This document shows, piece by piece, positions 1-64,000 of a stretch of DNA of 64,000 bases; positions within the stretch are counted from its first letter, which is position 1, and each line of letters starts with the position of its first letter. Made by a program: the position numbers and the translations under genes. The stretch lies in assembly GCF_019139535.1 (NCBI RefSeq), contig NZ_CP077073.1, positions 633,501 to 697,500 on the forward strand, given 5' to 3'. This DNA comes from Pseudomonas muyukensis (GTDB lineage: Bacteria > Pseudomonadota > Gammaproteobacteria > Pseudomonadales > Pseudomonadaceae). A model generated the notes under the pieces. It had not been told where the DNA came from and searched no databases. It was given only the letters and a program-made list of their open reading frames with translations.

Positions 1-451
1 CGGCATTCGCGCGTTGTTCCGGGTCAGTCGCTCGGAGTTCCTGGTAATGGCCCTGACGGCGGCGGCGACCCTGCTGCTGGAGCTGCAGACGGCGATCTAC
101 GCCGGGGTGCTGGCATCGCTGTTCTTCTACCTCAAGCGCACCTCGAGGCCGCGAGTACAGCAGAGCCGGGAAGGGGAGGCGGACGTGTTGCGGGTGGGCG
201 GGTCGATCTTCTTCGGCGCGGCGCATTACCTGCAGGTGCGCTTGCAGCGCTGCCAGGGGCCGCATGTGGTGATCGATGCGCGACAGGTGAACTTCATCGA
301 TTATTCGGGTGTGGATATGTTGCACCGCGAGGCGCGGCGGCTGATGCGCAATGGCGGGAGCCTTACGTTGCAGCGGGCAAGGCCGCAGGTGATCGAGGAA
401 CTGCAGAAGCTGGAAGGCATGGCAAGTTGCCCGATTCGCTTCGAGGGCTGA
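1..451 (+). CDS. SulP-family anion transporter, C-terminal part (partial)
   Basis: The reading frame is open at the left edge and ends at 449-451, so only about the last 149 residues are present. The visible part starts with the last hydrophobic membrane segment (about residues 10-35, ending FFYLKR). It continues into a cytoplasmic STAS domain with the typical VVIDARQVNFIDYSGVDML core, which follows the IFFGAAHYL strand. This arrangement is that of SulP/SLC26 permeases, inner-membrane carriers of sulfate or related anions; the STAS domain is regulatory. The substrate cannot be told from this fragment. The ORF finder's TTG at 14 is not the true start, because the frame runs out of the window. 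Confidence 0.88.
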   Translation, partial: GIRALFRVSRSEFLVMALTAAATLLLELQTAIYAGVLASLFFYLKRTSRPRVQQSREGEADVLRVGGSIFFGAAHYLQVRLQRCQGPHVVIDARQVNFIDYSGVDMLHREARRLMRNGGSLTLQRARPQVIEELQKLEGMASCPIRFEG

Positions 452-534
452 CGGTCAACTGGTATTTCTGTCAGTTGCGAACAGCGTGCAGGCGATGAAA
501 GAGTAAACAACGCTCATTCACTGCGGAGCACGCC

Positions 535-843
535 ATGAGTAGTTGCATTCATCTCGCACTGGCACTCGTGCCATTACTAGCCGCTCCAGGCAGCGGCGCT
601 GTGGACAACTGCTGGAGCGTTGCCGATGCACAGGCACGTATCGCCCGGCTGGAAAGCGATATGACAGCACGCGATCCCTACACCGGCAGAACGCAATCCG
701 CAGCAAAACTCGCTCACTACCAACAGCAGGTCGAACTGGAGCGCCAATTCATCCGACAGCGCTCCGACGTCAACTGCGCGCCAGCTGACGACGCAGCTCA
801 TCCAGCACAGGCGCCGTGTCCGGACGCACCCCCCGCCAGATGA
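535..843 (+). CDS. Small secreted/periplasmic hypothetical protein
   Basis: A 102-residue protein with a short hydrophobic N-terminus ending in an Ala-rich stretch (about residues 1-22), consistent with a signal peptide. The mature part is polar, with three Cys (about residues 26, 81 and 94), and its C-terminus is rich in Pro and Ala. A GGAG sequence lies 7 nt before the ATG. I do not recognise a family with certainty. It lies downstream of the SulP gene on the same strand. Its last 74 bp overlap the 3' end of aroE on the opposite strand, so its C-terminus is constrained by, or may be an artefact of, aroE codon usage. Confidence 0.55.
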
Positions 844-1594
844 AGAACGCCTCGGCCGCCTGCTCGGCGAGCATCCCCAGCCCGTCCAGCACCTTTGCCG
901 CGCCCAGCTTGCTAGCCCATTGGCAGAACGGCGTCGGCTCCTTGCCATACATCATGTCGTAGCAGACGGTGCTTCCTGCCTCGACCAGGCTGTCGGCAAT
1001 CGGCGGCAGTTCGCCAGATAAGCTCGCAGAAGTAGCGTTGATGATCACGTCCACCGGCTCCTGCAACCAGCTGAAACCACTGGCCACCACCGGCCCTAGC
1101 TCGTCGAACTCTCGCGCCAGTTGCTCGGCTTTCTCGACGGTACGGTTGGCGATCACCAACGATTGCGGGTTGTGCGCCAGGATAGGCTCCAGCACGCCCC
1201 GAACAGCACCGCCGGCGCCAAGGATAAGGATACGCTTGCCCGCCAAGACCACCCCGGCGTTCACCGTCAGGTCACGCACCAGCCCGGCGCCATCGGTGTT
1301 GTCACCCTGCAGGGTGCCGTCAGCCAGCTTGGTCAAGGTGTTCACCGCGCCGGCACGCTGGGCGCGCGGGGTGAGGCTGTCGCACAGGCGATAGGCCTCT
1401 TCCTTGAACGGCACGGTGACGTTGGCGCCGCTGCCTTGCTTGAAGAAGCCAGTGGCGCAGTCGCTGAACTCGTCCAGAGGCGCCAGCAGGGTGGCGTACT
1501 CCAGGTCCTGGCCGGTCTGGTCGGCGAACAGGCGGTGGATCAGCGGCGACTTGCTGTGGCCAATGGGGTTGCCGAATACGACGTACTGGTCCAT
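770..1594 (-). CDS. aroE: Shikimate dehydrogenase (NADP+)
   Basis: AroE reduces 3-dehydroshikimate to shikimate in aromatic amino acid synthesis in the cytoplasm. The start is the ATG at 1594 ([17 protein letters not shown]), giving 274 residues, the usual length; the upstream in-frame ATG at 1615 would add seven unconserved residues. The substrate-binding [10 protein letters not shown] motif is near the N-terminus. The catalytic pair is K64 (NVTVPFKE) and D101 (GDNTDG). The NADP-binding GAGGAVRG loop is at 126-133, and the C-terminal [12 protein letters not shown] motif is intact. hemF lies 25 bp upstream on the same strand, so the two are probably cotranscribed, and a perfect DnaA-box sequence sits in that gap. 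Confidence 0.97.
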
Positions 1595-1619
1595 GGGAGC
1601 TCCTCGGTTATCCACAGGC

Positions 1620-3642
<2,023 letters not shown>

Positions 3643-3676
3643 GGGTCAGCCCTGCGGGGTGTTCGCCGCGAGCGTT

Positions 3677-3952
3677 GCAGCGCCTATGAAATCGAGCGCC
3701 GCCCGCGCGGCGCATCGCGGATGAATCCGCTCCTACATTCGTTGCAACGTGGCCATGACCGATAGGCCATGGTTGTTCGCCTTGTGGGTACGACGCGATT
3801 TTTCGGCTGGCGCCACCGCCGCCCCGCCTGTCTCATGCCATGCGCCAAGGCTGGCAACCATGGCCTGACAGGTGCGGCACGTTGCAACAGATGTAGGAGC
3901 GGATTCATCCGCGATGCGCCGCGCGGGCGGCGCTCGATCTCAAGAGCACTGC
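3677..3952. repeat. Pair of inverted REP elements forming a long inverted-repeat unit
   Basis: Two copies of one REP variant face each other. One runs 3677-3736 (ATCGAGCGCCGC core, then GATGAATCCGCTCCTACA). The other is its reverse complement at 3893-3952 (TGTAGGAGCGGATTCATC, ending in GGCGCTCGATCT). The symmetry continues inward: GTTGCAACGTG follows the first REP and CACGTTGCAAC precedes the second, and GGCCATGGTTG (3765-3775) pairs with CAACCATGGCC (3855-3865). The whole 276-bp unit is therefore an imperfect palindrome between qor and the DUF3077 gene. It fills most of the 346-bp gene-free stretch 3643-3988. Short ORFs in it are not convincing. Confidence 0.8.
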
Positions 3953-3988
3953 AAAACTATCGCCCTGCACTTGCCCGCCAACACGCGA

Positions 3989-4306
3989 TCAACCGCCCTG
4001 CCGGGGCTTCCCAGGTGCTGGCGCCGACTCGATGCCATCGAGCATCGCCTCCACCAACCCCTCCGCCATTTCCAGCGAATGCAGACTCGACCAGTACATG
4101 CCACGCCCCTCGTCGCGTAGATGGTCAAGGGCCTTGATGCCGGTGTCATAGGCACAGCGCAGGTAGAGCGCGACGTGTACCAGGGCGTCGTGGGCTTCGA
4201 TATTGGGGTTTACGGTGAAGAGCGGTGGGTGGCCGGCGTCGCAGCGGCCGAAGGGGTGGGTTGTGGTGTTAGGAAGTGGTGGATCGGGGACAATCTTCTT
4301 GTTCAT
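3989..4306 (-). CDS. DUF3077-family small protein
   Basis: A 105-residue protein starting at the ATG at 4306 (MNKKIVPDPPLP), with AGAGG as a modest ribosome site. It matches the pattern of Pseudomonas DUF3077 proteins: a short polar N-terminus, a PLFTVNPNIEAHDAL segment, a helix with an L-x-C-A core (YLRCAYDTGIKAL), and a second helix (SSLHSLEMAEGLVEAMLDGIE). These proteins are common in Pseudomonas and have no assigned function. There is no signal peptide or membrane segment. The ORF that extends 44 codons further upstream is not supported. The gene stands alone between REP-containing regions. Confidence 0.75.
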   Translation of the reverse strand: MNKKIVPDPPLPNTTTHPFGRCDAGHPPLFTVNPNIEAHDALVHVALYLRCAYDTGIKALDHLRDEGRGMYWSSLHSLEMAEGLVEAMLDGIESAPAPGKPRQGG

Positions 4307-4769
4307 GGCAACCTCTACCAGAGTAGGGCTGACACCTCGTCCGTTACCACACGAATGGGTGGCAGCTGTACACGGGGTGGTAAACCGGGGAGGTACCAGA
4401 CCCGGCAGGCTCGAAAGCCTCCCGCGCACAGCCGCCATAGACGACTCTGATACCTTCCTGTTACCGGGTTACCACACCCGATCGCCAAGTTATTCGGCGA
4501 CGGTTTGGAGCCTAGAGGCAGGCGTTCCCACTGAGAAGGTAATGGCAGTCGACAGACTGCGTAGGATATTTCTCTGAATGCGAGATGGGCAGCCTTGGGA
4601 GGAAAAATCAGAAAGTCCTGAGGGTGCAGAGAATCCCTGTGGGAGTGACACGCGAGAGAAGGGACCTCGCTTGACCGTGCCAGCTCTAAGGCGTAGCGTT
4701 TCTCTTTGAGGTTGTGCTGGTGCGCCGGTTGAGTTTCAAGTTATCCGGGCGAGTGCATCCTTACCCTTT

Positions 4770-4795
4770 GGCCGCTTCAGCGGCCATTATTTTTT
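4770..4795 (+). terminator. Orphan rho-independent terminator-like hairpin
   Basis: GGCCGC-TTCA-GCGGCC (4770-4785) is followed by ATTATTTTTT on the plus strand. No plus-strand gene lies upstream within 1 kb, and the minus-strand neighbour tsaC would need the U-tract on the other side. The hairpin may therefore end an unannotated small RNA. Confidence 0.5.
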
Positions 4796-4848
4796 GGGCT
4801 TGTTTCTATCCCCTTTAGGCAAAGGCCTTTCAAGGTGTTCGACGACAG

Positions 4849-4912
4849 GGCTGCAGCGCTCTTGAGATCGAGCGCCGCGCGGGCGGCGCTCGATCTGATA
4901 GGCGCTGCAAGG
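4849..4912. repeat. Truncated, symmetrical REP copy
   Basis: AGATCGAGCGCCGC (4865-4878) and GCGGCGCTCGATCT (4883-4896) form a perfect 14-bp stem around GCGG. It is flanked by TGCAGCGCT (4852-4860) and GGCGCTGCA (4901-4909). The arms match the outer ends of the REP pair at 3677-3952, but the GAATCCGCTCCTACA inner end is missing, as if two outer halves had been joined. Confidence 0.75.
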
Positions 4913-5011
4913 TTTGCGGCGGACATCTGGAGGCCCTCATCCGGTCTATGGCCCTAAGCCCAAAGGACTTGAAAGGGGTGCCCTTTAGGCACGAAGCCCT
5001 CGCCAGCGGTA

Positions 5012-5569
5012 TCAACCCGGACGCACAACCTCGCCCGTCACCAGATTGCGAATCACACTAGGGTTCTTGCGCCCCCCCAGCGCCCCCCCGAGCACCAGGT
5101 CCACCTGCCCATGGAAATACTGCTCGACCCGCAAGCGGCTCTTGGCCGCCGGCCGCCCGGCCGGGTTGCAGGAGGTGGAGATCAGCGGCCCCACCAGCGC
5201 GCACAGCTCGCGCACCTGCGGGTGGTCGCTGACCCGCAGCGCCACGGTGTCGTGCTGGCCGGTCACCCACTCGGGCAGCAAGTCCTGGTGCGGCACCAGC
5301 CAGGTGTTCGGCCCAGGCCAAGTGGCGCCCATGCGATCGATCCAGTCCTGGGGGAAATCCTCGAACAGAAAGTCGAACTGGCGAATGTTGTCGGCGATCA
5401 GGATCAGGCCTTTATCCACAGGCCGCGACTTGAGCGCCAGCAGGCGATACACCGCGTCCTCGTTCCATGGGTCGCAGCCCAGGCCCCAGACCGCTTCCGT
5501 CGGATAGGCGATCACCGCACCCGCCTTCACCTCACGCGCGGCTTGTTGCACACGCCAACTGCTCACCAT
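5012..5569 (-). CDS. tsaC: Threonylcarbamoyl-AMP synthase (TsaC/YrdC)
   Basis: TsaC makes threonylcarbamoyl-AMP from threonine, bicarbonate and ATP, the first step of the t6A37 modification of ANN-decoding tRNAs. At 185 residues it has the short TsaC form without the extra Sua5 domain. Family features are the N-terminal [17 protein letters not shown] loop, [12 protein letters not shown] (K-x-R-P motif, about 47-58), and [11 protein letters not shown], which forms the nucleotide and substrate pocket. It lies downstream of dprA on the same strand (39 bp gap) and is probably cotranscribed with it. Confidence 0.95.
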
Positions 5570-5608
5570 TTTCCGTCTCTCCGCATAAACGCCGTGTGCG
5601 CAGTGTAC

Positions 5609-6706
5609 TTAGCCGGAACGGGCAAACCAACGCCCGGCTTCATTGCTCACCCGGCCTTCGAGCTCAAGCTCGGTGAGGCTGGCCAACACCTCGGCCAACG
5701 GCTTGCCGCTGCTGTGGGCCAGGCCCTCGCTGGTATGCGGCGCGGCATGCAGCAAGGCCAGCAGCGGATGCCGAGGATTATCCACAGCCGCCGGCGGCAG
5801 GTTCTGCCAACCGCGCAAGCTGTCGAGGATCTGCTGCACGCTTTCCACCAACAGTGCGCCGTCGCGGATCAGCTGGTGGCAGCCCTTGGCGCCGGGATGG
5901 TGGATGGACCCGGGGATCGCATACACCTCCCGCCCTTGCTCGGCCGCCAGCCGCGCGGTGATCAGCGAACCGCTGGCAAGACTGGCCTCGACCACCAGCA
6001 CGCCCAGCGACAGGCCGCTGATGATGCGGTTGCGCCGGGGGAAGTTGCCGGCCAGCGGCCCGGCATCCAGGGGGTACTCGGAAACCAGGGCGCTGCCACT
6101 GTCGATAATCGCCCTGGCCAGCTCGCGGTGGCGCTGTGGATAAAGTTTTTGCAAACCCGTGCCGAGCACCGCGACAGTCTGCCCGCCGACCGTCAGCGCG
6201 CCCCGATGGGCGGCACCGTCGACGCCCACGGCAAGGCCGCTGGTGATGACGAATCCGGCCTGGGACAGGCAACGGGAAAAGGCCCCTGCGGTATCCAGCG
6301 CCGGCGCTGAAGCACGCCTGCTGCCCACGATTGCCAGTTGCGGGCGCTCCAGCAAGACGGGGTTGCCAGCTACGAACAACAGCGGCGGCGGGTCGTCGAT
6401 TTCGCCCAGCAACGCCGGGTAGCCAGGCCGGTCCCACATCAGTAAATGCTGGTCCGGGCGCTCTAGCCAGGCCATTGCAGCCAAAGCCCCGTCACGCACT
6501 TGCGTACTGCGCCGGGCGTCTATACTGGCTGCCGACAGCCCCAGCGAACGCCACGCGCTGGCCGGTGCACTGAGCGCCGACGAGGCACTGCCAAAGGCTT
6601 CGATCAGGGTGTGAAAGCGTCGCAAGCCAATATCAGGAAGGCGATGCAGACGCAGTCGCGCTTCCAGTTCAGCTGGCGGACAAGGCGACGAATGGACTGT
6701 GCTCAT
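5609..6706 (-). CDS. dprA: DNA processing protein DprA (Smf)
   Basis: A 365-residue DprA that loads RecA on incoming single-stranded DNA during transformation. The start is the ATG at 6706 (MSTVHSSPCPP); the ORF reaches ten codons further but the extension is not conserved. An N-terminal helix-hairpin (LPDIGLRRFHTLIEAFGS) is followed by the Rossmann-like core with IVGSRRAS, GLAVGVDGAAHRGAL, the AVLGTGL strand, SEYP and the PRRNRIISGLS motif. A C-terminal winged-helix-like domain follows residue 300. It heads the dprA-tsaC pair and is divergent from def. In P. aeruginosa a LysM gene (PA0020) lies between these two; none is present here. Confidence 0.95.
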   Translation of the reverse strand: MSTVHSSPCPPAELEARLRLHRLPDIGLRRFHTLIEAFGSASSALSAPASAWRSLGLSAASIDARRSTQVRDGALAAMAWLERPDQHLLMWDRPGYPALLGEIDDPPPLLFVAGNPVLLERPQLAIVGSRRASAPALDTAGAFSRCLSQAGFVITSGLAVGVDGAAHRGALTVGGQTVAVLGTGLQKLYPQRHRELARAIIDSGSALVSEYPLDAGPLAGNFPRRNRIISGLSLGVLVVEASLASGSLITARLAAEQGREVYAIPGSIHHPGAKGCHQLIRDGALLVESVQQILDSLRGWQNLPPAAVDNPRHPLLALLHAAPHTSEGLAHSSGKPLAEVLASLTELELEGRVSNEAGRWFARSG

Positions 6707-6913
6707 GGGAATCTTCCTTGACCAGAACAGGGCCACTGGCGTGGCGCAACCTGTGGATAACTTTGTGGGTAATACTTTGAAAAGCTGTCCATGAAATGGC
6801 AGCTATCAAGCCCATAGAGACCCTAGTCGAGCTTTCCCAGGTGCCGAACGCCCCGATTCCCTTTATTATGTGTGCTCAGTTTTCAACCGACCGCACAGTG
6901 ACTGCCTGACCCT

Positions 6914-7420
6914 ATGGCCATCTTGAACATCCTCGAATTCCCAGACCCGCGCCTGCGTACCATTGCCAAACCGGTAACGGTGTTTGACGACGCCCTGCGC
7001 CAGCTGATCGACGACATGTTCGAAACCATGTACGAAGCCCCTGGCATCGGCCTGGCCGCGACCCAGGTCAACGTGCACCAGCAAGTGGTGGTGATGGACC
7101 TGAGCGAAGACCGCAGCGAACCGCGCGTCTTCATCAACCCCAGCGTCGAGGAGCTGACCCACGACATGGGCCAGTACCAGGAAGGCTGCCTGTCGGTGCC
7201 GGGCTTCTACGAGAACGTCGACCGCCCCCTGCGTGTGCGGGTCAAGGCCCAGGACCGCGACGGCAAGCCCTACGAGCTGGAGTGCGAAGGCCTGCTGGCG
7301 GTGTGCGTGCAGCATGAGTTCGATCACCTCAACGGCAAGCTGTTCGTCGACTACCTGTCACAGCTAAAACGTGACCGGATCAAGAAAAAGCTGGAAAAGC
7401 AGCACCGCCAGCAAGCCTGA
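6914..7420 (+). CDS. def: Peptide deformylase
   Basis: Def removes the N-formyl group from nascent proteins. The 168 residues carry all three metal-site motifs: GIGLAATQ (44-51), EGCLSVP (90-96, with metal ligand C92) and HEFDH (134-138, ligands H134 and H138, catalytic E135). The start is the ATG at 6914. It is followed by fmt, the other half of the formyl-methionine cycle, but a strong terminator hairpin lies between the two, so fmt expression may be partly uncoupled. The 207 bp upstream, shared with dprA, contain a perfect DnaA-box sequence at 6752-6760. Confidence 0.98.
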
Positions 7421-7434
7421 TCCCCACCTTCCAG

Positions 7435-7466
7435 AAGGCTTGCTCCGGCAAGCCTTTTTCTTTTTT
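7435..7466 (+). terminator. Rho-independent terminator between def and fmt
   Basis: AAGGCTTGC-TCCG-GCAAGCCTT is a perfect 9-bp stem (7435-7456) followed by a T-rich run to 7466. It lies in the 60-bp gap between def and fmt, so it probably attenuates rather than fully separates the two genes. Confidence 0.85.
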
Positions 7467-7480
7467 GCAGCGAGAACACC

Positions 7481-8413
7481 ATGCGCATCGTCTTTGCTGG
7501 CACTCCAGAGTTTGCCGCCGAACACCTCAAGGCCCTGCTCGACAGCCCGTACGAGATCGTGGCCGTCTACACCCAGCCCGACCGCCCTGCCGGCCGTGGC
7601 CAGAAGCTCATGCCGAGCCCGGTCAAGCAGCTGGCCGTGGCCCATGACATCCCGGTGTTCCAGCCGCCAACCCTGCGCAACGCCGAGGCCCAGGCCGAAC
7701 TGGCCGCGCTCGAGCCCGACCTGATGGTGGTAGTTGCCTACGGCCTGATCCTGCCGCAAGCGGTACTCGACATCCCGCGCCTGGGCTGCATCAACAGCCA
7801 CGCCTCCCTGCTGCCACGCTGGCGCGGTGCGGCGCCGATCCAGCGCGCCGTCGAAGCCGGCGACGCCGACAGCGGCGTGACCGTGATGCGCATGGAAGCC
7901 GGCCTGGACACCGGCCCGATGCTGCTCAAGGTGGTCACCCCCATCAGTGCCGACGACACCGGCGGCAGCCTGCACGACCGCCTCGCCGAAATGGGCCCGC
8001 CTGCGGTAGTCCAGGCCATCGCCGGCCTGGCCGACGGTTCGCTGCTAGGTGAAGTCCAGGACGATGCCCTGGCCACCTACGCGCACAAGCTGAACAAGGA
8101 CGAAGCGCGCATCGACTGGAGCCGCCCGGCCGTCGAGCTGGAGCGCCTGATCCGCGCCTTCAATCCCTGGCCGGTGTGCCACAGCACCCTGGACGGCGAA
8201 AGCGTGAAGGTACTGGCCGCCAACTTGTCCACAGCCCAGGGCGCCCCGGGCGAAATCCTGTCGGCCAGCAAAGATGGCCTGGTGGTCGCCTGCGGTGACC
8301 AGGCCCTGAGCCTGACCCGCCTGCAACTGCCGGGTGGCAAGGCCCTGAACTTCGCCGACCTGTTCAACAGCCGCCGCGAGAAATTCGCCAGTGGCAAGGT
8401 GCTCGGCCAATGA
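7481..8413 (+). CDS. fmt: Methionyl-tRNA formyltransferase
   Basis: Fmt transfers the formyl group of 10-formyl-tetrahydrofolate to initiator Met-tRNA. It is 310 residues, the normal length. The N-terminal Rossmann domain opens with [12 protein letters not shown]. The catalytic triad N105, H107 and D143 sits in [13 protein letters not shown] and MEAGLDTGP. The C-terminal OB-like tRNA-binding domain covers about residues 205-310. The stop overlaps the rsmB start (ATGA), indicating translational coupling with the next gene. Confidence 0.98.
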
Positions 8414-9720
8414 ACCCGCGCCTGGCTGCCGCCCGTGCCTTGGCCGCTGTGCTTAGCGGCAAGGCTTCGCTGAACAGCTCGCTGCCGGCGCAACTGGACA
8501 AGGTCGAGGAACGCGACCGTGGCCTGACCCAGGACCTGGCCTTCGGCACCGCCCGCTGGCAGCCGCGCCTGGACCTGCTGGCCGCGCAGCTGCTGCAAAA
8601 GCCCTTCAAGGCCGCCGACGCCGATGTGCAGGCGCTGCTGCTGGTCGGCCTGTACCAGCTGTTCTACACCCGCATCCCGGCCCACGCCGCCATCGGCGAG
8701 ACTGTCGGCTGCGCCGACAAGCTGAAGAAGCCGTGGGCCAAGGGCCTGCTCAACGCCGTGCTGCGCCGCGCCCAGCGCGAAGGCGAGGCACTGCTCGCCG
8801 GCATGGAACGCGACCCGGTGGTGCGCACCGCCCACCCGCGTTGGCTGCAAAAGTCGCTCAAAGCCTTCTGGCCGGAGCAGTGGGAAGCCATTTGCGCGGC
8901 CAACAACGCCCACCCGCCGATGATCCTGCGGGTCAACCGCCGCCATCACAGCCGCGATGCCTACCTGGCACTGCTGGCCGAGGCCGGCGTTGGCGCCAGC
9001 GCCTGCCAGTACAGCCGTGACGGTATCGTCCTGGGCGAAGCCTGCGACGTGCGCGGGCTGCCGGGCTTTGCCGAAGGCTGGGTCAGTGTCCAGGACGAAG
9101 CGGCGCAGCTGTCTGCCGACCTGCTCGAACTGGCCCCCGGCCAACGCGTGCTCGACGCCTGCTGCGCCCCCGGTGGCAAGACCTGCCACCTGCTCGAAGC
9201 CGAACCGGGCCTGGCCCACATGACCGCCATCGACCTCGAGGCCAAGCGCCTGACCCGCGTGCGCGAGAACCTCGAGCGCCTGCAGCTGGATGCCGAACTG
9301 ATCGCCTGCGACGCCCGCGACACCGCCAGTTGGTGGGACGGCAAGCCGTTCCAGCGCATCCTGCTCGACGCCCCGTGCTCGGCCACCGGCGTGATCCGCC
9401 GCCACCCGGACATCAAGCTGACCCGCCAGGCCGAGGACATCCCGGCCCTGGCCACGCTGCAGGGCGAGCTGCTCGATGCCCTGTGGCCAACGCTGGAGGT
9501 GGGCGGCATGCTGCTGTATGCCACCTGCTCGAGCCTGCCGACCGAGAACACCGAAGTGATCGACGCCTTCCTCGCCCGCACCCCCGGTGCCCGCGAGCTG
9601 GACCTGGCCACCGAAGCCGGCCTGCGCCAGCCCCACGGCCGCCAGCTGTTGGCCCAGGAAGGCGGCCATGACGGTTTCTACTATGCCAAGCTGATCAAGA
9701 TCGCCGCTTCGCGCGGATAA
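8410..9720 (+). CDS. rsmB: 16S rRNA m5C967 methyltransferase
   Basis: RsmB (Sun/Fmu) methylates C967 of 16S rRNA. The 436 residues comprise an N-terminal NusB-like RNA-binding domain (about 1-150) and a C-terminal Rossmann methyltransferase domain. The SAM loop is [16 protein letters not shown]. The two Cys of RNA m5C methyltransferases are both present: about C323 in [10 protein letters not shown] and the nucleophile about C373 in YATCSSLP. The ATG overlaps the fmt stop. The fmt-rsmB-trkA order is the usual one next to the pseudomonad origin. Confidence 0.97.
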
Positions 9721-9742
9721 GAACAAAGGTAGGGAGTAGCGG

Positions 9743-11116
9743 ATGAAGATCATCATCCTCGGCGCAGGGCAGGTCGGCGGCACGCTGGCCGAGCACCTGG
9801 CCAGCGAAGCCAACGACATCACCGTGGTCGACACCGATGGCGAGCGCCTGCGCGACCTCGGCGATCGCCTGGACATCCGTACCGTGCAGGGCCGCGCCTC
9901 GCTGCCGACGGTGCTGCGCCAGGCCGGTGCCGACGACGCCGACATGCTGGTGGCGGTGACCAACAGCGACGAGACCAACATGGTCGCCTGCCAGGTGGCC
10001 TACTCGCTGTTCCACACCCCGACCAAGATCGCCCGGGTACGCGAATCGGCCTACCTGACCCGCGAGGAGCTGTTCGACAACGACCATATCCCGGTGGACG
10101 TGCTGATCAGCCCCGAGCAGGTGGTGACCAACTACATCAAGCGCCTGATCGAACACCCCGGCTCCTTGCAGGTGATCGACTTCGCCGAGGGCAAGGCCCA
10201 GCTGGTGGCGGTCCGGGCCTACTACGGCGGGCCGCTGGTGGGCCAGCAACTGCGCCAGATCCGCGCGCACATGCCCAACGTCGATACCCGGGTGGCGGCG
10301 ATCTTCCGCCGCGACCGGCCGATCACCCCGCAAGGCGATACGGTGATCGAAGCCGACGACGAAGTGTTCTTCATTGCCGCGAAGAAGGACATCCGCGCGG
10401 TGATGGGCGAGCTGCGACGCATCGACGAGACCAACAAGCGCGTGGTCATCGCCGGTGGCGGGCAGATCGGCGAACGCCTGGCCGAGGCCATCGAGAGCCG
10501 CTACCAGGTGAAGATCATCGAGATGAACCCAGCCCGCTGCCGGCAGCTCTCCGATACCCTGGAAAGCACCGTGGTGCTGCAGGGCAGCGCGTCGGACAAG
10601 GACCTGATGCTCGAGGAGAACATCGCCGATGCCGATATTTTCCTGGCCCTGACCAACGACGACGAGGCCAACATCATGGCGTCGCTGCTGGCCAAGCGCC
10701 TGGGCGCGCGCAAGGTGATGACCATCATCAACAACCCGGCCTACGTCGACCTGGTGCAGGGCGGCGACATCGACATCGCCATCAGCCCGCAGCTGGCCAC
10801 CATCGGCACCTTGCTGGCCCACGTGCGCCGTGGCGACATCGTCAGCGTGCACTCCCTGCGCCGTGGCGCGGCCGAGGCCATCGAGGCGGTGGCCCATGGT
10901 GACTCGAAGTCGAGCAAAGTGGTGGGCAAGGCCATCGAGGACATCAACCTGCCGCCGGGCACGACCATCGGCGCGATCATCCGCGAGGACGAAGTGATGA
11001 TCGCCCACGACGACACGGTGATCGAGTCGGGCGACCATGTGATCCTGTTCGTGGTGGACAAGAAGCATATTCGGGACGTGGAGAAGCTGTTCCACGTGGG
11101 CTTGAGTTTCTTCTAG
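9743..11116 (+). CDS. trkA: Trk potassium uptake regulatory protein TrkA
   Basis: TrkA is the cytoplasmic NAD(H)-binding subunit that gates the TrkH/TrkG potassium channel. The 457 residues hold a duplicated RCK module. The first NAD-binding half begins [17 protein letters not shown] and the second [16 protein letters not shown] (about residue 230). Each is followed by an RCK-C lobe, giving the long proteobacterial form. It begins 22 bp after rsmB with an AGGGAG ribosome site and belongs to the def-fmt-rsmB-trkA cluster. The TPR gene follows after 9 bp. Confidence 0.98.
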
Positions 11117-11125
11117 GAGAAGGGC

Positions 11126-11434
11126 ATGCGCGAATCGCTGGAGAAGATGCTGGCCAAGGGTGTGGATAACCCGCTGCTGAGGTTCGGCCTGGGCAAGGCC
11201 TGGCTGGACGAGGGCAATGGCGCCGAAGCGGCGGGGCACCTGGCCAGCTGCGTGAAGCAGGACCCCAAGTATTCGGCGGCGTGGAAGCTGCTGGGCAAGG
11301 CGTATCAGCTGCAGGGTGACTTGGCGGCGGCGCGCAAGGCCTGGGAGGAGGGGATCGTCGCGGCGCAGGCTCATGGCGACAAGCAGGCCGAGAAAGAGAT
11401 GACAGTTTTTCTCAAGAAGCTGAACAAGGCTTGA
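11126..11434 (+). CDS. Small tetratricopeptide-repeat protein
   Basis: A 102-residue protein with about two TPR-like helical hairpins: LLRFGLGKAWLDEGNGAEAAGHL and a second beginning AAWKLLGKAYQLQGDLAAA. No signal peptide or catalytic motif is seen, so it is probably a cytoplasmic protein-binding scaffold. It begins 9 bp after trkA with GGAGAAGG before the ATG and is likely in the same transcript. The exact role is unknown; homologues sit next to trkA in other pseudomonads as far as I recall. A perfect DnaA-box word lies inside the gene at 11161-11169. Confidence 0.8.
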   Translation: MRESLEKMLAKGVDNPLLRFGLGKAWLDEGNGAEAAGHLASCVKQDPKYSAAWKLLGKAYQLQGDLAAARKAWEEGIVAAQAHGDKQAEKEMTVFLKKLNKA

Positions 11435-11440
11435 AATCGC

Positions 11441-11545
11441 CGGGGCTGCTTTGCAGCCCATCGCGACACAAGGCCGCTCCTACAGGAGATCGCGGTCACC
11501 TGTAGGAGCGGCCTTGTGTCGCGAAAGGGGCGCAAAGCGCCCCCA
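11441..11545. repeat. Inverted REP pair with flanking GC hairpins
   Basis: A perfect 26-bp inverted repeat (11461-11486 against 11499-11524) contains the words CGCGACACAAGGCCGCTCC and GGAGCGGCCTTGTGTCGCG. It is bordered by the small hairpins GGGCTGCTTTGCAGCCC and GGGGCGCAAAGCGCCCC. This is the common P. putida-group REP, placed between the convergent TPR and acyltransferase genes, where it can also act as a transcription stop for both. Confidence 0.85.
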
Positions 11546-11550
11546 GATTC

Positions 11551-12438
11551 TTAATACCAGCGCGCCTCGCCCGCCGGGCGCTTCTTGAAGCGCTTCATGC
11601 TCCACATGTACTGGCTCGGGTACTCGCGCACATAACGCTCGACCACCTGGCTCATGGCCGCCGCCGATTCATTCACATCGGTGCTGTACATGGCCTCTGG
11701 CGCCGCCTCCAGGAACACCTTGAAGCCCGAGCCATCCGGCAAGCGCAGGGCATGCAGGAACACACCGACCGCCTTGCCTCCGGCGAGCATGTTCGGCACG
11801 AACTTGCTGGTCAGCGCCTGGGTGCCGAGGAACGGCACGAACACGCCGGCAGACTCCGCCGGCTCCGGGTCGGCCGGAATCCCCACCTGGCCGCCACGGC
11901 GCACTTCCTTGATCACGCTGAGGATGCCTTCCTTGGTCGACGGCGCCACGCGGTTGCCCATCTGCACCCGCTGTTCGCGCAGCAAGTCATCCACCGCCTT
12001 GAGCTTGGGTGGGCGGTAGAAGATGATCGGCTTGCACTGGTTGCAGTAGAAGTGATTGAGCACTTCCCAGTTGCCCAGGTGACTGGTGATGCCGACCACG
12101 CCCTTGCCCGAGGCCAGGGCCTGCTCCAGCACTTCCAGGCCGTGCACTTCCTTGACCAGGTCGAGCGAACGCTGCGGCGGCCAGATCCAGGCGCAGGCGC
12201 TCTCGACGAACGACTTGCCGATGTCCTTCAGCGCACGGCCAACCAGTTGCTCGCGCTCGGCCGGATCCATCTGCGGGAAGCACTTGGCCAGGTTGATGCG
12301 CACGACATTGCGCGAGCCGTTGGGGATTTTCCACATCAGCCAGCCGATCCCGGCGCCGACGCGCTGCACAGCGCCCCAGGGCAACTTGGCAAACAGGCGC
12401 AGCACCCCGACCATCAGGGCGCCCTTGAACTTTTCCAC
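11551..12438 (-). CDS. Lipid A biosynthesis lauroyl-type acyltransferase (LpxL/HtrB family)
   Basis: A 295-residue member of the LpxL/LpxM family, which transfers secondary acyl chains to Kdo2-lipid A at the inner membrane. The start is a GTG at 12438 (MEKFKGALMVGVLRLFAK) with AAGGA eight nt before it; the ORF reading on upstream is unrelated sequence. Features are an N-terminal hydrophobic segment, the catalytic HLGNWE motif (H-x4-E), and the conserved FYRPPK and P-x-D-P region. It matches the PA0011-type gene near the origin. Pseudomonads carry several paralogues, so chain specificity cannot be assigned here. Confidence 0.92.
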   Translation of the reverse strand: MEKFKGALMVGVLRLFAKLPWGAVQRVGAGIGWLMWKIPNGSRNVVRINLAKCFPQMDPAEREQLVGRALKDIGKSFVESACAWIWPPQRSLDLVKEVHGLEVLEQALASGKGVVGITSHLGNWEVLNHFYCNQCKPIIFYRPPKLKAVDDLLREQRVQMGNRVAPSTKEGILSVIKEVRRGGQVGIPADPEPAESAGVFVPFLGTQALTSKFVPNMLAGGKAVGVFLHALRLPDGSGFKVFLEAAPEAMYSTDVNESAAAMSQVVERYVREYPSQYMWSMKRFKKRPAGEARWY

Positions 12439-12479
12439 AGGCGAATTCCTTATTTCAGCAAGGCGCGCATTGTAACCCC

Positions 12480-13031
12480 TCAGCGCAGCAAGGCGGCGTA
12501 GCGATCGCAATCGGTGGTGTGGTCCATGACCATGCCGGTGGCCTGCATGAAGGCGTAGCAGATGGTCGGCCCGACGAAGGTAAAGCCGGCTTTGCGCAGG
12601 GCCTTGCTCATGGCCTTGGCCTCGTCGGTGACCGCCGGGACCTCGCTGCGGCCAGTGAAATGATTGATCTTCGGCGTGCCTCCGACGAACGACCACAACC
12701 ACTCGGCGGGGTTATCCACAGCCAGCCAGGCCTGCGCATTGCGGCGCACGGCCTTGAGCTTGAGGCGGTTGCGGATGATACCGGCGTCCTGCATGAGCGC
12801 CTCGATGCGCGCGTCGCTGAGGTCCGCCAGTTTCACCGGGTCGAAGCCGTCCAGCACCTGGCGATAGCGCTCGCGCTTCCTCAACACCGTGATCCATGAC
12901 AACCCCGCCTGGAACCCTTCGAGCAAAAGCATCTCGAAGAGCAACGCCGGGTCGCGCTGCGGCGTTCCCCACTCGTGGTCGTGATAGGCCTGATACAACG
13001 GATCGTCGGAACACCAAAAGCAGCGTGGCAT
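12480..13031 (-). CDS. tag: DNA-3-methyladenine glycosylase I
   Basis: Tag removes 3-methyladenine from alkylated DNA. It is 183 residues. The N-terminus MPRCFWCSDDPLYQAYHDHEWG supplies zinc ligands C4 and H17, and H171 and C175 near the C-terminus complete the site known for this family. The central LLEGFQAGLSWITVLRKRE helix-hairpin region is intact. It is followed on the same strand by the acyltransferase gene (41 bp gap) and is divergent from glyQ. A perfect DnaA-box word is inside it at 12712-12720. Confidence 0.97.
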   Translation of the reverse strand: MPRCFWCSDDPLYQAYHDHEWGTPQRDPALLFEMLLLEGFQAGLSWITVLRKRERYRQVLDGFDPVKLADLSDARIEALMQDAGIIRNRLKLKAVRRNAQAWLAVDNPAEWLWSFVGGTPKINHFTGRSEVPAVTDEAKAMSKALRKAGFTFVGPTICYAFMQATGMVMDHTTDCDRYAALLR

Positions 13032-13045
13032 AAGGCTCCAATAAC

Positions 13046-13074
13046 GTAGAGGGCGAGGCGAATCGGGTTATACT
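13046..13074 (+). promoter_or_regulatory. Candidate glyQS promoter (-10 only clear)
   Basis: TATACT at 13069-13074 is a near-consensus -10, about 40 bp before the glyQ start. The hexamer 17 bp upstream (GTAGAG) is a poor -35, so only the -10 is convincing. Confidence 0.4.
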
Positions 13075-13115
13075 CCCGCTCTTTACATCCGCATCCCCAG
13101 ATACAGGTGAATTTC

Positions 13116-14063
13116 GTGAGCCAGCCTACGCCAGCCGTGCGTACCTTCCAAGACCTGATCCTCGCCCTGCAGAACTACTGGGCCGAGCAAGGTTGTGTGG
13201 TGCTTCAGCCCTACGATATGGAAGTAGGCGCCGGCACTTTCCACACCGCGACCTTCCTGCGCGCCGTGGGTCCAGAAACCTGGAACGCCGCCTATGTGCA
13301 GCCCAGCCGTCGCCCCGCCGACGGGCGGTATGGCGAAAACCCCAACCGCCTGCAGCACTACTACCAGTTCCAGGTGGTGCTCAAGCCGAACCCGGCCAAC
13401 TTCCAGGAGCTGTACCTCGGCTCGCTGAAAGCCATCGGCCTGGACCCGCTGGTTCACGATATCCGCTTCGTCGAAGACAACTGGGAATCGCCGACCCTCG
13501 GTGCCTGGGGCCTGGGCTGGGAAATCTGGCTGAACGGCATGGAAGTGACCCAGTTCACCTACTTCCAGCAGGTCGGCGGCATCGAGTGCTATCCGGTCAC
13601 CGGTGAGATCACCTACGGCCTGGAGCGCCTGGCCATGTACCTGCAGGGCGTGGACTCGGTCTACGACCTGGTGTGGGCCGACGGTCCGTTCGGCAAGGTC
13701 ACCTACGGCGACGTGTTCCACCAGAACGAAGTGGAGCAGTCGACCTACAACTTCGAGCACGCCAACGTCGAGAAGCTGTTCGAACTGTTCGACTTCTACG
13801 AAAGCGAAGCGAACCGCCTGATCAAGCTCGACCTGCCGCTGCCGACCTACGAAATGGTCCTGAAGGCCTCGCACACCTTCAACCTGCTGGACGCCCGCCG
13901 CGCCATCTCGGTAACCGAGCGCCAGCGCTACATCCTGCGCGTGCGTACCCTGGCCCGGGACGTGGCGCAAAGCTATCTGCAAGCCCGCGCACGCCTGGGC
14001 TTCCCGATGGCTTCTCCTGAACTGCGTGACGAAGTGTTGGCTAAGCTGGAGGCTGCACAATGA
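13116..14063 (+). CDS. glyQ: Glycyl-tRNA synthetase alpha subunit
   Basis: GlyQ is the catalytic class II subunit of the alpha2beta2 glycyl-tRNA synthetase. The GTG at 13116 ([16 protein letters not shown]) gives the family length of 315 residues and has AGGTGA five nt before it. An earlier in-frame GTG at 13107 overlaps that ribosome site and is rejected. Class II motifs appear as [20 protein letters not shown] and [14 protein letters not shown], and the protein is near-identical in pattern to other Pseudomonas GlyQ. The last bases overlap glyS (ATGA). Confidence 0.98.
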
Positions 14064-16114
14064 GTGCTCAAGATTTCCTGGTTGAACTGGGCACCGAAGA
14101 GCTGCCGCCGAAGGCCCTCGCCTCGCTGGGCGACGCCTTCCTCGCCGGCATCGAGAAAGGCCTGCAGGCCGCCGGCCTGAACTACACCGGCAAGCAGGTG
14201 TACGCCGCGCCGCGCCGCCTGGCGGTATTGATCCGCCAGCTGGACGTGCAGCAGCCGGATCGCAGCATCAACATCGACGGCCCGCCTCTGCAGGCCGCAT
14301 TCAACGCCGAAGGCCAACCGACCCAGGCGGCCCTGGGCTTCGCCAAGAAGTGCGGCGTGGAGCTGTCGGACATCGACCAGAGCGGCCCGAAGCTGCGCTT
14401 CTCCCAGCACATCCCGGGCAAGGCCACCAGCAGCCTGCTGCCAACCATCGTCGAAGACTCGCTCAACGACCTGCCGATCCCCAAGCGCATGCACTGGGGC
14501 GCCAGCCGCGAAGAGTTCGTGCGCCCAACCCAGTGGCTGGTGATGCTGCTGGGCGATCAGGTAGTCGACTGCACCATCCTGGCGCAGAAGGCCGGCCGTG
14601 AATCCCGTGGCCACCGTTTCCACCACCCGGAAAACGTACTCATCACCACCCCGGCCAACTACGTCGAGGACCTGCGCAAGGCCCACGTGCTGGCCGACTT
14701 CGCCGAGCGTCGCGAGCTGATCAGCAAGCGCACCGCGGAGCTGGCCATGCAGCAGGAAGGCACGGCCATCGTGCCGCCGGCACTGCTGGACGAAGTGACC
14801 GCGCTGGTCGAGTGGCCGGTGCCGCTGGTGTGCTCGTTCGAGGAGCGTTTCCTCGAGGTGCCGCAGGAAGCCCTGATCACCACCATGCAGGACAACCAGA
14901 AGTACTTCTGCCTGCTGGACGGCGAAGGCAAGCTGCTGCCGCGTTTCATCACCGTGGCCAACGTCGAAAGCCGCGATCCGAAACAGATCGTCGAAGGCAA
15001 CGAGAAGGTCGTGCGCCCGCGCCTGACCGACGCCGAGTTCTTCTTCAAGCAGGACAAGAAGCAGCCGCTGGAAAGCTTCAACGAGCGCCTGAAAAACGTG
15101 GTGTTCCAGGCGCAACTGGGCACCGTGTTCGACAAGGCCGAGCGCGTCTCCAAGCTGGCCGCGTTCATTGCCCCGCACATCGGCGGCAGCGCCGCCAACG
15201 CCGGCCGTGCCGGTTTGTTGTCCAAGTGCGACCTGGCCTCGGAAATGGTCGGCGAATTCCCTGAGATGCAGGGCATTGCCGGCTACTACTACGCCCTCAA
15301 CGATGGCGAGCCGCAAGACGTCGCCCTGGCGCTGAACGAGCAGTACATGCCGCGTGGCGCCGGTGCCGAGCTGCCGCAGACCCTCACCGGTGCTGCCGTG
15401 GCCATCGCCGACAAGCTCGACACCCTGGTCGGCATCTTCGGCATCGGCATGCTGCCCACTGGCAGCAAGGACCCGTATGCCCTGCGTCGCGCCGCCCTGG
15501 GCGTGCTGCGCATCCTGATCGAGAAGCAGCTGGACCTGGACCTGACCGCCGCGGTCGAGTTCGCGGTCAAGCAGTTCGGTGCCAAGGTCAAGGCCGCCGG
15601 CCTGGCCGAGCAGGTGCTGGAGTTCATCTTCGACCGCCTGCGTGCGCGTTACGAAGACGAAGGCATCGACGTCGCCACCTACCTGTCGGTGCGTGCCCTC
15701 AAGCCCGGCTCGGCGCTGGACTTCGACCAGCGCGTGCAGGCCGTGCAGGCGTTCCGCAAGCTGCCGGAAGCCGAGGCCCTGGCCGCGGCGAACAAGCGCG
15801 TGTCGAACCTGCTGGGCAAGGCCGAAGGCGCCATCGCCGAGCAGGTCGAGCCGAAGTACTTCGACAACGCCAACGAGTTCTCGCTGTACTCGGCCATCCA
15901 GCAGGCCGACCAGGCCGTGCAACCGATGGCCGCCGCGCGTCAGTACAACGAGGCGCTGGCCCGCCTGGCCGCGCTGCGCGATCCGGTCGACGCCTTCTTC
16001 GAGGCGGTGCTGGTGAACGCCGAGGACGCCAAGGTACGCGCCAACCGTTATGCCCTGCTCAGCCGCCTGCGCGGTCTGTTCCTGGGCGTGGCCGATATCT
16101 CGCTGCTGGGGTAA
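14060..16114 (+). CDS. glyS: Glycyl-tRNA synthetase beta subunit
   Basis: GlyS is the tRNA-binding partner of GlyQ. At 684 residues it has the usual size. The N-terminus ([19 protein letters not shown]) and the HD-like and C-terminal anticodon-binding regions are intact ([16 protein letters not shown] motif seen as [16 protein letters not shown]). Its ATG overlaps the glyQ stop codon, so the two subunits are translationally coupled. The long ORF on the opposite strand is a codon-bias shadow. Confidence 0.98.
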
Positions 16115-16118
16115 GCCG

Positions 16119-16646
16119 TTGAAACTGCTGATTCTTGATCGAGACGGAGTGATCAACCATGACTCCGACGCCTACATCAAGTCGCTGGAGGAGTGGATCC
16201 CCATTCCTGGCTCGATCGAGGCCATCGCGCAGTTGAGCAAGGCGGGCTGGACCGTGGCTGTTGCCACCAACCAGTCCGGCATTGCCCGCGGCTACTACCC
16301 GCTGGCAACCCTCGAGGCCATGCACGCGCGCCTGCGCGCGCTGGTGGCCGAGCAGGGTGGCGAGCTCGGTGTCATCGTGCATTGCCCGCACGGTCCGGAC
16401 CAAGGCTGCGATTGCCGCAAGCCCAAGCCCGGCATGCTGCGGGCCATTGCCGAGCACTACCAGGTTCCCCTGGCCGGCGTGTGGTTCGTCGGCGACAGCA
16501 AAGGTGACCTGGAGGCGGCCCTGGCCGTCGATGCACAACCCGTGCTGGTAAAAACCGGCAAGGGCGAGCGAACCCTGGCAAAGGGCGTTCCGGAAACTAC
16601 ACTGATTTTCGACGATCTGGCAGCCATCGCCAGAGAACTTATTTAA
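16119..16646 (+). CDS. gmhB: D-glycero-beta-D-manno-heptose-1,7-bisphosphate 7-phosphatase
   Basis: GmhB removes the 7-phosphate in the ADP-heptose pathway for LPS inner core. It is a HAD-family protein of 175 residues from the TTG at 16119 (MKLLILDRDGVINHD), 4 bp after the glyS stop. The nucleophile and acid are D7 and D9. A zinc-binding Cys/His loop typical of GmhB is seen in HCPHGPDQGCDCRKPKP, and FVGDSKGDLEAA holds the Mg-binding Asp. A longer frame starting inside glyS is not supported. It sits between glyS and the acyltransferase gene, as in P. aeruginosa. Confidence 0.95.
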   Translation: MKLLILDRDGVINHDSDAYIKSLEEWIPIPGSIEAIAQLSKAGWTVAVATNQSGIARGYYPLATLEAMHARLRALVAEQGGELGVIVHCPHGPDQGCDCRKPKPGMLRAIAEHYQVPLAGVWFVGDSKGDLEAALAVDAQPVLVKTGKGERTLAKGVPETTLIFDDLAAIARELI

Positions 16647-16712
16647 AAGGGTGCGCCTTGACCGGCGCACTTTTCATTAGGCGGGCCATGCCCCGCAACG
16701 GTACATGCCACT

Positions 16713-17483
16713 ATGTCGATCCTGCAGGCGATCAGAATCTTTCTTTTTTACCTGCTGTTGGGCACCAGTTCGCTGCTGTGGTGCTCGCTGAGCTTCTTCG
16801 TCGCGCCTTTCCTGCCGTTCCCCAAGCGCTACAAGTTCATCAACGTGTACTGGTGCCGCTGCGCGTTGTTTCTGGTGCGCACGATCCTGGGCATCAACTA
16901 CAAGATCACTGGCGCTGAGCATGTGCCGAAAGTGCCTTGCGTGATCCTGTCGAACCACCAGAGCACCTGGGAGACGTTCTTCCTCTCGGCGTACTTCTCG
17001 CCGCTGAGCCAGGTGCTCAAGCGCGAGCTGCTGTACGTGCCGTTCTTTGGCTGGGCCATGGCCATGCTGCGGCCGATCGCCATCGACCGGAAGAACCCCA
17101 AGGAGGCTCTGCGCCAGGTCGCCAGCCAAGGCGACGAGTTGCTCAAGCAGGGCACCTGGGTGTTGATCTTCCCCGAAGGCACCCGCGTGCCCCACGGCCA
17201 GATCGGCAAGTTCTCCCGTGGCGGTACCGCGTTGGCGGTGAACGCCGGGCTGCCAGTGCTGCCGATCGCCCACAACGCCGGCAAGTTCTGGCCGCGCGAG
17301 GGCTGGGGCAAGCGCCCAGGCACCATCGAGGTGGTGATTGGCGAGCCGATGTACCCCGAAGGCACCGGGCCACGGGCCATCGCCGAGCTGAACGACCGGG
17401 CCCAGGCGTGGAACGAGGCGGCCCAACGGGCCATGGGCTCGTTGCCACCAGCGGCGGAACGGCCGGAGCAGCAGCATGCCTGA
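16713..17483 (+). CDS. 1-acyl-sn-glycerol-3-phosphate acyltransferase (LptA/HdtS type)
   Basis: This PlsC-family enzyme acylates lysophosphatidic acid in phospholipid synthesis at the inner membrane. The 256 residues begin with a hydrophobic segment (about 5-35). The acyltransferase motifs are NHQSTWET (H-x4-E in place of the common H-x4-D), a second motif around IAIDRKN, FPEGTR and a Pro-rich motif IV (LPVLPIAHNAGKF). The position between gmhB and the replication genes matches P. aeruginosa PA0005 (lptA), the homologue of P. fluorescens hdtS. A DnaA box overlaps the end of the following spacer (17489-17497). Confidence 0.93.
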   Translation: MSILQAIRIFLFYLLLGTSSLLWCSLSFFVAPFLPFPKRYKFINVYWCRCALFLVRTILGINYKITGAEHVPKVPCVILSNHQSTWETFFLSAYFSPLSQVLKRELLYVPFFGWAMAMLRPIAIDRKNPKEALRQVASQGDELLKQGTWVLIFPEGTRVPHGQIGKFSRGGTALAVNAGLPVLPIAHNAGKFWPREGWGKRPGTIEVVIGEPMYPEGTGPRAIAELNDRAQAWNEAAQRAMGSLPPAAERPEQQHA

Positions 17484-17612
17484 CGTTCTGTGGATAAGTT
17501 GTTAGTAAATTTTGGATTAAACGTCTCGATTGATAGCTAAGTGATTGAATTAGCTATTTATTTCTCTGTATGACGTTTTTTCGAAAATCGTGCATAAGTT
17601 TTTTCGCGCGAT

Positions 17613-17645
17613 AAAAAAACCGGCTTTTACGCCGGTTTTTTTATG
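17613..17645. terminator. Bidirectional rho-independent terminator
   Basis: AAAAAACCGGC-TTTTAC-GCCGGTTTTTT forms a stem with A and T runs on both sides. It lies between the convergent lptA-type and MHS transporter genes and can serve both strands. The 125 bp before it (17490-17612) are unusually AT-rich for this genome. Confidence 0.85.
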
Positions 17646-17674
17646 GGCTCCCAGGTTAAAACCCCAGCGCCACC

Positions 17675-19294
17675 TCACACCTTGTCGATATCCACATCCT
17701 TGGTCTCTTTCAGGCAGAAGATCCCCACCACCAGGCTCACCCCGGTGATCAGCACCGGGTACCACAGGCCGTAGAAGATATCCCCGGTGTACACCACCAG
17801 CGCGAACGATACCGTCGGCAGGAAGCCGCCGAACCAGCCATTGCCGATATGGTAGGGCAGGGACATCGAGGTGTAGCGAATGCGCGTGGGGAACAGCTCG
17901 ACCATCACCGCCGCCAGTGGCCCGTAGGTCATGGTGGCGATCAGGATCATGGCGACGATCAGCACCACCACCATCACCTGGTTGACGTGGGCCGGGTCAG
18001 CCTTGGCCGGGTAGCCGGCGGCATCGATGGCACTGCGCATGGCTGCTTCGTCGAAGCCACTGATGGTCTTGTCGCCAATGCTCACGCTGACCCCACTGCC
18101 GGCAGTCTCCACCGAACTGTAGGGCAGGCCCTGCTTGACCAGGAACGTCTTGACCTTGTCGCAGGGGCTGTCGAAACGCGCCTTGCCCACCGGGTCGAAC
18201 TGGAAGGTGCAGCCTTGCGGGTCGGCGCTGACCACGATCGGTGCCTGGCGGCTGGCCGCGTCGATCTGCGGGTTGGCGTAGTGGCTCAGGGCCTTGAACA
18301 TCGGGAAGTAGCACACCGTCGCCAGCAACAGGCCGACCATCAGGATTGGCTTGCGCCCGATGCGGTCCGACAGCCAGCCGAAGAACACGAAGAACGGCGC
18401 GCCGATCACCACGCTGATGATCAGCAGGGTATTGGCCTGGGCCGGGTCCATCTTGAGCATCTGGGTCATGAAGAACAGCACGTAGAACTGCGCGGTGTAG
18501 AAGGTCACCGCCTGCCCGGCATTGATGCTGAACAACGCCGTGAGCACCACCTTGAGGTTCGGCCAGGAGGTGAAGGACTCGCGGATCGGCGACTTGCTCA
18601 CCTTGCCCTGGGCCTTCATTTTCACGAAGGCCGGCGACTCGTGCATGCTCATGCGGATCCAGGTGGAAATCGCCAGCAGGAAGATCGAAAGCAGGAACGG
18701 CAGGCGCCAGCCCCAGGTCTCGAACTGATCGCCGCTGATGTAACGGCTGGCGAGCACCACGGTCAGCGACAACAGCAGGCCCAGAGTGGCGGTGGACTGG
18801 ATGAAACCGGTGTGGAAACCGCGCTTGCCAGGTGGCGCGTGCTCGGCCACATAGGTGGCGGCGCCGCCGTATTCACCGCCCAGGGCCAGGCCCTGGAGCA
18901 TGCGCAGCACCACGAGGATGATCGGCGCGGCGATACCGATGCTGGCGTAGGTGGGCAGCAGGCCGACCGCGAAGGTCGACAGGCCCATCAGCACGATGGT
19001 CACCAGGAAGGTGTACTTGCGCCCGATCATGTCACCCAGCCGGCCGAACACCAGCGCGCCGAACGGGCGCACCAGGAAGCCGGCGGCGAAGGCCATCAGG
19101 GCGAAGATGAAGGCGGTGGTGTCGTTGACCCCAGCGAAGAACTGCTTGCTGATGACCGCAGCCAGCGCGCCATAGAGAAAAAAGTCATACCACTCGAATA
19201 CCGTCCCGAGGGATGACGCGAAAATGATCTTGCGTTCCTCACGGCGGCTGTCGCGGGTGACCGCCGCACCTTGCTCCTGGATGTAGTCCGACAT
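17675..19294 (-). CDS. MFS transporter, metabolite:H+ symporter (MHS) family
   Basis: A 539-residue inner-membrane carrier starting at the ATG at 19294 (MSDYIQEQG). MFS signatures are GRLGDMIGRKYTF (about 85-97) between helices 2 and 3, RMLQGLALGGEYGGAATYVAE (131-151), and DRIGRKP (310-316). The family is that of KgtP, ProP and citrate or shikimate carriers, but the substrate is unknown. Unusually, a hydrophilic stretch of about 100 residues (338-436, with C362 and C378) lies between late membrane helices and probably forms a periplasmic domain. It follows the GMC oxidoreductase gene (97 bp gap), so substrate uptake and oxidation may be linked. Its leader carries an Hfq/Crc-like motif. Confidence 0.92.
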   Translation of the reverse strand: MSDYIQEQGAAVTRDSRREERKIIFASSLGTVFEWYDFFLYGALAAVISKQFFAGVNDTTAFIFALMAFAAGFLVRPFGALVFGRLGDMIGRKYTFLVTIVLMGLSTFAVGLLPTYASIGIAAPIILVVLRMLQGLALGGEYGGAATYVAEHAPPGKRGFHTGFIQSTATLGLLLSLTVVLASRYISGDQFETWGWRLPFLLSIFLLAISTWIRMSMHESPAFVKMKAQGKVSKSPIRESFTSWPNLKVVLTALFSINAGQAVTFYTAQFYVLFFMTQMLKMDPAQANTLLIISVVIGAPFFVFFGWLSDRIGRKPILMVGLLLATVCYFPMFKALSHYANPQIDAASRQAPIVVSADPQGCTFQFDPVGKARFDSPCDKVKTFLVKQGLPYSSVETAGSGVSVSIGDKTISGFDEAAMRSAIDAAGYPAKADPAHVNQVMVVVLIVAMILIATMTYGPLAAVMVELFPTRIRYTSMSLPYHIGNGWFGGFLPTVSFALVVYTGDIFYGLWYPVLITGVSLVVGIFCLKETKDVDIDKV

Positions 19295-19325
19295 CGTTGC
19301 TGTCCTCGGCCCGTGGGCCACAGTG

Positions 19326-19340
19326 ATTATTCTTGTTGTT
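19326..19340 (-). promoter_or_regulatory. Putative Hfq/Crc (CA-motif) site in the MHS transporter leader
   Basis: On the minus strand the leader reads AACAACAAGAATAAT, five consecutive A-A-N triplets, about 32 nt before the transporter start. Repeats of AAN are the known binding signature of Hfq/Crc in Pseudomonas catabolite repression. Function is inferred. Confidence 0.6.
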
Positions 19341-19391
19341 CCACTGTCGGCGACCTCTGAGCGCGGGTCGCCGGTGTTGCAAACACCCGGG

Positions 19392-21041
19392 TCAGGGCGT
19401 CGGTATCGCGTTGCTGTCGCTGAGGTGGGTCTGTGTATGCGCTCCCTTGAGGATCAGTTGCGCCGCCTTCTCGGCGATCATCAACGTGGGTGAACAGGTA
19501 TTGCCGGAGACGATCTGCGGCATGATCGAGGCGTCGGCCACGCGCAGCCCAGGGATGCCATGCACACGCAGCTGGCTGTCCACCACGTCGAGGGCGCCAC
19601 TGCCCATGCGGCAGGTGCCCACCGGATGGAAGATGGTGGTACCGATCTGCCCGGCGGCCTGGTGCAGGTCTGCTTCGCTGTGCAGGGCTGAGCCGGGCAG
19701 GTATTCACGCGGGTCGAACGCAGCCAGGGCCGGCGCCTGGACGATGCGCCGGGTGAGGCGGATGGCATCGGCGGCGACGCGCAGGTCCTCGGGGTCGCTG
19801 AGGTAGTTGGGGTCGATCAACGGCGCGGCGGCCATGTCCGCCGAGCGGATATCGATACGACCGCGGCTGGCCGGACGCAGGTTGCATACCGAGGCCGTGA
19901 AGGCCGGGAAGCGATGCAGCGGCTCGCCGAAGCGCTCCAGCGACAACGGCTGCACGTGGTACTGCAGGTTGGCGGTGGCCTGTTCCGAGCCTGAACGCAC
20001 AAACGCGCCCAACTGGCTCGGCGCCATGGCCAGCGGGCCGCTGCGGTCGAAGGCGTAGCGCAGGCCCATGCCCAGTTTGCCCCACAGGCTGTTGGCCATC
20101 TGGTTGAGCGTGCGGGTGTTCTGGATCTGGTAGATCAGCCGCAGTTGCAGGTGGTCCTGCAGATTGCCACCCACGCCAGGCATGTCGTGACGCACCGCAA
20201 TGCCCAGGCCTTCCAGCAACTTGCGCGAGCCAATGCCGGAGCGTTGCAGGATACCGGGCGAACCCACGGCGCCTGCGCACAGGATGATCTCGCGGCGGGC
20301 GCCAAACTCATGCCACGCGCCTTGCCAGCGTGCCTTCACGGCACGGGCCCGGGTGTTGCTGAGCAGCACCTGGTCGACCTGCACGCCGGTCAGCACGGTC
20401 AAGTTGGGGCGCTGGCGGATAGGCCGCAGGAATGCCTTGGCCGAGTTCCAGCGCACACCGCTGCGCTGGTTGACCTGAAAGTATCCACACCCTGCGTTGT
20501 CGCCGGTGTTGAAGTCGGCGACCTTGGCGATGCCGCTCTGCTCGGCGGCATCGCGGAACGCATCGAGGATCGGCCAACTGTAGCGCTGCTGCTCGACCCG
20601 CCATTCGCCATCGGCGCCGTGACTGTCGCTGGCGCCGGCAAAGTGGTTTTCGCAGGCCTTGAACAGCGGTAGTACATCTTTCCAGGCCCAGCCGTCGTTG
20701 CCTTGCTCGGCCCAGCGATCATAGTCGGCGGCCTGGCCACGCATGTAGATCATGCCGTTGATCGATGAGCAGCCGCCCAGCACCTTGCCCCGCGGATAAC
20801 CCAGGGCACGCCCGTTCAGGCCTGGCTGGGCCTCGGTCTTGAAGCACCAGTCGGTGCGTGGGTTGCCGATGCAGTAGAGGTAACCGACCGGGACGTGAAT
20901 CCACGGGTAGTTGTCGCGGCCACCGGCCTCGAGCAGCAGGACGCGGCAGGCAGGGTCGGCGGACAAGCGGTTGGCCAGCAGGCATCCGGCGGGACCGGCA
21001 CCCACGACCACGTAGTCGTAGACAGAATCGGCTGATGGCAT
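19392..21041 (-). CDS. GMC-family FAD-dependent oxidoreductase (choline/alcohol dehydrogenase-like)
   Basis: A 549-residue glucose-methanol-choline oxidoreductase. The ADP-binding VVVGAGPAGC loop is at 11-20, followed by LLEAGG; GGCSSINGMIYMRG is GMC signature 1, and GAVGSPGILQRSGIG is signature 2. The C-terminal HPVGTCRMG contains the active-site His region. The start is the ATG at 21041 with GAGG six nt before it; a TTG two codons upstream is less likely. Substrates in the family are primary alcohols or choline-like compounds and cannot be fixed here. The gene is upstream of the MHS transporter gene in the same direction and has its own AAN-repeat leader. Confidence 0.93.
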   Translation of the reverse strand: MPSADSVYDYVVVGAGPAGCLLANRLSADPACRVLLLEAGGRDNYPWIHVPVGYLYCIGNPRTDWCFKTEAQPGLNGRALGYPRGKVLGGCSSINGMIYMRGQAADYDRWAEQGNDGWAWKDVLPLFKACENHFAGASDSHGADGEWRVEQQRYSWPILDAFRDAAEQSGIAKVADFNTGDNAGCGYFQVNQRSGVRWNSAKAFLRPIRQRPNLTVLTGVQVDQVLLSNTRARAVKARWQGAWHEFGARREIILCAGAVGSPGILQRSGIGSRKLLEGLGIAVRHDMPGVGGNLQDHLQLRLIYQIQNTRTLNQMANSLWGKLGMGLRYAFDRSGPLAMAPSQLGAFVRSGSEQATANLQYHVQPLSLERFGEPLHRFPAFTASVCNLRPASRGRIDIRSADMAAAPLIDPNYLSDPEDLRVAADAIRLTRRIVQAPALAAFDPREYLPGSALHSEADLHQAAGQIGTTIFHPVGTCRMGSGALDVVDSQLRVHGIPGLRVADASIMPQIVSGNTCSPTLMIAEKAAQLILKGAHTQTHLSDSNAIPTP

Positions 21042-21058
21042 GTGCAACCTCGCGCCTG

Positions 21059-21072
21059 ATTATTATTCTTGT
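21059..21072 (-). promoter_or_regulatory. Putative Hfq/Crc (CA-motif) site in the GMC oxidoreductase leader
   Basis: The minus strand reads ACAAGAATAATAAT immediately upstream of the GMC ribosome site, about 18 nt before the ATG. It repeats the AAN pattern seen in the leader of the downstream transporter. Binding here would block translation initiation. Confidence 0.55.
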
Positions 21073-21172
21073 CCCGCCCCATCTTATTGATTAATTTCGC
21101 CGAGGAAACACGAGATTTCGCGCAGCCGTTGTGCGTTTTAGCACAGCGCCGGAGTAAGGATCGGCGCAAATT

Positions 21173-21259
21173 CTGTAGGAGCGGCTTCAGCCGCGATGCA
21201 GCCTTCGCGGTGCTTGGCATCCGCTTCGCGGATGATCGCGGCTAAAGCCGCTCCTACAG
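21173..21259. repeat. Inverted REP pair
   Basis: The arms 21173-21197 and 21235-21259 are complementary except for one position. They carry GGAGCGGCTTCAGCCGCGAT and its reverse complement, with CTGTAGGAGC ends. A small internal hairpin (CATCCGCTTCGCGGATG) lies between the arms. The pair sits between the divergent GMC and LysR genes, an unusual place for REPs, which prefer convergent gaps. Confidence 0.85.
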
Positions 21260-21293
21260 TGAATCGAGGCCAATGAACAGCCAAGGGATCAGT

Positions 21294-22181
21294 ATGTTCG
21301 ACTGGAACGATCTGCGGTTTTTCCTCGAGTTGCAGCGCAGCGGTCGTCTGCTGACCGCTGCCAAGCGCCTCAACACCACCCACAGCACCGTGGCCCGGCA
21401 TATCGAGAGCATCGAGAAGCACCTGGGCACCGCGCTGTTCGTCCAGCATGCCCAAGGCTACGAACTCACCCCCTCCGGCCAGGCCCTGCTCAAGCATGCC
21501 GAGGCCATGGAGAATACCGCGCTGCTGGCGCAGGAAGAGATCACCCAGGCCATCACCCCGCTGGGCAAGATCCGCCTGGGGGTCACCGAGGGCATCGGCA
21601 TCATGTTCTTCACCCCGCGCATGAAGTCGCTGTTCCAACGCTACCCGGGGCTGGAGGTGGAGCTGGTGGCCGTGCCGCGTTTCGTCAGCATCCTCAATCG
21701 CGAAGCCGAGATCAGCATTCACCTGGAACGCCCCAACGCCGACCTGCTGATCACCCGCAAGCTCACCGACTATCGCCTGGCCCTGTACGCCAGCCAGGAC
21801 TACCTGGACCGCGCACCAGCACTGCACAGCCGCGAGGATCTGGCCCGGCACAGCTGGATCGGCTATGTCGACGACCTGCTGTTCAGCCAGGAGCTGCTAT
21901 TGCTCAACAGTTTTTGCCGGGCGCCCAACGTGGTGTTTCGCAGCACCAGCGTGATCGCCCAGCAGCAAGCCGCCCAGGCCGGGCTGGGTATCGCCGTGCT
22001 GCCCAACTACATGGCCGGGCACGACCCGAAGCTGGTGCGCGTGCTGCCCAGCGAAACCATCCAGCGCAGCTACTGGATCTGCACCCGCCGCGAACTGCAC
22101 AAGTCGGTACGCCTGCGGGTGGTCTGGGACTACCTGCTGGCGCTGTGCGCCGCCGAGCAGGCTGCACTGCTAGCCGAGTAG
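21294..22181 (+). CDS. LysR-family transcriptional regulator
   Basis: A 295-residue LysR regulator. The N-terminal winged helix (about 1-60) reads WNDLRFFLELQRSGRLL, then the recognition helix around TTHSTVARHIESIEKHLG. The effector-binding domain follows from about residue 88 (LGKIRLGVTEGIG). The ATG at 21294 has AAGGG six nt before it; the ATG at 21273 is also in frame, with GAGG only 3 nt upstream. It is divergent from the GMC oxidoreductase gene and, by position, may control the GMC-MHS unit. The opposite neighbour, the TauE-type gene, converges on it with a 12-bp overlap. Confidence 0.93.
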   Translation: MFDWNDLRFFLELQRSGRLLTAAKRLNTTHSTVARHIESIEKHLGTALFVQHAQGYELTPSGQALLKHAEAMENTALLAQEEITQAITPLGKIRLGVTEGIGIMFFTPRMKSLFQRYPGLEVELVAVPRFVSILNREAEISIHLERPNADLLITRKLTDYRLALYASQDYLDRAPALHSREDLARHSWIGYVDDLLFSQELLLLNSFCRAPNVVFRSTSVIAQQQAAQAGLGIAVLPNYMAGHDPKLVRVLPSETIQRSYWICTRRELHKSVRLRVVWDYLLALCAAEQAALLAE

Positions 22182-22988
22182 CGCCTTGCTGGCCAGCAAC
22201 ACGGCAGCGCAGCAACCCGCAACCGCGAACAGCTGCTGCAGCCGTGGACCGGCCAGCTTGCTGGCCAAGGGCCTGGCCAGCAACAGGCCGAGCACCGCGC
22301 CCACGGCGAACGGCGCGCCGACCCACCAGTGCATGACCCCGGCCACGCTGGCGCTGACCACACTGCCGGTGGACACCAGGGCGATCACAGCCAGCGAAGT
22401 GGCGACGATGCTTTTCATGTCCAGGTTGGTATAGCGGTTCAAGGCCGGGATGATGACGAAGCCACCCCCCACGCCCAGCAACCCCGACAACAACCCCGAG
22501 AGCATCCCGGTGAATGCCAGCGCCCGAGCGCAGGGCAGGGTCCAGCGCAGGCGCCCCTGCAACGGGTTGAGCACGCAGGGCATGATCTGCCGCTCGCCAC
22601 AGGGCGACTGCCCACGCAACTCGCGTGCGGCCTTGCGCCAGATACGCCGGCAGGCATAGACCAGCACAGCGGCGAAAACCAGCGCCAACGGTGTGTTGGG
22701 TAACTGGTGCGCCAACATCAGCCCAAGCGGCGCACAGGCGATGCCGATCAGCGCGATGAACAGTGCCGCCCGATAGCGCACCAAGCCTTGGCGCAGGCCG
22801 AGCAAAGCACCGACCGCAGCCGCCAGGCCCACGGCCAGCAAACCGATCGGCGCTGCCTCGACCATGCTCAGGCCAAGCCCGAACACCAGCAGCGGCACGG
22901 CGAGGATTCCACCGCCGGCACCGGTCAACGCCAGTACCGCGCCAATGATCGCCCCGAGACCGGCGCCCAGCAGTTGCTGTTCGATCAC
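22170..22988 (-). CDS. TauE/SafE-family sulfite/organosulfonate exporter-like permease
   Basis: A 272-residue membrane protein of the TauE/SafE family (Pfam TSUP) with about eight hydrophobic segments arranged as two halves, each with a Gly-rich TGAGGG or GVGGGF turn. The start is a GTG at 22988 that overlaps the SQR stop codon (GTGA), so it is translationally coupled to SQR. The much longer ORF upstream lies inside SQR in another frame. Placed after persulfide dioxygenase and SQR genes, it most likely exports sulfite or thiosulfate produced by sulfide oxidation; this is inference from context. Its end overlaps the LysR gene end by 12 bp. Confidence 0.9.
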   Translation of the reverse strand: MIEQQLLGAGLGAIIGAVLALTGAGGGILAVPLLVFGLGLSMVEAAPIGLLAVGLAAAVGALLGLRQGLVRYRAALFIALIGIACAPLGLMLAHQLPNTPLALVFAAVLVYACRRIWRKAARELRGQSPCGERQIMPCVLNPLQGRLRWTLPCARALAFTGMLSGLLSGLLGVGGGFVIIPALNRYTNLDMKSIVATSLAVIALVSTGSVVSASVAGVMHWWVGAPFAVGAVLGLLLARPLASKLAGPRLQQLFAVAGCCAAVLLASKALLG

Positions 22989-24265
22989 TGCGACGCCTCG
23001 ACCAGCAAGGGTTGTGGCTTGGCCAACCATTCCCGGCCCTTGAGCATGGCCTGCCAGTACAGCGGTGGCAGGATCTGCGCCTTGAGCAACCAGGCCAGGC
23101 GGGTGGGCTTGCGGCCATCGAGCAACCAACGCGGGAAGCTCGGCGCGACCTTGCCGCCGTAGGTGAACTCGGCCAGGACGATCTTGCCGCGCTCCACGGT
23201 CAACGGACAGGAGCCGTAGCCATCGTACTGGGCCAAGGTCGACAGGCGGCCGAGCGCCACCAGCACATTGTTGGCCACCACTGGTGCCTGCTTGCGCGCC
23301 GCGGCGGCGGTCTTGGCATTGCTGGTATTGGCCACGTCGCCCAGCGCGTGGACATTGCCGAACTGGCGGTGGCGCAGGGTATGCGGGTCGACGTCCACCC
23401 AGCCGGCGGCATCGGCCAGTGGGCTGTGGCGGATGAAATCCGGCGCGACCTGTGGCGGTACCACGTGCAGCATGTCGAAGGTTTCGACGCGGGTCTCGCT
23501 GCTGCCGTCGGGGAGGGTACGGGTGAACGTGGCGCGCTTGTTCGGACCATCCACCGCCGTCAGGCGATGCTGGTAGTTCAGGTCCACGCCGTACTTGTCG
23601 ATGTAGCTCATCAGCGCCGGCACATAGTCGGGCACCCCGAACAGCACGGCACCGGCATTGAAGAAGCTGGCGCGCACGTTACCGAGATGGCCGTGGCGCA
23701 GCCAGTGGTCGCAGGACAGGTACAACGCCTTCTGCGGCGCGCCGGCGCATTTGATCGGCATCGGCGGCTGGGTGAACAGGGCCCGGCCTTGCTTGAGGTT
23801 CTGTACCAGTTGCCAGGTATAGGGCGCCAGGTCGTAACGATAGTTGGAGGTGACGCCGTTGCGCCCGAGGGTTTCGCCCAGGCCTTCGATAGCCTGCCAA
23901 TCCAGCTTCAACCCTGGGCAGACCACCAGTTGTTCATAGCTGACGGCGCGGCCATCGTCGAGGATGACCAATTGCCCTTGCGGGTCGAAGCCCTCGACCC
24001 GCGCCTTGATCCAGCGCACGCCGCGGGGCAGGGTGGCAGCCATGGTGTGGGCGGTGCTCGGTGCCTTGAACACGCCGGCACCGACCATGGTCCAGCCGGG
24101 TTGGTAGTAGTGCACCTCGGCAGGATCGATCAGGGCGATATCCAGCGACGGGTCGCGGGCTATCAGGCTCGAGGCGGTGGCGATACCAGCGGCACCGGCG
24201 CCGACAATCACCACCTTATGGTGGTCGGCACGGGAGGTATCGGTAGGGGGCAGCAGGGCAGGCAT
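22985..24265 (-). CDS. sqr: Sulfide:quinone oxidoreductase
   Basis: SQR oxidises sulfide at the membrane, passing electrons to ubiquinone and sulfur to an acceptor such as glutathione. The 426 residues carry the FAD motif VGAGAAG (21-27). The Cys pair C173 (MPIKCAGAPQK) and C353 (YGSCPLT) has spacing close to that of the catalytic Cys pair in human-type SQR, so this is probably a type II enzyme. The second FAD-binding block is NVHALGDVANTSNAKTAAAARKQAP. The gene follows the persulfide dioxygenase gene (41 bp gap) and precedes the TauE-type permease gene. Confidence 0.93.
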   Translation of the reverse strand: MPALLPPTDTSRADHHKVVIVGAGAAGIATASSLIARDPSLDIALIDPAEVHYYQPGWTMVGAGVFKAPSTAHTMAATLPRGVRWIKARVEGFDPQGQLVILDDGRAVSYEQLVVCPGLKLDWQAIEGLGETLGRNGVTSNYRYDLAPYTWQLVQNLKQGRALFTQPPMPIKCAGAPQKALYLSCDHWLRHGHLGNVRASFFNAGAVLFGVPDYVPALMSYIDKYGVDLNYQHRLTAVDGPNKRATFTRTLPDGSSETRVETFDMLHVVPPQVAPDFIRHSPLADAAGWVDVDPHTLRHRQFGNVHALGDVANTSNAKTAAAARKQAPVVANNVLVALGRLSTLAQYDGYGSCPLTVERGKIVLAEFTYGGKVAPSFPRWLLDGRKPTRLAWLLKAQILPPLYWQAMLKGREWLAKPQPLLVEASQ

Positions 24266-24306
24266 GGCAAGTGTTCCTTTGAATCTCGTTATGGGTGCAG
24301 CGTGGC

Positions 24307-25191
24307 TTACAACTTGTTCAGTGGAATTTTCAGGTAGCTCACGCCGTTCGCTTCTGGCTCGGGGAACTGTCCGCTGCGCATGTTGATCTGCACCGAGGGC
24401 AGGATCAGCACGGGCATGTCGAGGGTCTTGTCGCGGGCTTCGCGCATCTCGACGAAGCTGTCTTCGTTGACGCCTTCATGGATATGGATGTTGTCGGCGC
24501 GCTGCTCGGCCACGGTGGTCATGAACCGCAGCTCGCGGCCACCGGGCAAGTAGTCGTGGCACATGAACAGCCGGGTCTGGTCGGGGAAGGCCAGCAAGCG
24601 ACGAATCGAGCGGTACAGGGTTCTCGCGCTGGCGCCGGGGAAGTCGCAGCGCGCGGTACCGTAGTCAGGGGTGAACAGCGTGTCGCCGACAAATACGGCA
24701 ATCTCGCCTGCATCCTCGACCATGTAGCTCATGCATGCCGGGGTATGCCCAGGGGTATGCAGGGCACGGGCATGCAGGTTGCCGATGCGGAAGCCTTCTT
24801 CATCAACGAGCAGTACATCGAACTGGCTGCCATCCCGGGCAAAGCCGGGCTCGGCATTGAACAAGGTGCCGAAGACTTTCTGCACCTGGGTGATCTGCGC
24901 GCCGATGGCGATGCTGCCCCCCAGCTTTTCCTTGAGATAGGCCGCTGCGGACAGGTGGTCGGCGTGCACATGGGTATCCAGAATCCATTGCACCTTGGCG
25001 CCCAGCGCCTCGACCCGGGCGATCAGCTTGTCTGCCGAATCGGTGCAGGTGCGCCCAGACTTGGGGTCGTAGTCCAGCACGCTGTCGATCAGCGCGCACT
25101 GGCGCGTCTCGCCATCCATGACCAGGTAGCTGATGGTCCAGGTCGCTTTGTCGAAGAACGCTTCAACGTGAAGGTTGTTGCCGATGATCAT
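24307..25191 (-). CDS. pdo: Persulfide dioxygenase (metallo-beta-lactamase superfamily)
   Basis: This non-haem iron dioxygenase oxidises glutathione persulfide to sulfite, the step after SQR. The 294 residues have the metal motif THVHADHL (H74, H76, D78, H79), the second His in [13 protein letters not shown], and the Asp of FVGDTLF. The extra [18 protein letters not shown] block is typical of ETHE1/persulfide dioxygenases rather than glyoxalase II. It is first in a pdo-sqr-tauE operon whose upstream region contains a candidate sigma-54 promoter and a repeat array, with the FisR-type activator divergent from it. Confidence 0.92.
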
Positions 25192-25249
25192 TGCACTCTC
25201 CAGTTATCCACCAGGCCTCCTTGAAGGCATAGGCAGTGCAGGGTGCTTT

Positions 25250-25265
25250 ATCAAGATACATGCCA
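25250..25265 (-). promoter_or_regulatory. Candidate sigma-54 promoter for pdo-sqr-tauE
   Basis: The minus strand reads TGGCATGTATCTTGAT, close to the TGGCAC-N5-TTGCW consensus. The -24 GG is present; the -12 GC is GA. Transcription would start about 47 nt before pdo. A sigma-54 activator gene lies immediately beyond it. Confidence 0.5.
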
Positions 25266-25289
25266 GCCTTTCAGATAAGACGCCGTCCC

Positions 25290-25336
25290 CTTGCAGAAGC
25301 GGCCTCGTGCCGCGATGGGCTGCGCAGCAGCCCCAT
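25290..25336. repeat. Degenerate single REP element
   Basis: GCAGAAGCGGCCTCGTGCCGC resembles the REP word GTAGGAGCGGCCTTGTGTCGC with several changes. It is followed by the small hairpin GGGCTGCGCAGCAGCCC. It lies between the sigma-54 promoter and the heptamer array. Confidence 0.6.
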
Positions 25337-25352
25337 CCCAGCCAACCAAAGG

Positions 25353-25400
25353 TGACAGTTCCTGGCAGTCGACTGTCAGCCAATGGCAGTGTTTGGCAGT
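25353..25400. promoter_or_regulatory. TGRCAGT heptamer array, putative upstream activating sites
   Basis: Five copies of TGRCAGT occur in 48 bp: plus strand at 25353, 25363, 25384 and 25394, and minus strand at 25372-25378. The tandem pairs are exactly 10 bp apart, and the middle two form the near-palindrome TGGCAGTCGACTGTCA (25363-25378). The array lies about 90-150 bp upstream of the sigma-54-like promoter and just before the activator gene, the expected place for enhancer sites of that activator. Confidence 0.65.
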
Positions 25401-25438
25401 CCTTGCTACCCTCGCCAGGTCCTTCATCTGGTGCTGTC

Positions 25439-26737
25439 ATGCTAGCCGCTTCCCATCCCGCGATCCTCGCGCTGGTGTCCTATCTCGAACACGATGTGCT
25501 GCCCAGCATCGTGCTCGATACCGACTACAACATCCTTGCCGCCAATGCCGCCTATCGTCGTCAGTTCGGCAGCGAGACGCATGCGCCGATCGGCGAGAAA
25601 TGCCATCGGGTCTCGCACCACTATGCCGTGCCCTGCGACCAGGCCGGAGAGCATTGCCCGCTGCGCAAGTCGCTGGACAGCAAGGTGCCAGAGCGCGTGT
25701 TGCACATCCATCACACTCCGCGAGGGCCGGAACATGTGGATGTGGAACTGCGCCCGATCCTCGATGACCAGGGCAGGGTAGTGGCCTTCGTCGAGCGCCT
25801 GACCAGCGTCACCCTGGCATCGGCACAACCTCAACAACAAGGGCTGGTTGGCCGGGCGCCTGCCTTCAAGACCGCCGTGGCCAGTTTGCAGCGCGCAGCC
25901 CCTGCGCAGATTCCAGTGTTGCTCCAGGGCGAGTCGGGCACGGGCAAGGAGCTGTTTGCCCGCGCCTTGCACCTGGGCAGCCCACGAGCCAATGGCCCCC
26001 TGGTGGTGGTGGACTGCACCGGGCTGACCGAGTCGTTGTTCGAGAGTGAACTGTTCGGCTACGAGAAGGGCGCCTTCACCGGCGCAACTCAACGCAAGAT
26101 CGGCCTGGCCGAAGCCGCTCACGGTGGCACCTTGTTCCTCGATGAGATCGGTGAGGTGCCGCTGGCCATGCAGGTGAAACTGCTGCGCCTGATCGAGTCC
26201 GGCAGCTTCCGCCCGGTCGGCAGCACGCGCACGGTCCATTCGGACTTTCGCCTGGTCTCGGCCACGCACAAGCCATTGAAAGAGATGGCTGCCGAAGGGA
26301 CGTTTCGCGAAGACCTGTATTACCGCATCAGCGGATTCCCGATTCGCCTGCCGTCACTACGTGAGCGAGGCGAGGATTTACCGTTGCTCTGTGAGAGCCT
26401 GCTGCAACGCCTGGCCGGCAAGCATGCGCCCAAGGTTACCGCCGAAGCGCTCGAGTGCCTCAACCTGCATACCTTCCCAGGCAACATTCGCGAGCTCAGG
26501 AACATCCTGGAGCGGGCCAGGCTGTTTGCCGATGATGGTTTCATTCGCCCGGAGCATCTTACCGAGGACATCCATCCAGTGGCAGATCAGAGCCATTTCG
26601 GCCGTCGCGGACGCAATGAAATGGCCGAACTGGCGCATGCCTTGGAGACCTTCAAAGGCTCACGTAACGAGCTGGCGGCACATCTGGGCATGAGTGAGCG
26701 AACTCTCTATCGCCGTCTCAAATCACTAGGGCTTTGA
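25439..26737 (+). CDS. fisR: Sigma-54-dependent activator of sulfide oxidation, FisR type
   Basis: A 432-residue enhancer-binding protein. A PAS-like sensor domain (about 1-120) is followed by an AAA+ domain with Walker A GESGTGKE (164-171), the sigma-54 contact loop GAFTGA (211-216) and [10 protein letters not shown], then a C-terminal Fis-type helix-turn-helix (about 410-432). The sensor has C55, C66 and C73. Their spacing (11 and 7) equals that of the three Cys by which FisR of Cupriavidus senses sulfane sulfur. The start is the ATG at 25439; a longer ORF from 25175 covers the regulatory region and is rejected. It is divergent from pdo-sqr-tauE, its likely target. Confidence 0.9.
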
Positions 26738-26738
26738 G

Positions 26739-26754
26739 CGTTCCACGTGGAACA
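26739..26754. other. parS: parS site (one mismatch)
   Basis: CGTTCCACGTGGAACA differs from the Pseudomonas ParB-binding palindrome TGTTCCACGTGGAACA only at the first base. It begins one base after the fisR stop codon. Confidence 0.88.
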
Positions 26755-26840
26755 CTCAACGAGACACTGCTGAATAGTATTGTTTTGATATCACCACTCA
26801 AGGAAGATTGCGAGCTTTGCCCTGGCTCACGGAGAGAGCG

Positions 26841-27509
26841 TTGAAAAAGATCATCGGCTTGGCCTTAATTACTGCAGCCCTGCAGGGCTGCAGCTTCTAT
26901 GAAAAAACCAACATTCGAAACGAGGCCGAGACGGCCAAGTACGACCCCGCTACCATGGCTCGCATTCGCGCTTTTACGTCTCCGGAAATCACCGGGTACT
27001 ATCAGGCCAATGCAACCTGTGAACAGTTTCGCCCCCTCCAAACCAAGGAAGGCAATCCGCTCACTGTAACGTTCAAAGATCGAACCTCTACCAAGCAGTA
27101 CATGCTTTGGAGGAGGGTCGATCTGTTGGGAATGGTCGAAGAAGACTACATCAACCGCACCATCGGTATTCCCGCTTCGACAACGACAGAAGAGCTGAAG
27201 AACGACCGGGTAGGTTACAACGAGCATGTGATCCCGGCAGGCAAACCTGTCGTCCTGAGCTTGGGTTACCACGCTGTCTCTGATCAGGGAAAAGCCTGGT
27301 GCTACCCAAAACCTGTCTACCTGGTACCACAAGCGGGGAAGGACTATGAGGTCAGGTACATCACCGAAAAGGAAAGCTTCATGTCCTCGTCCTGCAAAGT
27401 CTCAGTCAGCGAGCTGACTGGCAATGCTCCGGTCAAGACGCCGCAGCCTGTGAGAATCGGAGTCTGTGTGCCGGACAAAGGCTACCTCTATAAATCCGTA
27501 GAGCCGTGA
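26841..27509 (+). CDS. Putative lipoprotein of unknown function
   Basis: A 222-residue protein starting at the TTG at 26841 (MKKIIGLALITAALQGCSF) with GGAGAG just before it. The lipobox L14-Q15-G16-C17 predicts lipidation at C17. An upstream in-frame start would place eleven residues before the signal peptide and is less likely. After the signal sequence there are four Cys at about 69, 165, 196 and 219 and no recognised domain. GC content and codon use are visibly lower than in the neighbours, suggesting acquisition or fast evolution. It stands alone between the sulfide regulator and gyrB, with a shared terminator downstream. Confidence 0.75.
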   Translation: MKKIIGLALITAALQGCSFYEKTNIRNEAETAKYDPATMARIRAFTSPEITGYYQANATCEQFRPLQTKEGNPLTVTFKDRTSTKQYMLWRRVDLLGMVEEDYINRTIGIPASTTTEELKNDRVGYNEHVIPAGKPVVLSLGYHAVSDQGKAWCYPKPVYLVPQAGKDYEVRYITEKESFMSSSCKVSVSELTGNAPVKTPQPVRIGVCVPDKGYLYKSVEP

Positions 27510-27541
27510 GGTAACAGCCGATCACCGTCAGACGGGCAAAA

Positions 27542-27575
27542 AAAAGCCAATACTCACGTATTGGCTTTTTCTTTT
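27542..27575. terminator. Bidirectional terminator between lipoprotein gene and gyrB
   Basis: AAAAGCCAATAC-TCAC-GTATTGGCTTTT (27542-27569) is a perfect stem followed by TTCTTTT, with an A-run on the other side. It serves both convergent genes. Confidence 0.85.
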
Positions 27576-27592
27576 GCGTACCGCCCGAGTGA

Positions 27593-31121
<3,529 letters not shown>

Positions 31122-31135
31122 GTCGCCTGCTTAGG

Positions 31136-32239
31136 TTACAGACGCATCGGCATGACAACGTAGGACGAGTCGTCATTGCCCGCTTCCTGCAGCAAGGCGC
31201 TGCTGTTGGAGTCAGACAGAATCAGGCGAACCTGTTCGGTGGTCATGACACCCAGCACGTCCAGCAGGTAGCTGACGTTGAAACCGATCTCCAGCGAGCT
31301 GCCGTTGTAGTCGACGCTGATCTCTTCTTCCGCTTCTTCCTGTTCCGGGTTGTTGGCCTGGATCTTCAGCTGGCCGGCGGCCAGTTGCAGGCGAATACCA
31401 CGGTACTTCTCGTTGGACAGGATCGCGGTACGGCTGAACGCTTCGCGCAGGGCCTGGCGATCACCGATGACCAGCTTGTCACCGCCCTTGGGCAGGACGC
31501 GCTCGTAGTCTGGGAACTTGCCATCGACCAGCTTGGAGGTGAAGGTGAATTCACCGGTGGTGGCGCGGATGTGGTGCTGGCCCAGGACAATGCTGACCAT
31601 GCCTTCCGGATCGGTGAGCAGACGCGCCAGTTCGAGGATACCCTTGCGTGGCACGATGACCTGGTGACGATCAGCCTGGCCAATCGGCGCCTGCATGGCA
31701 CACAGGGCCAGACGGTGACCGTCGGTGGCAACGGCGCGCAGGGTGTCGGTGGACACCTCCAGCAGCATGCCGTTGAGGTAGTAACGCACGTCCTGCTGGG
31801 CCATGGCGAAGCTGGTGCGTTCGATGAGGCGACGCAGCTTGCTCTGTTCCAGGTTGCAGGTCAGCGAGCCCGGGCCTTCTTCCACGGTGGGGAAATCATT
31901 GGCCGGCAGGGTCGACAGGGTGAAACGGCTGCGACCGGCCTTGACCAGCAGCTTCTGCTCGTCGACCTTGATGTCGATCAGCACGTCGCTGGGCAGGCTC
32001 TTGCAGATGTCCATCAGCTTGCGCGCCGGGACGGTGATCTCGCCTGGCTCCGCAGGCTCTTCCAGCTGGACGCGGCCAACCAGTTCGACTTCCAGGTCGG
32101 TACCGGTCAACGACAGTTGCTGGCCTTGCACGACCAGCAGCACGTTGGACAGTACCGGCAAGGTCTGGCGGCGCTCGACGACGCCGGCGACCAGTTGCAG
32201 GGGTTTCAACAGGGCTTCGCGTTGAATGGTGAAATGCAT
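31136..32239 (-). CDS. dnaN: DNA polymerase III beta sliding clamp
   Basis: DnaN is the ring-shaped processivity clamp. It is 367 residues with three repeated clamp domains. The N-terminal MHFTIQREALLKPLQLVAG and the C-terminal SSYVVMPMRL ending, which forms the pocket for clamp-binding peptides, are typical. It lies 40 bp downstream of dnaA and 14 bp upstream of recF in the same operon. Confidence 0.99.
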   Translation of the reverse strand: MHFTIQREALLKPLQLVAGVVERRQTLPVLSNVLLVVQGQQLSLTGTDLEVELVGRVQLEEPAEPGEITVPARKLMDICKSLPSDVLIDIKVDEQKLLVKAGRSRFTLSTLPANDFPTVEEGPGSLTCNLEQSKLRRLIERTSFAMAQQDVRYYLNGMLLEVSTDTLRAVATDGHRLALCAMQAPIGQADRHQVIVPRKGILELARLLTDPEGMVSIVLGQHHIRATTGEFTFTSKLVDGKFPDYERVLPKGGDKLVIGDRQALREAFSRTAILSNEKYRGIRLQLAAGQLKIQANNPEQEEAEEEISVDYNGSSLEIGFNVSYLLDVLGVMTTEQVRLILSDSNSSALLQEAGNDDSSYVVMPMRL

Positions 32240-32279
32240 GGTCTAGTCCCTTGCCTTCAATAAGCTGCGCAGACGGCCA

Positions 32280-33803
32280 TCAGGTCGTCAGCGTACGCAG
32301 CAGGTTCTTGTAGTCCTCGCGGATGTCCGCGTCGGATTCCTTCAATTCATTGATCTTGCGGCAGGCGTGCAGCACGGTGGTGTGGTCGCGGCCGCCAAAC
32401 ATGTCGCCGATTTCCGGCAAGCTGTGGTTGGTCAGCTCCTTGGACAACGCCATGGCCACCTGGCGCGGGCGCGCCACCGAGCGCGAACGGCGCTTGGACA
32501 GCAGATCGGCGATCTTGATCTTGTAGTACTCGGCCACAGTGCGCTGGATGTTATCCACACTGACCAGTTTGTCTTGCAGCGCCAGCAAGTCCTTGAGCGA
32601 CTCGCGGATCAGCTCGATGGTGATGTCGCGGCCCATGAAGTGCGAATGGGCGATCACCCGCTTCAGGGCGCCTTCCAGTTCACGCACGTTGGAGCGGATG
32701 CGCTGGGCAATGAAGAACGCGGCATCGTGCGGCAGCTCGACCTTGGCCTGGTCGGCCTTCTTCATCAAGATCGCCACGCGGGTTTCCAGCTCGGGCGGCT
32801 CGACTGCCACGGTCAGGCCCCAACCGAAGCGCGACTTCAGGCGTTCCTCCAGGCCTTCGATTTCCTTCGGATAGCGGTCACTGGTGAGAATCACCTGTTG
32901 GCCGCCTTCGAGCAGGGCGTTGAAGGTGTGGAAAAATTCCTCCTGGGAACGCTCCTTGCGGGCGAAGAACTGGATATCGTCGATCAGCAGCGCATCGACC
33001 GAACGGTAGAAGCGCTTGAACTCGTTGATGGCGTTTAGCTGCAAGGCTTTGACCATGTCAGCGACGAAGCGCTCCGAGTGCAGGTACACCACCTTGGCGT
33101 TGGGGTTCTTCTTCAGCAGGTGGTTACCCACAGCGTGCATCAAGTGGGTCTTACCCAGACCGACCCCGCCATAAAGGAACAGCGGGTTGTAGCCATGCTT
33201 GGGGTTGTCGGCCACCTGCCAGGCGGCGGCGCGGGCCAGCTGGTTGGACTTACCCTCGACGAAGGTTTCGAAGGTGAAGGTGCGGTTCAGGTAGCTGGTG
33301 TGCTTGAGCGCGCCCTCGACCTGCACCGTGCGCTGCTCGCTGCGCCCGCCGGTGGTCGGCGTTGGCGCAGGTTCGGCCATGCTGTCGAAACTGTCGCGAG
33401 AGGTCGGTTCTTCGACGGCCTCGGCTACCAGCGCCGGCTCGGCCACCGGCGCGCTGACCGGCTCGACCGGGCGCGCGACCTGGGCGCTCTGCTGCGCCTG
33501 TTGCGCGGCAACCGCGGCGCTGACCGGGGCATTGGGTGCGGCACGTGCCGCCGAGCTGCGGCGGCTGCCTATTAATAAGGAAAGGGCGGGGGCAATACCG
33601 CTGCCTTGTTCGCCGAGCAGCTCAAGCAAACGGCCAAGGTACTTTTCATTGACCCAATCGAGAACGAAGCGGTTGGGCGCATAGACGCGCAACTCGTCGC
33701 CTTCGGCTTCGACCTGTAGCGGACGGATCCAGGTGTTGAATTGCTGGGCAGGCAGTTCATCGCGCAGAAGCTCCACGCACTGCTGCCAAAGTTCCACTGA
33801 CAC
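32280..33803 (-). CDS. dnaA: Chromosomal replication initiator DnaA
   Basis: DnaA binds the 9-mer boxes in oriC and melts the origin. The start is the GTG at 33803 ([19 protein letters not shown]), with AGGGGA six nt before it, giving 507 residues; the longer ORF reads into oriC. Domain I is N-terminal. Domain II is a long Ala/Pro/Val-rich linker (about 90-175). Domain III has the Walker [14 protein letters not shown] and the [12 protein letters not shown] sensor region. Domain IV has the box-binding signature [15 protein letters not shown]. Its promoter overlaps a DnaA box, so autoregulation is likely. Confidence 0.99.
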
Positions 33804-34290
33804 GGATATCCCCTGAGTTGAAAGCCGGATGAGGCAAAAACAAACCGCCATTGTACCGGGCACAGGGTTACTTATCCACACGTGGCGACGGCCACAGGCA
33901 GGGTAAAGACGCCAAAATCAGACGGGAATACCGTTTCAGCGTGTGAATAAGCTCTGTGGATAAACGCACCTGAGGGCTATGCACAACCCTGAGTTCAACC
34001 CTGTGGATAAATCACCTGTGGATAAACAGCCTTTTGCTGCACAGGTTGTACCCATGCCCAGCACAGTCAAAGCACCCGTTACCGACAAGGTTGTGAAACG
34101 CTGTACATAGCATGGATATTGGGCTTAGAACGGTTATCCACAGAAGGTTATCCACCTAAACTCTTTAAGATCTTCAGAAAAGCTTTTTATATGCCTCTTT
34201 GTTTTTTTCAGTAACCGGTGTGTTCCGGTGATCCAGTGCCCACTGCACGGTATTGGCCCATTCGACCTTCCATAAGGAAAGGCTGGTTGG
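33804..34290. other. oriC: Replication origin oriC1 (dnaA-rpmH intergenic region)
   Basis: Perfect DnaA boxes are at 33872-33880 (+), 33955-33963 (-), 34002-34010 (-), 34017-34025 (-) and 34134-34142 (+), with a one-mismatch box TTATCCACC at 34148-34156. An AT-rich tract (about 34157-34215, with AAAGCTTTTTAT and CTCTTTGTTTTTTT) directly follows the box cluster and is the likely unwinding element. The layout and location between dnaA and rpmH are those of characterised Pseudomonas origins. Confidence 0.93.
33850..33878 (-). promoter_or_regulatory. Candidate dnaA promoter overlapping a DnaA box
   Basis: On the minus strand, TGGATA (33878-33873) and TACAAT (33855-33850) are separated by 17 bp, about 47 bp before the dnaA start. 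The -35 hexamer lies within the perfect DnaA box at 33872-33880, so DnaA bound there would compete with RNA polymerase. Confidence 0.6.
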
Positions 34291-34293
34291 AAA

Positions 34294-34322
34294 TTGACCT
34301 ATTGCCTTGCTTTCTCTAGAAT
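34294..34322 (+). promoter_or_regulatory. Sigma-70 promoter of rpmH-rnpA
   Basis: TTGACC (34294-34299), a 17-bp spacer and TAGAAT (34317-34322) match the consensus well. Transcription would start about 55 nt before rpmH. Confidence 0.75.
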
Positions 34323-34383
34323 CGCCGATCTCTTAAAAAGGGGGCCCTTCCGGCCCGTTGTCGACCAACCCAGGTAACACGCC

Positions 34384-34518
34384 ATGAAACGTACTTTCCA
34401 ACCAAGCACCATCAAGCGCGCCCGCACCCACGGTTTCCGTGCCCGTATGGCTACCAAGAACGGCCGCGCCGTACTGTCGCGTCGTCGTGCCAAAGGCCGT
34501 AAGCGTCTGGCCATTTGA
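34384..34518 (+). CDS. rpmH: Ribosomal protein L34
   Basis: This 44-residue, very basic protein of the large ribosomal subunit reads [19 protein letters not shown] at its start and ends KGRKRLAI, the standard bacterial L34. The ORF is too short for most gene callers. It is the first gene of the conserved rpmH-rnpA-yidD-yidC cluster to the right of oriC1. Confidence 0.98.
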
Positions 34519-34531
34519 TTTTCCGGCACAG

Positions 34532-34936
34532 GTGGTGAGTCAGGACTTCAGTCGGGAAAAGCGACTGCTTACACCCCGGCATTTCAAAGCGGTCTTCGAC
34601 TCCCCAACCGGCAAGGTTCCAGGGAAAAACCTGCTTATCCTTGCCCGCGAGAACGGCCTCGATCACCCACGCCTCGGCCTGGTAATCGGCAAGAAGAGCG
34701 TCAAGCTCGCCGTTCAACGCAATCGCCTGAAACGCCTGATGCGCGATTCGTTCCGCCTGAACCAGCAGTTGTTGGCTGGTCTGGATATCGTGATCGTCGC
34801 GCGCAAGGGGTTGGGCGAAGTGGAAAACCCAGAATTGCACCAACACTTTGGCAAGCTCTGGAAGCGACTGGTTCGCAGTCGGCCCTCTCCAGCGGTCAAT
34901 GCCGATACCGCAGGGGTAGACAGTCACGATGCGTAA
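34532..34936 (+). CDS. rnpA: Ribonuclease P protein component
   Basis: RnpA is the basic protein cofactor of RNase P, which matures tRNA 5' ends. The GTG at 34532 ([18 protein letters not shown]) gives 134 residues; the second GTG directly after is an alternative start. The RNR signature appears as [15 protein letters not shown]. The ORF continues upstream through rpmH in another frame and is not used. It lies 13 bp after rpmH and overlaps yidD by 8 bp. Confidence 0.96.
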
Positions 34937-35174
34937 ACTGGCACTCGTTCCGATCCAGTTTTATCGTTACGCCATCAGTCCACTGATGGCCAGTCACTGT
35001 CGTTTCTATCCCAGCTGTTCCTGTTACGCCTATGAAGCCATCGAAAATCATGGCCTCTTGCGTGGTGGGTGGCTGGCCGTTCGTCGCCTGGGGCGTTGTC
35101 ATCCGTGGAACGACGGCGGTTTCGATCCCGTTCCACCAGCTCCTTCCTCCCGAACTTCTTCGATAGCCGAGTAA
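34929..35174 (+). CDS. yidD: Membrane protein insertion efficiency factor YidD
   Basis: An 81-residue membrane-associated protein that assists YidC-dependent insertion. It carries the characteristic Cys-containing block [15 protein letters not shown], then [15 protein letters not shown] and GGFDPVPP. The start overlaps the end of rnpA, and yidC starts 2 bp after its stop, so the three genes are tightly coupled. Confidence 0.96.
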
Positions 35175-35176
35175 TC

Positions 35177-36862
35177 ATGGATATTAAACGCACGATCCTG
35201 ATCGTCGCCCTGGCAATCGTGTCCTATGTCATGGTCCTCAAGTGGAACCAGGACTATGGCCAGGCTGCCCTGCCGACTCAGCATGCTGCCGCCAGCAATG
35301 CCACTGCGTCCCTGCCGGACAGCGTGCCCGCCAGCAACAACGGCGCCAACGCCGATTTGCCGAGCGTCGATGCCCAAGCCGGCAACACTGGCGTGGCGCC
35401 AGCGCCCGTTGCGGTCAGCAAGGACCTGATCCAGGTCAAGACCGATGTCCTGAACCTGGCTATCGACCCGGTTGGCGGCGATATCGTCCAGCTGACCCTG
35501 CCTAAGTACCCACGCCGTCAGGACCATCCTGAAATTCCGTTCCAGTTGTTCGACAACGGCGGCGAGCGTGTCTACCTGGCCCAGAGCGGCCTGATCGGCA
35601 GCAATGGCCCGGACCGCGCCAGCGGCCGTCCGTTGTATGCCACCGAACAGAAGAGCTACCAGCTGGCCGACGGCCAAAACCAACTGGTGGTCGACCTGAA
35701 GTTCAGCGAAAACGGCATCAACTACATCAAGCGCTTCAGCCTCAAGCGCGGCGAGTACGACCTGACCGTCAGCTACCTGATCGACAACCAGAGCGCCCAG
35801 GCCTGGAGCGGCAACATGTTTGCCCAGCTCAAGCGTGACGCCAGCTCCGATCCGTCGTCGAGCACCGCCACCGGCACTGCCACTTACCTGGGCGCGGCCC
35901 TGTGGACAGCTTCCGAGCCGTACAAGAAAGTGTCGATGAAGGACATGGACAAGGGCGGTTTGCAAGAAAATGTGTCCGGCGGCTGGGTCGCCTGGCTGCA
36001 GCACTACTTCGTCACCGCCTGGATCCCGAGCAAGTCGGACAACAACGCCGTCCAGACCCGCAAGGACAGCCAGGGCAACTACATCATCGGCTACACCGGC
36101 CCGGCCCTGAACGTGCCAGCCGGCGGCAAGGTCGAAACCAGCGCCATGCTGTATGCCGGCCCGAAGATTCAGTCCAAGCTCAAGGAGTTGTCCCCAGGCC
36201 TGGAGCTGACCGTCGACTACGGCTTCCTGTGGTTCATCGCCCAGCCGATCTTCTGGCTGCTGCAACATATCCACAGCCTGCTGGGTAACTGGGGCTGGTC
36301 GATCATTGTCCTGACCATGCTGATCAAGGGCCTGTTCTTCCCGCTCTCTGCCGCCAGCTACCGCTCGATGGCGCGCATGCGTGCCGTGGCGCCGAAACTG
36401 GCCCAGCTCAAGGAACGCTTCGGTGACGATCGCCAGAAGATGTCCCAGGCGATGATGGAGCTGTACAAGAAAGAGAAGATCAACCCGCTGGGCGGCTGCC
36501 TGCCGATCCTGGTACAGATGCCGGTGTTCCTGGCCCTGTACTGGGTACTGCTGGAAAGCGTAGAGATGCGCCAGGCCCCATGGATGCTGTGGATCACCGA
36601 CCTGTCGATCAAGGATCCGTTCTTCATCCTGCCGATCATCATGGGCGCCACCATGTTCATCCAGCAGCGCCTGAACCCGACGCCGCCGGATCCGATGCAG
36701 GCGAAGGTCATGAAAATGATGCCGATCATCTTCACCTTCTTCTTCCTGTGGTTCCCGGCTGGCCTGGTGCTGTACTGGGTTGTGAACAACTGCCTGTCGA
36801 TCGCGCAGCAGTGGTACATCACCCGTAGCATCGAAGCGGCGACCAAGAAAGCTGCCGCTTGA
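35177..36862 (+). CDS. yidC: Membrane protein insertase YidC
   Basis: YidC inserts inner-membrane proteins such as the F0 subunits encoded further right. The start is the ATG at 35177 (MDIKRTILIVALAIVSYVMV), giving 561 residues. It has an N-terminal membrane anchor, a large periplasmic domain (about 30-340) and the conserved C-terminal five-helix core from about residue 360 (WGWSIIVLTMLIKGLFFPLS, and GGCLPILVQMPVFLALYW with its hydrophilic-groove Arg upstream). It is followed by a strong bidirectional terminator. Confidence 0.98.
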   Translation: MDIKRTILIVALAIVSYVMVLKWNQDYGQAALPTQHAAASNATASLPDSVPASNNGANADLPSVDAQAGNTGVAPAPVAVSKDLIQVKTDVLNLAIDPVGGDIVQLTLPKYPRRQDHPEIPFQLFDNGGERVYLAQSGLIGSNGPDRASGRPLYATEQKSYQLADGQNQLVVDLKFSENGINYIKRFSLKRGEYDLTVSYLIDNQSAQAWSGNMFAQLKRDASSDPSSSTATGTATYLGAALWTASEPYKKVSMKDMDKGGLQENVSGGWVAWLQHYFVTAWIPSKSDNNAVQTRKDSQGNYIIGYTGPALNVPAGGKVETSAMLYAGPKIQSKLKELSPGLELTVDYGFLWFIAQPIFWLLQHIHSLLGNWGWSIIVLTMLIKGLFFPLSAASYRSMARMRAVAPKLAQLKERFGDDRQKMSQAMMELYKKEKINPLGGCLPILVQMPVFLALYWVLLESVEMRQAPWMLWITDLSIKDPFFILPIIMGATMFIQQRLNPTPPDPMQAKVMKMMPIIFTFFFLWFPAGLVLYWVVNNCLSIAQQWYITRSIEAATKKAAA

Positions 36863-36887
36863 CGGGCGACCCGGTTTGCCTGTGAAT

Positions 36888-36914
36888 AAAAACGCCCCCT
36901 AGTGGGGCGTTTTT
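36888..36914. terminator. Rho-independent terminator after yidC
   Basis: AAAAACGCCCC-CTAGT-GGGGCGTTTTT is a strong symmetrical hairpin 25 bp after yidC and 35 bp before mnmE. mnmE therefore depends on read-through or on a promoter near the hairpin. Confidence 0.85.
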
Positions 36915-36949
36915 GCTATCTGACGAATTCGTTGTAGAGGCTTTCGAGC

Positions 36950-38320
36950 ATGAACACTGTGCGTGAAACCATTGCCGCCATCGCCACCGCCCAAGGCCGT
37001 GGCGGGGTCGGTATCGTTCGCTTGTCCGGGCCATTGGCGACCCAGGCCGGGCTGGCCATCACCGGCCGCACCTTGACCCCGCGGCATGCCCACTACGGGC
37101 CGTTGCGCGACGCCGATGGCCTGGTCCTGGACGAAGGCATCGCGCTGTTCTTCCCCGGACCCAACTCCTTTACCGGCGAAGACGTGCTGGAACTGCAGGG
37201 CCACGGCGGCCCGGTGGTGATGGACATGCTGCTGCAGCGTTGCCTGCAGCTGGGTTGCCGCTTGGCGCGCCCTGGCGAGTTCAGCGAGCGGGCGTTTCTC
37301 AACGACAAGCTCGACCTGGCCCAGGCCGAAGCCATCGCCGACCTGATCGAAGCCAGCTCCACCCAGGCCGCGCGCAATGCCCTGCGCTCGTTGCAAGGCG
37401 CGTTCTCCAAGCGTGTGCACAGCCTGACCGAGGCGCTGATTGCCCTGCGCATCTACGTCGAGGCGGCCATCGACTTCCCCGAGGAGGAAATCGACTTCCT
37501 CGCCGACGGCCATGTGCTGCGCATGCTCGATGAGGTGCGCGACGAACTGTCCAGCGTGCAGCGCGAGGCCGGGCAAGGCGCCTTGCTGCGTGACGGCATG
37601 ACCGTGGTCATCGCCGGGCGGCCGAATGCCGGCAAGTCGAGCTTGCTCAACCAGTTGGCTGGGCGTGAGGCGGCAATCGTCACCGACATCGCCGGCACTA
37701 CCCGGGACATCCTCCGCGAACATATCCACATCGACGGCATGCCGCTGCACGTGGTCGACACCGCAGGGCTGCGCGATACCGACGACCATGTGGAAAAGAT
37801 CGGTGTCGAACGCGCCCTCAAAGCCATCGGCGAGGCCGATCGGGTGCTGTTGGTGGTGGATTCCACCGCGCCAGAAGCCAGCGATCCGTTCGCCCTGTGG
37901 CCGGAATTTCTCGACCAGCGCCCGGACCTGGCCAAGGTCACGCTGATTCGTAACAAGGCTGACCTCAGCGGCGAGCGGGTGGGGATGGAGCAGAGCGACG
38001 ACGGTCACGTGACCATTACCCTGAGTGCCCGCGACAGCGACATGGGCCTGGAACTGCTGCGCGATCACCTCAAGGCCTGCATGGGCTATGAACAGACCGC
38101 CGAAAGCAGTTTCAGCGCCCGCCGCCGGCACCTGGAAGCACTGCGCCAGGCCTGTGAGCACCTCGAGCATGGTCGCGCGCAGTTGACCCTGGCGGGCGCC
38201 GGCGAGCTATTGGCAGAGGATCTGCGCCAGGCACAGCAGGCGCTGGGGGAGATCACCGGGGCGTTCAGCTCGGATGACCTGCTGGGGCGGATCTTCTCGA
38301 GTTTTTGTATCGGCAAGTAA
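36950..38320 (+). CDS. mnmE: tRNA modification GTPase MnmE (TrmE)
   Basis: MnmE works with MnmG to add the carboxymethylaminomethyl group to U34 of certain tRNAs. The 456 residues comprise an N-terminal folate-binding domain ([21 protein letters not shown]), a helical domain, and an inserted G domain with P-loop GRPNAGKSS (about 223-231), the DIAGTTRD switch and NKADL. The protein ends with the conserved FCIGK containing the functional Cys. mnmG lies downstream but is separated from it by oriC2. Confidence 0.98.
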
Positions 38321-38345
38321 TCCACAATTTGCGAGAGAACCAAGG

Positions 38346-38372
38346 CCGCTCCTTCAGGAGCGGTTTTTTTTT
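38346..38372 (+). terminator. Rho-independent terminator after mnmE
   Basis: CCGCTCC-TTCA-GGAGCGG followed by nine T. The preceding AAGG and the GGAGCGG word resemble a REP half, so the terminator may be REP-derived. Confidence 0.85.
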
Positions 38373-38772
38373 GCCTGTGATTCGCTCATGCAGGGGACTG
38401 CTTGCCTTGTGAACTCCATCAACAGAGGCAATTTGATGCGTATAAGCTCTGTGGAAAACTCGCCTTCAGCTCCGTTGATAACCAGGCTTTTTTTCTGAGG
38501 ACAACCCCGCCTGTTGATAACCATTACTTTCATCCACAGCTTACACGCGGTTATCCAGACCCCTCAGGCCTAGTGGGACACAGGGTTATGAAACCTTGCA
38601 GGCACCACCATTATTGGGCTTCAAGCAGTTATCCACATGGGGATAGGTGCCTAAGAATAAACATAAAAACAAAGCTTTTTTAAATTTTTCCTCTTTGTTT
38701 TCTTTTACCTGCCATTCATCCACAGCCTGGTCAAATTTTGTTCAGAAGGTTTATCGAAGGGGACTAAGCCCC
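38373..38772. other. Second DnaA-box cluster and AT-rich tract (oriC2)
   Basis: The region holds a perfect DnaA box (38629-38637) and several one-mismatch boxes: TGTGGAAAA 38450, TGTTGATAA 38512, TCATCCACA 38530 and 38716, and TTATCCAGA 38551. An AT-rich tract follows (about 38652-38708, AAAGCTTTTTTAAATTTTTC). Sequence blocks match oriC1 in the same order and spacing. A second autonomously replicating segment upstream of mnmG (gidA) is known from pseudomonads. No protein gene is seen in the 501-bp gap. Confidence 0.78.
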
Positions 38773-38778
38773 TATACT
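38750..38778 (+). promoter_or_regulatory. Candidate mnmG promoter with GGGG/CCCC inverted repeat
   Basis: TATACT (38773-38778) is a good -10; the -35 (TTTATC) is weak. AAGGGG-ACTAAG-CCCC directly abuts the -10, a feature shared with the atp promoter at 43102-43130. Confidence 0.55.
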
Positions 38779-38821
38779 GGTCCGCTTCCCTTCTCTATTC
38801 GCAAAAACAGGCACGAGGTGC

Positions 38822-40713
<1,892 letters not shown>

Positions 40714-40717
<4 letters not shown>

Positions 40718-41364
40718 GTTCCCTGGTCACCCCGCAACACGCCGAAGAGTTGTCCACAGGTGCGCGCCAGCTCGGTGTCGAGCTGAGCGCGCAGCAGCAC
40801 GAACTGCTGCTGGGCTACCTGGCCCTGTTGATCAAATGGAACAAGGCCTACAACCTGACCGCGGTGCGCGACCCGAACGAAATGGTTTCGCGCCATCTGC
40901 TCGACAGCCTCAGCGTCATGCCGTTTATCCACAACGACACCCAGCGCTGGCTGGATGTCGGCAGTGGCGGCGGCATGCCGGGCATCCCGCTGGCCATCCT
41001 GCACCCGCACAAGCAGGTGACGGTGCTCGACAGCAACGGCAAGAAGACCCGCTTCCTCACCCAGGTGAAGATGGAGCTGAAACTGGACAACCTGACGGTT
41101 ATCCACAGCCGGGTGGAAGAGGTCCAGCCCGAGCAGCCGTTCTGCGGGATCATCTCCCGGGCCTTCAGCAGCATGGAGAATTTCACCAACTGGACCCGCC
41201 ACCTGGGTGACGCCCGCACGCAATGGCTTGCAATGAAGGGGCTGCATCCTGCCGATGAACTGGTAGCATTGCCCGCAGACTTCACAGTGGAAAGCGAGCA
41301 GGCCCTGACCGTTCCAGGTTGCCAGGGCCAGCGCCATCTGCTGATACTGCGCCGCAAGGCATGA
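40714..41364 (+). CDS. rsmG: 16S rRNA m7G527 methyltransferase
   Basis: RsmG (GidB) methylates G527 of 16S rRNA. It is 216 residues from the TTG at 40714, which overlaps the mnmG stop. The SAM loop is [16 protein letters not shown], preceded by the [20 protein letters not shown] block and followed by [14 protein letters not shown]. Two perfect DnaA-box words lie within it (40925-40933 and 41099-41107). Confidence 0.97.
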
Positions 41365-41382
41365 CTGGGAACACACGCAACA

Positions 41383-42174
41383 ATGGCTAAGGTATTCGCA
41401 ATCGCGAACCAGAAGGGTGGTGTGGGCAAGACCACCACCTGCATCAATCTCGCCGCATCGCTGGCCGCGACCAAGCGTCGCGTGCTGCTGATCGACCTCG
41501 ATCCACAGGGCAACGCCACCATGGGCAGCGGTGTGGATAAACACGAGCTCGAGCATTCGGTGTACGACCTGCTGATCGGGGAATGCGACCTGGCCCAGGC
41601 CATGCACTATTCCGAGCATGGCGGCTTCCAGCTGCTGCCGGCCAACCGCGACCTCACCGCCGCCGAGGTGGTGCTGCTCGAGATGCAGATGAAGGAGAGC
41701 CGCCTGCGCAACGCGCTGGCGCCGATCCGCGAGAACTACGACTACATCCTCATCGATTGCCCGCCGTCGCTGTCGATGCTGACGCTCAACGCCCTGGTCG
41801 CCTCCGATGGCGTGATCATCCCCATGCAGTGCGAGTACTACGCGCTGGAAGGCTTGAGCGACCTTGTGGATAACATCAAGCGCATCGCCGCCCGGTTGAA
41901 CCCGGCGCTGAAGATCGAGGGCCTGCTGCGGACCATGTACGACCCGCGCCTGAGCCTGAACAACGATGTTTCGGCGCAGCTCAAGGAGCACTTCGGCGAC
42001 CAGCTGTACGACACGGTGATCCCGCGCAACATCCGCCTGGCCGAGGCGCCGAGCTTCGGCATGCCGGCACTGGCCTACGACAAGCAGTCCCGCGGCGCCC
42101 TGGCCTACCTGGCCCTGGCCGGGGAACTGGTACGCCGCCAGCGCCGTCCATCACGCACTGCACAAACAACTTAA
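41383..42174 (+). CDS. parA: Chromosome partitioning ATPase ParA (Soj)
   Basis: ParA is the deviant Walker-type ATPase that moves ParB-parS complexes after replication. It is 263 residues, lacking the long N-terminal DNA-binding extension of plasmid ParA. The P-loop is QKGGVGKTTT near residue 10; LLIDLDPQGNAT and YILIDCPPSLSMLT are the other ATPase motifs. It lies 18 bp after rsmG and 9 bp before parB. Two DnaA-box words are inside the gene. Confidence 0.98.
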   Translation: MAKVFAIANQKGGVGKTTTCINLAASLAATKRRVLLIDLDPQGNATMGSGVDKHELEHSVYDLLIGECDLAQAMHYSEHGGFQLLPANRDLTAAEVVLLEMQMKESRLRNALAPIRENYDYILIDCPPSLSMLTLNALVASDGVIIPMQCEYYALEGLSDLVDNIKRIAARLNPALKIEGLLRTMYDPRLSLNNDVSAQLKEHFGDQLYDTVIPRNIRLAEAPSFGMPALAYDKQSRGALAYLALAGELVRRQRRPSRTAQTT

Positions 42175-42183
42175 GGAATCCGC

Positions 42184-43056
42184 ATGGCCATCAAGAAACG
42201 CGGTCTCGGACGTGGGTTGGATGCACTGCTCAGTGGTCCTTCCGTCAGCGCGCTGGAAGCGCAGGCTGTCAAGATCGACCAGAAGGAACTGCAACAGCTG
42301 CCGGTCGAGCTGATCCAGCGCGGCAAGTACCAGCCGCGTCGGGACATGGACCCCGAGGCGCTCGAGGAACTGGCGCACTCGATCCGTCTGCACGGCGTCA
42401 TGCAACCGATCGTGGTCCGCCCGATCGGCGACAACCGCTACGAGATCATCGCCGGTGAGCGGCGCTGGCGCGCCACCCAGCAGGCCGGGCTGGACACCGT
42501 CCCGGCCATGGTCCGCGAAGTGCCCGACGAAGCCGCCATCGCCATGGCGCTGATCGAGAACATCCAGCGCGAGGACCTCAACCCGCTGGAAGAAGCCCTG
42601 GCCTTGCAGCGCCTGCAGCAAGAGTTCGAGCTGACCCAGCAGCAAGTGGCCGATGCCGTCGGCAAGTCGCGGGTGACCGTGGCCAACTTGCTGCGCCTGA
42701 TTTCGCTGCCCGAGGCGATCAAGACCATGCTCGCCCACGGCGACCTGGAGATGGGCCACGCCCGCGCCTTGCTCGGCCTTGGGGAAGATCGCCAGGAAGA
42801 AGGGGCGCGTCATGTTGTCGCACGCGGCCTCACCGTGCGCCAGACCGAGGCACTGGTGCGCCAGTGGCTCAACGGCAAACCTGAGCCGGTCGAATCGAGC
42901 AAACCTGATCCGGACATCGCGCGTCTCGAGCAGCGTCTGGCAGAGCGCCTGGGCTCCGCGGTGCAAATCCGCCATGGCAACAAGGGCAAGGGCCAGTTGG
43001 TTATCCGCTATAACTCGCTCGACGAGTTGCAAGGCGTGCTTGCTCACATCCGCTGA
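42184..43056 (+). CDS. parB: Chromosome partitioning protein ParB (Spo0J)
   Basis: ParB is the parS-binding CTPase clamp. It is 290 residues: an N-terminal ParB/Srx-like domain with IQRGKYQPRRDMD and the CTP-binding block AGERRWRATQQAG (the GERRxRA motif), a central helix-turn-helix (LTQQQVADAVGKSRVTVANLLRL), and a C-terminal dimerisation domain. No parS lies next to it; the nearest in this window are in recF, 11.5 kb away. Confidence 0.98.
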   Translation: MAIKKRGLGRGLDALLSGPSVSALEAQAVKIDQKELQQLPVELIQRGKYQPRRDMDPEALEELAHSIRLHGVMQPIVVRPIGDNRYEIIAGERRWRATQQAGLDTVPAMVREVPDEAAIAMALIENIQREDLNPLEEALALQRLQQEFELTQQQVADAVGKSRVTVANLLRLISLPEAIKTMLAHGDLEMGHARALLGLGEDRQEEGARHVVARGLTVRQTEALVRQWLNGKPEPVESSKPDPDIARLEQRLAERLGSAVQIRHGNKGKGQLVIRYNSLDELQGVLAHIR

Positions 43057-43101
43057 AACAATTCCCGTTGTAGCGCGCAGTCGGAAATCACTACCGAAGA
43101 G

Positions 43102-43130
43102 TTGAATAGGGGTTAATCCACCCCTATACT
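43102..43130 (+). promoter_or_regulatory. Sigma-70 promoter of the atp operon
   Basis: TTGAAT (43102-43107), a 17-bp spacer and TATACT (43125-43130) form a good promoter about 70 bp before atpI. The spacer holds the inverted repeat AGGGG-TTAATCCA-CCCCT abutting the -10. Confidence 0.75.
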
Positions 43131-43205
43131 CTGCGCGCATTTTGTCGGCACAAATTATGCCAAGTCATTGCTGACGAGGCGGTCGACTTTCGAGGAGCAG
43201 TTGTG

Positions 43206-44499
<1,294 letters not shown>

Positions 44500-44517
44500 G
44501 ACCGCCTGGCGTGTCTG

Positions 44518-44548
44518 ATAGCCTTCCCCGCCGGTTTGGGGGGAGGGC
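44518..44548 (+). other. GC-rich hairpin between atpB and atpE
   Basis: AGCCTTCCCC and GGGGGAGGGCTT can pair around CGCCGGTTTG. There is no T-run, so an RNA-processing or stability role for the atpE message is more likely than termination. Confidence 0.6.
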
Positions 44549-44599
44549 TTAAAAAGTCCGCAAGGGCATGCTGTACCAAACGATTTGTTTTACCGCTTC

Positions 44600-44901
<302 letters not shown>

Positions 44902-44959
44902 TCACTCGTTTTTTACGAGTTGATTGCTGTGATGAACAAAGACCGAGCGAGGTGTTGGC

Positions 44960-45430
44960 GTGAACATTAATGCAACCCTGATTGGCCAATCCGTTGCTTT
45001 CCTGATTTTTGTACTCTTCTGCATGAAGTACGTATGGCCTCCGGTCATCACTGCTCTGCAAGAGCGTCAAAAGAAGATTGCCGACGGCTTGGACGCTGCC
45101 AACCGCGCAGCTCGCGACCTGGAGCTGGCCCAAGAGAAAGCGGGTCAGCAACTGCGTGAAGCGAAGGCACAGGCAGCCGAAATCATTGAGCAAAGCAAGA
45201 AACGCGCTGCTCAGCTTGTCGAGGAAGCCCGTGAACAGGCCCGCGTCGAAGCTGACCGTGTGAAGGCTCAGGCTCAAGCCGAGATCGAACAGGAACTGAA
45301 CAGCGTCAAAGACGCCCTGCGTGCCCAAGTGGGTGCCCTGGCCGTTGGCGGTGCTGAAAAGATCCTTGGCGCCACAATCGATCAAAACGCGCATGCGGAG
45401 CTGGTTAACAAACTGGCCGCTGAAATTTAA
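44960..45430 (+). CDS. atpF: ATP synthase F0 subunit b
   Basis: Subunit b is the peripheral stalk. It is 156 residues from the GTG at 44960 ([20 protein letters not shown]), with GAGG before it. One N-terminal membrane helix is followed by a long charged coiled coil (about 35-130) rich in Ala, Glu, Lys and Gln. It is followed by atpH after 12 bp. Confidence 0.98.
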
Positions 45431-45442
45431 GCGAGGGCGATC

Positions 45443-45979
45443 ATGGCAGAACTGACCACGTTGGCCCGACCTTACGCTAAGGCTGCCTTCGAGCATGCCC
45501 AGGCCCATCAGCAACTGGCCAATTGGTCAGCCATGCTCGGCCTGGCTGCTGCGGTGTCGCAAGACGACACCATGCAGCGCCTGCTCAAGGCCCCGCAACT
45601 GACTAGCGCAGAAAAGGCCGCCGCATTCATTGAAGTGTGCGGTGACAAGTTTGACGCCAAGGCACAGAATTTCATTCATGTTGCCGCGGAAAACGAACGT
45701 CTCCTGCTTCTGCCGGAGATTTCGACTCTGTTCGACCTGTACAAGGCCGAGCAAGAGAAGTCCGTGGACGTGGAAGTCACCAGTGCTTTTGCGTTGAACC
45801 AAGAACAGCAAGACAAACTCGCCAAGGTTCTCAGTGCACGGTTAGGCCAGGAAGTGCGCCTGCACGCGTCGGAGGATGCCAGCCTGATCGGCGGCGTCGT
45901 CATCCGCGCTGGCGACCTGGTAATCGACGGTTCGGTTCGCGGGAAAATCGCGAAACTGGCCGAAGCCTTGAAATCTTGA
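45443..45979 (+). CDS. atpH: ATP synthase F1 subunit delta
   Basis: Delta links the b stalk to the alpha/beta head. It is 178 residues, beginning [18 protein letters not shown] with the conserved N-terminal helical domain. The C-terminus carries the family pattern [21 protein letters not shown] and ends [16 protein letters not shown]. The gap to atpA is 21 bp with an AGGGGCAG ribosome site. Confidence 0.98.
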
Positions 45980-46000
45980 GTTTGAAGGGGCAGCAGAGCA

Positions 46001-47545
46001 ATGCAGCAACTCAATCCTTCCGAAATTAGTGAAATCATCAAGGGCCGCATCGACAACCTCGATGTCGGCTCCCAAGCCCGTAACGAAGGTACCGTCGTTT
46101 CGGTTTCCGACGGCATCGTGCGGATCCACGGTCTGGCCGACGTCATGTACGGCGAAATGATCGAGTTCCCTGGCAGCGTATTCGGCATGGCCCTGAACCT
46201 GGAGCAAGACTCCGTAGGTGCAGTGATCCTGGGTGCCTATGACACCCTCGCCGAAGGCATGAGCGCCAAGTGCACCGGTCGCATCCTGGAAGTTCCGGTT
46301 GGTAAGGAACTGCTGGGTCGCGTCGTCGACGCACTGGGTAACCCGATCGACGGCAAAGGTCCTCTGGGCAACACCCAGACCGACGCGGTCGAGAAAGTCG
46401 CTCCAGGCGTGATCTGGCGTAAGTCGGTAGACCAGCCTGTACAGACTGGCTACAAGTCCGTCGACGCCATGATCCCTGTCGGCCGTGGCCAGCGCGAGCT
46501 GATCATCGGTGACCGTCAGATCGGCAAGACCGCCATGGCCATCGACGCCATCATCAACCAGAAAGACTCCGGTATTTTCTGTGTTTATGTTGCAGTCGGC
46601 CAGAAGCGTTCCACCGTTGCCAACATCGTTCGCAAGCTGGAAGAAGCCGGCGCCCTGGCCAACACCATCGTGGTCGTTGCCAGTGCTTCGGAATCCGCCG
46701 CACTGCAGTTCCTGGCGCCTTACGCCGGCTGCACCATGGGCGAGTTCTTCCGTGACCGCGGCGAAGACGCCCTGATCGTTTACGATGACCTGTCCAAGCA
46801 GGCCGTTGCCTACCGTCAGATCTCCCTGCTGCTGCGCCGTCCACCAGGACGTGAAGCGTACCCAGGCGACGTGTTCTATCTCCACTCCCGTCTGCTGGAG
46901 CGTGCATCGCGCGTTTCCGAAGAGTACGTCGAGAAGTTCACCAACGGTGCCGTAACTGGCAAGACTGGCTCGCTGACCGCTCTGCCGATCATCGAAACCC
47001 AGGCTGGCGACGTTTCCGCGTTCGTTCCGACCAACGTGATCTCGATCACCGACGGTCAGATCTTCCTGGAATCGGCCATGTTCAACGCAGGCATCCGTCC
47101 TGCCGTTAACGCCGGTGTGTCGGTATCCCGTGTTGGTGGTGCCGCCCAGACCAAGATCATCAAGAAGCTGTCCGGTGGTATCCGTACCGCCCTGGCCCAG
47201 TACCGTGAACTGGCGGCCTTCGCCCAGTTCGCTTCGGACCTGGACGAGGCTACCCGCAAGCAGCTGGAGCATGGTCAGCGCGTTACCGAGCTGATGAAGC
47301 AGAAGCAGTACGCGCCAATGTCGATCGCCGACATGGCTCTGTCGCTGTACGCCGCTGAGCGTGGTTTCCTGACCGACGTAGAAGTCTCCAAGGTTGGCAG
47401 CTTCGAGCAAGCGCTGATTGCCTACTTCAACCGTGATCACGCCGAACTGATGGCCAAGATCAACGTGAAGGGTGACTTCAACGACGAAATCGACGCTGGC
47501 ATGAAAGCCGGTATCGAGAAGTTCAAGGCCACCCAGACCTGGTAA
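46001..47545 (+). CDS. atpA: ATP synthase F1 subunit alpha
   Basis: Alpha is the non-catalytic nucleotide-binding head subunit. It is 514 residues. The P-loop GDRQIGKT is at 170-177, and the signature [17 protein letters not shown] is near residue 370. The N-terminal membrane-proximal helix begins [17 protein letters not shown]. The long antisense ORF over this gene is a codon-bias shadow. Confidence 0.99.
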
Positions 47546-47551
47546 GCCGCA

Positions 47552-47571
47552 GCGGGGGCCCCGGCCCCCGC
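47552..47571 (+). other. Perfect GC hairpin between atpA and atpG
   Basis: GCGGGGGCC-CC-GGCCCCCGC has a 9-bp stem, with no T-run after it. It probably sets segmental mRNA stability or processing within the operon. Confidence 0.65.
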
Positions 47572-47593
47572 TTGCTAACCTGATAGGTGATAC

Positions 47594-48454
47594 ATGGCAG
47601 GCGCAAAAGAGATTCGCAGTAAGATTGCGAGCATCAAAAGCACGCAAAAAATTACCAGCGCCATGGAGAAAGTGGCGGTCAGCAAGATGCGCAAGGCACA
47701 AATGCGCATGGCTGCTAGCCGTCCTTACGCGGAGCGTATCCGCCAGGTGATCGGTCATCTGGCCAACGCCAACCCGGAATACCGCCACCCGTTCATGATC
47801 GAGCGCCCTGTAAAGCGCGCCGGTTATATCGTGGTGAGCAGTGACCGTGGTCTGTGCGGTGGCTTGAATACCAACCTGTTCAAGGCCCTGGTCAAGGACA
47901 TGAACGAAAACCGCGAACAGGGCGTTGAAATCGACCTGTGCGTGATCGGCAGCAAGGGTGCGACTTTCTTCCGCATCTTTGGCGGCAACGTCGTAGCCGC
48001 GATCAGCCACCTGGGCGAAGAGCCATCGATCAATGATCTGATCGGCTCCGTCAAAGTGATGCTGGACGCCTACCTGGACGGCCGTATCGATCGCCTCTCG
48101 GTGGTTTCGAACAAGTTCATCAACACCATGACCCAAAAACCGACGGTAGAGCAGTTGGTACCGTTGGTGGCAACCCCGGATCAGGAACTCAAGCACCACT
48201 GGGACTACCTGTACGAACCCGACGCAAAAGAGCTGCTGGACGGCTTGATGGTGCGTTACGTGGAGTCGCAGGTGTACCAGGCGGTGGTCGAGAACAACGC
48301 TGCTGAACAAGCGGCCCGGATGATCGCCATGAAGAACGCCACAGACAACGCCGGTGATTTGATCAAAGAGCTTCAGTTGATCTACAACAAGGCGCGTCAG
48401 GCTGCGATCACCCAGGAGATCTCGGAAATCGTCGGCGGCGCTGCCGCGGTTTAA
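47594..48454 (+). CDS. atpG: ATP synthase F1 subunit gamma
   Basis: Gamma is the central rotor shaft. It is 286 residues, with the N-terminal helix [31 protein letters not shown] and the C-terminal helix signature [30 protein letters not shown], which together form the coiled-coil shaft. Confidence 0.99.
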
Positions 48455-49858
<1,404 letters not shown>

Positions 49859-49863
49859 TCCCG

Positions 49864-49881
49864 GCGCCCCGCAAGGGGCGC
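49864..49881 (+). other. GNRA-type hairpin between atpD and atpC
   Basis: GCGCCCC-GCAA-GGGGCGC is a perfect 7-bp stem with a GCAA tetraloop six bases after atpD. There is no T-run, so it is probably a processing or stability element. Confidence 0.65.
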
Positions 49882-49902
49882 TAATCAGGTTGAGGCAAGC
49901 AG

Positions 49903-50322
49903 ATGGCTATGACAGTCCATTGCGATATCGTCAGCGCGGAAGGAGAGATCTTTTCCGGCCTGGTCGAGATGGTAGTAGCGCACGGCAACCTGGGCGATCT
50001 GGGTATCGCTCCAGGCCACGCGCCGCTGATCACCAATCTCAAGCCTGGTCCGATCACGCTGACCAAGCAAGGTGGCGATCGTGAGGTGTTCTACATCTCC
50101 GGTGGTTTCCTCGAAGTGCAGCCGAACATGGTCAAGGTTCTTGCCGACACCGTGCAGCGCGCTGCCGATCTGGACGAAGCTCAGGCTCAGGAAGCCCTCA
50201 AGGCTGCTGAGAATGCTCTGAACGCGAAAAGCTCGGACTTCGACTACGGTGCTGCTGCCGCACGTCTGGCCGAGGCTGCAGCTCAGCTGCGTACTGTCCA
50301 GCAATTGCGCAAAGGCAAGTAA
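49903..50322 (+). CDS. atpC: ATP synthase F1 subunit epsilon
   Basis: Epsilon couples gamma to the c-ring and can inhibit ATP hydrolysis. It is 139 residues: the N-terminal beta sandwich ([31 protein letters not shown]) and a C-terminal helical hairpin rich in Ala and Glu. It is the last gene of the atp operon and is followed by a strong terminator. Confidence 0.98.
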
Positions 50323-50359
50323 TCCGGCCCTGGCCGCTTACTTTCGCTGCGATTGAGTT

Positions 50360-50392
50360 AAAGGGTAGCCTCGGCTACCCTTTTTCTTTTTC
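50360..50392 (+). terminator. atp operon terminator
   Basis: AAAGGGTAGCC-TC-GGCTACCCTTT forms a perfect 11-bp stem followed by TTCTTTTTC. Confidence 0.9.
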
Positions 50393-50446
50393 TAAAAATT
50401 CCCTTTTTGGTCACGTCCCTGACCGCTCAGGATTGGTAGCCAGTCA

Positions 50447-51814
50447 ATGTCCCTCGATATCGTCATCCTCGCCGCCGGCCAAGGTACCCGCATGCGCTCG
50501 GCGCTGCCCAAGGTGCTGCACCCGGTAGCCGGCAACTCCATGCTCGGTCATGTTATCCACAGCGCGCGCCAACTGCAGCCCAAGGGCATTCACGTGGTCA
50601 TTGGCCATGGCGCCGAGCGGGTGCGCGAGCGCCTGGCTGCGGACGACCTGAATTTCGTCATGCAGGACAAGCAACTGGGCACCGGCCATGCCGTGGCCCA
50701 GGCACTGCCTGCCATTACCGCCGACACCGTGCTGGTGTTGTATGGCGATGTGCCGTTGATCGAGGTGGAAACCCTGCAGCGCCTGCTGGCCAAGGTCAGC
50801 GCCAGCCAGCTGGGCCTGTTGACGGTGAACCTGGCCGACCCCAGCGGTTATGGCCGAATCGTTCGGGACGCCCAGGGCCAGGTCACGGCGATCGTCGAGC
50901 ACAAGGACGCCAGCGAGGCGCAGAAGGCGATCAAGGAAGGCAACACCGGCATTCTCGCCATGCCGGCGGCGCGCCTGGCCGACTGGATGGGGCGCTTGTC
51001 CAACAACAACGCCCAGGGCGAGTACTACCTGACCGATGTCATCGCCATGGCCGTGGCCGATGGCCTGGTGGTCGCCACCGAACAGCCCCACGACCCGATG
51101 GAAGTGCAGGGCGCCAACGACCGCCGCCAGCTGGCCGAGCTCGAGCGCCATTACCAGCTGCGCGAAGGCCGCCGCCTCATGGCCCTGGGCGTGACCTTGC
51201 GTGATCCGGCGCGCTTCGATGTGCGTGGCGAAGTGACCGTGGGCCGCGACGTACTTATCGATATCAACGTGATCCTCGAAGGCCAGGTGGTCATCGAGGA
51301 CGACGTGCAGATCGGCCCGAACTGCGTGATCAAGGACAGCACCCTGCGCAAGGGCGTGGTGATCAAGGCCAACAGCCATATCGAAGGCGCGGTGATGGGC
51401 GAGGGCAGCGATGCCGGCCCGTTCGCGCGCCTGCGTCCGGGTAGCGTGCTCGAGGCCCGTGCCCATGTGGGTAACTTCGTCGAGCTGAAGAACGCGCACC
51501 TGGGCGAAGGCGCCAAGGCCGGTCACCTGAGCTATCTGGGCGATGCCGAGATCGGCGCGCGCAGCAACATCGGTGCTGGCACCATCACCTGCAACTACGA
51601 CGGCGCCAACAAGTTCCGTACGGTGATGGGCGAGGACGTGTTCATCGGCTCCAACAACTCGCTGGTGGCGCCTGTGCAAATCCAGGCCGGGGCCACCACT
51701 GCGGCGGGTTCGACCATCACCCAGACGGTCGAGGCCGGGCAGCTGGGCGTGGCGCGGGCGCGTCAGCGCAATATCGAAGGCTGGAAGCGGCCGGAGAAGC
51801 TCAAGAAGAGCTGA
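50447..51814 (+). CDS. glmU: Bifunctional UDP-N-acetylglucosamine pyrophosphorylase / glucosamine-1-phosphate N-acetyltransferase
   Basis: GlmU makes UDP-GlcNAc for peptidoglycan and LPS. The 455 residues hold an N-terminal uridyltransferase domain with [11 protein letters not shown] (residues 8-18) and a C-terminal left-handed beta-helix acetyltransferase from about residue 250 ([20 protein letters not shown] hexapeptides, then [14 protein letters not shown] and the C-terminal basic tail). It is close to the atp terminator and has no strong ribosome site. glmR and glmS follow. Confidence 0.98.
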
Positions 51815-51840
51815 GTTATCCACAGCGGTTTCGCTCGAAG

Positions 51841-51870
51841 GCCGGCTTATGTGAATAAGCCGGCTTTTTC
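51841..51870 (+). terminator. glmU terminator
   Basis: GCCGGCTTAT-GTGA-ATAAGCCGGC (51841-51864) followed by TTTTTC. A perfect DnaA box (51816-51824) lies between the glmU stop and this hairpin. Confidence 0.85.
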
Positions 51871-51894
51871 TTGGGTGCCGTACCGCGGCCCTTG

Positions 51895-52007
51895 TGTAGG
51901 AGCGGCCTTGTGTCGCGAAGGCCGCGAAGCGGCCCCGGCGATCTATGCGGCGCCGCTGAAACCTGGGGCCGCTGCGCGCCCCATCGCGACGCAAGGCCGC
52001 TCCTACA
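51895..52007. repeat. Inverted REP pair
   Basis: Arms 51895-51918 (GTAGGAGCGGCCTTGTGTCG core) and 51984-52007 (CGACGCAAGGCCGCTCCTAC core) are complementary with one change. Secondary GC hairpins lie between them. This pair is of the same REP type as the one at 11461-11524, and it fills most of the 307-bp glmU-glmR gap. Confidence 0.85.
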
Positions 52008-52096
52008 GGAACCGTGTCAGGGCAGAGAAAAACTATCCACAGCGCAGCGGCAGCTTGACGAATCGTTCATCTTAGGTTTTGATTGCACTACTTATC

Positions 52097-52109
52097 TTTC
52101 GAATCGAAA
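52097..52109. promoter_or_regulatory. Candidate GlmR operator
   Basis: The perfect palindrome TTTCGAATCGAAA lies 13 bp before the glmR start. Further CGAAA words (CCGAAATG, TCGAAAC) follow around the start codon. DeoR-family regulators bind such TCGAA/CGAAA repeats, so autoregulation is plausible. Confidence 0.45.
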
Positions 52110-52121
52110 CTTAAAACCGAA

Positions 52122-52889
52122 ATGTCGAAACGTAATACCCCCCAGCGTCGTCACAATATCCTCACCTTGCTCAATGAGCAGGGCGAGGTGAGCGTCGACG
52201 CCCTGGCCAAGCGTTTCGAAACTTCCGAAGTGACCATTCGCAAGGACCTCGCCGCCCTGGAAGCCAACGGCCTGCTGCTGCGCCGCTACGGCGGCGCGGT
52301 GACCATGCCCCAGGAACTGCTGGGCGACAACGTCCAGCCGGTGTCCCTGTACAAGCAGGCCATTGCCCGCGCGGCGGTGGGGCGCATCCGCGAACACGCG
52401 CGCATCATCATCGACAGTGGCAGCACCACGGCCGCGATGATCCCGCAGCTCGGGCGCCAGCCAGGCCTGGTGGTAATGACCAACTCGCTCAATGTAGCCC
52501 GGGCCATCAGCGAACAAGAGCACGAGCCGGTGCTGCTGATGACCGGCGGCACCTGGGACCCGCACTCGGAGTCGTTCCAGGGCCAGGTCGCCGAGCAGGT
52601 ACTACGCTCATACGACTTCGACCAACTGTTCATCGGTGCCGATGGCATCGACCTGGAGCGTGGCACCACCACCTTCAACGAACTGCTGGGGTTGAGCCGG
52701 GTCATGGCCGAAGTGGCCCGCGAGGTGATCGTCATGGTCGAGTCGGACAAGGTCGGCCGCAAGATCCCCAACCTCGAGCTGCCCTGGGGCAGCGTCAACA
52801 CCCTGATTACCGATGACCGCCTGCCTGCCGAGGCACGCGAGCGGATTCAAGCCCGCGGCATCAACCTTATCTGCGCCGCTATCAGCTAG
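52122..52889 (+). CDS. glmR: DeoR-family transcriptional regulator (GlmR-like)
   Basis: A 255-residue DeoR-type repressor from the ATG at 52122 (MSKRNTPQRRHNILTLLNE). The N-terminal winged helix contains VSVDALAKRFETSEVTIRKDL and the LLRRYGGAV wing. The C-terminal sugar-phosphate sensor domain has IIIDSGSTTAAMIP and LFIGADGIDLERG. Between glmU and glmS this gene is known in pseudomonads as a regulator of glucosamine-6-phosphate supply. The ORF extends 13 codons upstream, but that segment contains the candidate operator. Confidence 0.93.
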   Translation: MSKRNTPQRRHNILTLLNEQGEVSVDALAKRFETSEVTIRKDLAALEANGLLLRRYGGAVTMPQELLGDNVQPVSLYKQAIARAAVGRIREHARIIIDSGSTTAAMIPQLGRQPGLVVMTNSLNVARAISEQEHEPVLLMTGGTWDPHSESFQGQVAEQVLRSYDFDQLFIGADGIDLERGTTTFNELLGLSRVMAEVAREVIVMVESDKVGRKIPNLELPWGSVNTLITDDRLPAEARERIQARGINLICAAIS

Positions 52890-52901
52890 GAGCAACAACA
52901 T

Positions 52902-54737
<1,836 letters not shown>

Positions 54738-54769
54738 CACTGCGGCAGTGGTTGTGCCGTATCAATCAC

Positions 54770-54794
54770 AACCCCCGGTCAGCCGGGGGTTTTT
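54770..54794 (+). terminator. glmS terminator
   Basis: AACCCCCGG-TCAG-CCGGGGGTT followed by TTT, 32 bp after the glmS stop. Confidence 0.85.
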
Positions 54795-54817
54795 CGTTCT
54801 CAGGATGAGCAATAAAG

Positions 54818-55285
54818 ATGTTGATGAAACTGGCGCCGAAAAGGCCGCGCAGCCTGCGCAAGTTCTACCTGTCGATAGGCGCGACGCTGGTAATCATGGT
54901 GGTCGGCCGCTATTACGCGCTCAAGGCCGAGAAACAACGGGCCGAGCAGCAGGCGCAGTGGATAGAGCAGGTGCTGCAGGTGAACAGCACGCTGCCCAGG
55001 CAGATCGATGCGGTCACCCAGCTTGTGCGGGTCGAGTTCGTCTGGGGGGATACCTTGCTCTATGTCTATCACGTTGGCCTGAGCGCCAACCTGCCGTGGG
55101 AGCGCCGGGCGAAGATGCAGGAGCGAGCCAGCCAGCAGCTGGAGCAGCTGGCTTGCAAGGAGCCGCAAATGCTCGAAGCGATGCGCAGGTTCAAGCTCCG
55201 CCAGAAACATCTTTATGTCGCAGACGAAGCGGGCGAGTTGTTCCACGTCGAGCTGCGGCCCGACAAGCTGGCCTGCACGAGCTGA
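54818..55285 (+). CDS. Hypothetical single-pass membrane protein
   Basis: A 155-residue protein with a basic N-terminus (MLMKLAPKRPRSLRKFY), one hydrophobic segment (about 17-33, YLSIGATLVIMVVGRYYAL) and a polar remainder with a short coiled-coil-like stretch (KAEKQRAEQQAQWIEQVL). The ATG at 54818 or the ATG two codons later could be the start; neither has a strong ribosome site. It is probably anchored in the inner membrane with the main part in the periplasm. Two Cys (about 112 and 153) are present. I do not recognise a family. It lies between the glmS terminator and the hcn promoter. Confidence 0.7.
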   Translation: MLMKLAPKRPRSLRKFYLSIGATLVIMVVGRYYALKAEKQRAEQQAQWIEQVLQVNSTLPRQIDAVTQLVRVEFVWGDTLLYVYHVGLSANLPWERRAKMQERASQQLEQLACKEPQMLEAMRRFKLRQKHLYVADEAGELFHVELRPDKLACTS

Positions 55286-55343
55286 CGAGCGCCGTGATGT
55301 TCATCGCAAGCTCGTCGTTATAGGAAAATTCTGTACGCCGTAT

Positions 55344-55357
55344 CCGGCATGGATCAA
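55344..55357 (+). promoter_or_regulatory. ANR-box-like site upstream of hcnA
   Basis: CCGGC-ATGG-ATCAA matches the TTGGC-N4-ATCAA box of hcn promoters at 8 of 10 positions. It is centred about 70 bp before the hcnA start. ANR activates hcn under low oxygen in characterised pseudomonads. Confidence 0.6.
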
Positions 55358-55403
55358 TGTTTTCCCCCGGTGTTTGCCCTAACGTCCCCCGACCCATCAG
55401 TCA

Positions 55404-55413
55404 TCAAGGACGA
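55404..55413 (+). promoter_or_regulatory. RsmA/RsmE-type site in the hcnA leader
   Basis: TCAAGGACGA fits the (A/U)CANGGANG(U/A) consensus completely and lies just before the AGGAA ribosome site (55415-55419). Binding of the Rsm repressor here would put hcnABC under GacS/GacA control, as in P. protegens. Confidence 0.6.
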
Positions 55414-55419
55414 CAGGAA

Positions 55420-55734
55420 ATGCAGACGCTGCAACGAAAGCACGATATCCAGCCATTGGAAGGCGCCGAAATGACCCTTCTGGTCAATGGCTTGCCGGCG
55501 GTGGCCAGCGCCGGGGAAACCGTCCTCAGCGTGCTCAACGCGGTAGGTCTGCGCCAGGTGGCGCGCAATGATCACGGCCAGCTCAGCGGTGCCTACTGTG
55601 GCATGGGCGTCTGCCATTGCTGCCTGGTCCAGATCGATGGCCGCCCCAAGCGGCGCGCCTGCCAGACTGTAGTGCGGCCCGGCATGCGTATCGAGACCGA
55701 GGTGAACCGCGTGCAAGAGGAGGCCCATTCATGA
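55420..55734 (+). CDS. hcnA: Hydrogen cyanide synthase subunit HcnA
   Basis: HcnA is the small [2Fe-2S] subunit of glycine-oxidising, membrane-bound HCN synthase. It is 104 residues from the ATG at 55420 (MQTLQRKHDIQPLEGAEM), the same length as P. aeruginosa HcnA. Cys at 60, 65, 68 and 81 (YCGMGVCHCC then RRACQT) give the C-x4-C-x2-C-x12-C pattern of a 2Fe-2S ferredoxin fold, and C67 is an extra Cys. The ATG of hcnB overlaps its stop. The longer ORF from 55357 runs into the promoter. Confidence 0.95.
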   Translation: MQTLQRKHDIQPLEGAEMTLLVNGLPAVASAGETVLSVLNAVGLRQVARNDHGQLSGAYCGMGVCHCCLVQIDGRPKRRACQTVVRPGMRIETEVNRVQEEAHS

Positions 55735-57125
55735 GCCTTCGTCCAGTGATCGTCGGCGGTGGTTCGGCCGGCATGGGCGCGGCCATCGAGTTGGCCGACC
55801 ATGGTGTGGACTGCCTGCTGTTCGACGAGGCTTCCCGTCCCGGTGGCGTGGTCTATCGCGGCCCGCTGCGCGCCGGTGTCGACCTGGGCTACCTCGGCCC
55901 GCGCTACACCAAGGCGCTGAATAAACTGCACGAGGATTTCGCGGCGAGTGCCGCGCATGTCGACCTGCGTTTGAACCACCGGGTGGTCGGTGGTGACGAC
56001 CAGCGCCTGATGGTGCTCGACGCCGACGAGCGCCTGCACGAGATCGAATACTCGCACCTGCTGCTGGCCGCCGGTTGTCACGAACGCAACGTGCCGTTCC
56101 CCGGCTGGACCCTGCCTGGGGTGATCCTGCTCGGAGGCCTGCAGTTGCAGATCAAGAGCGGCGTGGTCAAGCCGCTGGGCAGCACCTTGATTGCCGGTAC
56201 CGGGCCGCTGCTGCCGCTGGTGGCCTGCCAGCTGCACGCCGCTGGCGCCAAGGTCGCCGGGGTGTACGAAGCCTGCTCGTTCAACCGCATCGCCAAGGAA
56301 AGCCTGGCGCTGATGAACAAGCCGCAGCTGTTCCTCGATGGCCTGAGCATGCTTGCCTACATGAAGCTCAACGGCATCCCCATGCACTACGGCTGGGGCG
56401 TGGTGGGCGCCACCGGCGAGGATGAACTGCAAGAGGTCAGCGTCGCGCCCTACACCCAGGACTGGAAACCGGACATGTCCCGCGTCCAGCGCGAGCAGGT
56501 GCGTACCCTGGCGGTTGGCTATGGCTTCATCCCGCGTACCCAGCTCAGCCAGCAGCTGGGCCTGGAACATGGCTTCAGCGAAGACGGCTACCTGCGTGCC
56601 GAATGCAACGTCTGGCAGCAGAGCAGCCGGCCGAACATCCACCTGGCCGGCGACATGGCCGGGATTCGTGGGGGCGAGGCGGCGATGCTCACCGGGCGAA
56701 TCGCCGCGGTGTCGATGCTCCAGCAAATGGGCAAGCTCGATGCCGAGCAGGCCATCGAATTGCGTGAGCGCTACCTGGGCAAGCTGGCGGCGATCAAGCG
56801 CTTCCGCTCCGGGGTGGAGCGCTACACCGCCCGCGGCGCCGCGCAGGTCGAGCTGCCGCAGGCCGACACGGTGATCTGCCGTTGCGAGCACGTCACCCGC
56901 GAGCAGATCGACCTGGCCCTGGAGCAGGGCGTCGAGGACATGGCCAGCCTGAAGATGCGCACCCGGGTGAGCATGGGCGACTGCCAGGGCCGCATGTGCG
57001 TCGGCTATTGCAGTGATCGCTTGCGCAGCAGCACCGGGCGCAAGGACGTGGGCTGGCTGCGTCCGCGTTTCCCGGTCGACCCGATTCCATTTTCCGCATT
57101 CGAACAACTGGGCACGGAGGCCTGA
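55731..57125 (+). CDS. hcnB: Hydrogen cyanide synthase subunit HcnB
   Basis: HcnB is an FAD/NAD(P)-type oxidoreductase subunit. It is 464 residues from the ATG at 55731, which overlaps the hcnA stop. The FAD loop VIVGGGSAGMGAAIEL is at the N-terminus, with a second nucleotide fold around residue 160 (LIAGTGPLLPLVA). A C-terminal BFD-like domain has Cys at about 383, 385, 418 and 423 (CRCEHVTRE, CQGRMC), probably holding a second [2Fe-2S] cluster. Related families are opine oxidase and hydroxyproline dehydrogenase, but the HcnA and HcnC partners support HCN synthase. Confidence 0.94.
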   Translation: MSLRPVIVGGGSAGMGAAIELADHGVDCLLFDEASRPGGVVYRGPLRAGVDLGYLGPRYTKALNKLHEDFAASAAHVDLRLNHRVVGGDDQRLMVLDADERLHEIEYSHLLLAAGCHERNVPFPGWTLPGVILLGGLQLQIKSGVVKPLGSTLIAGTGPLLPLVACQLHAAGAKVAGVYEACSFNRIAKESLALMNKPQLFLDGLSMLAYMKLNGIPMHYGWGVVGATGEDELQEVSVAPYTQDWKPDMSRVQREQVRTLAVGYGFIPRTQLSQQLGLEHGFSEDGYLRAECNVWQQSSRPNIHLAGDMAGIRGGEAAMLTGRIAAVSMLQQMGKLDAEQAIELRERYLGKLAAIKRFRSGVERYTARGAAQVELPQADTVICRCEHVTREQIDLALEQGVEDMASLKMRTRVSMGDCQGRMCVGYCSDRLRSSTGRKDVGWLRPRFPVDPIPFSAFEQLGTEA

Positions 57126-57127
57126 GC

Positions 57128-58378
57128 ATGAACAAGACCTACGACATCATCATTGCCGGCGGTGGCGTGATCGGCGCGTCCTGCGCCTACCAACTGTCCA
57201 AGCGCGGCAACCTGAAGATCGCCCTGATCGACTGCAAGCGCCCAGGCAATGCCACCCGCGCCTCGGCCGGCGGGCTGTGGGCGATCGGCGAATCGGTGGG
57301 GTTGGGTTGCGGGGTGATCTTCTTTCGCATGATGTCTTCGCGCAGCAAGCGCGAGGCCAACGGCGCGGCGGTGGTGGTCGACTCGAGCACCCCGCACATC
57401 CTGCCGGAATGCTTCTTCGACTTCGCCTTGCAGTCCAACGCGATTTATCCACAGCTGCACCAGGAGCTGATCGAGCGCCATGGCATGGACTTCAAGTTCG
57501 AGCGCACCGGCCTCAAGTACATCATCCAGGACGAAGAGGACCAGCTGTACGCCGAGCATATCGTCAAGCAGATCCCGCACCTGGCCGACCAGGTGCGCTG
57601 GCTCGACCGTGATGCGCTGCGCGCATCGGAGCCGGCGGTGACCCTCAAAGCCAATGGCGCGCTGGAGTTCCTCTGCGATCACCAGGTCAGCCCGTTCCGC
57701 CTGGGCGATGCCTACATGGAGGCGGCGCGGCAGAACGGTGTCGATCTGTACCCCAACGTGAACATCACCGGCGTGCTGCATGAAGGCTCACGGATCAAGG
57801 GCGTGCGTACCGCCGAGGCCGGTGAGTTCCATTGCGGCACATTGATCAATGCCGCTGGCGCCTGGGCAGCGGAACTGAGCGAGTGGGCGACCGGGGAGAG
57901 CATTCCGGTGAAACCGGTGAAAGGCCAGATCGTGCTGACCGAGCGCCTGCCCAAGCTGCTCGATGGCTGTATCACCACCAGCGATTGCTACATGGCGCAG
58001 AAGGACAACGGCGAGATCCTGATCGGCAGTACCACCGAGGAGAAGGGCTTCGACGTCAGCAACACCTTCCCGGAGATCAATGGCCTGGTGCAGGGCGCGA
58101 TCCGCTGTGTGCCGCAGCTGGCGCAGGTGAACCTGAAGCGCACCTGGGCCGGCTTGCGCCCGGGTTCGCCGGACGAGCTGCCGATCCTTGGGCCTGTGGA
58201 TAATGTCGAGGGTTATTTCAACGCCTGTGGACATTTCCGTACCGGGATCCTCACCTCGGCAATTACCGGGGTGTTGCTCGATAAAGTTGTCCACAATGAG
58301 GCGTTGCCGCTGGATATCACGCCGTTCCTGGCGTCGCGCTTCCGTGAAACTGTGGATAAACAGCAAGCCCACGGCTGA
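57128..58378 (+). CDS. hcnC: Hydrogen cyanide synthase subunit HcnC
   Basis: HcnC is the D-amino-acid-oxidase-type FAD subunit thought to oxidise glycine to imino-acetate and on to HCN and CO2. It is 416 residues, 2 bp after hcnB. FAD binding is at IIIAGGGVIGASCAYQLS (about 5-22), then ATRASAGGLWAIGES. The C-terminal RPGSPDELPILGPV block is typical of the family. No stop or frameshift is present, so all three genes look functional. Three perfect DnaA-box words occur in the gene (57445, 58195 and 58351). Confidence 0.94.
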   Translation: MNKTYDIIIAGGGVIGASCAYQLSKRGNLKIALIDCKRPGNATRASAGGLWAIGESVGLGCGVIFFRMMSSRSKREANGAAVVVDSSTPHILPECFFDFALQSNAIYPQLHQELIERHGMDFKFERTGLKYIIQDEEDQLYAEHIVKQIPHLADQVRWLDRDALRASEPAVTLKANGALEFLCDHQVSPFRLGDAYMEAARQNGVDLYPNVNITGVLHEGSRIKGVRTAEAGEFHCGTLINAAGAWAAELSEWATGESIPVKPVKGQIVLTERLPKLLDGCITTSDCYMAQKDNGEILIGSTTEEKGFDVSNTFPEINGLVQGAIRCVPQLAQVNLKRTWAGLRPGSPDELPILGPVDNVEGYFNACGHFRTGILTSAITGVLLDKVVHNEALPLDITPFLASRFRETVDKQQAHG

Positions 58379-58389
58379 CAGTACCGCTA

Positions 58390-58430
58390 GCAAGGCCGGC
58401 GCCTACTCACCCGGTAGGCGCCAGCCTTGC
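58390..58430. terminator. Strong hairpin after hcnC
   Basis: Arms GCAAGGCCGGCGCCTAC (58390-58406) and GTAGGCGCCAGCCTTGC (58414-58430) pair with a single mismatch. There is no T-run. Located between the convergent hcnC and lpd genes, it probably stops or stabilises transcripts of both. The CAGCCTTGCTGG end is REP-like. Confidence 0.6.
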
Positions 58431-58480
58431 TGGCGAAACAAGCACCGCGGTAGAGGGCCACCGGGGTGCGAGGCCTTGGC

Positions 58481-59881
58481 TCAGATCTGCATTGCCTTGC
58501 CATCCACATTCATTGCCGCCTGGCGCAAGGCCTCGGAGCGGGTCGGGTGAGGGTGGCAGGTAAGGGCAATGTCCTCGGCCGAGGCCGAGAACTCCATCGC
58601 CACGCAGAACTCGCCGATCATCTCGCTCACGCTTGGGCCGACCAGGTGCACGCCCAGCACTTCATCGGTCGTGGCATCGGCGATGACCTTGGCGAAGCCT
58701 TCGGTCTCATGGTTGATCTTGGCGCGGCTGTTGGCGGTGAAGGGGAACTTGCCGACCTTGTAGGCGCGGCCCTCGGCCTTGAGCTGCTCTTCGGTCTTGC
58801 CGACGCTGGCCAGTTCCGGGCGGGTGTAGATGACGCCCGGGATGAGGTTGTAGTTGACCTCGTGAGGCTTGCCGGCGATGCGTTCGATGCACGACACCGC
58901 TTCATCCTCGGCCTTGTGCGCCAGCATCGGGCCGGAGGTGACGTCGCCGATCACCCAGATCCCGGGCACCGTGCTGCGGTGGTGGTCGTTGGCGAGCATG
59001 CCGCGCTTGTCGGTGGCCAATCCGACGCTTTCCAGGTTCAAGCCCTGGGTGTACGGGCGGCGACCGATGGCCACCAGCACGTAGTCGGCTTGCAAGGTTT
59101 CGGCGGTGCCACCGGCGGCTGGCTCCAGGACCAGGCTGACGCCATCGGCCGAGGCCGTGGCCTGGGTCACCTTGCTGCCCAGCTTGAAGGTCATGCCTTG
59201 CTTGGCCAGGGCCTTCTGCAGGGTCTTGGCGGTTTCCTCGTCGGTGCCTGGGCAGATGCGGTCCAGGTACTCGATCACCGTTACCTCGGCGCCCAGGCGC
59301 CGCCAGACCGAACCCAGCTCCAGGCCGATCACGCCGGCACCGATCACGATCAGGTGCTTGGGCACCTGCGGCAACGACAGCGCGCCGGTGGAGTCGATGA
59401 TGCGCTGGTTATCGATGGTTACCCCTGGCAGAGGCGTGGGCTCGGAGCCGGTGGCGATGACGATGTCCTTGGCCTGCAGGGTGGTTTCGCTGCCATCCTC
59501 GGCCTTGACGATGACCTTGCCGACGCCGTCCAGGCGGCCCCAGCCCTTGACCCAGTCGACCTTGTTCTTGCGCAACAGGTACTCGATGCCCTTGGTCAGG
59601 CCGGTCACGCTTTGGTCTTTCTGTTTCATCATCTGGGCCAGGTTGAGGGTCGGCTTGACCTCGATCCCCAGGTGGGCGAATTCCTCGCCGCTGGCGGCCT
59701 CATACAGCTCGGAGGCGTGCAGCAGTGCCTTGGACGGCATGCAGCCGACGTTCAGGCAGGTGCCGCCGAGGGTAGAACGCCCCTCGACGCAGGCCACGCT
59801 CAGGCCCAGCTGGCCGGCACGAATCGCCGCGTTGTAGCCGCCGGGGCCGCCGCCGATGATCACCACGTCATAGGATTTCAT
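58481..59881 (-). CDS. lpd3: Dihydrolipoamide dehydrogenase, stand-alone LPD-3 type
   Basis: This FAD enzyme reoxidises dihydrolipoamide with NAD+. It is 466 residues from the ATG at 59881 (MKSYDVVIIGGGPGGYNAA). The redox disulfide is C42-C47 (GGTCLNVGCMPSKALL), and the C-terminal HPHPTRSEALRQAA supplies the active-site His. P. putida has three such enzymes, and this single gene outside any dehydrogenase complex operon corresponds to LPD-3. The ORF extension upstream crosses the palindromic operator and is rejected. Confidence 0.93.
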   Translation of the reverse strand: MKSYDVVIIGGGPGGYNAAIRAGQLGLSVACVEGRSTLGGTCLNVGCMPSKALLHASELYEAASGEEFAHLGIEVKPTLNLAQMMKQKDQSVTGLTKGIEYLLRKNKVDWVKGWGRLDGVGKVIVKAEDGSETTLQAKDIVIATGSEPTPLPGVTIDNQRIIDSTGALSLPQVPKHLIVIGAGVIGLELGSVWRRLGAEVTVIEYLDRICPGTDEETAKTLQKALAKQGMTFKLGSKVTQATASADGVSLVLEPAAGGTAETLQADYVLVAIGRRPYTQGLNLESVGLATDKRGMLANDHHRSTVPGIWVIGDVTSGPMLAHKAEDEAVSCIERIAGKPHEVNYNLIPGVIYTRPELASVGKTEEQLKAEGRAYKVGKFPFTANSRAKINHETEGFAKVIADATTDEVLGVHLVGPSVSEMIGEFCVAMEFSASAEDIALTCHPHPTRSEALRQAAMNVDGKAMQI

Positions 59882-59941
59882 GGGTTTTACTCCGAGAGTG
59901 TGAGGAAGCGAAGAGGGCACAAGGTTAATCTGCGAGCGGTA

Positions 59942-59957
59942 GATTGTATACAATCTG
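59942..59957. promoter_or_regulatory. Perfect 16-bp palindrome between lpd3 and cfa
   Basis: AGATTGTATACAATCT is perfectly symmetric. Its core TTGTATACAA is typical of operators of GntR-family (FCD-type) regulators. It lies 61 bp before lpd3 and 135 bp before cfa. The regulator is not in this window. Confidence 0.6.
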
Positions 59958-60091
59958 TTGATTGCCCCGATCCACAGCGGCTCGACCATCGTCGTGTTTC
60001 ACGGAAACTTCCTACGAATGAACTACCCTGATCCGGTGGCGTCCGACAAAAGAGGTGTGACGCCCGGTATCAACGAAAGGGAGGGTCATGA

Positions 60092-61276
60092 ATGCTTGCG
60101 CAACTTCCACCCGCGTTGCAGAGCCTGCACTTACCTTTGCGCGTCAAGCTGTGGGACGGCAACCAGTTCGACCTGGGGCCCAGCCCGCAGGTCACCATCC
60201 TGGTCAAGGAACCCCAACTGATCGCCCAGCTCACCCACCCTAATCTGAATGAACTGGGTTCTGCCTTCGTCGAAGGCAAGCTGGAACTGGAAGGCGATAT
60301 CGGCGAGGTCATCCGGGTCTGCGACGAGTTGAGCGAAGCCTTGCTCACAGATGAAGAGGAAGACTCGCCAACCCGCACCGCCCATGACAAGTCCACCGAC
60401 GCCGAAGCCATTTCCTACCACTACGACCTGTCCAACGCGTTCTATCAACTGTGGCTCGATCCGGACATGGCCTATTCCTGCGCCTACTTCAAGGAGCCGG
60501 ATAACACCCTGGCCCAGGCCCAGCAGGACAAGTTCGACCACCTGTGCCGCAAGCTGCGCGTGCAGGCCGGTGACTACCTGCTCGATGTCGGCTGCGGCTG
60601 GGGCGGGCTGGCGCGTTTTGCCGCCCGCGAGTACGGCGCCAAGGTGTTCGGCATCACCCTGAGCAAGGAGCAGCTCAAGCTCGGTCGCCAGCGGGTCAAG
60701 GAGGAGGGCCTGGCCGACAAGGTCGAGCTGCAGGTTCTCGACTATCGCGACCTGCCCCAGGACGGTCGCTTCGACAAGGTGGTCAGCGTCGGCATGTTCG
60801 AACATGTCGGCCACGCCAACCTCGAACTGTATTGCCAGCGGTTGTTCGGCGCGGTGCGTGAAGGGGGCCTGGTGATGAACCATGGCATCACCGCCAAGCA
60901 TGTCGATGGCCGTCCGGTCGGGCGCGGCGCCGGTGACTTCATCGACCGCTATGTGTTCCCCCATGGCGAGCTGCCGCATATCTCGATGATCAGCGCGCGG
61001 ATCTGCGAAGCGGGCCTGGAGGTGGTCGACGTCGAGAGCCTGCGCCTGCACTACGCCAAGACCCTCAACCACTGGAGCGAGAACCTGGAGAACCAGCTGC
61101 ACCGGGCCGCCGCGCTGGTGCCGGAAAAGACCCTGCGCATCTGGCGCCTGTACCTGGCAGGTTGCGCCTACGCCTTCACCAAGGGCTGGATCAACCTGCA
61201 CCAGATCCTCGCCGTGAAACCTTACGCCGACGGCCACCACGACCTGCCGTGGACCCGTGAGGACCTCTACCGCTGA
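60092..61276 (+). CDS. cfa: Cyclopropane-fatty-acid-phospholipid synthase
   Basis: Cfa methylates unsaturated acyl chains in membrane phospholipids using SAM and is linked to stationary-phase and stress tolerance. It is 394 residues: an N-terminal lipid-binding domain (about 1-100) and a SAM methyltransferase domain with LLDVGCGWGGLARFAA (about 167-182). The bicarbonate and active-site blocks appear as AISYHYDLSNAFYQLWLD and VGMFEHVG. The ATG at 60092 has GGAGGG at 6 nt; an out-of-frame ATG at 60088 is ignored. The usual 380-400-residue length is met. It corresponds to KT2440 cfaB by its lpd3 and cls neighbours. Confidence 0.95.
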   Translation: MLAQLPPALQSLHLPLRVKLWDGNQFDLGPSPQVTILVKEPQLIAQLTHPNLNELGSAFVEGKLELEGDIGEVIRVCDELSEALLTDEEEDSPTRTAHDKSTDAEAISYHYDLSNAFYQLWLDPDMAYSCAYFKEPDNTLAQAQQDKFDHLCRKLRVQAGDYLLDVGCGWGGLARFAAREYGAKVFGITLSKEQLKLGRQRVKEEGLADKVELQVLDYRDLPQDGRFDKVVSVGMFEHVGHANLELYCQRLFGAVREGGLVMNHGITAKHVDGRPVGRGAGDFIDRYVFPHGELPHISMISARICEAGLEVVDVESLRLHYAKTLNHWSENLENQLHRAAALVPEKTLRIWRLYLAGCAYAFTKGWINLHQILAVKPYADGHHDLPWTREDLYR

Positions 61277-61279
61277 CCG

Positions 61280-62719
61280 TTACAGGATCGGTGAAATCAG
61301 CCGTGCGATGCGCATCCCCAGCTGTTGCAGGCGGTGCGTGTCGCGGCTGTCCTCCGCGGTGATCTCCCGAGCCTGCGCGAAATCCCGCTCCAGCATCTGC
61401 TCGACCTGATCGGCGAAGGCGCGGTCCACGGTCAGCAGGGTGATCTCGAAATTCAGGCGGAACGAGCGGTTGTCCAGGTTGGCGCTGCCGATGGCGCTGA
61501 TTTCGTCGTCCACAAGCACCACCTTCTGGTGCAGGAAGCCTGGTTGATACCTGAACATGCGCACCCCGGCGCGGACGGCTTCGAAGGCGAACAGGCTGGA
61601 GGCGGCGTAGACGATGCGGTGGTCGGGGCGCGACGGGATCAGGATGCGCACATCCACGCCGCGCAGCACCGCCAGGCGCAGGGCGGCGAAGATCGCCTCG
61701 TCGGGGATGAAATAGGGGCTGGTGATCCATACCCGGCGGGTGGCCGAATGGATCGCTTCGAGGAAGAACAGCGCGCAGGTTTCCTGGGGGTCGGCCGGGC
61801 CGCTGGCCAGGGCCTGGCACAGCACGCCGTCCTCGGGGTAGGTGTCTGGCAGGATCAACGGTGGCAACTGGCGCGTGGCCCAGTACCAGTCCTCGGCGAA
61901 CGACTCCTGCAGGCAGGCCAGCACCGGGCCACTGATTTGCACATGGGTGTCGCGCCATGGCGACAGCTTTGGATGGGCGCCGAGGTATTCGTCGCCGACA
62001 TTGTGCCCACCGAGGAAACCCAGCAGGCCATCGACCACCACGATCTTGCGGTGGTTACGAAAGTTGACCTGGAAGCGGTTGAACCAGCCTCGGCGCGTGG
62101 CAAAGGCCTGGATCTGCACTGCGCCATCGCGTAGCGCCTGGCTGTAGCTGGCCGGCAGGGCATGGCTGCCGACCCGGTCATACAGCACGAACACCCGCAC
62201 CCCTTCGGCTGCCTTGCGCAGCAGCAGCTGTTGCAGCTCTCGCCCCAGGGCGTCGTCGTGGATGATGAAAAACTGCACCAGCACGGTGTCGCGGGCGGCG
62301 CGGATCGCCGAGAAGATCGCCTCGAAGGTGGCCTCGCCGTCGATCAGCAGCTTCACCTCGTTGTTGGCCAGGCACGGCATGCGGCCCAGCTTGGGCATCG
62401 CGCGCAGGGCCGCGTAGCTGTCCGACTCGCGGGCGGTGAGCGCTTCCTCCACCCAGGGCCGCCAGTTCAGGTTGGCCATGGCCACGTGCATTTCCTGGTT
62501 GGCCTGGCGCCGCGCCTGGATGTAGGCATAGAAGGAACGGGCACCGAACACCAGGTAGGGGATCAGGGTGAAGTAGGGAATGAACAGCAAGGACATGGCC
62601 CAGGCGATCGCACCCTGGGCGGTGCGCACGGTGAACACCGCATGCAGCGCGGCGGCAATGCCGAGCAGGTGAATCAGGCCGAGCACGTAACCGAAGAAGT
62701 AGGGGCTGTGGTAATCCAT
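61280..62719 (-). CDS. cls: Cardiolipin synthase
   Basis: This phospholipase D-family enzyme makes cardiolipin from phosphatidylglycerol. The start is the ATG at 62719 ([19 protein letters not shown]), giving 479 residues with AGGA six nt before it; upstream in-frame ATGs are less likely. Two N-terminal membrane segments (about 5-30 and 38-60) precede the two HKD motifs, [13 protein letters not shown] and [23 protein letters not shown]. It converges on cfa with only 3 bp between the stop codons, pairing two genes of membrane lipid remodelling. Confidence 0.95.
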
Positions 62720-62848
62720 ACGCATCCTGCTTGCCGTGAGCACTGCCGCTAACAGACCACGTTCCAGGGGGCTCCTGCAACCCGCAGGCGATTTTGGCGT
62801 CTAACGGCTAGTCCGGCCGGAGCCGGTATTTTTTTGGAGCTTTGACCC

Positions 62849-63376
62849 ATGAAGATTCGCCTGCCACTGCTTGCCCTGATGTTCGGCCTGGGCAGCCCGC
62901 TGGTTCACGCGCAGATGCTGCAACCTGGCTTGTGGGAGCTGACCACCAGCAACATGCAGGTCGATGGCAAGCCACTGCCGGACATGGCGTTCATGCTCGG
63001 GCAGTTGAAGAACCTGCCACCAGAGCAACGGGCGATGATGGAGGGCGCCTTGGCCAAGCAGGGCATCACCGTGGGCGGCAAGGGTGTGCGCTCCTGCCTG
63101 ACCCCAGAGCAGGTCAAGACCGATGACATTCCATTGCAGGACCCGCAGTCGGGCTGCACGCAGAAGATCACCGAGCGCACGGGCAATGTCTGGAAGTTCC
63201 AGTTCAGTTGCCCGAAAGCCCAGGGTCAAGGCCAAGCCACTTTCCTCAGTGATCGTGAGTTCCTGACCAAGGTCAATGGCACCTTCAATGCGTCCGGTGT
63301 GCAGCAGCAGGGCAGCATGGACACCCGTGCCGTGTGGTTGGGCAATGACTGCGGGGCCGTCAAACCCCGAAGCTGA
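62849..63376 (+). CDS. DUF3617-family periplasmic protein
   Basis: A 175-residue protein with a clear signal peptide (about 1-21, cleavage after VHA). The mature part begins QMLQPGLWELTTSN, the DUF3617 pattern, followed by a Lys/Gly-rich middle and four Cys (about 87, 108, 126 and 168), probably two disulfides. Function is unknown; such proteins are thought to be small periplasmic beta-rich proteins. It stands alone, divergent from cls and convergent with folE2 (5 bp gap). Confidence 0.85.
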   Translation: MKIRLPLLALMFGLGSPLVHAQMLQPGLWELTTSNMQVDGKPLPDMAFMLGQLKNLPPEQRAMMEGALAKQGITVGGKGVRSCLTPEQVKTDDIPLQDPQSGCTQKITERTGNVWKFQFSCPKAQGQGQATFLSDREFLTKVNGTFNASGVQQQGSMDTRAVWLGNDCGAVKPRS

Positions 63377-63381
63377 GTGGC

Positions 63382-64000
63382 CTACGCCGAGCCATCGAGC
63401 CAGGCATAACGACTCTCGGCCACCGCATCGTGGGCGTGCAGGCTCTCTGCATGTTCCACGCGCACGCTGAACCCCCGTACCCACTCCAGCTGGCGCAGCG
63501 CCTGGTGCAGGCGCCGCGCGGCATCCTCGCAGAACATCAGGTTCTGGCCGTTGGCCAGGGCGAAGGCTTGTTCATCGGCGCGCTTTACCGCCGTCTGCAC
63601 CGCAGTACCCAGTGCCGCCTCGGCTTGGTCGATCAGCTCCGCGAGCCCGATATCGTCCCCGGCAAGTCGCACCTGCAACTTGGCCAAGCTCCGCTGGCTA
63701 TGGGGCGTGGCGACAATTCCGCCACTGCTGCCGAGCCACTGGCGAACCTCGTCGCGGTTCAGCGGCTGATCGGCAAAGTCCTTGTCGAACTGTGCCTGAA
63801 TCAGTTGCCTGGCCAGTGCCGCCGAGCAAGGGCAGGTCGAGGAGTAGGGGATGTGCACCGATAGTTCCACGTGGAACATTTCATTTTCCAAACGGGCATC
63901 CAGGCTCACCGGATAGCGTTTCCAGCCAGCCAGTGGGCTGACCAGCGCCGGGCGCTTGAGCAGATGATCGAAGCTCAGGCGCAGGTAGGCCCTGTGCGAC
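63382..64000 (-). CDS. folE2: GTP cyclohydrolase IB, FolE2 (partial, 5' end outside window)
   Basis: FolE2 is the alternative, zinc-independent GTP cyclohydrolase that opens the folate/queuosine pathway. The frame is open to the right edge, so the N-terminus is missing; about 205 residues are visible. The family pattern YLRLSFDHLLKRPALVSP is seen close to the edge, then the HIPYSSTCPCSAALARQL block with the conserved Cys and the C-terminal GQNLMFCEDAARRL. An M in the middle (63909) is a spurious ORF start. A parS site is embedded in the coding sequence. Pseudomonads often use FolE2 under zinc limitation, but no Zur site can be assessed here. Confidence 0.92.
   Translation of the reverse strand, partial: SHRAYLRLSFDHLLKRPALVSPLAGWKRYPVSLDARLENEMFHVELSVHIPYSSTCPCSAALARQLIQAQFDKDFADQPLNRDEVRQWLGSSGGIVATPHSQRSLAKLQVRLAGDDIGLAELIDQAEAALGTAVQTAVKRADEQAFALANGQNLMFCEDAARRLHQALRQLEWVRGFSVRVEHAESLHAHDAVAESRYAWLDGSA
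63863..63878. other. parS: parS site (one mismatch)
   Basis: AGTTCCACGTGGAACA differs from the consensus only at the first base. It lies within folE2, about 21 kb to the right of parB. Confidence 0.88.

Follow-up and report, generated by a model that had tools for sequence, protein, structure and literature searches.

Escherichia coli has its origin of replication next to mnmG; how an origin can get there from a place next to dnaA is an old question, and the chromosome of Pseudomonas muyukensis poses it within a single locus. The window (the whole stretch of 64,000 nucleotides that was analysed) contains two spaced-matched replication-origin modules, oriC1 and oriC2, about 4.5 kb apart and separated by rpmH, rnpA, yidD, yidC and mnmE (Table 1). 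Are these copies of one origin, and what might the second one do? We give a probability of about 80% to the reading, drawn from sequence comparison, that a single ancestral oriC module of gammaproteobacterial type is present in two complete copies, with oriC2 acting as a second origin.

Table 1. Features of the two modules and their neighbourhood (window coordinates; counts refer to Pseudomonadaceae copies)
Feature	Position	Strand	Context and evidence
dnaA	32280..33803	-	diverges from oriC1; ORF, start is GTG at 33803; protein matches
extra perfect DnaA box	33872..33880	+	262 bp 5' of oriC1 R1, beyond the aligned module
oriC1 module	33948..34208	+	dnaA-rpmH intergenic, unwinding side faces rpmH; model match 33949-34208, 135 bits; family profile
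oriC1 box a (R4-like)	33955..33963	-	TTATCCACA; R1 179 bp away; perfect in 54/77 oriC1
oriC1 box c	34002..34010	-	TTATCCACA; at most 1 mismatch in 42/77 oriC1, 0/83 oriC2
oriC1 box d	34017..34025	-	TTATCCACA; DnaA-box scan
oriC1 R1 box	34134..34142	+	TTATCCACA; adjoins unwinding element
oriC1 putative DNA-unwinding element	34156..34208	+	CTA at +22 relative to R1 is in trio register; register common to E. coli oriC
rpmH	34384..34518	+	3' of oriC1; translation and matches
mnmE	36950..38320	+	5' of oriC2; ORF and matches
oriC2 module	38443..38703	+	mnmE-mnmG intergenic, unwinding side faces mnmG; model match 38444-38701, 138 bits
oriC2 box a	38450..38458	-	TTTTCCACA; R1 179 bp away; perfect in 5/83 oriC2, TTTTCCACA in 35/83
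oriC2 weak box b	38473..38481	-	TTATCAACG, at -156; at most 2 mismatches in 51/83 oriC2; profile column pattern
oriC2 box d	38512..38520	-	TTATCAACA
oriC2 box e	38530..38538	+	TCATCCACA; at most 1 mismatch in 57/83 oriC2 vs 17/77 oriC1
oriC2 R1 box	38629..38637	+	TTATCCACA
oriC2 putative DNA-unwinding element	38651..38703	+	better conserved than oriC1 counterpart
mnmG (gidA)	38822..40717	+	3' of oriC2; ORF and matches

Two modules of the E. coli oriC type

An oriC model made from 88 Pseudomonadaceae segments, both window copies among them, gave only two full-length matches in the 64-kb window, the third best (14.5 bits) overlapping oriC1. The same model found the oriC of E. coli at positions 3236-3491 of locus L191 (annotated at 3245-3476; E = 5.9e-11), so that the module corresponds to the whole of an E. 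coli-type oriC. Both have an R4-R1 inverted pair, 180 bp apart in E. coli and 179 bp in both window copies, and a 13-bp spacer followed by CTA after R1; E. coli oriC also precedes mnmG, with the same orientation, whereas the middle boxes appear different. Three traits expected of such an origin are found here: opposed box arms about 180 bp apart from R1 to R4, an A+T-rich element by R1 and a change of sign in GC skew. Over a stretch of 464 kb the sign changes across the window, with the minimum at window position 54427, and the trough is too shallow for GC skew to tell oriC1 from oriC2. E. coli is known with a single origin. Its oriK-3850, which is DnaA-dependent and borders dnaA (PMC12000880; this and the other PMC sources are cited from the parts available), prompted a search of the gap between dnaA and rpmH in E. 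coli for the relic of a module, a candidate rejected with a best model score of at most 5.7 bits.

In the module, inverted DnaA boxes form an R4-side arm; an opposed R1-side arm and the R1 box follow, and then the spacer, a trio-like start and the A+T-rich unwinding element towards the downstream gene. DnaA would assemble on the two arms and, starting at R1, melt the unwinding element. Opening at the P. aeruginosa oriC was located 18-46 nt downstream of R1 (PMC5109545). A primer from the published assay of that origin matched 0/341 loci, and the published oriC is therefore not tied letter by letter to our locus set. The CTA at +22 from R1, seen in both window copies and in E. coli, occurs in 30/77 oriC1 and 17/83 oriC2 of the family.

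The sequence-only reading had proposed an old duplication of the origin from five shared blocks, with offsets from the first of 171/171, 186/186, 232/229 and 247/248, and from a corresponding pair of boxes at offset 70, all of which we recovered in place. From 33947 and 38442 the copies align without gaps, with 107/199 identical positions (54%). The global score of oriC1 against oriC2 is 32, and none of 2000 dinucleotide shuffles reached it (mean -57.9, sd 7.8); equal scores from randomised alignments were one of the outcomes named beforehand as fatal to the duplication. When DnaA boxes with up to two mismatches were masked, the global score was still reached by 0/1000 shuffles, some 4 sd above their mean, and the local score was weaker, being reached by 3/1000 (2/1000 when only boxes of up to one mismatch were masked).

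The two copies are paralogous across the family as well. The family profiles of oriC1 and oriC2 have the same letter in 61 of the 63 columns conserved in both, and their similarity is 170 at zero shift against 43 at the next best shift and a permuted mean of -41; one oriC1 row (L047) and seven oriC2 rows (L050, L051, L062, L065, L066, L142, L146) were misplaced in these profiles, and most of them found their place once the left end of the profiles was shortened. Where neither copy has a conserved column, the identity between random partners is 0.29-0.31, near background. Neutral traces of the duplication are thus gone, and it is the constrained columns and the phyletic pattern that carry the case for common descent.

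Conservation and descent in Pseudomonadaceae

Both intergenic regions were long enough (at least 200 bp) in 30 family loci, the window included, and 29 of these gave a within-genome match (z 7.8-22.4, each from 15 shuffles; of 40 family loci fetched, 11 had no testable pair). The named family loci did so in 45/45 cases, and the model search found both copies in 46/46 named loci spanning both sites, a count in which many of the sequences are inside the model and the second copy of L148 is cut by the locus end. In other families of the order no within-genome match appeared in 16 testable loci (of 40 fetched; largest z 2.9) or in three named ones. The test, 200 bp long and ungapped, pairs the two sites of one genome, and is hence negative with a single-site module or with indels.

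The conserved spacing within the family removes the other outcome named in advance as fatal, and the duplication remains supported. Counting boxes with at most one mismatch up to 15 bp from the expected place, box a is exactly in place in 70/77 oriC1 and 78/78 oriC2, and box d in 70/73 and 80/81. The suggestion of selection on helical phase held in part, the exact spacing being conserved and phase as such being inseparable from exact distance.

A tree of the modules from 54 non-redundant genomes with both regions long enough (29 were used in an additional comparison) groups the copies mostly by site and not by genome, with 6 label changes against about 36 for shuffled labels, which argues for an old duplication. 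Since the starred branches force at least three of these changes, the copies are not two clean clades. Modules scoring below 20 against their own profile (oriC1 of L047; oriC2 of L050 and L051) were excluded from the tree and from the box statistics, and one further comparison also excluded oriC1 of L062. Ongoing gene conversion between the copies was considered and rejected: the partner in the same genome is closer than a random partner (0/20000 permutations) and no closer than that of the nearest relative (identity 0.482 vs 0.488; own closer in 21/54), leaving no sign of conversion beyond lineage effects. The duplication would have taken place at or before the base of Pseudomonadaceae, and would have left the module at both addresses used in the order, dnaA-rpmH and upstream of mnmG.

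Possible role of the second copy

The box differences between the copies are systematic. In the window, oriC2 (38435-38710) has a single perfect 9-mer, TTATCCACA at 38629, against four in oriC1 (33940-34220), and throughout the family its boxes are weaker and its unwinding element better conserved (38.8 vs 29.3 bits of information in +10..+74; mean A+T of +22..+74 0.79 in 83 oriC2 and 0.74 in 77 oriC1). The divergence in DnaA affinity suspected by the sequence-only reading thus appears real and family-wide, judging by box sequence. The oriC2 module is missing, with the rpmH-site module kept, from G027, G033 and four genomes of genus g13 (at least three genera); G033 retains a relic of R1 and of the unwinding side at the oriC2 site, the left arm being gone.

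On these sequence features, oriC1 most likely serves as the main origin, with oriC2 as a weak second origin that the cell can do without. With more perfect boxes oriC1 would be the preferred site, and oriC2, whose boxes are weakened and whose unwinding element is intact, would initiate at low efficiency. It is rather unlikely that oriC2 initiates nothing and is instead a DnaA-binding element (for titration, or for datA/DARS-like control of DnaA-ATP) or forms a bipartite orisome with oriC1 by looping. Its weaker boxes and repeated absence agree with such a role, as do the very dense perfect DnaA boxes around the origin and the single essential origin of P. aeruginosa (PMC4403523). Pure titration, however, has no need of the better-conserved unwinding element, and a module at the mnmG site is the sole one found in 51 of 95 classified relatives. 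Like datA and DARS, oriC2 is a DnaA-box cluster beyond the main origin (PMC5835720), but its two-arm geometry is conserved in full, together with an A+T-rich unwinding element. The bipartite origins of Bacillus subtilis and Helicobacter pylori likewise have two DnaA-box clusters near dnaA, with the unwinding element in one part only (PMC4285127), whereas oriC1 and oriC2 both carry one by sequence and have 4.5 kb and five genes between them.

P. aeruginosa has two known origins, the second of which presumably lies at the mnmG site. Both are reported as autonomously replicating elements, just one of them being essential under laboratory conditions (Jiang 2006 via PMC4403523). The known systems for comparison are these origins and the oriC of P. 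putida (Yee and Smith 1990; Jiang et al. 2006), the latter located between rpmH and dnaA (PMC3056050). In the openly available literature, outside of which the primary P. aeruginosa papers lie, we found no account of family-wide paralogy, site-switching, box differences between the copies or absence of oriC2 alone in some lineages. Whether two origin copies on one chromosome are tolerated owing to the lowered affinity of the second can now be tested, and G033, G027 and genus g13 provide natural losses of oriC2.

Module addresses in the rest of the order

The simple sequence model recognises oriC over much of the order. Outside the family, 95 of 140 genomes could be classified among the matches listed (down to E 9.2e-7; of the remainder, 24 lacked a match and 21 had weaker ones), with the module upstream of mnmG only in 51, at dnaA-rpmH only in 36, at both in 7 and elsewhere in 1. 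Each address has one orientation (58/58 with mnmG, 43/43 divergent from dnaA), and the arm spacing is within 1 bp of that in P. muyukensis in 33 of the 34 outgroup modules scoring above 10 (93 sequences scanned). Nearly all sampled family members are dual and most sampled relatives have a single module at one or the other address, which suggests how origins may move; together they offer natural states before, during and after a move.

We regard it as unlikely that the ancestor of the order already had both sites, the single-site families having lost one and Pseudomonadaceae having had no private duplication. Dual genomes do occur elsewhere (the four classified genomes of family f8, and one of four classified in each of f28, f36 and f37). 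In addition, mnmG-only and dnaA-only clades are interleaved in an MnmG tree, implying at least 18 changes; this is a quick single-gene tree in which 80 genomes out of the 94 assigned stand beside 20 family rows and E. coli (11 genomes were dropped by hand and 3 had a broken mnmG), in which G002 is labelled dual though a contig end cuts its dnaA side. In family f38, G275 and G248 have the module at the dnaA site and also weak matches (14.6 and 12.3 bits) 5' of mnmG; these have the orientation typical of that address and may be relics. Against this, the two modules of the outgroup dual genomes resemble each other only weakly (z 0.2-4.4 in six of seven, and 9.9 in G218; the value for G282 is empty, the match lying outside its mnmG-side locus, and the dnaA-side match of G174, at a contig start, was unplaced), and some letters are exclusive to both family copies.

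Such letters also bear on convergence. A and G at -184/-183 are common to both family copies and each has a frequency of 0.14 in 14 outgroup modules, a rarity that favours duplication and may partly reflect poor alignment at that end, since the positions flank box a, for which the box letters themselves reach only 0.43-0.71 in these modules. That unrelated DnaA-box clusters were shaped alike by the spacing demands of the same DnaA oligomer is very improbable: the shared columns are mostly DnaA boxes and the A+T-rich side, excess identity at unconserved columns is almost nil and outgroup modules of distant families have the same geometry, but the global score survives box masking, several non-box letters of the family copies are rare in outgroups, and the order's classified genomes do not vary in orientation or in the two addresses.

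Beyond duplication within the family, we tentatively suggest, at somewhat less than even odds, that in this order the origin of replication is a discrete module repeatedly moved between fixed addresses via dual intermediates. Pseudomonadaceae would have been held in the dual state, with an oriC2 of low affinity, still competent for opening and selected for conditions in which oriC1 fails or is repressed. These addresses would be dnaA-rpmH and the 5' side of mnmG, joined in other orders by the dnaN side of dnaA, with one orientation nearly always kept. Outgroup modules showed no preference by address for oriC1 or oriC2 (p = 0.65; 15 rows from the dnaA site and 55 from the mnmG site, with several genomes represented by two rows), which fits relocation and could also be saturation. 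Among 56 listed matches, one per genome (mnmG places were supplied for only seven genomes), 10 are unassigned, 3 lie upstream of mnmG, 8 upstream of dnaA (7 divergent) and 35 on the dnaN side of dnaA (34 codirectional).

Two copies of one origin module

The window (bases 633501-697500 of a single-contig genome of 5.53 Mb) contains an origin region of the Pseudomonas type. Its minus strand carries gyrB, recF, dnaN and dnaA, followed by the intergenic region that constitutes oriC1; on the plus strand come rpmH, rnpA, yidD, yidC and mnmE, then the intergenic region that constitutes oriC2 and, beyond it, mnmG, rsmG, parA and parB. The names of DnaA, RpmH, YidC, MnmE and MnmG are backed by consistent sequence matches, and the remaining names are those usual for this cluster. 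The closest named MnmE among the matches listed, from which the window's own genome may have been left out, was that of Pseudomonas mosselii (97%). A record titled Paucimonas sp. (locus L113) also has a Pseudomonas-type origin region, with an MnmE 89% identical, and is probably a misnamed Pseudomonas MAG.

The sequence-only reading had described oriC1 and oriC2 as copies of a single module with matched spacing, and all the block coordinates and offsets it gave were reproduced from the sequence and a scan for DnaA boxes. From the first common block, 107 of 199 positions are identical without gaps, and the global score of the pair was reached by none of 2000 shuffles. With the DnaA boxes masked, none of 1000 shuffles reached the global score, and 2 or 3 per 1000 reached the local one.

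Coordinates of the modules, their fixed features and the DnaA-box clusters
Feature	Position	Context
oriC1	window 33948..34208	dnaA-rpmH intergenic region
oriC2	window 38443..38703	mnmE-mnmG intergenic region
Fixed DnaA boxes, one direction	-179, -156, -132, -117	counted from R1, the box adjoining the putative unwinding element
Fixed DnaA boxes, other direction	-99, 0	counted from R1
Fixed motif	~-49 to -42	counted from R1
A+T-rich side	past +22	counted from R1
Weak left-arm-like box cluster, G275	L276:1170-1333	upstream of mnmG; full module at dnaA
Weak left-arm-like box cluster, G248	L279:2056-2219	upstream of mnmG; full module at dnaA
Crowded perfect DnaA boxes	window 1608-58359; G000:C1:613501-733500	origin neighbourhood, many within genes
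Crowded DnaA boxes, second family genome (G121)	~604 to 690 kb	mainly one side of its origin
Six perfect DnaA boxes inside 2 kb	G000:C1:287437-289439	distant from origin

Conservation in the Pseudomonadaceae

Forty loci of the family were fetched, of which 29 had both intergenic regions of at least 200 bp; with the window, 30 were tested. The two copies matched within the genome in 29 of the 30, window included (z 7.8 to 22.4), the single exception being L058 (genome G033), whose second region measures 240 bp. L047 (G027), with a gap of just 69 bp between mnmE and mnmG, fell outside the test. No within-genome match appeared in any of the 16 testable loci of other families (40 fetched; largest z 2.9), and among named loci the count was 45/45 inside the family vs. 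0/3 outside.

Gapless profiles built from 78 oriC1 and 85 oriC2 sequences carry the same letter in 61 of the 63 columns conserved in both, and comparing the two profiles gives a similarity of 170 in register and 43 at the second-best shift, against a mean of -41 for permuted columns. Not all of the fixed-position boxes occur in both copies. The spacing is kept in relatives when boxes with at most one mismatch lying no more than 15 bp from their predicted position are counted: box a (R4-like) is exactly in place in 70/77 oriC1 and 78/78 oriC2, and box d in 70/73 and 80/81, respectively.

The module appears to be a whole oriC that shares its overall geometry with the origin of Escherichia coli. 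A model made from 88 module segments matches the annotated E. coli oriC in place (E 5.9e-11), R4 and R1 lie 180 bp apart there and 179 bp apart in both copies of the window, and the stretch that we name the putative unwinding element is the one observed open in vivo in P. aeruginosa, 18-46 nt downstream of R1 (PMC5109545). A CTA starts 13 bp past R1 in all three origins, and at this place in 30 of 77 oriC1 and 17 of 83 oriC2 of the family. The 1990 paper of Yee and Smith, by its title, nevertheless sets the Pseudomonas origins apart from those of the E. coli type as a distinct class. The literature covered also reports the two P. aeruginosa origins, a translocation of the E. coli origin away from dnaA (PMC5295017) and motif work on gammaproteobacterial oriC (PMC7174414). 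In the open literature covered, the two Pseudomonas copies are nowhere treated as paralogues with matched spacing, nor is a module described that switches between the two addresses; an earlier mention may exist in the primary papers of Yee and Smith (1990) and Jiang et al. (2006).

Descent of the copies and loss of oriC2

Modules from 54 non-redundant family genomes, 108 in all, were placed in a tree on which the oriC1 and oriC2 labels require 6 changes, vs. about 36 when shuffled; their separation is imperfect, since starred branches force at least three. Five non-box letters conserved in both family copies (-184, -183, -146, -47 and -32) have frequencies of 0.07-0.21 in 14 outgroup modules, with the caveat that -184 and -183 adjoin box a, itself only partly retained there; other conserved letters (-137, -136, -118, -100, -43, -42, -29 and +9) are present in 0.64-0.93 of the same modules. 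These sequence comparisons fit the duplication of an older module in the stem of the family. Continuing gene conversion has left no sign, since in the 54 genomes a copy is no closer to its own partner (identity 0.482; random partner 0.462) than to the partner copy of the nearest relative (0.488).

The copies are asymmetric. Perfect boxes average 2.13 per oriC1 (n=77) vs. 1.01 per oriC2 (n=83), box a is perfect in 54/77 vs. 5/83, and R1 reads CTATCCACA in 33/83 oriC2. Despite its weaker boxes, oriC2 has more information in the unwinding side (38.8 vs. 29.3 bits).

The model matched 145 of 148 family genomes, with a single match in seven; in many of the others some of the matches are the two strands of one place, so that match numbers there are not copy numbers. 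Seventeen genomes were inspected individually. In G027, G033 and the four genomes of genus g13, oriC2 is missing and the module at rpmH retained, as is probably also the case in the draft genome G037 (87% complete). No DnaA boxes are left within the 800 bp preceding mnmG in L050 and L051, which represent two of the g13 genomes. In L058 the mnmE-mnmG region keeps an R1-like box and the unwinding side, the left arm being gone, an apparent relic of oriC2. Loss of oriC1 was confirmed in none of the 17 (in G002 and G097 the dnaA side ends at the contig end, and G118 is an incomplete draft).

Two addresses in the order, a third in the class

Among Pseudomonadales the model matched 121 of 145 genomes (116/140 outside the family). 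The 95 with stronger matches had the module upstream of mnmG only (51), upstream of dnaA only (36), at both (7) or unassigned (1), in constant orientation at each address (58/58 at mnmG, 43/43 at dnaA). Named examples are Halomonas, Modicisalibacter, Vreelandella, Oceanospirillum and Marinobacter for the dnaA-rpmH address, and Marinobacterium, Marinomonas, Vibrio and Photobacterium for that upstream of mnmG; 16 of 30 named non-family loci matched at either, and most of the others end short of mnmG. A tree of MnmG with 101 rows needs at least 18 changes between the three states, vs. 46 when their labels are shuffled; its starred branches force 4 for mnmG, 5 for dnaA and 4 for both. In the class as a whole, the model matched 57 of 114 genomes, counting that of the window. 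Of 56 matches classified, 35 lie on the dnaN side of dnaA, which is where the model mostly hits in other orders and which makes a third address. Where dnaA has moved away and lies ~23 kb off or on another contig (L212 of G018, L203 of G037), an oriC1-type module sits upstream of rpmH, i.e., it goes with rpmH and not with dnaA.

For 34 genomes with the module at dnaA alone, the loci around mnmG gave three weak matches (12.3-14.6 bits), of which two are in the usual orientation (G275 and G248, both of family f38). The box clusters in these two are possible relics of an earlier dual state. G218, a dual-site genome outside the family (L307 and L257), has a within-genome similarity of z 9.9, perhaps from an independent, younger duplication. 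In one high-scoring outgroup module at mnmG the left arm is displaced by 11 bp, or roughly a helical turn; no other of 34 outgroup modules departs in left-arm spacing by more than 1 bp.

Proposed function and DnaA-box crowding

DnaA would occupy both arms and then open the unwinding element from R1. With more strong boxes, oriC1 would be expected to fire first, and oriC2 to need more DnaA-ATP. The main rival explanation takes oriC2 as a regulatory element that does not initiate. For P. aeruginosa, an opinion article (PMC4403523) describes two autonomously replicating elements, of which a single one is essential under laboratory conditions.

The neighbourhood of the origin is dense in perfect DnaA boxes (TTATCCACA), with 26 in the window; 200 words made by shuffling its letters averaged 0.085, the highest count being 3. 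A 120-kb interval holds 39 of the 47 in a 464-kb stretch, and the whole genome has 108. A second family genome is also crowded, and the crowding could be an origin-linked territory for DnaA titration. The distant cluster of six boxes is a possible DnaA-control locus.
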